A stretch of 29,685 bases of DNA, from IMG/VR virus record IMGVR_UViG_3300035564_000031, positions 1 through 29,685 of that record; one strand, given 5' to 3'. The position numbers and the translations under genes are program-made. The DNA comes from a virus. Positions 1 through 29,685 of this stretch are shown in pieces (the stretch's first letter is position 1; every line of letters starts with the position of its first letter). The notes below the pieces were generated by a model. It made no database searches. It worked only from the letters and a program-made list of their open reading frames with translations, and was not told where the DNA came from.

Positions 1-184
1 CAACCGTTACTTCACCCGTGCGGATGATGGTAGCAACGGCTTCTTCCCATGCAGCGGTGCTATCATGGGTAGTTACATCGGCGGTATCCACCGAGATGCC
101 CGGTCCCTTGATTGCGACAATATCAGCAATAACGGTCGCGCCGTTCTTGCCGAAAGTAGTTCCAAATGCGGCGATTTTTGCCAT
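1..184 (-). CDS. Tail tube-like protein, second copy (3' part cut by window edge)
   Basis: The reading frame starts at ATG 184 behind the ribosome site GAAAGGATTGAC and stays open to the window edge, so only about 61 N-terminal residues are visible. They align closely with residues 20-75 of the protein encoded at 196-654; both contain the block KGPG..(V/L)DTADVTTHDS followed by RTGEV. The gap between the two genes is 11 bp and the ribosome site overlaps the stop codon region of the upstream gene. I infer a tandem paralogue of the tail tube protein, forming either a second tube subunit or a variant used at one end of the tail. The C-terminal half is not in view, so an added domain cannot be excluded. 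Confidence 0.75.
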   Translation of the reverse strand, partial: MAKIAAFGTTFGKNGATVIADIVAIKGPGISVDTADVTTHDSTAAWEEAVATIIRTGEVTV

Positions 185-195
185 GTCAATCCTTT

Positions 196-654
196 CTAGA
201 CAAGAGTGGGTGCGCCACTGATTTTCAGTTTCATGGATGCGGTCAGCGCCCCATCATGGGGAGCGTCAGGCTCAAAGCCTGTGACAAATGCGTTAAATGC
301 CCAGGTTGTCCGGCTACCCTCAACCGTGTCGTCATAGAAGACGATTTTGAAGCCTTCAAGCGTCTTGGCAACCATCTTGCCCAGCAGACCGTTGGAATAT
401 TTGATACTCACCGCGCTGGGGTCGTAGACAATATCAACGGACACTTCCCCGGTGCGCAAGATTGTTGCGACAAGTTCCTCGTAGGCTGAGGCACTATCAT
501 GCGTGGTCACATCTGCTGTGTCTAGCGCCAGCCCTGGGCCTTTGAGCGCGGAGATATAGGCAACGTCGCGGTAAGTCCCAGCCCCATCACCCGCCAGGGC
601 ATCTGCTTTGAGTAGTGCTCCATACGCGGCCTTTTTTCCTGCGATTGCGGTCAT
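196..654 (-). CDS. Phage major tail (tube) protein
   Basis: This 152-aa protein follows the tail completion gene in the conserved order connector, closure, gp10-like, DUF3168-like, tube, which is where siphophages encode the tail tube subunit. The middle block KGPGLALDTADVTTHDSASAY is typical of the TP901-1/lambda-type tube family, in which a beta-sandwich subunit forms hexameric rings stacked around the tape measure. The C-terminal part contains TTWAFNAFVTGFEPDAP and ends in a short beta-rich tail. The start at 654 has a good ribosome site (AGGAGCAATT). A closely related second gene follows at once. The family call comes from gene order and motif texture, not from a profile search. Confidence 0.82.
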   Translation of the reverse strand: MTAIAGKKAAYGALLKADALAGDGAGTYRDVAYISALKGPGLALDTADVTTHDSASAYEELVATILRTGEVSVDIVYDPSAVSIKYSNGLLGKMVAKTLEGFKIVFYDDTVEGSRTTWAFNAFVTGFEPDAPHDGALTASMKLKISGAPTLV

Positions 655-663
655 AATTGCTCC

Positions 664-1071
664 TTAGTACCAGATAATAAAATCCTGGCTTACCCAATAG
701 AGGGCTGTTTCCGCGTCGTTGGATGTGCGCTTGTCAGACCTCAAACATGATTGAATGGTGAATGTGTCCGCCCCGCTGGTCACAATGCCCCTAAAGCCGT
801 GCAGCGCCGTATGGATCGCCAGCCCTAACGCAACCGCGCCCTGGTAGGTTGTCGCCCATGCATCTATTTGGTAGCGGGCATAGGTCAGAGCATTTGCAAC
901 GGTTTCATCGTGAGTAGACACAATCGGCGCGGATACTTCGGTGTAGACTATCGCGGGAAAGACGGCAGTGTCCGGCAGTCTCAGCGGGTGACAGCGGGTA
1001 GAGACAAGGGCAGAAATCCCGGCGGTGTTTACCAACTTGTAGGTTAGGGCTTGCTCAATATCGATGGTCAT
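664..1071 (-). CDS. DUF3168-type tail completion / tail terminator protein
   Basis: The 135-aa protein opens with a helix (IEQALTYKLVNTAGISALV) followed by RCHPLRLPDTAVFPAIVY, then YQIDAWATTYQGAVALGLAIHTALHGF. This is the pattern of DUF3168 proteins (SPP1 gp17 / lambda gpU-like), which form the ring that closes the tail at the head-proximal end. The length matches the family. Its start overlaps the stop of the upstream gp10-like gene by ATGA, so the two are translationally coupled. It lies directly before the tail tube gene, as in many siphophages. Confidence 0.8.
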   Translation of the reverse strand: MTIDIEQALTYKLVNTAGISALVSTRCHPLRLPDTAVFPAIVYTEVSAPIVSTHDETVANALTYARYQIDAWATTYQGAVALGLAIHTALHGFRGIVTSGADTFTIQSCLRSDKRTSNDAETALYWVSQDFIIWY

Positions 1072-1523
1072 TTACCCACCGCCTTTATAAGCAACCCGCG
1101 CAAGCCGTCTGCTATTGCATCCTTGATCTCTGGCATGTGGTTATCCACGGCAGGGCGCAGGTACGGGCGGGCGGGCATGTGGACGGATTTCGTCATCACC
1201 CATTGACCCTCAACCTGAAAGCGCAAGAACTTAGCGGAGCGAGCTTTGATGATCCCGCCGAACTCGTGTATCTTGGCGTAGATCACGCCAAACACCCCCG
1301 CCTCGACAACCTTTCCATTCCTGCGTAAGCCCACATTGTTGACCATGAACCCGGTCGGATGCTTGTTTAGCTTATTCCTGATGTTGTCCTGAGCGTAGGC
1401 AACAATGATCTGGCCCCCAGCTTCAAGTGCGTCCATTGTTCGGGCACTTCGGGCAGTAACAGAAAGTTTATTCAGGTCGCGGATAAACTCATCCATGCCC
1501 TCGATGTGCGTTGATTGGGTCAT
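1068..1523 (-). CDS. HK97 gp10-family head-tail/neck protein
   Basis: The 151-aa protein carries the two hallmarks of the HK97 gp10 family: a central YAKIHEFGG motif (about residues 82-90) and a later PARPYLRPAVD motif (about 117-127). The N-terminal helix region follows an opening GMDEFIRDLNKL. Members act at the neck or upper tail, probably in tail completion. It overlaps the head-closure gene by ATGA at 1520-1523 and the DUF3168-like gene by ATGA at 1068-1071. Family recognition is strong; the exact structural role within gp10 families is less settled. Confidence 0.88.
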   Translation of the reverse strand: MTQSTHIEGMDEFIRDLNKLSVTARSARTMDALEAGGQIIVAYAQDNIRNKLNKHPTGFMVNNVGLRRNGKVVEAGVFGVIYAKIHEFGGIIKARSAKFLRFQVEGQWVMTKSVHMPARPYLRPAVDNHMPEIKDAIADGLRGLLIKAVGK

Positions 1524-1900
1524 GGCACTATCACCTGGCAGTCAACTTGCAAGCCGGACGGCCCGCGCCGGACCTCGCCAATCACCTCGTAGATGATATT
1601 GGTCACAGCCACGCCAAAGCGGTGCGTTACCTTTACGTGATCGGTACTCTTGATGCTGGTAGCAATGGGCAGGCGGATCGTTGCGTCAATGGGTGCGGCG
1701 TTCAGGTCGGTGCGTCTGTTCTCGCGCCCTGGGGTCATATTCACCCCGCAAGTGATAGCCGCGCCATCCGTGAAACTCTCGACTGGCGAACCGTAAGTGT
1801 CCAGGGTGCGGGAATAGGACTGCACAACGCAAGTGTCTTGCATCGCGGCAACCTGCCCCGTTTGCATCCTGGTCAATTCGTCGGTCGTGAACGATCTCAC
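1520..1900 (-). CDS. Head closure / head-tail adaptor protein
   Basis: A 126-aa, beta-rich protein with VVQSYSRTLDTYGSPVES near the start and a conserved end HRFGVAVTNIIYEVIGEVRRGPSG. These features match the SPP1 gp16 / HK97 gp7-like head closure family, which seals the DNA exit channel below the connector ring. It starts inside the end of the preceding connector gene (4-bp overlap, 1897-1900) and its stop overlaps the gp10-like start. The position between connector and gp10 is the canonical one. The middle segment MTPGRENRRTDLN is a common loop in these proteins. Confidence 0.78.
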   Translation of the reverse strand: MRSFTTDELTRMQTGQVAAMQDTCVVQSYSRTLDTYGSPVESFTDGAAITCGVNMTPGRENRRTDLNAAPIDATIRLPIATSIKSTDHVKVTHRFGVAVTNIIYEVIGEVRRGPSGLQVDCQVIVP

Positions 1901-2343
1901 AATGTTCCCGTCTCTCTCATGTGCGGATCAGGCTTTAGGGTGATCGTACCGGCCCGGCGCTTCGCAGCGTAATACCGGGCCTGCTTCATGCACTGCTCAT
2001 ATACCTGAGAACGGGAGTAATTACCCCCATCGGCGCTGAAATCGAAGTCAGCAGCAGGAACGGCGGCCTTTTCCATCCAGATTTGTGAGGCGGCGGCGTT
2101 CAGATCATAAGTAGGTATCCAGTCATCATTTGCAACCAGATCAAGCCAATCCATCCCCGGTACAATCACCGTAGGATCATTGCTGTCAATGGCATGGATG
2201 CGGTACGCTTCGCCGTTCTCGTCTAAGGTCGGGTAGCACTCGATAATCGTGGTAAGTAGCGTGTCGGAATAGGTGGTGACGGAGGGTTCACCAGCCATCC
2301 GGCGCAACTGCGCAATTTGAGCCGCCGTTACTGCTGTGGTCAT
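1897..2343 (-). CDS. Head-tail connector (gp6-like) adaptor protein
   Basis: The likely start is ATG 2343 (MTTAVTAAQIAQLRRMAGEP), 2 nt after the upstream stop, giving 148 aa. Starting at the longer frame (2445) would overlap the 138-aa gene by about 100 bp. The sequence begins with the typical AQLRRMAGEPS..TYSD opening, continues with a tryptophan-rich middle (DDWIPTYDLNAAASQIWMEKA) and has the late block SQVYEQCMKQARYYAAKRR. These proteins form the ring below the portal. It is the first gene of the connector, closure, gp10 and DUF3168 series. Confidence 0.75.
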   Translation of the reverse strand: MTTAVTAAQIAQLRRMAGEPSVTTYSDTLLTTIIECYPTLDENGEAYRIHAIDSNDPTVIVPGMDWLDLVANDDWIPTYDLNAAASQIWMEKAAVPAADFDFSADGGNYSRSQVYEQCMKQARYYAAKRRAGTITLKPDPHMRETGTL

Positions 2344-2345
2344 GG

Positions 2346-2762
2346 TTAGGCCAGCCGAATGTAATGCAGGTACAAATCCCCGACAAATAACGTCGAGGCT
2401 TGCGCGGCCTGCTCCCAAAAGTTCAGGTAAGTTGTAGAAGCCCATAACAAACCGCGTGGGGTTGTCGCCGCGCCTTCGCTTGCCAGGTCAGTCCCTACGA
2501 TCTTGATCATGCCAGTCGCATTGATGGCGACGGCGCTGCACAGATCGGTAGACTGCGCCCCGGTTGCGCCAATGCCAATGTCGATTGTTGCAGCATCAGC
2601 GGCAGCGGTAGAGCGATAGAGATAACCTTCGTAGATGTGAAGTAACACGCCCTCAGGGTTGAGGAATGACCCCCAAGTGTGCGCGGCTCCGGTTGCATCG
2701 CCCGTGATGTGGTATTTCAGCCATCCACTTTGGGCGTTATCGGTTGAAAGAACAGCAGCCAT
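2346..2762 (-). CDS. 138-aa putative capsid-associated protein, copy B of a tandem pair
   Basis: The protein has no domain I recognise. It has exactly the same length as its neighbour at 2775-3191 and aligns along its whole length: (M)xxxxSTDxAQxGxLKxHxTGxAT at the start, GVLL.I..G(Y/F)LY, GIGATG, ASE.AATTP.G(L/V)LW, and a shared C-terminal DLYL.YIRLA. It is alanine- and threonine-rich and probably all beta. The ribosome site is AAAGGAGGCTGAAA. Its position between the capsid block and the connector genes suggests a capsid decoration or virion surface protein; this is inference from location only. Confidence 0.72.
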   Translation of the reverse strand: MAAVLSTDNAQSGWLKYHITGDATGAAHTWGSFLNPEGVLLHIYEGYLYRSTAAADAATIDIGIGATGAQSTDLCSAVAINATGMIKIVGTDLASEGAATTPRGLLWASTTYLNFWEQAAQASTLFVGDLYLHYIRLA

Positions 2763-2774
2763 TTTCAGCCTCCT

Positions 2775-3191
2775 TTAGGCCAAACGGATGTACTGAAGGT
2801 AAAGATCAGCGACCAGCCCGGTACTCGCGGCGACGCTGTTGGTCCAGGTGAGGTAAGATGTAGCGGGCCACAGAACGCCCCAGGGGGTAGTTGCAGCCGC
2901 TTCACTTGCGCGGTCCATGCCAGTCACCAGCCACATCGTACCGGCGGCCTGGTTCATCGCAAGGGTCGCCAGAATGGTATTGGAACTGACCCCGGTTGCC
3001 CCGATCCCGACCAGCGGGACGGCAGCAGCGACGGAAGGGGTGGTAATGTACAAGAAGCCCTTGCAGATTTGCAGAAGCACACCGCAAGGGTTGTAAATCT
3101 CCCCAACCAGCCCGGCGACGGTCGCGTTTCCGGTCACATGGATTTTGAGAAATCCAGTTTGTGCGGCATCGGTCGAAATAGCAACGGTCAT
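2775..3191 (-). CDS. 138-aa putative capsid-associated protein, copy A of a tandem pair
   Basis: Paralogue of the protein encoded at 2346-2762, of equal length and with the same motif order; both end in YIRLA. The pair must have arisen by tandem duplication. The DNA has diverged enough that the copies are recognised at the protein level, which argues for selection on both. The start at 3191 overlaps the stop of the small upstream gene by ATGA. The predicted fold is beta-rich with no membrane segment. It may trimerise on the capsid or cap it, but nothing in the sequence proves this. Confidence 0.72.
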   Translation of the reverse strand: MTVAISTDAAQTGFLKIHVTGNATVAGLVGEIYNPCGVLLQICKGFLYITTPSVAAAVPLVGIGATGVSSNTILATLAMNQAAGTMWLVTGMDRASEAAATTPWGVLWPATSYLTWTNSVAASTGLVADLYLQYIRLA

Positions 3192-3361
3192 TTGGGTTTG
3201 CCTTTCTCGGCCTTAGCCGGTTCCTTTTTGGCCTTGTCGTCAACCACCAGTCCCTTAGCCAGCAGACTTTGGACTTGATCGGCCTCGAACTGTCCAGACT
3301 TGAGTTCGTCACCAGCCTTGACCACTACGCCCCATTCGGTAAAATCTTTGGTAGCTTTCAT
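3188..3361 (-). CDS. Small charged protein (57 aa) after the capsid block
   Basis: A 57-aa frame from ATG 3361 to TGA 3188. It reads MKATKDFTEWGVVVKAGDEL at the start, has a short helix (FEADQVQSLLAKGLVVDD) and ends with a lysine/alanine/glutamate tail. Its stop overlaps the next start by ATGA. Support comes from the tight spacing (3 nt after the upstream stop), the coupling, and a composition that looks like real protein. Small proteins of this kind sit near capsid genes in many phages, but their role is unknown. The ribosome site is weak. Confidence 0.68.
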   Translation of the reverse strand: MKATKDFTEWGVVVKAGDELKSGQFEADQVQSLLAKGLVVDDKAKKEPAKAEKGKPK

Positions 3362-3364
3362 GGT

Positions 3365-4315
3365 TTACCCGCTTGTCTTGATGAGGGTGTTGGAGGCGTT
3401 CGTGCCGGTGATGGAGGTGGCATATTCGCCATTGCACAGCGTTCCGTTATTGGCATGATCCCAATCGGTGGCGCCGTATTTCCAGCAGTCCACCAGGATC
3501 AGGTAAGACGAAACCGGCAGGGCTGCGCCTAAGAGGATCGCGGTCGCCAAAGTCCCGCTGCCCTCGTTGATGAACATGCAGCGGCGGAACAGGTTCAAGC
3601 GCCCAACCCCGGCGGCGGCGGCGGCGGTAACGTGAGCGTAGGTCGTCCCACCCGTCGAGGTGATAAACTGGCAGTCATCAAAGGTGGTGTGCATTGCGCC
3701 GGAAACGAACTCAACCCCAGCCTGCCCGTCAACGGTAGCGACGGTATCAACGCCAATGATGCAATCCTTGAAAGTGTTACCCGATCCTTCACCAGCAGCG
3801 CCGATTTGCAGCGAACGAGCGCCTGTTACTGCGTTACCAGAACCAAGACCGCCAGCGAACTGGCAACCCTTGAAGGTATTGCGTGATCCACTCACCAGGA
3901 CATTGACCAACCCAGCAGCGTTTGAAGTCTCATGCCAAAAGCTGAGGTTTTTCACAACGCAACCATCACCAGACCAGGTAACGAAAGGCGTGGTAGCCAG
4001 GGCAGCGCTACATTTGATGCGTGTGCGCGGCTCAGGACCGCCAGAGTTCAGACCGATCAAGTGGGTGAAATCATTCGCCCAGGTGATGACGGTCGAGGCG
4101 GTGTAGGATGTGCCATTCCCGACGAGTAGGATCACATCATTTTTCAGGGTGGTAGTCAGCGCGTAAGCGGCATCAATCCCGGCTAATGGTTGATCCCATT
4201 TCAAGCCCGAATTGCTGTTGTTGCCATTGACGGCATCAACCACAAAAATCTTACTGCCCTTCGAGCGAGGAACATCTACCAGGGCATATTCAACACTAGG
4301 CGGAAAGAGTGACAT
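3365..4315 (-). CDS. Parallel beta-helix-like protein next to the capsid gene
   Basis: The 316-aa protein begins with a linker (residues 1-22) and then IFVVDAVNGNNSNSGLKWDQP, the opening usual for right-handed beta-helix proteins. Repeating turns follow: FVTWSGDGCVVKNLSFWHE, LVSGSRNTFKGCQF, GSGNTFKDCIIG, HTTFDDCQFITS and LNLFRRCMFINE. The periodic F(K/D)(G/D)C pattern is what stacked beta-helix coils look like. The ribosome site GGAGGTTCCAAA is strong. Its place immediately after the major capsid gene, far from the tail fibre region, suggests a capsid fibre or decoration rather than a tailspike. An enzymatic role is possible, but no catalytic residues were recognised. Confidence 0.7.
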   Translation of the reverse strand: MSLFPPSVEYALVDVPRSKGSKIFVVDAVNGNNSNSGLKWDQPLAGIDAAYALTTTLKNDVILLVGNGTSYTASTVITWANDFTHLIGLNSGGPEPRTRIKCSAALATTPFVTWSGDGCVVKNLSFWHETSNAAGLVNVLVSGSRNTFKGCQFAGGLGSGNAVTGARSLQIGAAGEGSGNTFKDCIIGVDTVATVDGQAGVEFVSGAMHTTFDDCQFITSTGGTTYAHVTAAAAAGVGRLNLFRRCMFINEGSGTLATAILLGAALPVSSYLILVDCWKYGATDWDHANNGTLCNGEYATSITGTNASNTLIKTSG

Positions 4316-4357
4316 TTTGGAACCTCCGATTATTGGTTCAGTTCTATGGTGTGCAGA

Positions 4358-5332
4358 TTACGGAACCAGCACAGAGAAGGGGAAGCGGGTCGCGGCCACT
4401 GCCTGCATCCGGTTGATCGGGTTCGGCATGGCGAAGCCCAGGCGGATCACGGCGCGGAGAGCAACCATATCCTGTTGGAACAGGTTGTAGACAATCGCCC
4501 CGCCCGCGTCCTGAATAACGCCTTCGGTCGCAATCGTGAAGGTGATGTCCTGGCGCATGGCGTAGACCAACTGATCCCACTGGCCGGAAATGGTCGTGCA
4601 AGTCGCGGCAACCATCGAACCGTCAGTCGGGAAGTAGATGGGAGTTCCATCCAGTTCATAGCGGGTCGAGTCCTGCATGTTGGTCTTGAAGATCGGATTT
4701 CCCAAACCGTCGCGCACATTGCGGAGCGCACCACGGACGGCGGGATGGGCAACGGTCCCGGTCACGGAGAAGCCATTCGCTTCCACCGCGCCGAAAGTGC
4801 CCACAGCGCCCGCGCCATTGATGCCCAGGATCGCTTCGTACAGGTCGGTATAAGCCGCAACGTGCAGTTCAGTACCGGCGGCAATCGCGCCAGCCACCAG
4901 GCCAGCCGAACCGTTCAGGTTCACGGTCCAGGTTGCGGGGATGTTGGTTCCGTAGAGCAGCGCATTGGTAACGGCAACGGAAATCGCTTCTTCCATCTGA
5001 GGCCTAACTTCGGTCCAGATCGGGAAGCCGCTGTCATCAAGGACAGCCTGGGGAATGGGCACGATCACGGCCAATTCCTCAGCGTCAATGAACCGGTTTG
5101 CCCAGTTCACTTCACTGGTCTGTTTGAGGCCGGTATCACCTGCCACAAAGTAAGCGGTGGCGAGGGCGGACATGACCGGCATACGGCGCTGATTGGTGCT
5201 CATGTTCGGCAGCCGTTTAGCAAGCTGCATGATGGGGTTTTTCGTGACTACGCCGGTCAGGATTTGGTTCGACATTTCCAGCGGAACCAGAGAGGCGGCA
5301 TCAGCACGGGAAACAATGTTGTTGTAAGGCAT
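4358..5332 (-). CDS. Major capsid protein, HK97 fold
   Basis: A 324-aa protein encoded right after the scaffold gene. It has the usual HK97-family pattern: an N-terminal arm (residues 1-45), then RRMPVMSALATAYFVAGD, the E-loop/P-domain segment TSEVNWANRFIDAEELAVIVPIP, and the long spine helix beginning WTEVRPQMEEAISVAVTNALLYG. The C-terminal part contains QDITFTIATEGVIQDAGG and a closing VALRAVIRLGFAMPNP. No large N-terminal delta domain is present, which agrees with a separate scaffold. The ribosome site is TAGGAGTATAGAA. Confidence 0.92.
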   Translation of the reverse strand: MPYNNIVSRADAASLVPLEMSNQILTGVVTKNPIMQLAKRLPNMSTNQRRMPVMSALATAYFVAGDTGLKQTSEVNWANRFIDAEELAVIVPIPQAVLDDSGFPIWTEVRPQMEEAISVAVTNALLYGTNIPATWTVNLNGSAGLVAGAIAAGTELHVAAYTDLYEAILGINGAGAVGTFGAVEANGFSVTGTVAHPAVRGALRNVRDGLGNPIFKTNMQDSTRYELDGTPIYFPTDGSMVAATCTTISGQWDQLVYAMRQDITFTIATEGVIQDAGGAIVYNLFQQDMVALRAVIRLGFAMPNPINRMQAVAATRFPFSVLVP

Positions 5333-5342
5333 TTCTATACTC

Positions 5343-5882
5343 CTATCGCCTGCCCGCCTTCTGGCGGATCATGGCATCCATGTTGGAAGGTACATTGGTT
5401 GCCCCTGTCCCGTTCCCTGCGTTCCCCTGGGGGGGAGATAAGAACAGTTCGGGGTATTCGGTCTTTAGCGCGGCGAAGTCGCAATTACCCTTGCCGTCGA
5501 TCATGTCGGCTTGCTGTGCGGCCATAAATGCCAGTTTGAGGTTTCTCACCCCTGCGGCATGGGCCTTGTCCTGAAAAGCGGCTTGCTTTTCGAGGGCGTT
5601 TAGCTTGTCGGCCTGCTCAGTAAGCGCCTTTTGTGCATCGCTGCCTGCCTCTGCCTTTTTCGCCAAATCCCTTAGCGATTTCTCGGCTTCCGTGCGGGCC
5701 TTGCGTTCGCTATCCAAGGCGCTCTTTAGTCCAGCGGTATGACTTGTGTAAAGACCCTTGATTTCTTCGGGTTGCGCTTCGAGGAACTTATCCCAACTCT
5801 CAGGCATCGCGCCTTGATTGGTGGTGTTCTGTTCCTGGTTCGTTTGGGTGGTATCACCCTGGGTATTCGTCTGGTCTGGCAT
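5343..5882 (-). CDS. Capsid scaffolding protein
   Basis: A 179-aa hydrophilic protein. It has a disordered Gln/Asn/Thr-rich N-terminus (residues 1-26), a long charged coiled coil (about 55-105, rich in KARTEAEKSLRDLAKKAEA-like heptads) and a basic C-terminal end (MIRQKAGRR) that would bind the capsid interior. This is the layout of gp20-type phage scaffolds, and it lies directly upstream of the capsid gene. The ribosome site GGGGCGAG belongs to a repeated leader motif. A transcription terminator stands just upstream, so a separate promoter or read-through must supply its mRNA. Confidence 0.88.
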   Translation of the reverse strand: MPDQTNTQGDTTQTNQEQNTTNQGAMPESWDKFLEAQPEEIKGLYTSHTAGLKSALDSERKARTEAEKSLRDLAKKAEAGSDAQKALTEQADKLNALEKQAAFQDKAHAAGVRNLKLAFMAAQQADMIDGKGNCDFAALKTEYPELFLSPPQGNAGNGTGATNVPSNMDAMIRQKAGRR

Positions 5883-5909
5883 CTCGCCCCTTTTGGCATC
5901 TCGCCATTG
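5878..5909 (-). repeat. Leader repeat pair (GGCGAGATGCC), scaffold side
   Basis: Two copies of GGCGAGATGCC read on the minus strand, at 5895-5905 and 5878-5888. The second contains the scaffold start codon. The first lies in ACAATGGCGAGATGCCAAAA, which matches the leader of the gene at 6038-6295 over about 22 bp. See the partner pair at 6311-6341. Confidence 0.85.
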
Positions 5910-5911
5910 TG

Positions 5912-5946
5912 AAATAAAAAAAGCGGCCTTTTGGAAGGACCGCTTT
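5912..5946 (-). terminator. Rho-independent terminator, leftward
   Basis: Read leftward, AAAGCGG-T-CCTT pairs with AAGG-CCGCTTT around a 4-nt loop, leaving one bulged base. The hairpin is followed by TTTTTTTATTT. It lies about 90 bp after the stop of the HTH/zinc gene and just before the scaffold gene, so it would stop transcripts entering from the portal side. Confidence 0.82.
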
Positions 5947-6037
5947 CATGGTGATCCTTACAAAAGACCGCTGGTTTCCCGGTGGCAATATTTAGTTTTG
6001 CTTACCTTATACTATTATAACGCCTATGACAATACGG

Positions 6038-6295
6038 TTATATTTCCTTCCCACAATGCGGGCAGAACTTGGGCGTTGGCTTCGCTACTGGCAGTGGTGG
6101 AAGCCACGGCATCCGCGTTCCCATCTCAGCGGCATGGGCCAGACTTGCGGAGATTGCTACTAGCGCCTGCATCCCTGCGAATAATGGCCTTTTGGAATTG
6201 CAATACTTTCTGATTGTGCCTTCACTCTCCCCCGTGAGCATGTGAATTACATTGACATTGTTGGCATACTGCTTGCTTTGATCGAATATCCCCAT
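6038..6295 (-). CDS. Small HTH / zinc-ribbon protein with its own terminator
   Basis: The 85-aa protein has a segment VIHMLTGESEGTIRKYCNSK (about residues 16-35) that looks like the recognition part of a helix-turn-helix, and a C-terminal half ribbon FCPHCGKEI (C78, C81) like those closing many phage zinc proteins. The ribosome site AAAGGAGATGCACC is strong. It interrupts the head operon between the Mu F-like gene and the scaffold, is preceded by a candidate promoter and followed by a terminator, and is bracketed by copies of a leader repeat. This is the layout of a moron: a gene with independent control. Its target is unknown. Confidence 0.68.
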   Translation of the reverse strand: MGIFDQSKQYANNVNVIHMLTGESEGTIRKYCNSKRPLFAGMQALVAISASLAHAAEMGTRMPWLPPLPVAKPTPKFCPHCGKEI

Positions 6296-6310
6296 TGGTG
6301 CATCTCCTTT

Positions 6311-6341
6311 GGCATCTCGCCATAGTTGTCGGCATCTCGCC
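6311..6341 (-). repeat. Leader repeat pair (GGCGAGATGCC), HTH gene side
   Basis: Two further copies of GGCGAGATGCC (minus strand) at 6331-6341 and 6311-6321, 20 bp apart, between the candidate promoter and the start at 6295. The gene-proximal copy sits in ACTATGGCGAGATGCCAAAGG, nearly identical to the scaffold leader. They could be operators, or the ends of an inserted cassette. Confidence 0.82.
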
Positions 6342-6344
6342 GGT

Positions 6345-6380
6345 TTGATTGATTATACAGTCATTACCGTAAATGTTTCG
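6345..6380 (-). promoter_or_regulatory. Candidate promoter for the HTH/zinc gene
   Basis: A perfect TATAAT on the minus strand at 6352-6357, preceded by TGACTG. The -35 region is poor (GAAACA at a 16-bp spacer is the best match). The predicted transcription start falls right at the first GGCGAGATGCC repeat. Confidence 0.4.
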
Positions 6381-6522
6381 GCTGTTTACTTCGTTCAATG
6401 TCCAAATAATCTTCTAATGCTCCAAGTGCGATTAGTAAGGCCTGCCGTACAGCAAGTAATAATATGCGTGTTCGTGTTTCAGGAGCTACGCACTCGTGTG
6501 AATGGCGCAAAGCCTCCATCAT
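6364..6522 (-). CDS. Small helical protein (52 aa) coupled to the head morphogenesis gene
   Basis: The frame runs from ATG 6522, overlapping the upstream TGA as ATGA, to TAA 6364. The protein starts MMEALRHSHECVAPETRTRI, continues as a leucine/alanine-rich helix (LLLAVRQALLIALGALEDYL) and ends with a basic tail. The helix is amphipathic, with acidic residues at its end, more like a packing helix than a membrane anchor. Coupling and composition make it a likely gene although it is only 52 codons. Function unknown. Confidence 0.65.
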   Translation of the reverse strand: MMEALRHSHECVAPETRTRILLLAVRQALLIALGALEDYLDIERSKQPKHLR

Positions 6523-7520
6523 TGCGTGACCTGCGCAAGCGTTCCCTGCGCGATAGTCGGCCCCCAGGTGGGATCGTCCTTGACTTGCGCGACTTGCGAC
6601 CAGTCAAGCTGTCCATCCTGGTAGAGTTGGAACTTACCCGCGCCCAATATCTGCCGTTGGACGCTCTCCGGCTGGGTGGCGAGCCATTCTTGCCCCGTGG
6701 GAAATGAAGGTGTTTTACCGTAGGTCAATTTTGGTTGCAGAAAGCACGCGCAATTTGGATGCGATGCAAAGTCCTCATTGGTCGGGTATTCTGTCCCATC
6801 AAGCGCAAGGCAGGCAGCGCAAACGTTCCCGCTGCGCTGCGCCCGGCGGATGTAGCCCCCCACGACGTTAGACTGTTGCATCTGCGTTTGGTTGCCAGTC
6901 CTCAGCGCCCTTAGTTGTTCGGTCCTGGCAATGGTCAAGGCGCGGTCCAGGTTGCCAGCCATATCCTGCGCCATTTGCGCAGCCGTCCAGCGCGGCCCCT
7001 TGCCCGTTGCCAGCCCTTGAATGAGGCTATCCGTCAGCTTGACAACCGCTTCTGGATACGATGCCCTGAGCAGGTCGTAGAGTGGCGTACCATCTGAGGC
7101 AAAGCCAATCATGTATTCCACGGCACTTGTGTTGATGTGGTCAAAAACAAGGTTTCGTATCTTCGCATCCAGGCCAGCCGCAACTATCAGCCCTTGCGCG
7201 TCGGTCACGCCCTGGGCCAATAACATCCTTTGGTCGCTTGCGGTCTGGTCAGCCACCCAGCGGGCGTACTGTTCGTGCTGGAACCGCGCCTCGGCTATCA
7301 ACGTCTGGTAGCGTTCCATCTGCATCAGCCTGGCAGTGGTGATAACTTCGCCCTTCGCCTTCAACTCATCCAGGTACAACGCAAGGTCCAGCATATCGGC
7401 CTTTAGCGCATCCTCCACGCCCAGCCAGCGCCGCGCCATGTCACGCATAGTTTGTGACTCGTGCGCGAGCAGTTGGGCGCGTTGGGCCTCAATCGCCTGG
7501 ATTACTTGCGGTTTTGGCAT
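6519..7520 (-). CDS. Phage head morphogenesis protein, Mu F / SPP1 gp7 family
   Basis: A 333-aa protein with a helical N-terminal two thirds and the diagnostic C-terminal domain: ALTIARTEQLRALRTGNQTQ (about residues 190-210), then YIRRAQRSGNVCAACLALDG and HPNCACFLQP. The spaced cysteines and the RTE..R pattern define the minor head protein family found near portals. Such proteins sit on the portal inside the head and help capsid assembly or DNA ejection. It is coupled to a 40-aa membrane protein upstream (TAATG) and a 52-aa protein downstream (ATGA). Confidence 0.9.
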   Translation of the reverse strand: MPKPQVIQAIEAQRAQLLAHESQTMRDMARRWLGVEDALKADMLDLALYLDELKAKGEVITTARLMQMERYQTLIAEARFQHEQYARWVADQTASDQRMLLAQGVTDAQGLIVAAGLDAKIRNLVFDHINTSAVEYMIGFASDGTPLYDLLRASYPEAVVKLTDSLIQGLATGKGPRWTAAQMAQDMAGNLDRALTIARTEQLRALRTGNQTQMQQSNVVGGYIRRAQRSGNVCAACLALDGTEYPTNEDFASHPNCACFLQPKLTYGKTPSFPTGQEWLATQPESVQRQILGAGKFQLYQDGQLDWSQVAQVKDDPTWGPTIAQGTLAQVTQ

Positions 7521-7642
7521 TACCGACTTCTAACCTTGTCGAGCAAAACAAACACAAAATAAGTGGCGCATATTGCCACAATCACAATTCCCGCACCTAT
7601 AACCATTCCAACAAAGAAGGATATGGTGTTAGGTGTCAACAT
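7520..7642 (-). CDS. Single-span membrane protein (40 aa)
   Basis: The frame from ATG 7642 to TAA 7520 gives 40 aa: a short polar start (MLTPNTIS), one long hydrophobic span (residues 9-34, GMVIGAGIVIVAICATYFVF) and a basic cytoplasmic end (DKVRSR). Both ends overlap neighbouring genes by TAATG, the same coupling on each side, which supports it strongly. The role is unknown; a membrane protein inside the head gene block is unusual. Confidence 0.68.
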   Translation of the reverse strand: MLTPNTISFFVGMVIGAGIVIVAICATYFVFVLLDKVRSR

Positions 7643-8079
7643 TACACCGCGCTGTAGGCAAGAACGCTAAAATCGAACGTCGCCGCTCCGCCGCCGCCGC
7701 CGTCGGTGAAGTCCCAGCGGGCGCGTATCTGACTACCCGTGATACCGGGACGCACAACGCCCGAAGCGCAGTCAGCCGATACAGCGGTTACAGCGGTGTT
7801 CTGATTGGCGGGGGTGATGTTCCCCACCTCTCTCTGCGCATCCGTCCCATTGCCCAGCGCCGTAGTGAAGCGGATCACGTTGATCCAAAGTGTACCTACT
7901 AGGACATCGATATAAACATCCATCGTGTCATTGGCATCCGTCGCCTTTGCGGTGTAATCGCACACAACCACCCAAGACTTCTGTTTTCCCCCGGTTACGT
8001 AAGCCGTCCCGGTTCCGTCAGCGACATACGTTCCAGCGGGAACAAGCGTCAAAGTTTTCTCGTAATACGTGTCACCCAT
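7642..8079 (-). CDS. Beta-rich virion-like protein of unknown function
   Basis: A 145-aa protein rich in Thr, Val, Gly and Ala. It has alternating strand-like segments (TLTLVPAGTYVADGTGTAYV, WVVVCDYTAKATDANDT, VYIDVLVGTLWINVIRF), a poly-glycine loop (DGGGGGAATFD) and almost no lysine in the C-terminal half. This looks like a structural protein, perhaps a decoration or spike. It lies between portal and Mu F-like genes and has a fair ribosome site (GGAGTAAAACAAA). No family was recognised. Confidence 0.7.
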   Translation of the reverse strand: MGDTYYEKTLTLVPAGTYVADGTGTAYVTGGKQKSWVVVCDYTAKATDANDTMDVYIDVLVGTLWINVIRFTTALGNGTDAQREVGNITPANQNTAVTAVSADCASGVVRPGITGSQIRARWDFTDGGGGGAATFDFSVLAYSAV

Positions 8080-8269
8080 TTTGTTTTACTCCATCTTCAA
8101 TATAGGTTATTGGTTTAGGAATATGTTTAGCACATCCCCATTTGATCCGTCCTCGAATTGTTGAAACCTCCCATACTTCATCGGGTGGCCCAATAATTAC
8201 ATGAGTGTCAACCGCCGAACAGGTAGCAGGCTTACCACACACATCGCAAAGGTGATTAGTTTCCAGCAC
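8072..8269 (-). CDS. Small zinc-binding protein (65 aa)
   Basis: Starts at GTG 8269 behind GGGGGTAACAACC and overlaps the end of the portal gene by 14 bp. The motif LCDVCGKPATCSA at residues 8-20 and a later WGCAKH (about 45-50) provide four cysteine/histidine ligands for one zinc. The rest is a short beta segment. No enzyme motif is visible. Proteins of this size and type are common in phage operons and are unassigned. Confidence 0.65.
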   Translation of the reverse strand: MLETNHLCDVCGKPATCSAVDTHVIIGPPDEVWEVSTIRGRIKWGCAKHIPKPITYIEDGVKQNG

Positions 8270-9680
8270 GGTTGTTACCCCCGTTCATCGGCATTGTTAT
8301 AGGTTGGTTGGTCTGTTGGTTATTCACGCCCGTTTGCGGCATGGGTTGAGTTTTGAAGTCCTGCTGTGCTTTGAGCAGGGATGCGGCAAGACCAGCCTGC
8401 GCTTTACTTGCGCCTTCGTCCTTGATCTTGTTCATCGTCTCTATCTCACTGTCCGTCTTGCCCTCCCATGTCAGCGCAGTATCCAGTGGTACGCCGCTAT
8501 CCACGCGCACCTTTGTAATGTCAGCGGTCGTCTTGGGCTGGACAGTTTCTGGCTTCTCGAATTGCGGCGTAATCGCTTCCAGCTTTACCGCGACCCCCTC
8601 TATCTTGCAGATGAACGCGGCCACATCCCGCCAGGTAGGGCGAAAGCGGTCTATCCTGTCCTGCGCCTTTTTGTTGAGCGGTGCTTCCAGGGCTATCAAC
8701 GCCTCACCGGATGGATCGCCAGCCTGGGTGAAAAAGTAATGTTTGGGCGTGCGCGTGATAACCCCGATTGCCATACTCAGCCGGTCGATTGCATCCAGGT
8801 AGTTCTTGAGGTCGGTTGATTGGAACGTGCCCACACTGGTCTGTTGTCCGGTTCCATCCCCAGCCGGGATTGTCCAGACCTCACCGGGAGAGTTTTTCAA
8901 GCCCCCCGTATCGGCGTTTGAAATGATCCATCTTTGCGAATACGCCCCAAACTCTGCTGCAACCATCATGTCAGCCAATAGTTTGTTGATCCCGTTCTGT
9001 AATGGCAGCACATCCTTTAGATCGCTTTGACAATGACGATTGATTTTGAAGTGAAACACAGGCACTTGACCGTATGGGTTATCAGCCTTGCCGTCAGGCG
9101 ATGCAGAAAGGTCAGGCATGAACGCCTCAGAGCTGCTTGCGTTCTCAGCTTCCTTTGTGGAACTGTAGTATTCCAGGTGGTCAGGGTAGTACAAAGTGAG
9201 TTTCGCATTGCCATCCTCCCCGATCCACAACTTGCCCGCCATAGTCACCTTGCGCGGGTTATCAGCGGCATAGACACAATGGATCATGCGCGGATCGTTG
9301 TAGTAAACCTCGGCCTTGCCGTCAGCCCCAGGCCAAACAATCGCGTAGCACTCGCCCAGCACCAGGCTATCCGTATGCACATCAGCCGCTTCCAGTGCCA
9401 TGCTGTTGCGATCCCAGGCGGCTGCAAGTGTATCCTCCGCCTTCTTGTCGCTACTCTCAAACCCCGTCAGGTTGATGCGCTCATCACAGGCGGAGATAAC
9501 CACCGCGCACCAGTTAGCGGTAAAACTTTCAACCACGCCCTTGAATATTTCGCGCATACGCTTTGTGAGGTATGGCGTTGGTTGCTGTCCCTCGAAATAT
9601 TCATCATACACATCGAACGCCGTGCGCTTTGCCATGATTGCGTCAAATACTGTTTTGAGATCACTTTTGAGATCGGCCAT
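8256..9680 (-). CDS. Portal protein, SPP1 gp6-like
   Basis: A 474-aa protein with the pattern of the Gp6-type portal family: N-terminal DEYFEGQQPTPYLTKRMREI, then VVESFTANWCAVVISACDERIN, the conserved DSLVLGECYAIVWPGADG, a NPYGQVPVFHFKIN stretch, DVLPLQNGINKLLADMMVA (stem/clip region) and a C-terminal low-complexity Gln/Asn/Pro tail. Portals form the dodecameric DNA channel and the docking site of terminase. I take ATG 9680, with AAGGA nine bases upstream, instead of the TTG at 9686. It begins 2 nt after the terminase stop, the normal order. Confidence 0.93.
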   Translation of the reverse strand: MADLKSDLKTVFDAIMAKRTAFDVYDEYFEGQQPTPYLTKRMREIFKGVVESFTANWCAVVISACDERINLTGFESSDKKAEDTLAAAWDRNSMALEAADVHTDSLVLGECYAIVWPGADGKAEVYYNDPRMIHCVYAADNPRKVTMAGKLWIGEDGNAKLTLYYPDHLEYYSSTKEAENASSSEAFMPDLSASPDGKADNPYGQVPVFHFKINRHCQSDLKDVLPLQNGINKLLADMMVAAEFGAYSQRWIISNADTGGLKNSPGEVWTIPAGDGTGQQTSVGTFQSTDLKNYLDAIDRLSMAIGVITRTPKHYFFTQAGDPSGEALIALEAPLNKKAQDRIDRFRPTWRDVAAFICKIEGVAVKLEAITPQFEKPETVQPKTTADITKVRVDSGVPLDTALTWEGKTDSEIETMNKIKDEGASKAQAGLAASLLKAQQDFKTQPMPQTGVNNQQTNQPITMPMNGGNNRAGN

Positions 9681-9682
9681 AA

Positions 9683-10918
9683 TCAATATCCTTGATGGGA
9701 AGTGGCGCGGCGAATCTCTCCCCGCTGTGATAATTCTGTCATCATCCAGACTTTAGCATCCAGGCGGTTCGGGCTTGCATCACCTGTTACCCATAAACAT
9801 AATTCATCTTCCAACGCCGGGAAACTGCCCACATGATGATCGTGCCCCTTTTCAGCTATTGCGCTGATCGGTTCGGCGCGAGTCGCCTTGCCCCTGGATG
9901 CGTGTACCAACTTGACCGGTACGGTAGGATCAACTTGCTTGATAACGGTTGATACCATTTCTCCGCCATTGTTCGCCTCGGCTACAATGCGATTGGCCTT
10001 TAGCTTGTGAAAGGCTGTGACTGCCGCACGCGCCCAGGTAAGAGGACTGCCCTGGACACTATCGTCTGCTAGAGTGTAATAGTCCTCGCCCTTGCGCCCT
10101 CCCGTGATAATACCTGCCTCGTCACCCTCGCTTGTGGCAGACGGGTCTACGCCTACAACGATCACATCAAGCGGGGGGGCTTTAGTTTCTCTAGACTTCT
10201 CGATAATGTCCCTGGTCCACAATGCCCCCGGAGCTTCGTCAACATCCTCCGCCTTGATCTCCATGCGATAAGCTAGGCTGGTCATATCTTTGGTAATGTC
10301 TGCCAGCGCATCCTGGTTTAGATGCGGATTGTCCATACTCGTAAAGTGGAAAGTTTTCCATCGGCCTGTTGTATCTTCCTTTGCCCGCTTGAACATTTTC
10401 GCGGCGTGTTGCGGATCATTCGCCTTATTCATGCTTCGGCTGTGCAGGCTAGGCGGGGTGTAGATAAATACCGCATCGCCGTTCTTGTCCAGCATCATAG
10501 GTGCTCCAACGGTTTCCCATGCGTCCTCGTTCATCAACTGCCACTCGTCCAGGATGAGCACATCCGCATAATCACCGCGCAAAGTATCCGCATTGAATGC
10601 GGTTTTTGCCCTAATGCGTTGCTCAGTTCCAACCAATTCGATAATATGCTCAGTCTCATTCTTCTTGAATATGCCAGCCCTGATAGGTTCATCCAATGCC
10701 TTTGTAACCTCAGTCCAGAACCTTGAAATCTGGTCGCTGGTAGGGGTAGCATATAACACGCGCTTACCTGCCAAGAACTGTTGGACGGCAAAGATAGCCA
10801 TGCCCACAGTCTTTCCCCCGCGCCGTCCGGCCCGAATGATGCGCCGCTTTGCAGTCGTGTCTATAAATGCACGTTGCATCGCGTGAGGTTCGGGCAGGTG
10901 AACGGTGTATTCAAGCAT
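9683..10918 (-). CDS. terL: Terminase large subunit
   Basis: A 411-aa protein from ATG 10918, placed 8 nt before the upstream stop with AAGGAT as ribosome site. The ATPase domain shows Walker A GRRGGKT (residues 31-37), Walker B DVLILDE (119-125) and the coupling motif FIYTPPS (about 151-157). The nuclease domain shows GVDPSATSEGDEAG with D258, then VAEANNGG (E314) and NRLDAKVW (D387), the acidic triad of an RNase H-like nuclease. It cuts and pumps DNA through the portal. The length is at the short end of the family but all motifs are present. Confidence 0.95.
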   Translation of the reverse strand: MLEYTVHLPEPHAMQRAFIDTTAKRRIIRAGRRGGKTVGMAIFAVQQFLAGKRVLYATPTSDQISRFWTEVTKALDEPIRAGIFKKNETEHIIELVGTEQRIRAKTAFNADTLRGDYADVLILDEWQLMNEDAWETVGAPMMLDKNGDAVFIYTPPSLHSRSMNKANDPQHAAKMFKRAKEDTTGRWKTFHFTSMDNPHLNQDALADITKDMTSLAYRMEIKAEDVDEAPGALWTRDIIEKSRETKAPPLDVIVVGVDPSATSEGDEAGIITGGRKGEDYYTLADDSVQGSPLTWARAAVTAFHKLKANRIVAEANNGGEMVSTVIKQVDPTVPVKLVHASRGKATRAEPISAIAEKGHDHHVGSFPALEDELCLWVTGDASPNRLDAKVWMMTELSQRGEIRRATSHQGY

Positions 10919-11237
10919 TGGGCTTATCCTTCTGGTCATACTTCACAAGCAAAGTAACAGGACCGCCCTTCTGGTCGCCCTGGATGATGTCCGGCGGTTT
11001 GCCATACGCATACGCTATAAACGCCTGCACCAATCGCGGGTCTTTCGACTTCGCCCAGGTGCGCATGATCGCATCGACAACGGTAATCTTTTCGCCCTGC
11101 TTTGTCTCGACAACCTCAGTGGCGATGGACTGCGCCAGCTTGCGCAACTGGTCAAAGCTCTTAGGCCGTCCAAGCCTGTTGATGCGCTTGTCGCCTTTCT
11201 TGAACTGAGTTTCGACTGGCGGGTTCTTGTATCCCAT
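10911..11237 (-). CDS. DUF5681-like protein, probable terminase small subunit partner
   Basis: The 108-aa protein starts with the DUF5681-type opening NPPVETQFKKGDKR followed by NRLGRPKS, then a helical body (LRKLAQSIATEVVET, VVDAIMRTWAKSKDPRLVQAFIAYAYGKPP). Such proteins occur directly upstream of large terminases in many phages and are thought to do the small-subunit job of recognising packaging sites; that function is inferred from position. It overlaps the terL start by 8 bp. Confidence 0.72.
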   Translation of the reverse strand: MGYKNPPVETQFKKGDKRINRLGRPKSFDQLRKLAQSIATEVVETKQGEKITVVDAIMRTWAKSKDPRLVQAFIAYAYGKPPDIIQGDQKGGPVTLLVKYDQKDKPNA

Positions 11238-11242
11238 CCCTG

Positions 11243-12079
11243 TTATTTCCCTGTATCCCGTTTTACCAACTGCATCCCGTAGTTGTTCACGCCATCAGGG
11301 ATGACAACGCCCTCTTTGAGAATTAGCTTGTTTCGCTTGAACGGGCGATAGTCTACATGGTGTTGCCAACGTCCCCATTTCCAAACAACGGTTGTTACAT
11401 CAGGATGTTGATGCTGTAAGGATTGCGCCATGAGCAAACGGCCGTCATCTTTGTAAAGCTCAGAGGTGTTCCCGCCTTTCATGCTCATGGTTGTGATCTT
11501 GTCAGCCAAGAATGCCTGAAACAAAACAGTACACCAACCATCCTTCAAGGCTCTAAGCGACAAGTCCGTATCTTCGTTGTAACGCCCTCGCCAACGATAA
11601 GACAGATCATTCTTGATTAGAATACAGGAATAGATGCGCGTGTTCAAAATAAACGGCGTTAGATGCTGTTTAGCTTTGGCGAGATATTGGTACTGCATTC
11701 CTGCCATTGCGATATTCTCATAACGATTTACAAAGTCCTCGCACACCTTGAAAGTAATTCCAGTATCTACTCGAACCTTTAGATTGTTATTGAGCCTGTA
11801 AAAGTCCCTGATATTGTCGTCAAGTATCCAATGGCGTTCAGCGCCAATTGAAATAGAATGTTCCCAAACCCAATTTCTAGCAGGTATAGAGCCTTGCCCT
11901 AAATTGCTAAACGGCAAAACGTAGATATTGTTAGGATCAATAACCTCGGCGTAATTATCGTATTCCTGTGGCTCAATCACCACATGAAAAGTAATATTTT
12001 TAGATGTCAGCGCCTTGACAGTCAGCCTGCTTTCCCACCTACCCTTAGAAATAACATAGATTGGATATTCAGGATTCAT
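11243..12079 (-). CDS. TET-associated-type glycosyltransferase (putative DNA-modifying)
   Basis: A 278-aa GT-A-like protein. It opens PIYVISKGRWESRLTVKALT, carries IEPQEYDNYAEVI (residues 35-47), has the likely sugar-nucleotide/metal motif WILDDNIRDFYRLN (84-97, D87 and D88), and a second acidic motif RYNEDTDLSLRALKDGWCT (166-184). This order is that of the TET-associated glycosyltransferases described in phage genomes, proposed to put sugars on oxidised bases. The upstream ParB-like gene overlaps it by 11 bp, a known pairing. No TET/JBP oxygenase is visible in this window. Glycosylation of a virion protein is an alternative. Confidence 0.72.
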   Translation of the reverse strand: MNPEYPIYVISKGRWESRLTVKALTSKNITFHVVIEPQEYDNYAEVIDPNNIYVLPFSNLGQGSIPARNWVWEHSISIGAERHWILDDNIRDFYRLNNNLKVRVDTGITFKVCEDFVNRYENIAMAGMQYQYLAKAKQHLTPFILNTRIYSCILIKNDLSYRWRGRYNEDTDLSLRALKDGWCTVLFQAFLADKITTMSMKGGNTSELYKDDGRLLMAQSLQHQHPDVTTVVWKWGRWQHHVDYRPFKRNKLILKEGVVIPDGVNNYGMQLVKRDTGK

Positions 12080-12683
12080 CTTGATACCTGATTGAAATCA
12101 GATCATTCTTTTCGACACGAGGATAATAAACATACTTTGTTTTATCGGTTATGTTTTGCTCAATCAAAGACGCAAATTCTTGAACGTCATCCTCGTTATA
12201 AAAGTGAACCAATATTGTTCTTTTCGCTAACTTGTCGCCTTGCACAAATTCGGGCATTCCAGACCATTCATCTTCTGGCTTTTGCAGTTCATCGGGTATT
12301 CCCAATTCATAACCCTTGAACCCCCATTCCAGCAGGTCTGGCACGTCCCACGCGTTCGCCAGCACATCGAAGTCCCACGCGCCGGTGTTCTTGTTTAGCC
12401 TGATATTCAACTCCTCAACTTCTCGCCCGTCAAGCTCACGCGAGGGTAGCCATGCTTCCACCTGCTTGACGTTCTCGGCGCGTAGCACGTGCAAGCGCTG
12501 ATGACCGCCTATGACGGTATGCGCCGCGTCCAGGTTGATGATGGGCTTGTCGATCATGCCAAACTTGTCAAGGCTGGTTTTGAGTTGTGCAAACTGTTCC
12601 TTTGACAGACTGCGCGGGTTCTTGTAGTAATCCGTGAGGCTTGCAACGTCAACGGTTTGCAGGGTCCAGGTGATCTCGCTCAC
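12069..12683 (-). CDS. ParB-like nuclease-domain protein
   Basis: The 204-aa protein starts at GTG 12683, overlapping the upstream stop as GTGA. It has the ParB/Srx N-terminal domain: VDVASLTDYYKNPRSLSKEQ, then LDKFGMIDKPIINLD and the signature VIGGHQRLHVLRAE (about residues 57-70). A conserved C-terminal segment (TILVHFYNEDDVQEFASLIE) forms a separate small domain. Phage proteins of this type are not chromosome-partition ParB; they accompany DNA modification genes and may bind or nick DNA. The overlap with the glycosyltransferase supports a joint role. Confidence 0.82.
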   Translation of the reverse strand: MSEITWTLQTVDVASLTDYYKNPRSLSKEQFAQLKTSLDKFGMIDKPIINLDAAHTVIGGHQRLHVLRAENVKQVEAWLPSRELDGREVEELNIRLNKNTGAWDFDVLANAWDVPDLLEWGFKGYELGIPDELQKPEDEWSGMPEFVQGDKLAKRTILVHFYNEDDVQEFASLIEQNITDKTKYVYYPRVEKNDLISIRYQDES

Positions 12684-13075
12684 TCGCTGCCTTTCTCTAG
12701 CGCCAGGATGCGCATCCTAAGCGCCCGGTTCTCGTCAACAAGTTTCGCGTTATCATCTTTCAGGTCGGCTATTTCCTCACGAAGCGCCTTGTTCTCACCC
12801 TCCAAAATATGCACCCGTCCGACCAACACAACCGCGTCCGCGTCCTGTGTGTCGATCCGCGTTTTCAAATCGTCAATACGTTTAGACAGGGCCATATTTT
12901 CACCTGCTAATCTTTCATTTTCACGGCGCAGGTCGGTGATGGTATCTCGTAATGATGTGATGGTCATGCGCAAAGATTCAACTTCGTCTTTACTTGCTTT
13001 TGATCTTGCCGTGAGAAGTGCCACTAATAAACTACCCAGGGCCGCCATAACTAAAGCGATGTCGGATGCTGTCAT
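12680..13075 (-). CDS. Membrane-anchored coiled-coil protein
   Basis: From ATG 13075, overlapping the previous TGA as ATGA, the product is 131 aa. It has an N-terminal membrane span (IALVMAALGSLLVALLTA, residues 5-22) and then an almost unbroken coiled coil of about 100 residues (LRRENERLAGENMALSKRI and similar heptads). With the two membrane proteins before it, this looks like a lysis cassette, with the coiled coil acting as a spanin-like or holin-regulating partner. That role is inferred from context only. Confidence 0.7.
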   Translation of the reverse strand: MTASDIALVMAALGSLLVALLTARSKASKDEVESLRMTITSLRDTITDLRRENERLAGENMALSKRIDDLKTRIDTQDADAVVLVGRVHILEGENKALREEIADLKDDNAKLVDENRALRMRILALEKGSE

Positions 13076-13344
13076 TTTAGTTTCCCCCGAATGGTCCACC
13101 TGGAAACTACGTCACTAATCATCAAAATGGCAAGGGCCACAATTCCCCACCTGAGCGACATAGCCGGGATGGGTTGACCGCTTAGGTAAGCGTCCGCGTA
13201 GTAATAGGCGATAAACGAAACAATTATGAATTCAAGTGATCGACCTATTTTTCGCAAGGCGTTAGGCGCTGCGAAAACATCGACCAAGCAGAACACCGCC
13301 GCGATGCCAAACACCCAGGCGGTTGTGTCAAGGGCTGGTATCAC
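13072..13344 (-). CDS. Three-span membrane protein, holin-like
   Basis: I place the start at GTG 13344, which forms a GTGA overlap with the upstream stop; a TTG at 13353 is possible. The product is about 90 aa with spans near WVFGIAAVFCLVDVFA, FIIVSFIAYYYADAYL and WGIVALAILMISDVV, and a basic end (RWTIRGKLK). Small size, several spans and a charged tail fit a class I holin, and a second small membrane gene stands beside it. No specific family was recognised. Confidence 0.6.
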   Translation of the reverse strand: MIPALDTTAWVFGIAAVFCLVDVFAAPNALRKIGRSLEFIIVSFIAYYYADAYLSGQPIPAMSLRWGIVALAILMISDVVSRWTIRGKLK

Positions 13345-13601
13345 GGCTGCCAATCGGGATTGGTCTGCGGGTCAGCGAACTTCGCCCGGTTCGCCGCCGT
13401 GTCAAGCGGCTGGGTTGTCCACAGTGTGCGAATGACGATGTTGCCGATACCCACGATCATCCCGCCAATGGAGTCAGCGAGCAGCGCCCAGCCTGGCTCA
13501 ATCGTTTTGAGCGCCGTCAGGATCACAGGGATAGTCAGCACGATGATGGAGATAACGTTAAAATACAGGGTCTTGCTGGTTCGTTTCTGTTGGAATTGCA
13601 T
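13341..13601 (-). CDS. Two-span membrane protein, putative holin
   Basis: The 86-aa protein has a basic N-terminus (QQKRTSK), a first span (FNVISIIVLTIPVILTAL), a loop with PGW, a second span (LLADSIGGMIVGIGNIVIRTL) and a charged C-terminal end. This is a common layout for phage holins. It starts by TAATG coupling to the zinc/IPY protein and overlaps the next membrane gene. If it is a holin, the paired gene downstream may be its partner or antiholin. The probable lysozyme gene lies elsewhere (29070-29685). Confidence 0.6.
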   Translation of the reverse strand: MQFQQKRTSKTLYFNVISIIVLTIPVILTALKTIEPGWALLADSIGGMIVGIGNIVIRTLWTTQPLDTAANRAKFADPQTNPDWQP

Positions 13602-13822
13602 TATTTGTACCCCTCAGTGAATTGCGGAATGGGAAAGTTGGAAGTATCACCAACCGTAATGTAATAAGTCGGCCACGGATTTGGAGGAGGTACATAGGGG
13701 ATATACGGAATGTAAGGGATATACGGAATTTGTACCTTCTCCCCCCAAACCTTGCCGCACTTTTTGCAAGTCACAGTATCGCAGTTCGGACAATGGAATA
13801 ATTCGTGTTGGCAATCGGCCAT
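13601..13822 (-). CDS. Zinc-ribbon protein with IPY tandem repeat
   Basis: The 73-aa protein has an N-terminal zinc ribbon (C4, H6, C11, C14 and C19, C22 in ELFHCPNCDTVTCKKCGKVW) followed by IPYIPYIPYIPYVPPP, a proline/tyrosine repeat that should form an extended rod. The repeat is encoded by 18-bp units at 13698-13733 and could change length by slippage. The ribosome site AAGGGGGGATAAT is strong. Function unknown; similar rods occur in small phage proteins. Confidence 0.68.
   Translation of the reverse strand: MADCQHELFHCPNCDTVTCKKCGKVWGEKVQIPYIPYIPYIPYVPPPNPWPTYYITVGDTSNFPIPQFTEGYK
13698..13733. repeat. 18-bp tandem repeat coding for IPY units
   Basis: Two adjoining copies of GGGATATACGGAATGTAA (second copy differs at its end), read on the plus strand, lie inside the zinc/IPY gene. 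A partial third unit precedes them. Confidence 0.75.
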
Positions 13823-13823
13823 A

Positions 13824-13985
13824 TTATCCCCCCTTGAAAAAAGGCCCGAATATCAGGATGAGACAGAAAAATGACGCACACATCCAATCGAACGTGAACG
13901 TCAATTGACTATTGGCGTACTTTGGCCGGACAGCCGCAATAAACATAAACACCGCCGCTAAAATCCAAAGGAGTAAAGTTAACAT
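13824..13985 (-). CDS. Two-span membrane protein (53 aa)
   Basis: The most likely start is ATG 13985 with GAGGAACATACT before it, not the longer frame from 14048. The 53-aa product has spans MLTLLLWILAAVFMFIAAV and WMCASFFCLILIFGPFF joined by a short polar loop with RPKYANS. It is the third small membrane protein in a row at the lysis-like region. Function unknown. Confidence 0.62.
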   Translation of the reverse strand: MLTLLLWILAAVFMFIAAVRPKYANSQLTFTFDWMCASFFCLILIFGPFFKGG

Positions 13986-14044
13986 AGTATGTTCCTCTAT
14001 ACCATTATACGCCAGGTGTAAATATAAACAGCGAGTGACAACGT

Positions 14045-14398
14045 TCACACCTCGTCGATGATAATGTCAACCCCTCCGCCCGTGATAGGGTCACAAATGA
14101 TCCCTGTCATAGACTTGATGCAGTTGTCATTCCATTGCAGCCCGTCACAAATACCATCGCACGCGCTTTTCATTCTGCTGATCAGGTTATCCAAATCCAC
14201 GCGCCTGTAATCGGGTGGGTAGAATACAAACTTCACGCTTACTCTTGCAGGTTGATAGATGGGCAAGAACGAAGTTCGCGTCGTGTAAAACGCCTCATTG
14301 CGGGCAGCCTTGACCGCTTTGGCTTTCACCGTCCAGTGTTTTCTCGAATTTGGGCTTAATTCCGATGCGGGCCAGGGCAATGAAATCGTAATTGTCAT
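14045..14398 (-). CDS. rusA: RusA-like Holliday junction resolvase
   Basis: From ATG 14398 (ATGA overlap with the preceding gene) the protein has 117 aa, the normal RusA size. It shows the family layout: N-terminal strand TITISLPWPASELSPNSRKHW, then VSVKFVFYPPDYRRVDLDNL with D68 and D70, a lysine at 77, and the helix ACDGICDGLQWNDN with D81/D85. These acidic residues bind the metal used to cut four-way junctions. Phages use it to resolve branched replication or recombination intermediates before packaging. ERF at 24137 supplies annealing. Confidence 0.88.
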   Translation of the reverse strand: MTITISLPWPASELSPNSRKHWTVKAKAVKAARNEAFYTTRTSFLPIYQPARVSVKFVFYPPDYRRVDLDNLISRMKSACDGICDGLQWNDNCIKSMTGIICDPITGGGVDIIIDEV

Positions 14399-14637
14399 TC
14401 GCACTCCCCCGCGCATCCGCACGTGCGACAGCGAAGGCGATGGTAGAAATACGCCTTCATCGTCTGCTGACATTCGTCCATCAGCACGGCGCTAACGTCT
14501 TTCGCCCCGTTCACCCGTGGCGCATCCTTGCAGTAGTAACACGCATCGGCCCAATCGATCGCCAGCCGGTAGCCGTCCTCACAGTGGCGCGTGACGAAGG
14601 ACACACCCTCCACGACGTGCGTGATGGTGCGGATCAT
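14395..14637 (-). CDS. Cysteine-rich protein (80 aa)
   Basis: The start ATG 14637 overlaps the upstream stop as ATGA, and the end overlaps the RusA start the same way. The product holds HCEDGYRLA, CYYCKDAP and a closing CRTCGCAGECE, giving at least seven cysteines, probably one or two zinc sites. No catalytic pattern is recognised. Many unassigned phage proteins of this size look like this. Confidence 0.62.
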   Translation of the reverse strand: MIRTITHVVEGVSFVTRHCEDGYRLAIDWADACYYCKDAPRVNGAKDVSAVLMDECQQTMKAYFYHRLRCRTCGCAGECE

Positions 14638-14957
14638 GGGAGCTTGGTCACGGTCAGACGTGTGTTCTCGTCCCATAGTGCCCGAAGTGTTTCCTGTTGG
14701 GCGTTATACAATTCCTCCAACGTTGACCGCTGTTTTCGTTCTTCTGCCAGGTCTTTGCGCATTGCGTTGAATTGATTGCGGATAGAAGTAACCACATCCT
14801 CGCCCCACAGTGTTGTAGGTCCAACGATTTCCCACAAACTATTACCACGCTGGATATAAGCCTCTTTCGTGGTGTTTAGTTCAGCAGTCAGGCGGGCGAC
14901 TTCGGCGCGAAGATGCGCCAATTCCTCGGCCACTCTAATCTCAGAATCTTCGCTCAT
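14634..14957 (-). CDS. Coiled-coil protein of unknown function (107 aa)
   Basis: Two heptad regions, at residues 5-35 (EELAHLRAEVARLTAELNTT) and about 65-100 (MRKDLAEERKQRSTLEELYN), flank a short globular piece with SLWEIVGPTTLWGED. The ribosome site AGGGGGATAAG is strong and both ends overlap neighbours by ATGA. The protein is charged and soluble, with no membrane span. Function unknown. Confidence 0.65.
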   Translation of the reverse strand: MSEDSEIRVAEELAHLRAEVARLTAELNTTKEAYIQRGNSLWEIVGPTTLWGEDVVTSIRNQFNAMRKDLAEERKQRSTLEELYNAQQETLRALWDENTRLTVTKLP

Positions 14958-15160
14958 CTTATCCCCCTATTCGTTACGGGCATGTAGACTTCCACGCATA
15001 TGCGCCGCTTGATGACATAGCAAGCCTCCGGAAGCGCCCACCCTTCCTCGCGGTAGCGTTTCACCGCGCAGTCAACCGCCTCATCCTGGGTCTTTGCCGC
15101 GTAAACTCTCATGGGCTTTTGTAGCGCCCGTTCATGTTGATCGATCAAAATTTGGTCCAT
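14954..15160 (-). CDS. Small unknown protein (68 aa)
   Basis: I choose ATG 15160, six bases after AAGGGAGAG, instead of the longer frame from 15196. The 68-aa product reads MDQILIDQHERALQKPMRVY at its start and then a mixed alpha/beta segment with TQDEAVDCAVKRYREEGWALP and a basic end. It overlaps the next gene by ATGA. It heads a gene group after a 202-bp intergenic region, so it may be the first gene of a sub-operon. Confidence 0.6.
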   Translation of the reverse strand: MDQILIDQHERALQKPMRVYAAKTQDEAVDCAVKRYREEGWALPEACYVIKRRICVEVYMPVTNRGIR

Positions 15161-15362
15161 TTTCTCTCCCTTTGCAATATGCCCTGTAGTGCCCAAAATG
15201 GCACCTTCCTGCGTTTTTGTGTTTACGAGTTCATTCCTCTATGTTTGGCCCTGTTGTCGCGTTTTGCCACGTGTAGACAACGCACCAGGCGAAACGCTAC
15301 ATCCTGTTGTGAACATTGTCACCCAGCGTGAACATTGCTCACCGCCCCCGGTGCGCTGCACG
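15161..15362. promoter_or_regulatory. 202-bp intergenic region with operator-like repeats and a hairpin
   Basis: This is the longest gap in the leftward operon and it holds no convincing gene. On the plus strand GTGAACATTGTCAC (15309-15322) and GTGAACATTGCTCAC (15328-15342) are near-identical, each with GTGA...TCAC symmetry, about 19 bp apart on the same helix face range. GCGTTTTGCC (15259-15268) and GGCGAAACGC (15288-15297) can form a 10-bp hairpin with one G-U-type pair. No clear -10/-35 was found. It may bind a regulator or act in the leader RNA. Confidence 0.5.
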
Positions 15363-15815
15363 CTAACGGGATACCTCGACCTCGGCATCGGGGTTCTCCT
15401 TGCACGCTTCAAGGTACTGCGCCACAAACCGAAGTAATCCTTTGTAAGTACCCCACCCATTCGACGGCTCGAACTTTTCGAAACGCTCAGGGTCCGCCCG
15501 CAATAGCGTCAACCCAAATTCGAGATGCTCAATTAGTTGCTTGGCGCGGGTTATTCCAACTTCTTCGGGATGCCAAATAGGTTTGTAAATTCCGGCCTCT
15601 TGTGCCATAGCACCTAAGTTGTGCGTGATATTGGCCTCATAGCAATATTCACGTTCTGACGAGTTTACGGTATAAGGTTCCCGGCCAGGAAAGCGTTCAT
15701 CCCATTCGGCGCGGGTTATCTCGAAGGTTGATCCATTTTCTCGAATGAATATACGTGGTGGCGAAACAATTTCCACATTCACGCCGGATACACTCAAAAA
15801 AACATCTAGGCTCAT
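15363..15815 (-). CDS. Conserved phage protein with NGWGTY motif, function unknown
   Basis: From ATG 15815 (ATGA overlap) the protein has 150 aa. It has the pattern REYCYEANITHNLGAMAQEAGIY, WHPEE, RAKQLIEHLEFGLTLLRADP, then FEPSNGWGTYKGLLRFVAQY and a closing ACKENPDAEVEVSR. I recognise this as a widespread uncharacterised phage/bacterial family whose signature is THN...M and NGWG.Y. It is soluble, acidic and mostly helical. No catalytic motif stands out. Confidence 0.7.
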   Translation of the reverse strand: MSLDVFLSVSGVNVEIVSPPRIFIRENGSTFEITRAEWDERFPGREPYTVNSSEREYCYEANITHNLGAMAQEAGIYKPIWHPEEVGITRAKQLIEHLEFGLTLLRADPERFEKFEPSNGWGTYKGLLRFVAQYLEACKENPDAEVEVSR

Positions 15816-16159
15816 CTCTCCACCTTGACTTTCACCGGCCAATTGCTGATCGGGTACGGCGCGTCAGCGCTGCCGGTCCGTTGCGTCACGCCGCCTGGGT
15901 CAGCCTGCGCGGGTTGTTGCTTCCCGTTGCCGCCCCAAAAGTCGGGGGACACGTCGCCGGTGGGGGGGTGCACTTCGGACTGGTGGTACTTTGCATCCAA
16001 CTCGGCAGCGTGCCTTTCGCGGTAGTCAGCGCCATGCCAGTTCTTCGAGGTCTGGTAGCAGAACTGCGTCACGTCCTGCCCGTCGCCCTGGCCGTAGTCC
16101 TCTCCGGGTTCGGTCGAGGTGCGGTCGTATCGGTGAGAGAGTATGCCGTAGTGTTTCAT
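15812..16159 (-). CDS. Hydrophilic unknown protein (115 aa)
   Basis: The start ATG 16159 follows AGAAGGAGAACTC and overlaps the upstream stop as ATGA. The product is rich in Gly, Gln, Asp, His and Pro (GEDYGQGDGQDVTQFCYQTS; HQSEVHPPTGDVSPDFWGGNG) and likely largely unstructured in its second half, with a basic/hydrophobic end NWPVKVKVER. No domain was recognised. Confidence 0.6.
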   Translation of the reverse strand: MKHYGILSHRYDRTSTEPGEDYGQGDGQDVTQFCYQTSKNWHGADYRERHAAELDAKYHQSEVHPPTGDVSPDFWGGNGKQQPAQADPGGVTQRTGSADAPYPISNWPVKVKVER

Positions 16160-16380
16160 GAGTTCTCCTTCTCTGGATACTTCTCGCCGCAAAATGGGCA
16201 GTAATTGGCGATGATGTGTACCGGATCACGCGCTGTGCCTTTTGGCGCGTAAATATCACGCGGAGCAAGAATAATCACCTTAGAAATATCGCCCTTTCGC
16301 CAAGGCATAGTGGCGCTGATCGTATGATTGGGATATTCCTTGTGAAGAACTTCATTGGTTTGTTTCAGGCAATCGCACAT
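16156..16380 (-). CDS. Small zinc-ribbon protein (74 aa)
   Basis: ATG 16380 with AAAGGGGTTGAA is the likely start. MCDCLKQTNEVLHKEYPN supplies CxC near the start, and ANYCPFCGEKYPEKE supplies CPxCGxxY near the end, the usual split zinc site of small phage proteins. A middle strand region (KVIILAPRDIYAPKG) lies between. The longer frame from 16455 would overlap the preceding gene. Function unknown. Confidence 0.65.
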   Translation of the reverse strand: MCDCLKQTNEVLHKEYPNHTISATMPWRKGDISKVIILAPRDIYAPKGTARDPVHIIANYCPFCGEKYPEKENS

Positions 16381-16402
16381 TTCAACCCCTTTCGTGTCAT
16401 AT

Positions 16403-17002
16403 TTATGACAAAGGCTTTGTATATTGCGGAATATGTAAACTGGCACGATCCCCAACTTCGGTGGGGGATAAGTAACTAAAATCCTGATGAAGACAATCGC
16501 TTAATAAATCCATCCCCTTTTCGTTCAATTCCAGGCTGCCCCGTTGGTTGGGTTTGCCGTACTTCCAGCGCACAAACCAGGCTATCAAAGTCTCATAGTC
16601 CTGTTGGTAACTAAACATCTTCCCCGCCGCCTTCGATCCAACCCACTCGGAATACACCGTTGACTTGTTATCTCGCATGATCCCAGTGGCATAGGTAAAC
16701 AGGTCGGTAAAATCAATCGGCAAGTCATGGAGGATGTGTTTATCTTGCGGCGAGGCGATACACTGGATTTCTATCCAGGTAGGATCAAAGGCCGGTGCCA
16801 CATCAGCGTCAGACGGATGCAGTATCGGCGCTGCAACTGGCGGGGGGCTTGCCAACTTCCACATCAGTGCGAGCCAGTACAGGCTGTGAAATACCCACGT
16901 GATGACGGCGAACCACACGCCCCAAACGATGCCGTTGTCCAGGTGGGTGGTCGTGATCCAGCCCAAGGCCGTACCCAGCAGGAAGGCGGGAATTGCCCAC
17001 AT
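16403..17002 (-). CDS. Membrane protein with soluble C-terminal domain (199 aa)
   Basis: Two N-terminal spans (AIPAFLLGTALGWITT and WGVWFAVITWVFHSLYWLALMW, residues 3-50) precede a soluble domain of about 140 residues with DFTDLFTYATGIMRDNK, SEWVGSKAAGKMFSYQQDYETLIAWFVRWKYG and NEKGMDLLSDCL. The last part looks like a small helix-turn-helix-like unit, but this is weak. The ribosome site is GGTGGCC. It may place a DNA- or protein-binding domain at the membrane. No family was recognised. Confidence 0.62.
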   Translation of the reverse strand: MWAIPAFLLGTALGWITTTHLDNGIVWGVWFAVITWVFHSLYWLALMWKLASPPPVAAPILHPSDADVAPAFDPTWIEIQCIASPQDKHILHDLPIDFTDLFTYATGIMRDNKSTVYSEWVGSKAAGKMFSYQQDYETLIAWFVRWKYGKPNQRGSLELNEKGMDLLSDCLHQDFSYLSPTEVGDRASLHIPQYTKPLS

Positions 17003-17047
17003 GATTGGCCACCAAAAAGCCTCGTTGACAGGGTGTCTATTCAGAAT

Positions 17048-17161
17048 TCACCTCGCCGTCACAATCGCCAGGCCCATGCCTACACATGCCCCGCAAAGCG
17101 CTATCAGCGCGACGGCCATGAACACCTGCAGTCTGATCTGCGCACCGTTCCAGCGTCTCAT
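17048..17161 (-). CDS. Single-span membrane protein (37 aa)
   Basis: The frame from ATG 17161, overlapping the upstream TGA as ATGA, encodes 37 aa: a basic start (MRRWNGAQIRLQ) and one hydrophobic span (VFMAVALIALCGACVGMGLAI) ending in TAR. The coupling and the clean N-in topology support it despite its length. Function unknown. Confidence 0.55.
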   Translation of the reverse strand: MRRWNGAQIRLQVFMAVALIALCGACVGMGLAIVTAR

Positions 17162-17334
17162 CGTTCCCTCGCTTCTTGCGCCCGGTCATCCTCGTAATCG
17201 TTGTAATCCCGGCATATCAGGAATAAGCCCATGCACATCAGGATCAGGAAGCCGGAACCGATATAGACGTACCACGGCATGTACAGCACGGGCCGCAAGG
17301 CCAGCGCGATAAGAAGCATCAGGTAGTCAATCAT
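17158..17334 (-). CDS. Two-span membrane protein (58 aa)
   Basis: ATG 17334 lies behind a strong ribosome site (GGGAGGTAACAC). The 58-aa product has a first span (YLMLLIALALRPVLY), a short loop PWY, a second span (IGSGFLILMCMGLFLI) and an acidic/basic cytoplasmic tail (RDYNDYEDDRAQEARER). It overlaps the previous gene by 8 bp and the next by ATGA. Together with 17048-17161 and 16403-17002 it forms a second run of membrane genes. Function unknown. Confidence 0.62.
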   Translation of the reverse strand: MIDYLMLLIALALRPVLYMPWYVYIGSGFLILMCMGLFLICRDYNDYEDDRAQEARER

Positions 17335-17524
17335 GTGTTACCTCCCTCTCGAACTTGTGTCCCGGCACGTGCGCAATATGCAGCACATGATCCCGCGTGT
17401 CATGCTGGACGAAGGCGAACGACGCCGCCTGAATTTTGTGATACCGTTGCGGGTCGTCCATCGGAAGGCGCTGTGCATCGGCAAGCGCGTCGCGTAGTTC
17501 ACGGCATGTGTCACAATTTTGCAT
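17327..17524 (-). CDS. Small unknown protein (65 aa)
   Basis: ATG 17524 with GGGAGGTGATC is preferred over the ATG two codons earlier. The product begins MQNCDTCRELRDALADAQRL (CxxC plus a helix), continues DDPQRYHKIQAASFAFVQHD and ends with histidine-rich DHVLHIAHVPGHKFE. A zinc site is possible from C4, C7 and the histidines. No family was recognised. Confidence 0.6.
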   Translation of the reverse strand: MQNCDTCRELRDALADAQRLPMDDPQRYHKIQAASFAFVQHDTRDHVLHIAHVPGHKFEREVTHD

Positions 17525-17539
17525 GATCACCTCCCTGCC

Positions 17540-17562
17540 CTTCGCGGGCTGGCTGCGCGGTC
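17540..17562. repeat. 23-bp direct repeat, downstream copy
   Basis: CTTCGCGGGCTGGCTGCGCG plus GTC on the plus strand, identical to 18477-18499. This copy lies across the stop of the Toprim gene and the leader of the next gene. Confidence 0.9.
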
Positions 17563-18466
17563 ACTTCGCCGCCTTGCGATTGCGGTAGTCACGCGCCATT
17601 TGTTCGATTTCGTCACGCATTATGCGTTCACGCTCCACGGCCTGATCCCATAAATCATCATCACGGTATCTGGCTACCGCATCCCGCACAATATCCGCCA
17701 ATTGGCGCGGCTCGATTGCATCCAGTTCCCAGGATGAATCACCAAACTTTTTTTGATACGCCTCGAAACGGGAGTCACTTTCTTTTGCGGGATTTTCCGG
17801 CGGGTTCAATATCTCGATCTGATCGAAGTTCAACGCCAATCTATCTACTTCAACATCGTTGAAATCGGTGCGTTCTGCGAATAAGTTCAGTCGGTCAAGG
17901 ACATCCCGCGTCATATCAATCCCGCTTGGGTCGTGATCGCCCAAGTAAAGAACAACGGCCTGTTTCCCGTTATTCAAAACTTCTTGTAGGTCTTGGCCGA
18001 TTTCGTAAAGGGACGAACTACTGGAATAGCCCTTGTTGGCAATGAACGGAATATCAAGTTCGGCGCATACAGGGATCAAGACCCCTTCCAGGGCTTGCTT
18101 TTCAACCATCGCCATAACAAAATAATCTTGATCTTCCCATTTGTCGATGCGGAAAGATCGCGCTGCCGATCGCAAAATACTTGCGGGGTCCGTCCAATGC
18201 GAAGGCGTGACGCGAACGCGCCCACGATCGTTAATCATCTTCCAGTCCACCAATCCCGCCAATCGCGCATCGCTGACGAGGCCGCCAATTCTCTTGTAAG
18301 ACTGCACGGTGTTTTCGACGTGCCCACGGGCGACAAGCTGGTAATAGAGCTGGCGCAAGGAAAGGTCATACCCCTGGGCGGCATACTCGTCCAGGATGCC
18401 GTTGACCGTATCAATCAGCGTCAATCCTGCTACACCAAACTTTTTATCAACGAATAGTTGTTTCAC
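17561..18466 (-). CDS. Toprim protein resembling topoisomerase VI A / Spo11
   Basis: The 301-aa protein starts at GTG 18466 (AAGGAGGTAAGAG upstream; GTGA overlap). Its N-terminal part has a winged-helix-like segment YDLSLRQLYYQLVARG (residues 33-48), with Y41/Y42 where TopoVI-A/Spo11 proteins carry the catalytic tyrosine, then GGLVSDARLAGLVDW. The C-terminal part has a Toprim-like core: VEKQALEGVL with E122, NKGYSSSSSLYEIG, and VLYLGDHDPSG with D177 and D179. In this family the Toprim binds metal for DNA cleavage. It lies after the helicase loader genes and is flanked by 23-bp direct repeats. It may nick, relax or recombine phage DNA; OLD-like nuclease is the alternative. Confidence 0.7.
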   Translation of the reverse strand: MKQLFVDKKFGVAGLTLIDTVNGILDEYAAQGYDLSLRQLYYQLVARGHVENTVQSYKRIGGLVSDARLAGLVDWKMINDRGRVRVTPSHWTDPASILRSAARSFRIDKWEDQDYFVMAMVEKQALEGVLIPVCAELDIPFIANKGYSSSSSLYEIGQDLQEVLNNGKQAVVLYLGDHDPSGIDMTRDVLDRLNLFAERTDFNDVEVDRLALNFDQIEILNPPENPAKESDSRFEAYQKKFGDSSWELDAIEPRQLADIVRDAVARYRDDDLWDQAVERERIMRDEIEQMARDYRNRKAAK

Positions 18467-18732
18467 CTCTTACCTCCTTCGCGGGCTGGCTGCGCGGTCG
18501 CACGGGCGACTAGCTCATCGATTACCACGTCCACTTCATCGATGTAGTAATCGTCGAAGTTGTGACCGTCAACCCAAGTCAGTTGCATATTCTGCCAGTA
18601 CGATTCTTGCAACTTTACGATAGCTTCCTCACGTCCATCTGACCCGCGCAGAACTTGCAATAACCCTTGTAGCTCATTGGTGGTCATGCGCTTATATGGC
18701 GAGTAGTCAAAATTGCGTTTGAAGCTGATCAT
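18463..18732 (-). CDS. Small acidic unknown protein (89 aa)
   Basis: I take ATG 18732, 1 nt after the stop of the loader gene; the longer frame from 18972 would lie deep inside that gene and reads as Arg-rich shadow sequence. The product starts MISFKRNFDYSPYKRMTTNE, has a helix LQGLLQVLRGSDGREEAIVK and an acidic segment FDDYYIDEVDVVIDELVA, and ends with the segment encoded by the upstream 23-bp repeat (ATAQPAREGGKR). Function unknown. Confidence 0.62.
   Translation of the reverse strand: MISFKRNFDYSPYKRMTTNELQGLLQVLRGSDGREEAIVKLQESYWQNMQLTWVDGHNFDDYYIDEVDVVIDELVARATAQPAREGGKR
18477..18499. repeat. 23-bp direct repeat, upstream copy
   Basis: Identical to 17540-17562. Here it encodes the last residues (TAQPARE) of the 89-aa protein and abuts the ribosome site of the Toprim gene. 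The two copies bracket that gene exactly. Confidence 0.9.
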
Positions 18733-18733
18733 C

Positions 18734-19558
18734 TTAGTAGTCCTGTCCTGTTTGGATAATCGGCCGGTTGCTCTCGCCCGTGATATGCACCACCGCAAAG
18801 CGCCCGTCCTGCATCCTGTCACCCAGCGCCCCGCCGATCTTCGACGGACTTTGGTTCGATGCAAATAGCGTGATCGTGCGCTGCCGTATCGCCTGCTGAT
18901 ACCTGGCGTTGAATATCTCGAACTGCTTCTCCTTCGCCCAGGGCGTTTGGTTGATGCGGTCCACTTCGTCAATCGCTAGGAACGAAATGTCCTTCCAACG
19001 TTCGAGCCGTCGCTCAGCCTCGTGATCGGGCTGATCCTTGTCGTAACTTCCGCGCAAGTCGTTCAGTATGTCGGTCATCTCCACGAAAGCGGCCAGGCGT
19101 CCATCGCGCAACTTCTCAGCTACTGCGATGCGCAAGATAAGCGACTTCGCAACGCCATAGTCACCCCACAGAACCACCCAGCCATAACCGTTGCGGATTA
19201 CCTCACGGACTGCGTTTACACCTTCAGCGACGTTTCCCAATATCTGCACCTTCGACCAGTTGAGCGAGCGAATCTCACTTTCGTCCAGGCCCATGCCTTT
19301 TGCGTATGCCTTCGCGTGATCGATGTTCGGGCAAAGTTTCGTTTTACCGAAGTCGGGATCGTTGATGTCGCCGTTGTCCTGGATGCGAACGTGCCCGGAC
19401 CCCCCGCATACCGGACAATCGGGATGACAAATCCCGTGATACGAGCGAGCCGCAATGGTGCGCCTAAGCGCCTCGGCTTCTTCGTCGGTGATACTGGTGT
19501 ACCGCCCGCCCATTTTGGCTTTCAAGTCTAAGACAAGTCCTTTGAGTGTGTCCATCAT
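18734..19558 (-). CDS. DnaC/IstB-like helicase loader ATPase
   Basis: A 274-aa AAA+ protein. Walker A is WGDYGVAKSL (about residues 131-140; GxxGxxKS form), Walker B FLAIDE (193-198) and sensor 1 LFASN (231-235). An N-terminal zinc segment has C44, C48, C51 and C76 in CHPDCPVCGGSGH and KLCPN, as in many phage DnaC-like loaders. Such proteins place the host or phage replicative helicase on DNA. The start ATG 19558 overlaps the initiator gene stop by ATGA, and the initiator-plus-loader pair is a standard phage replication module. The alanine in Walker A, where threonine or serine-glycine is usual, is a minor variation. Confidence 0.87.
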   Translation of the reverse strand: MMDTLKGLVLDLKAKMGGRYTSITDEEAEALRRTIAARSYHGICHPDCPVCGGSGHVRIQDNGDINDPDFGKTKLCPNIDHAKAYAKGMGLDESEIRSLNWSKVQILGNVAEGVNAVREVIRNGYGWVVLWGDYGVAKSLILRIAVAEKLRDGRLAAFVEMTDILNDLRGSYDKDQPDHEAERRLERWKDISFLAIDEVDRINQTPWAKEKQFEIFNARYQQAIRQRTITLFASNQSPSKIGGALGDRMQDGRFAVVHITGESNRPIIQTGQDY

Positions 19559-20349
19559 TCCTCCATGTGGGGAGCGGCATAAAAGGCTTTTTGTTTTGCG
19601 GCCTTTTCTTCTGGTGTCATTTCGCGCAAAGGTTCGCTTCCGTTTGAGTTATTTCCATTCTTGCCAGGCTTCGGTATCTGTCCGACAATCGCCCAATCAA
19701 GCCAAAATGAGCGGGTATCGCCTGGATAGCGATTCTTCTGTTCCTCAAAGAATGGCCGTAAATAAGTTACCAATTCGTTATCGTCACAGCCCTTCGACAC
19801 TTTCAGTTTTGCGAGGCGGTCTAAAACTGAATCAATGTCACCGCTTGGAATTGTTGCGTATCGGGTGACTGCACAATATATGCGCTCTTCTTGTGATGGG
19901 GGAATGTAACCCGATGAAGGCGATTGCGCAGCGACTATGCTCTGTTCTGACTCTGTATTCTGTACTCTGTTAATCTGTGTCACACTTCGTGACTGTTGCG
20001 TGACATTACCGTAATATTGTTGTGATTGTTTCCGTACGCGTTCTTGTGATTTTCTCTCACGATCTGAGACGGCAGCCTGGCGCTCCATGAACTTTGGAAT
20101 GAACCACCCTGTTTCTTCTGGTATGACAATGCCGGTTGGTTGTATTTGGTTCATGTCCTTTGTCAACTCCTCAACGCTCAATCTAAGCATCCAGGCAAGT
20201 TGTTCTGTTGGTGGTAGATGACCGTCGTTCCCCAGGCGTTTGGCGCATAAAAAAAGCTCAATGATGCGCCTCCATATGCGATCCGGTAGCGTTGCCATCT
20301 TGGGGTCATCAAGAACCTCGATGTATAACTTCATCCAGTAATCAGCCAC
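19555..20349 (-). CDS. DnaD-like replication initiator / replisome organiser
   Basis: The 264-aa protein starts at GTG 20349 (GGGGGTAACC). Its first 90 residues follow the phage replisome organiser N-terminal pattern: WMKLYIEVLDDPKMATLPDRIWRRIIELFLCAKRLG, HLPPTEQLAWMLRLSVEEL, and GWFIPKFMERQ. A Ser/Gln-rich linker follows (residues 100-150), then a C-terminal helical part ending in basic/acidic tails. It is a winged-helix origin-binding protein that would recruit the loader encoded downstream. No iteron array was seen in the gene, so the origin remains unplaced. Confidence 0.8.
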   Translation of the reverse strand: MADYWMKLYIEVLDDPKMATLPDRIWRRIIELFLCAKRLGNDGHLPPTEQLAWMLRLSVEELTKDMNQIQPTGIVIPEETGWFIPKFMERQAAVSDRERKSQERVRKQSQQYYGNVTQQSRSVTQINRVQNTESEQSIVAAQSPSSGYIPPSQEERIYCAVTRYATIPSGDIDSVLDRLAKLKVSKGCDDNELVTYLRPFFEEQKNRYPGDTRSFWLDWAIVGQIPKPGKNGNNSNGSEPLREMTPEEKAAKQKAFYAAPHMEE

Positions 20350-20358
20350 GGTTACCCC

Positions 20359-20541
20359 CTACGGCTTTTCAATGATCGGCGTTTGGAGCCTTTGTAATTC
20401 CTCTTGGGTAACGAATGGCCTGCTGCTCATGGGCAGGTAGACAACATTCACCTTGCCGGCCTGCACCCACCTGGTAACTGTCACGGGAGTTACCCCCAAT
20501 ATGTCCGCCACTTCTCGCTGCGTGTAAAGTTTCTTTTCCAT
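20359..20541 (-). CDS. MerR/excisionase-type HTH protein
   Basis: The 60-aa protein is a single HTH_17-type domain: LYTQREVADILGVTPVTVTRWVQAGKV (residues 5-31), a strand with RPFVTQEEL and a short C-terminal helix. Such proteins act as excisionases (Xis) or small regulators. No integrase is visible, so a regulatory or replication role is equally likely. The start ATG 20541 has no Shine-Dalgarno site; instead a strong promoter places the transcript start at or next to the start codon. Confidence 0.8.
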   Translation of the reverse strand: MEKKLYTQREVADILGVTPVTVTRWVQAGKVNVVYLPMSSRPFVTQEELQRLQTPIIEKP

Positions 20542-20576
20542 GATTATATTTTATAACGTATGTTAGGAATTGTCAA
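20542..20576 (-). promoter_or_regulatory. Strong leftward sigma70-type promoter, apparently leaderless
   Basis: On the minus strand TTGACA at 20571-20576, a 17-bp spacer, and TAAAAT at 20548-20553 (TATAATC follows). The predicted start is within 1-2 bases of ATG 20541. The -35 box lies inside the end of the nuclease gene. This would start a second transcript for replication and later genes. Confidence 0.7.
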
Positions 20577-21108
20577 GCGCTAAAAGTTCAAAAGTAGCGA
20601 ATTTGACATATTCTTGTGGCACCAAAATATTCACGGTGCTTTTAATGTTGTCTGTTTCGACGAAGCTAATATTTGTACCCTTTCTAAATTTCCCGGTATA
20701 ACGCTGCATCCCTTTTCTGAGTTCATCCAAGGCAATAACAAAAACTTTACTAATGTCTGGATTATAAAAGATCAAATATTTGGCTGGCGTTCTTGCCGAC
20801 CACCCCAAAGTAACACAATGATCCGGCGTTGTGGTGTGGTTTATTCTCAAAACCTCAAACAATATATTTCCAGTCTTACCGATCCATCGATCACTTTTTA
20901 TTTCAGCCAAAATTACAAGACCGTCGGCGGTTTTAATCATGCAGTCTACATCTGCTTCCTGCATAATTTTTAGAAGGCTTAGATCGTCAACTCCTATAAC
21001 ATCGGGGCGCTTTCTCAAAAAACAAAGTACAACTTCCTGAGCCTCTAGCCCCGCCTTCATGTAGTCACCCGAATAACTGCGTTGTTTTTCAGATCCCGTT
21101 ATGATCAT
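20563..21108 (-). CDS. PD-(D/E)XK nuclease-like protein
   Basis: A 181-aa protein with the restriction-fold core: helix with E22/E24 (KAGLEAQEVVLCFLRKRP), then EADVDCMIKTADGLVILAEIKSDRW, giving D55, E69 and K71 (D...ExK). Further strands include KYLIFYNPDISKVFVIALDEL. This is a metal-dependent DNA nuclease fold. Its ATG overlaps the methyltransferase stop as TAATG, so the two are co-translated. It could be the endonuclease of a phage-borne restriction-modification pair, or a recombination or packaging nuclease. Catalytic-residue assignment is by eye. Confidence 0.7.
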   Translation of the reverse strand: MIITGSEKQRSYSGDYMKAGLEAQEVVLCFLRKRPDVIGVDDLSLLKIMQEADVDCMIKTADGLVILAEIKSDRWIGKTGNILFEVLRINHTTTPDHCVTLGWSARTPAKYLIFYNPDISKVFVIALDELRKGMQRYTGKFRKGTNISFVETDNIKSTVNILVPQEYVKFATFELLALDNS

Positions 21109-22088
21109 TAGATTTCATTCCCCCATGAAGTCCAGCCCTGTCTTTCGCTTCTTGCAAATAGCTCGATCTTATTGCCAGGGTACATAGTTTCAATGATGTC
21201 GTAAACCATTTCAGGTTTCCGACTGTGAACATTTCCCCGGTCAGCCTCGAAACAAGAGTCTGGCCTTTCGGCTGGATGTGGTGAATTTGGGCGTACTCCG
21301 ATCAATAACAATTCGTGTTTTGATTTCAAAAACCAACCTTTGCCGCGTCCTCTATCCTTGATCCATGCCATGTTGGTTTTATATTCAAAGCCCCAGGATG
21401 ACAAAACCTGTAGGGCTTCTGGTAAAAGTGGATTGGTCGCCCACAAAAAAATTACCGTTGCATCGTCTGTCAATTGCGAGATCCCCAAAGCGCAGATTTC
21501 CTCTAATGGCATAGTTGGGTATTGATTGTCCGCAGCCTCATCGAATCCGCTGTTTTCATATTGCCAGGGTGGATCGGCGTAAATTACCGAATATTTTCCT
21601 TCGGGCAAGGGCCGCGTTCTTTTTTCTTCGTGCATCAGTTCGCGCTTTTCTTTTTGTATTTCTTTTATGATCGCGGTGGTAGTAAGTTCCTTACCTTCCG
21701 CTTTTGTTTCGGCGAGTTGTTCTTCAAATGCTTCGGATGGTATTTGTGCGATTTGTTCCCATCTATTAGCATCTTGGTATGATGTCTTTGATTCTTCTAA
21801 TACCTGGGCGTATTCGCTATTTTTTCCAACATTGGAAATATTACGGTTCCCCTGATTTCTTTCAAGTTGAGCCAAAACCTCTCCGGCCTTTCGCTTGCCT
21901 CGTATCGCTATTTCGGCTGCCGTGTTTTGCGCTTCCGTTCCCAGGTTGGCAGCTTTGGCGTATCTTATCCCTGCCTCTGCCAAACTGATTACCTGTTTGA
22001 TTTCTGGAAGCGTTACGGCTTCCGCAAGCATACGGCCTGCTATGGTTATTTTTTCAAGGTCGGTTACTTTCACCTCGTCACTCATCAT
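21108..22088 (-). CDS. MT-A70-family adenine-N6 DNA methyltransferase
   Basis: From ATG 22088 (ATGA overlap with the upstream gene) the protein has 326 aa. Residues 1-155 form a helical region with [16 protein letters not shown] and [15 protein letters not shown], similar to the N-terminal parts of phage MT-A70 proteins. The catalytic domain begins [15 protein letters not shown] with DPPW at 172-175, followed by AIDG-like [18 protein letters not shown] and [18 protein letters not shown] marks adenine-N6 transfer from SAM. Likely roles are protection from host restriction or modification paired with the nuclease downstream. Confidence 0.88.
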
Positions 22089-22435
22089 TCCCCCTTGTTG
22101 TCGATAAGTCGCTTGATCTTCTGGAAGCAGTCCCAACAAATAATTGTTTCCCGCTTCTCGATCAAGATGTATTTTTCCCATTCCTCTTTTACAACCATAA
22201 AGAATTGGGGCCACTTCTTCCCACACCTTGAGCAAAATTGCGGATACTGAATATATGGTACTCTGTCTGGGAGATCATCAAATTTTATATCCATGTAACA
22301 ATCACACGATATGAGTTGTCCGCCGCACTTCGGGCAGCGCTCCATATCACAACCGGGGCGATGCAGATGACCTTCAGTTACCCCGCAATCACCGCACGAA
22401 CTAATATCGTACTCTTTGTGAAGTTTGGTAAACAT
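22085..22435 (-). CDS. Multi-zinc-ribbon phage protein
   Basis: ATG 22435 overlaps the upstream stop as TGATG; product 116 aa. It holds several zinc pairs: CGDCG (residues about 14-18), a [18 protein letters not shown] signature, [14 protein letters not shown] and IICWDC. The [13 protein letters not shown] pattern occurs in a widespread uncharacterised phage family. It would bind two or more zinc ions and probably nucleic acid or protein. It is coupled to both the RHH regulator and the methyltransferase. Confidence 0.72.
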
Positions 22436-22632
22436 CACTCCCCCTTGACCCATTCATTGACAGACGGTATCCGGTTGACGTTCGCCACCTGTCGGTTGTA
22501 CTCCTGCTCCACAAGGAAGGCCACGAAGGAAGAACGGTTGCGGTATGACTGCCGGGCCAATTCGGTCAGGCGGTTGCTTACATCAGGTGTAAGCATGATC
22601 GGGTACAGCTTCTTTTTAGTTATGGTGTCCAT
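22435..22632 (-). CDS. Ribbon-helix-helix (CopG/Arc-type) regulator
   Basis: A 65-aa protein with a short basic start, then the ribbon-helix-helix pattern [21 protein letters not shown] (strand and helix A) and [18 protein letters not shown] (helix B). RHH dimers bind short inverted repeats. It is the first gene of the leftward operon and starts after GCAGGAGACTAAT. The perfect palindrome at 22672-22692 in its own promoter is a natural site, so autoregulation is likely. It would also control the rightward promoter. Confidence 0.85.
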
Positions 22633-22649
22633 ATTAGTCTCCTGCGTTC

Positions 22650-22678
22650 ATAATACCACTTATTCAAAGTCATGTCAA
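22650..22678 (-). promoter_or_regulatory. Leftward sigma70 promoter
   Basis: Minus strand TTGACA (22673-22678), 17-bp spacer, TATTAT (22650-22655). It drives the RHH gene and the leftward operon. Its -35 box lies in one arm of the palindrome. Confidence 0.85.
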
Positions 22679-22692
22679 TACCCTATTGACAT
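22672..22692. promoter_or_regulatory. Perfect palindrome covering both -35 boxes (operator)
   Basis: ATGTCAATA-CCC-TATTGACAT: 9-bp arms with a 3-bp centre. The TTGACA of each divergent promoter forms one arm, so one bound protein would shut both promoters. The adjacent RHH gene encodes the obvious candidate. Confidence 0.82.
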
Positions 22693-22714
22693 TCATATGA
22701 GGAAGTGCTATTAT
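22686..22714 (+). promoter_or_regulatory. Rightward sigma70 promoter
   Basis: Plus strand TTGACA (22686-22691), 17-bp spacer, TATTAT (22709-22714). It has the same hexamers and spacing as the leftward promoter and drives the genes from 22755. Confidence 0.87.
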
Positions 22715-22754
22715 TAGAGCAACAAACCAATTCACTTATAACAAGGAGCAACAA

Positions 22755-22940
22755 ATGGACGCCAAACTAACCTGGCACAATCGCGAAGTAAAGCGCGACA
22801 TCATCCACTACAACGATGACAACACCGTTGAGATCGTTATGGCCGACACCGGCGCGCAGCTGGACATCGACCGGGCAGACCTGATCATCGTGAAGGCCAG
22901 CGACGTGCAGGCCGTGGCGGTAGGGGAGGGGGCGAGATGA
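22755..22940 (+). CDS. Small beta-rich unknown protein (61 aa)
   Basis: First gene of the rightward operon, with ribosome site AAGGAGCAACAA. The product reads KLTWHNREVKRDIIHYND, then NTVEIVMADTGAQLDIDRADLIIV, and ends in a short tail. This looks like a compact beta-barrel or OB/SH3-like domain, but no family was recognised. Being first after an operator-controlled promoter, it is likely an early gene. Confidence 0.7.
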   Translation: MDAKLTWHNREVKRDIIHYNDDNTVEIVMADTGAQLDIDRADLIIVKASDVQAVAVGEGAR

Positions 22941-23239
22941 GTTACCACGCATCAGCGAACACATACGAGATCAACGGGGCGGCATCGCTCCACCGGCGCA
23001 TCGAGGCAGAGGAAGCGGCGAGGGAGTTGGCCCTGGTTGAGAGCAACACCCTGGCCGACCTGATCGGCTACGAGTCGCCAGCTTGGGAGACCTTCTGGCG
23101 CACCGTACCGGAGCCGTCCACGAACGTCACGATCCTGGCGATGCTCCAGGCCGAGATCAAGCGCATCAATGACGCGGGGGTGATCGCGGACCACGAGGAT
23201 GACTTGCGGCTATATGCCGACCTGAGAAGGGGTGGGTGA
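22937..23239 (+). CDS. Unknown helical protein (100 aa)
   Basis: ATGA overlap with the preceding gene; ribosome site GGGGAGGGGGCGAG. The protein is helical and acidic: LHRRIEAEEAARELALVESN, WETFWRTVPEPST, ILAMLQAEIKRINDAG, DDLRLYADLRRGG. Its leader GGGGCGAGATG is the same string as that at the scaffold start. The last codons and stop form one copy of a 13-bp repeat (23227-23239). Confidence 0.65.
   Translation: MSYHASANTYEINGAASLHRRIEAEEAARELALVESNTLADLIGYESPAWETFWRTVPEPSTNVTILAMLQAEIKRINDAGVIADHEDDLRLYADLRRGG
23227..23239 (+). repeat. 13-bp repeat AAGGGGTGGGTGA, first copy
   Basis: Identical to 23339-23351. Each copy encodes the end of a gene (GG plus stop) and the ribosome site of the next, so the pair brackets the 36-aa gene. 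Confidence 0.85.
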
Positions 23240-23240
23240 G

Positions 23241-23351
23241 ATGGAAACCATGAGCCTTATTGTACTTATGTTACTCGCAATAATGAACCTGATACTTTGG
23301 ATCAAGGTTCGTATACTTGCCGACGAAGTACGAAAGCTAAGGGGTGGGTGA
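23241..23351 (+). CDS. Single-span membrane protein (36 aa)
   Basis: The frame from ATG 23241 encodes one span (SLIVLMLLAIMNLILWIKV) after METM and a basic tail (LADEVRKLRGG). The ribosome site is AAGGGGTGGGTGAG. The stop overlaps the next start as TGATG. The repeated 13-bp sequence flanks it on both sides. Function unknown. Confidence 0.58.
   Translation: METMSLIVLMLLAIMNLILWIKVRILADEVRKLRGG
23339..23351 (+). repeat. 13-bp repeat AAGGGGTGGGTGA, second copy
   Basis: Second copy of the repeat at 23227-23239, again at a stop-plus-ribosome-site junction. Confidence 0.85.
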
Positions 23352-23488
23352 TGAGCATCCACGATCTTACCCCCGCGCAGGTTGAGGCCGTCAAGAATGG
23401 CCTGATGATCGCATTCATGCTGGGTCTGTTCGCCATAGCGTGTATCGCGCTGTGGATCGATAAGGACATTACGAAAGGGCCGAAATGA
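23351..23488 (+). CDS. Single-span membrane protein (45 aa)
   Basis: ATG 23351 is chosen because it overlaps the upstream stop (TGATG) and follows GGGGTGGGTG; an in-frame start at 23297 lies inside the previous gene. The product has an amphipathic N-terminus (HDLTPAQVEAVKNG), one span (LMIAFMLGLFAIACIALWI) and a charged tail (DKDITKGPK). Function unknown; it resembles small tail-anchored phage proteins. Confidence 0.6.
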   Translation: MSIHDLTPAQVEAVKNGLMIAFMLGLFAIACIALWIDKDITKGPK

Positions 23489-23688
23489 AACCATCCAAAA
23501 AAGAAATGCGCGGGCATATCGGCTGGTGGCACATCTGGATTTATAACGGCATCTGCTACCTGTGTACCCCCAAACAGACCATCGCCATTGATTACATCGA
23601 GAAAATCAGCGACAAGGGGTTTGATGAAATCTCCGATATTGTCGAAACGATGGGGAAAAAGGTTGACATGAAAGGACAACGGAAATGA
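23485..23688 (+). CDS. Small unknown protein (67 aa)
   Basis: ATGA overlap on both sides. It reads KEMRGHIGWWHIWIYNGICYLCTPKQT, then YIEKISDKGFDEISDIVETMG and a basic end. The aromatic, cysteine-bearing first half looks like a small folded domain. No family was recognised. A ribosome site (AAAGGGCCGAA) lies in the end of the upstream gene. Confidence 0.62.
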   Translation: MKPSKKEMRGHIGWWHIWIYNGICYLCTPKQTIAIDYIEKISDKGFDEISDIVETMGKKVDMKGQRK

Positions 23689-24140
23689 GCAACCAATTGG
23701 CAGTTCGCCCAGAGTTGGGCTATTGCTCATTCTGCGGAAAGGAATATGTGCGCTCCCCCCGGCACGTAAATCAAAAATTTTGTGGCCCCAATTGCAGATA
23801 TAAAACATGGAGAAGGGAACACAACGAAGAAGCGAGGGCTATGGGGAGAGCGCATAACGCGAGATGGAAAACGAAAAATCCAGATAAGAGCAAAATAGCA
23901 GAATGGAAAAACAAAGGGATAGTCGACTTGGACCATGCCCTAGCGCTTTGGAAAGGTCCGCATCAATGCTACATCTGCGGGAAAACAAGCGGAAGATTTT
24001 GCGTAGATCACGATCATAAAAACGGATTGACAAGAGGACTTCTCTGCGATGATTGCAATGTTGGGTTAGGGAAGTTCTTAGACAACATGGACGTTCTTAT
24101 AAAAGCAGTTGCATATATCGAATTTTGGAGGACCCAATGA
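23685..24140 (+). CDS. HNH endonuclease, recombination endonuclease VII type
   Basis: The 151-aa protein has an N-terminal zinc part (YCSFCGKEY and QKFCGPNCRY, residues 13-39) and a C-terminal endonuclease VII-like core: CYICGK (95-100), CVDHDHKNGLTRGLLCDDCN (106-125) and GLGKFLDN. The cysteine pairs bind structural zinc, and H109/D110/H111 is the nuclease motif. In phages such nucleases cut branched DNA or act as homing enzymes. Its position just before ERF, with ATGA coupling, fits recombination. RusA is a second resolvase in the same window. Confidence 0.87.
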   Translation: MSNQLAVRPELGYCSFCGKEYVRSPRHVNQKFCGPNCRYKTWRREHNEEARAMGRAHNARWKTKNPDKSKIAEWKNKGIVDLDHALALWKGPHQCYICGKTSGRFCVDHDHKNGLTRGLLCDDCNVGLGKFLDNMDVLIKAVAYIEFWRTQ

Positions 24141-24943
24141 ACAAGTCAGAGACTATCAACGATCTGGCAACCGCATTATCCGTAGCGCAGGGCCAAATGA
24201 CTGCCGCTAAGATGGGCGCAGAAAACCCGTTCTTGCATAACCACTACGCGGACCTGGGCAGCGTCATTCAGGCCGCCAAAAAGCCGCTTGCAGATAACGG
24301 ACTGAGCTACTCCCAGCATCCAGAATTGAACGGCGGGGCTGTCACAATCACCACGATCCTGATGCACTCAACCGGCCAATGGATTGAAAGCACCATCACG
24401 CTGGGGTTAGGTGAGGGGAAGGGAATGAGCCAGGCTCAACAGATGGGCAGTGTGATTACCTACCTTCGCCGGTATTCACTCTCCGCGATCCTGGGCATCT
24501 ACGCTGATGAGGATACGGACGGCAACGACAAGACCACCATCCCCCACAACGGCCAGGCCCGCCCAGCGCAGACGATCACGCAGACCGTCAACCCCCAGGC
24601 TATCAAGCCGCTGGCCGCGCCCGTCTCACTCACGGGTAAGCCCGCCGTCATCACCGAGGCGAGGGTGGAGGAAGCCCAGGCCACCGTAGATGCACCAGCT
24701 ACCCAATGGCCTGAAGCCGTCCTGCAATACTTCGTGGACACCTACAAACTCCGCGCCAAGAACCAGGCTGAGAACATGCTCAACCTATCGGACTACCCGA
24801 AGGACACGCCCGTTGTTGTCCTGGCTAAATGGGTGGAAGTCTATAAATCCTATCGTGCCATCCAGGGTGAGGGTGGGGTGGGTAAGTACACCACGCACGA
24901 AGCGGCGCAATTGGCAACCACGCACATGAACGAGAAAGGATAA
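24137..24943 (+). CDS. erf: ERF-family single-strand DNA annealing protein
   Basis: From ATG 24137 (ATGA overlap, TTTGGAGGACCC ribosome site) the protein has 268 aa. The ERF domain covers residues 1-135: LATALSVAQGQMTAAKMGAEN, HYADLGSVIQAAKKPLADNG, HSTGQWIESTITLGLGE, QMGSVITYLRRYSLSAILGI and DEDTDG. The rest is a Pro/Ala linker and a C-terminal helical part. These proteins anneal complementary single strands for phage recombination and genome circularisation. It sits beside an endonuclease VII-like gene, with RusA on the other operon. Confidence 0.92.
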   Translation: MNKSETINDLATALSVAQGQMTAAKMGAENPFLHNHYADLGSVIQAAKKPLADNGLSYSQHPELNGGAVTITTILMHSTGQWIESTITLGLGEGKGMSQAQQMGSVITYLRRYSLSAILGIYADEDTDGNDKTTIPHNGQARPAQTITQTVNPQAIKPLAAPVSLTGKPAVITEARVEEAQATVDAPATQWPEAVLQYFVDTYKLRAKNQAENMLNLSDYPKDTPVVVLAKWVEVYKSYRAIQGEGGVGKYTTHEAAQLATTHMNEKG

Positions 24944-24947
24944 CCGC

Positions 24948-25046
24948 GTGGGGACAGATCACGCCAAACGCACCGGGCGGCGTGATGAGAACACCCTGCC
25001 GGCGGGGGATCACCGGCAAAGGGAGATGAAATGGCTAGAAAAGTGA
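24948..25046 (+). CDS. Possible small basic protein (32 aa, GTG start)
   Basis: A 32-aa frame begins at GTG 24948, after AAAGGATAACCGC, and overlaps the next gene by 16 bp. The product is basic and polar (GTDHAKRTGRRDENTLPAGD). It is the only reading that fills the gap between ERF and the next gene, but a non-coding spacer is as likely. Confidence 0.3.
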   Translation: MGTDHAKRTGRRDENTLPAGDHRQREMKWLEK

Positions 25047-25282
25047 AATGCAATAAATGCGGTTATGTTGGCGAGGAGAAGGAATTTCCAAAAGGGCATG
25101 ACTTCTTCCAAAATCCCTATATCGCCAGTTGTGCGAATAAAGACTGTGACAATCACCAAAGTCCTGGCGATGCCTCAATGCGTATGTTTGGGGGAGAACG
25201 TCCATTTGTTTATGTCGAGGCGAACACTCCATCAAGTGATCCATACACCGAAACAATGCGCCGGGCTAACGAAGCAAGTTAA
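25031..25282 (+). CDS. Zinc-binding protein (83 aa)
   Basis: Strong ribosome site AAAGGGAGATGAA. Residues 7-12 give CNKCGY and residues about 34-40 CANKDCD, a four-cysteine zinc ribbon around FPKGHDFFQNPYIAS. The C-terminal part is polar (YVEANTPSSDPYTETMRRAN). Members of this kind are common in phages with no assigned role. Confidence 0.7.
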   Translation: MARKVKCNKCGYVGEEKEFPKGHDFFQNPYIASCANKDCDNHQSPGDASMRMFGGERPFVYVEANTPSSDPYTETMRRANEAS

Positions 25283-25415
25283 AAACGCAGAAAGTAAACT
25301 CGCCGCGCAGTACAGTACGCCGGTCTAGCGCTCCGAGAACCGAGCCGGGCGGTATATCCCGGCATTGCGTATAGTAGTGAATTGCAACCGATCACAACCG
25401 AAAGGCCAAACGCGC
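25283..25415. other. 133-bp intergenic stretch
   Basis: No gene is seen. A short inverted repeat (GCCGGG ... CCCGGC near 25346-25364) could form a small hairpin but has no T tract, so it is not a terminator. No -10/-35 pair with consensus spacing was found. Confidence 0.4.
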
Positions 25416-25802
25416 ATGACTCGCAACCTGATAGCCGTCCCTCAAATGCTTCTCCTGGCCCTGTTCGCGTGCGCCGTCGCCCTGGACGTCGCGGTGAACC
25501 TGCCGCCGGTAAAGCCAATGGATGAGGTACACGTCAACCTACACGCCGAAGCGGGGGAGGTGATGAGTTGCAACAATATCGAACGTGTGTACGCGCACCT
25601 GCCGGGGGATAAGAACCCTTGCCAGTTGACTAAATTTGAGTTCATAAAACGCCTCAAAGATGGGCGGCTGTGCAACATGGTGACATTCTCAACCAAAGCT
25701 GGACTACTCGTAAAGACGGCTTACGCTTATGATTGGGGTGTAGGGATGGATGAAGTCGAAAAGATCATGGCATCTAAGGGATGCGTTGATATTACACCAT
25801 AG
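25416..25802 (+). CDS. Exported or membrane-anchored unknown protein (128 aa)
   Basis: ATG 25416 (MTRNLIAVPQMLLLALFACA) is preferred to a TTG at 25365. Residues 5-26 form a signal peptide or anchor ending ALDVAVNLPP. The rest holds three cysteines (MSCNNIERV, NPCQLTKF, GRLCNMV) plus one near the end (SKGCVDI), suggesting disulphides in the periplasm or outside. A surface role such as superinfection exclusion is possible but unproven. Confidence 0.65.
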   Translation: MTRNLIAVPQMLLLALFACAVALDVAVNLPPVKPMDEVHVNLHAEAGEVMSCNNIERVYAHLPGDKNPCQLTKFEFIKRLKDGRLCNMVTFSTKAGLLVKTAYAYDWGVGMDEVEKIMASKGCVDITP

Positions 25803-25811
25803 GGAGGCTGA
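25801..25811 (+). repeat. 11-bp repeat AGGGAGGCTGA, first copy
   Basis: Identical to 26075-26085. It overlaps the stop of the exported-protein gene and supplies the ribosome site of the HTH gene. Confidence 0.8.
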
Positions 25812-25812
25812 A

Positions 25813-26085
25813 ATGATGAACGATAAATTTGTAACTTTTTTGAAAAAGGCATTTTTGGACTGGCGGAAAAGCCCCAATGCACCAACACCGAGAGGGGGTT
25901 TCCCCGGCTATACCATGCCCTCACAATATCAATTCTCTCAATATTTGGGTATCAGCCCGACATCCTTAGAATACTACCTGATTGGGGAGCGCCTTCCCAC
26001 TAAAAAAGCAGCCCTAAAACTAGCCGGCAAGCTGGGCGACGAAGTGCTGGACATCCTGGGGTTTACCCGCGACGAGGGAGGCTGA
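25813..26085 (+). CDS. XRE-like helix-turn-helix protein
   Basis: ATG 25813 follows AGGGAGGCTGAA; 91 codons including stop. An N-terminal helix (FVTFLKKAFLDWRKSP) precedes an HTH: QYQFSQYLGISPTSLEYYLIGERLP (about residues 37-61) then KKAALKLAGKLGDEVLDILGF. This is the XRE/Cro layout with the usual trailing helices. It may be the Cro-like or repressor-like factor for the divergent switch, or an accessory regulator late in the operon. It is flanked by 11-bp repeats that carry ribosome sites. Confidence 0.78.
   Translation: MMNDKFVTFLKKAFLDWRKSPNAPTPRGGFPGYTMPSQYQFSQYLGISPTSLEYYLIGERLPTKKAALKLAGKLGDEVLDILGFTRDEGG
26075..26085 (+). repeat. 11-bp repeat AGGGAGGCTGA, second copy
   Basis: Second copy, at the HTH gene stop and before the next start at 26088. 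Confidence 0.8.
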
Positions 26086-26087
26086 CA

Positions 26088-26486
26088 ATGGAATCATCAG
26101 ACTACGGGAATTTAGTTGGAGCAAGGATAGCGCTCGCCCAGGCGCGTATACGTATCGTAGAGCTAGAGGCCGAACTCGCCACCACCCGGCGCGAGATGGG
26201 CGAGATGGCAAAGGCGCTGCTGGACTTCGCGTGGGTGCCGGCGAGCGTGGCGCTGCCGGAGGATGAGACGCATGTCCTTGTTGCGGATAACGAGGGAAAC
26301 GTTACGGTCGCCTATCATATTGCCCATGCCTATCATATTGCTCATATTCCTCAATGGAATACCGATAGTGGTCTATATTTCCACGACCAAACATATAATT
26401 GGATAGTCGCCTGGATGAAGTTGCCGTCGTACACCGCGCCAGCCGCGCAGGATGCCCACGACGAGAGGCAAGGGGATGAGGGATGA
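26088..26486 (+). CDS. DUF551-like protein with coiled-coil N-terminus
   Basis: Residues 12-45 form a coiled coil (ALAQARIRIVELEAELATTR). Then comes a DUF551-like domain: FAWVPASVALPEDETHVLVAD, NVTVAYHI, WNTDSGLYF and a closing IVAWMKLPSY, where the family usually has THWMPLP. The domain is common in phages and has no known activity. A duplicated YHIAHAYHIAH is encoded by an 18-bp tandem repeat. The ribosome site is GAGGGAGGCTGAC. Confidence 0.72.
   Translation: MESSDYGNLVGARIALAQARIRIVELEAELATTRREMGEMAKALLDFAWVPASVALPEDETHVLVADNEGNVTVAYHIAHAYHIAHIPQWNTDSGLYFHDQTYNWIVAWMKLPSYTAPAAQDAHDERQGDEG
26311..26346 (+). repeat. 18-bp tandem duplication within the DUF551-like gene
   Basis: CCTATCATATTGCCCATG is followed at once by CCTATCATATTGCTCATA, giving the repeated YHIAH residues. 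It is a recent in-frame slippage event. Confidence 0.8.
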
Positions 26487-26704
26487 GATCCAACCTAACG
26501 CGTAAACTTGTCGATGCTGTTTCATGGGATCTGGACGCGATGACGGACGCACAGTTGCGTACTGTCCTGCGTGAGTGCAAGCGAATGACTGTAAGTAACT
26601 GCGACTGGCGCTGTTACGAGGGCCGCGAAATGTTAGCGAATATGGCCAAAGCTGTTTTACATACGCGAAAGGTCAAGGCCAAATTACACTTTGAGGGGAG
26701 GTGA
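26483..26704 (+). CDS. Small helical unknown protein (73 aa)
   Basis: ATGA overlap with the previous gene. The product is a chain of helices (RKLVDAVSWDLDAMTDAQLR, VLRECKRM, EMLANMAKAVLHTRKVKAKL) with three cysteines. It is the last gene of the rightward operon before the terminator. Function unknown. Confidence 0.65.
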   Translation: MRSNLTRKLVDAVSWDLDAMTDAQLRTVLRECKRMTVSNCDWRCYEGREMLANMAKAVLHTRKVKAKLHFEGR

Positions 26705-26786
26705 TGTAAATCTATCAACCGAGTCACCCGACAATACTGAGCGATAAGGAGGTGCCAATGCTGAAATAAACTAGGGATATACCAAA
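26705..26786 (+). other. Operon tail with two start-stop mini frames
   Basis: No gene. GGGGAGGTG-ATG-TAA at 26696-26708 and AAGGAGGTGCCA-ATG-CTG-AAA-TAA (start at 26758) are near-perfect ribosome sites with almost no coding sequence after them. They look like leftovers of deleted genes. Confidence 0.5.
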
Positions 26787-26826
26787 AACAAGAACCGTCC
26801 TCATGGTGGAGGACGGTTTGCTTTTG
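26787..26826. terminator. Strong hairpin terminator, active in both directions
   Basis: AACCGTCCTC-ATGGTG-GAGGACGGTT: a perfect 10-bp stem at 26793-26818. The plus strand continues TTGCTTTTG and the minus strand continues CTTGTTTTTGG, so it can end both the rightward operon and the leftward tailspike transcript that stops at 26846. Confidence 0.9.
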
Positions 26827-26845
26827 TAATGCCTGTTACTGGGCG

Positions 26846-29062
26846 TCACGCCTTTTCGTAAGCACCCATATCAGGAGCCGCCCCGCTGTAAGGCAGTCCC
26901 ACATCCACCCCAGCATTGATACAGAGTGAACCGGCTTGCAGCGTGTAATCGGTCGTGCTCACCAACAACGGATCAACGTTGATCGAGTGGGCATCCCAAG
27001 AGGTATAGGTTTTCCACTGAGCAAAAGTTTTATCGACTCTTGGACTTTCGGCCTTGAAAATGTTCGCACCACCCACTGCGTAATAACAATTGTAATCAAC
27101 CACGTTGTTGAGGTAGGTGGAACCGGCTTCATCGTTCAATTCCACATTGCTCACGGAATTGGCGGTGAATACATTGTTTTTCATCGTCACGCCGCTCACC
27201 TCGTGGATGGTCGAACCCGGCCCGAATACCCAGGGGTGCATATTCCCGTAACAGGTATTGTGATAAATCGTGGTTGCATCCCCGCTGGCCGTCTGGTGTT
27301 CCTCGACCCATATACCATTCCAAAAATGGTTGTAGCACACATTGAAATGGATGCGTCCAAAGGTGTGAACGTCGTAATGTATGCCGGAATGGTTCCCGCC
27401 GTGGGTGGTGTTGTGATGTGAATAGGCGTTGGCGCAGGTCACAAAATACAAGTTGTCGGACCAGTCCAGCGTGCCGTTATTGTCGTATAACTGGCAGTAG
27501 CGCACCTCGGGAGCCGCGCAGAGGGTAATATAGGCTCCGAACTGACCGTCTGTGGTGTTTCCGTTGTCATGCACGGAGCCCCCATCAATCAAGAAATTTG
27601 TAATGGGTGCAGCTGCGCTTTCTCCGTCCACGCGCACACCAAAGATGCGGTTGTGATGCACCTCACAGTTATTTAGCTGTATCGTATCGTCTGGGGTTGA
27701 CCCGTCTTTGTGGTCAAGCCATAAGCCCGTATAATAACAATGATCGATTTCACAGCGGTTGAGGATGAGCTTGGATACCGCCCCCGCGCTGGGTTTCGCT
27801 CCAAATCCGCGCCCATACTGGCCGCCCGCCCCATGAATTTCTAAATCATTGAAGGTGATGTAATTTCGGTCGTTGCAGTTGACAGTATCATATCTCGCCC
27901 CAATTTCCATAACGTGACCGCTTGGATCTGTCCCGTCCGTCAACCAGGCGTAAATCAAATTGTTTGCGTTGTCAGGGAAATACTTCCCCGCGCCAGTCAG
28001 AGCCGCCAGGGATGCCACGCGCTGCAAATGAGTGTTGTCCTGAAGAAGCAAATAAGTGTCGATGCTCTCAGCATAGGTAGCTTTATAGGTTGGGTTGGGG
28101 GTCGGGTCGCTCGCGCCAATTGCCGCGCCGGTTTCGTTCGATGCGAAACTGTCGAAGTAGATCGTGCCCGAAGTCCCTGCATCCATCTCCCCAACCGCGC
28201 CCATCTCAAAATTACCGCAGGTTTTGGTATCGTTATCCTGGTTGGTGTAAGCATTGATTAGGTTTCCATCAATCCACCAGGAGCAATACCCATTATTTGC
28301 GCCCGCAGCCGTCGCCGCGCCCCAGGATATTTCAATCATGTGGGGGGCGTCTGTGATCGCCGTGGTTGGGCTATTCCCGCCCGAATCGGTGGGCTGGTAT
28401 AAAAAAAGTTTATAACCGCCCGCCGTGAAGTATTGCAGCTTTAGGAAAAATGGCTGAGGGAAGGCGTGCCCCAAAATCATAAACTCGTCCGCGTTTGCCA
28501 TCGTGATCGAATTTGGATCAAACCAGAACCGGCATCGATAAATCTTCTTCCCGTTCGAGGTTGTGGTTCTGACGGTGTGTGCAGTGGTGTCCGCAATTTG
28601 GACAGCCAGTCCCTTCGTACCCACCAGCGCAGCGCCAGCCGTAACCGAGATATGCGCCCCCGCCCCCACCACACTCGTCCAGGCCGAGGTATCGCCGCTT
28701 TCAAATCCATCGGTGAATAGACCCGCGCCAATATTGGCCGATGACCATCCGGTGAGTAAATCCGTACCTGTAATCTTGGGCTTGTTTCCCGAACCATACG
28801 CGCCGTAAATAACCGAATGCCCCGCCGAACCGCCCGGCTCTACGTTCCAAGTTTCTCGGAATGTTGAACCTCGTTTTAGTCCAACCCGCTTATCGGCTGC
28901 AAGCAAACCCGACAAAGAGCCGAGTGTTTTCTTGGGGAGCGCCAGCGTTCCGGCGTTGGCGTCGTTTCCAGACACGCCGTCAACATACAGGTCGTATATA
29001 GGCCCCGCCCCATCCATCCCCCCGCCCCCGCTAAACAACAACGTGAATAGTGCTGGGTCCAT
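26846..29062 (-). CDS. Right-handed beta-helix tailspike / receptor-binding protein
   Basis: A 738-aa protein from ATG 29062 (GAGGTGAGC upstream; a GTG two codons earlier is possible). It opens with a Gly-rich cap and YDLYVDGVSGNDANAGTLALP, the entry of a beta-helix. Residues about 118-310 look like an inserted jelly-roll (FTDGFESGDTSAWTSVVGAG to GTIYFDSFASNE). From about 400 on, helix coils repeat (ITFNDLEIHGAGGQ, LILNRCEIDHCYYTGLWLDH, IQLNNCEVHHNRIFGVRVDG, TMKNNVFTANSVSNVEL), and the end CINAGVDVGLP..GAAPDMGAYE is a common beta-helix closing motif. It would bind or cut host surface polysaccharide. Confidence 0.85.
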   Translation of the reverse strand: MDPALFTLLFSGGGGMDGAGPIYDLYVDGVSGNDANAGTLALPKKTLGSLSGLLAADKRVGLKRGSTFRETWNVEPGGSAGHSVIYGAYGSGNKPKITGTDLLTGWSSANIGAGLFTDGFESGDTSAWTSVVGAGAHISVTAGAALVGTKGLAVQIADTTAHTVRTTTSNGKKIYRCRFWFDPNSITMANADEFMILGHAFPQPFFLKLQYFTAGGYKLFLYQPTDSGGNSPTTAITDAPHMIEISWGAATAAGANNGYCSWWIDGNLINAYTNQDNDTKTCGNFEMGAVGEMDAGTSGTIYFDSFASNETGAAIGASDPTPNPTYKATYAESIDTYLLLQDNTHLQRVASLAALTGAGKYFPDNANNLIYAWLTDGTDPSGHVMEIGARYDTVNCNDRNYITFNDLEIHGAGGQYGRGFGAKPSAGAVSKLILNRCEIDHCYYTGLWLDHKDGSTPDDTIQLNNCEVHHNRIFGVRVDGESAAAPITNFLIDGGSVHDNGNTTDGQFGAYITLCAAPEVRYCQLYDNNGTLDWSDNLYFVTCANAYSHHNTTHGGNHSGIHYDVHTFGRIHFNVCYNHFWNGIWVEEHQTASGDATTIYHNTCYGNMHPWVFGPGSTIHEVSGVTMKNNVFTANSVSNVELNDEAGSTYLNNVVDYNCYYAVGGANIFKAESPRVDKTFAQWKTYTSWDAHSINVDPLLVSTTDYTLQAGSLCINAGVDVGLPYSGAAPDMGAYEKA

Positions 29063-29069
29063 GCTCACC

Positions 29070-29685
29070 TCACTTAGCCGTTCCGGTCACGGTGAACCCC
29101 GCCGCTAGTTTCGCCTCGATTGCGTCCAGCCTGGCGATGATCGGCGCAAGGTCAACGGGCGGCACAACTGGCGGAACTACGGGCGGCACTACGGGCGGCT
29201 CATCCAGGTTCCATGCCCCAGGGGCAAACACTTTAGCCAGTTCCACCAGCGCCACGTCAATGTCAACGGGCCGCGCTGCCCCCGCCGCGTTGTAGATGCC
29301 AGGAACCGTTACCGCGTCAGTCAGTTGGAGCATCTCGGCGCGTTTAGTATTACCAACCCACTTGGGATTGAATGACTGCGCATCGATGAGCGTGCTCAGC
29401 GCCTCCCATGTCATTACCTTTCCTTTGCTTCCCGTATAAACTGGCGTTGTATAATCCGCCAGCCATTGAATCTGTTTGTCCAGCAGGGTATTCAAGTCGG
29501 TACAGTAAGCATCTACGAACCACTTCCCGGTGTAGAACCAGATCGGAACGGTACGCAGCAGCCCCGCCGCTTGATCCTCACGGATGCGCTGGGCAAGGTC
29601 TTGAGCGCTGTCATGTATCCACAGTGGGGGAATAACCTCAACAACGCCAGCGGTAAGCGCTTGCCCATGCGCCACACCCAGGGCG
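29070..29685 (-). CDS. Probable lysozyme-like virion or lysis protein (5' end outside window)
   Basis: The frame is open at the right edge, so the N-terminus is missing. About 205 residues are visible. The segment TVPIWFYTGKWFVDAYCTDL and QWLADYTTPVYTG resembles the last strands of GH25 lysozymes (YTG.W.. and LWIADY), which cut the peptidoglycan glycan chain. A linker PPVVPPVVPPVVPPV (12-bp repeats at 29158-29193) and a short coiled coil (IIARLDAIEAKLAAG) follow. The linker suggests a C-terminal multimerisation or binding part. GH25 is a tentative call because the catalytic N-terminal part is not visible. Confidence 0.5.
   Translation of the reverse strand, partial: ALGVAHGQALTAGVVEVIPPLWIHDSAQDLAQRIREDQAAGLLRTVPIWFYTGKWFVDAYCTDLNTLLDKQIQWLADYTTPVYTGSKGKVMTWEALSTLIDAQSFNPKWVGNTKRAEMLQLTDAVTVPGIYNAAGAARPVDIDVALVELAKVFAPGAWNLDEPPVVPPVVPPVVPPVDLAPIIARLDAIEAKLAAGFTVTGTAK
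29158..29193. repeat. 12-bp tandem repeat coding for the VPP linker
   Basis: Three adjoining 12-bp units (plus strand GGCGGCACAACT, GGCGGAACTACG, GGCGGCACTACG), with a partial fourth, encode the PPVV repeats in the lysozyme-like gene. Confidence 0.8.

Follow-up and report, generated by a model that had tools for sequence, protein, structure and literature searches.

The window analysed here, the 29,685 nucleotides of the virus record IMGVR_UViG_3300035564_000031, is a contig without end repeats that carries a gene for a 301-residue toprim-type protein, preceded by a helicase loader gene and an 89-aa ORF and followed by a small gene of 65 aa from its ATG, or 67 aa from a GTG at 17530. The genes of the locus and both copies of the repeat that brackets the toprim-type gene all lie on the minus strand, and the GTG start of this gene (18466-18464) overlaps the TGA of the 89-aa ORF. 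The toprim identity proposed in the initial annotation is consistent with the invariant glutamate E122 and a GDHDPSG motif, both kept in an alignment with four viral relatives (44-53% identity), but sequence searches with the 301-aa protein in Pfam, NCBIfam and the PDB returned no match supporting it. The PHROGs profile that covers the protein full length (phrog_6247, residues 1-297) is named 'DNA topoisomerase', and we take this as a family name only, for a predicted topoisomerase. The pattern of E122 and GDHDPSG is presumably that expected of the toprim fold. An AlphaFold model of the 301-aa protein has a pLDDT of 79.9. Both GC and GC3 of the gene are ordinary for the window, and recent foreign entry is therefore not indicated; PADLOC gave no match that would assign a defence role.

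The direct repeat, CCTTCGCGGGCTGGCTGCGCGGTC, is identical throughout its two copies and is 24 bp long, one more than the 23 bp first reported. No other non-overlapping exact direct repeat in the window is as long (the runner-up has 16 bp), and when start flanks were compared with stop flanks for 347 ORFs of the window and four related virus records, the toprim gene gave a match of 24 nt and every other ORF one of 12 nt at most. As the initial annotation had noted, the upstream copy is also coding: it supplies the codons for the C-terminal ...TAQPAREGG of the 89-aa protein, and its final four bases, AAGG, form the first part of the Shine-Dalgarno sequence AAGGAGG of the toprim gene. The left junction as a whole specifies the 14 C-terminal residues of that protein, ARATAQPAREGGKR. 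The downstream copy opens with the last two bases, GA, of the toprim stop codon TGA (17563-17561) and directly precedes the Shine-Dalgarno sequence GGGAGGTGATC of the next gene.

Relatives of the toprim gene are present in 76 phage records, and their contexts in six of these differ, being terminase genes, thymidylate synthase or hypothetical genes. Around ten relatives (the six phage records and four from IMG/VR) flanking repeats were unremarkable, the longest being 10 nt, so the repeat does not travel with the gene. It is a feature of the locus and not of the toprim gene.

Table 1 Features of the window at the toprim locus and at the other gene junctions, with candidate recombination enzymes
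Feature	Coordinates	Strand	Basis
Downstream gene, 65 aa	17327..17524	-	86% identity to G001 over alignment
Extended right junction, 44 nt	17530..17573	-	91% identical to G001 copy c; window vs G001 comparison
Right (downstream) repeat copy	17539..17562	-	exact match; orthologous to G001 copy c
301-aa toprim-type protein, slot content	17561..18466	-	phrog_6247 DNA topoisomerase, E 2.7e-106
Extended left junction, 46 nt	18462..18507	-	93.5% identical to G001; blastn E 1e-12 to 3e-13
89-aa upstream ORF	18463..18732	-	translation
Left (upstream) repeat copy	18476..18499	-	exact match to 17539-17562; orthologous to G001 copy a
DnaC-like helicase loader, left neighbour of slot	18734..19558	-	phrog_50 E 1e-19
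Third junction, 31 nt over stop, Shine-Dalgarno and ATG	22433..22463	-	identical to G001; shared-island comparison of window and G001
Second junction, empty state, single copy between 61-aa and 100-aa genes	22890..22941	+	52 nt identical to G001
RusA-like Holliday junction resolvase	14045..14473	-	phrog_34 E 9e-22; PF05866 E 8e-4, below its cut-off
Endonuclease VII-like junction resolvase	23685..24140	+	PF02945 E 3e-15
Erf-family single-strand annealing protein, candidate recombinase at repeats	24053..24943	+	PF04404 E 4.8e-24; phrog_2324 E 4e-40

The same locus in a related virus

In a scan of IMG/VR the 24-mer was found in one other contig only, IMGVR_UViG_3300035564_000037 (hereafter G001), which is 37,835 bp long, probably complete because it has a 123-bp terminal repeat, and syntenic with the window over the early region, with patches of 70-95% identity. 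The 17-nt core of the repeat occurs three times in G001, always at the equivalent of the toprim locus. Read downstream, copy a follows a DnaB-like helicase with the C terminus ...ARATAQPAREGGVR; copies a and b enclose a 74-aa ORF whose product ends in ...AQPAREGGMR, and copies b and c an N6/N4 methyltransferase. Past copy c lie a 65-aa ORF and then the ortholog of the window's 65/67-aa gene, which delimits the slot on its right in both phages. Neither the toprim gene (phrog_6247) nor a homologue of the DnaC-like loader is present in G001.

The copies are of a left and a right type, which diverge after the core. The left edges (window copy and copy a of G001) have an exact match of 35 nt and agree at 44 of 50 nt overall; the right edges (window copy and copy c) have one of 27 nt, agree at 33 of 34 nt and have a distinct continuation in common, GGGCAGGGAGG. 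Since the two types differ and each is matched across the phages, the edges are orthologous and older than what they enclose; to judge from this comparison, both edge repeats predate the split of the window phage and G001, and the contents between them have changed. The left-edge ORFs of the two phages were unrelated in a blastp comparison of the flanking proteins except for the repeat-coded tail ARATAQPAREGG, and the tail of the 89-aa protein is also carried by the unrelated DnaB-like helicase of G001. At the right edge, two unrelated genes have their TGA stop codon at the precise point from which the sequences are identical.

Further relatives were sought in several collections. A DNA search with the locus gave no match among phage and plasmid collections, the conserved neighbours used as bait in IMG/VR and GTDB genomes recovered G001 only, and the relatives G002-G004 have ParB, terminase or single genes in common with the window and do not possess the slot. 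The 20-nt core had 19 matches in genome contigs, all in other contexts; these and the matches to a looser core in IMG/VR were rejected as further copies, their contexts being unrelated, and were judged to be due to chance. A 22-nt repeat pair in G001 (at 10044 and 10262) was also set aside, as it encloses no whole gene. With one informative relative, exchange at the toprim locus rests on a single pairwise comparison, that of the window with G001.

Other observations concern the host and further genes. The large terminase (9683-10939) has its best phage match, at 68% identity and far ahead of all others, in that of Methanosarcina virus MetMV (MK170447), and among 14 control genomes phrog_6247 found a match in Methanosarcina acetivorans only; the host may be a methanogen, though G001 has a bacterial-type DnaB helicase. 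The ParB-like protein (12069-12683) has about 140 N-terminal residues in common with a 427-aa ParB-methyltransferase of G001 (86%) and then diverges from it, a joint at the level of domains within one gene. A glycosyltransferase (11243-12079) encoded between ParB and the small terminase is absent from G001 and similar to beta-glucosyl-HMC-alpha-glucosyltransferase (phrog_842, E 1e-41), which suggests modified DNA bases or another exchanged gene.

Further junctions between the two phages

At the second junction the window carries a single copy that spans the last codons of one gene (KASDVQAVAVGEGAR), a Shine-Dalgarno sequence and an ATGA overlap, with the 100-aa gene directly after it. G001 has an extra 131-aa gene here (ending ...GEGTR), then a near-copy, GGGGAGGGGRCGAGATGAG (18 of 19 nt of the core), and then the 100-aa homologue. 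The junction is, as the comparison reads, an empty and occupied pair, with one copy and no gene in the window versus two near-copies and a gene in G001. The initial annotation had suggested looking in relatives for the toprim locus with its gene missing and one repeat left; no such single-copy empty site was found at that locus, but its counterpart is seen at this one. At the third junction the following gene is a 122-aa ORF in the window versus an unrelated 355-aa methyltransferase in G001, a gene that has apparently been swapped exactly at its ATG.

Of the other repeat-flanked genes in the window to which the initial annotation referred, one further case was found and no more, with copies at 5892-5910 and 6308-6326 around an 85-aa gene. 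The element GGCGAGATGCC (5875-5910 and 6308-6348) has two occurrences ahead of this gene (minus strand, 6038-6295) and two more where the next one starts (5343-5882), with a terminator-like hairpin and T run between the element sites around the 85-aa gene. An exact 16-bp repeat, TTTGGCATCTCGCCAT, lies at 5892 and 6308, and the arrangement has the architecture of the toprim locus in another sequence. Elsewhere, 66 nt (15305-15370) are 95% identical to G001 across the end of a gene that is itself not conserved, perhaps a further junction island.

A probable gene slot bounded by junction repeats

We consider it likely that the locus is a gene slot, the contents of which are exchanged by homologous recombination at the junction repeats. 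The comparison of the two phages shows the exchange as such, of which homologous recombination would be the cause, the Erf annealase the putative agent and single-strand annealing probably the route. The slot lies between the replication genes and the conserved small gene, and a junction element some 35-46 nt long forms each of its two edges, always with the Shine-Dalgarno sequence of the next gene. In a left-type copy this is combined with the last codons of the previous gene and the GTGA stop/start overlap, whereas a right-type copy opens within the stop codon that ends the last gene of the slot. Recombination between the edge copies of two co-infecting phages, or of copies within one genome, would then replace, add or remove whole ORFs and leave stops, translational coupling and ribosome sites intact, the present contents being the toprim gene in the window phage and the 74-aa ORF with the methyltransferase in G001.

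When the DNA between any pair of copies, of the window or of G001, was deleted in silico, the upstream ORF still ended correctly, with changes confined to its last residues, and the downstream start and Shine-Dalgarno sequence were preserved; in the window, the 89-aa ORF becomes one of 94 aa that overlaps the next start by 14 nt. The initial annotation had anticipated this outcome, in that loss of the gene was said to leave one repeat and an intact downstream ribosome site. Its proposal that a cassette entered or can leave through the repeats agrees with G001, where the same repeat at the same locus encloses different genes and no toprim gene, but the data show replacement of contents in a two-edged slot and not insertion into a single repeat. 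The feature it described is true and its logic largely right; the repeat marks a slot with two old edges and is not the footprint of the toprim gene.

The identity required by recombinases has been put at about 23-27 bp for Red-beta and 31-34 for RecA, and an Erf recombines diverged sequence efficiently (PMC3945230). The identity available here, 24 nt within the window and 27 and 35 exact nt between the phages, lies in this range. The window encodes two candidate junction resolvases besides its Erf-family protein. A PF04404 search found no recognisable Erf in G001, which encodes an unassigned 292-aa protein (phrog_19042) in the region corresponding to the window's Erf.

It is conceivable, although unlikely, that the repeat serves chiefly as an element for translation initiation or coupling, its repetition and the differing genes being side effects. 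A Shine-Dalgarno sequence directly follows or overlaps each of the five copies (two in the window, three in G001), before genes of different families, and the left types place AAGGAGG about 6 nt before a GTG that forms a GTGA stop/start overlap. Furthermore, in both phages the right type folds into the hairpin GCCC-GCGAA-GGGC (z about -2). Two of the three left copies, however, are no more stably folded than shuffled sequences, no RNA structure conserved across all copies was found and Rfam gave no match, while the 14-20 conserved nt upstream of the Shine-Dalgarno sequence lie outside it. Moreover, there are only two and three copies, all in one slot, and the other genes of both phages lack the repeat. 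The two roles, in translation and in recombination, are compatible.

Far less probable is that the toprim gene inserted by itself and duplicated its target sequence in the manner of a transposon or homing element. An exact direct repeat around one gene and the many different contexts of the toprim relatives would fit such an event, but the family search gives the gene no transposase or homing nuclease identity, its relatives elsewhere lack flanking repeats, and the two copies, which differ in type, each have an ortholog among the edges of a phage that lacks the toprim gene. These orthologous edges, which enclose other genes in G001, largely refute self-insertion. We give slightly less credence again to a site-specific recombinase acting on the repeat as an att-like, integron-like site, for which the repeat-ORF-repeat-ORF-repeat array of G001 would be suitable. 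Neither record encodes a tyrosine integrase or serine resolvase (PF00589 and PF00239 absent from the window, which may be incomplete, and from G001, with positive controls), dyad symmetry common to all copies of the core was not found, and the second and third junctions have sequences quite different from the toprim-locus repeat. Finally, chance or an assembly artefact, which might be suspected in one metagenomic contig, is scarcely credible against 24 bp observed versus a maximum of 19 bp (usually 14-15) in 200 third-order Markov copies of the window, and is refuted already by the three occurrences of the element in the independent contig G001.

Exchange at junction repeats shares individual features with several known systems. 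Among the closest are the Start-Associated Sequences (SAS/ESAS) of Cluster K mycobacteriophages, 13-bp elements with the consensus GGGATAGGAGCCC whose 11-19 copies are distributed through half of the genome, mostly in gaps longer than 50 bp, and for which a role in translation has been proposed (PMC3203893). Like these, the junction repeats are short, phage-specific elements in one orientation that contain a Shine-Dalgarno sequence and precede the starts of genes from different families, and an upstream stop codon is included in some SAS as well. They differ in that two to three longer copies lie in one slot, the left type is coding in the upstream gene, and the copies bracket exchangeable genes. 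The SAS consensus itself is at chance level in the window (one match with two mismatches versus 0.63 expected).

Gene cassettes of T4-type phages are also shuffled at repeated elements, as reportedly described by Arbiol in 2010 and Comeau in 2014. These PeSLs (promoter early stem-loops) comprise an early promoter and a stem-loop, as cited in PMC4503421. As far as that citation portrays them, in both systems the homology for exchanging cassettes is provided by expression signals that recur between genes, but the signal here is translational, with no promoter-like site on the repeat (a scan for the sigma-70 type gave none at either window copy). Of the copies here, those of the right type form a hairpin. 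Mosaic joints made by Rad52-like phage recombinases mostly involve longer homologous regions in the joints that were tested (PMC3945230). Exchange at short identity by phage annealing proteins, Erf included, is common to both, whereas the identity here is a gene junction of 24-46 nt between unrelated ORFs. The halovirus HF2 has intergenic repeats of 58 and 29 bp that bear promoters (PMC8707807); these are likewise repeats of a tailed virus at gene boundaries, but those described here are start and stop junctions around an exchanged gene.

More tentatively, and with some doubt on our part, the junctions may be kept in this phage group as in-frame recombination linkers, selection acting on the junction and not on the adjacent genes, so that ORFs would be traded singly, with codon precision and at several loci. 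Such a linker model is directly testable, since the joints are short and well delimited and occur in two phages. It touches on the old question of how single genes are swapped in dense, overlapping operons, by way of conserved linkers or by illegitimate recombination followed by selection. Where homology lies exactly on the translation junction of unrelated genes, an exchange would yield a working operon at once.
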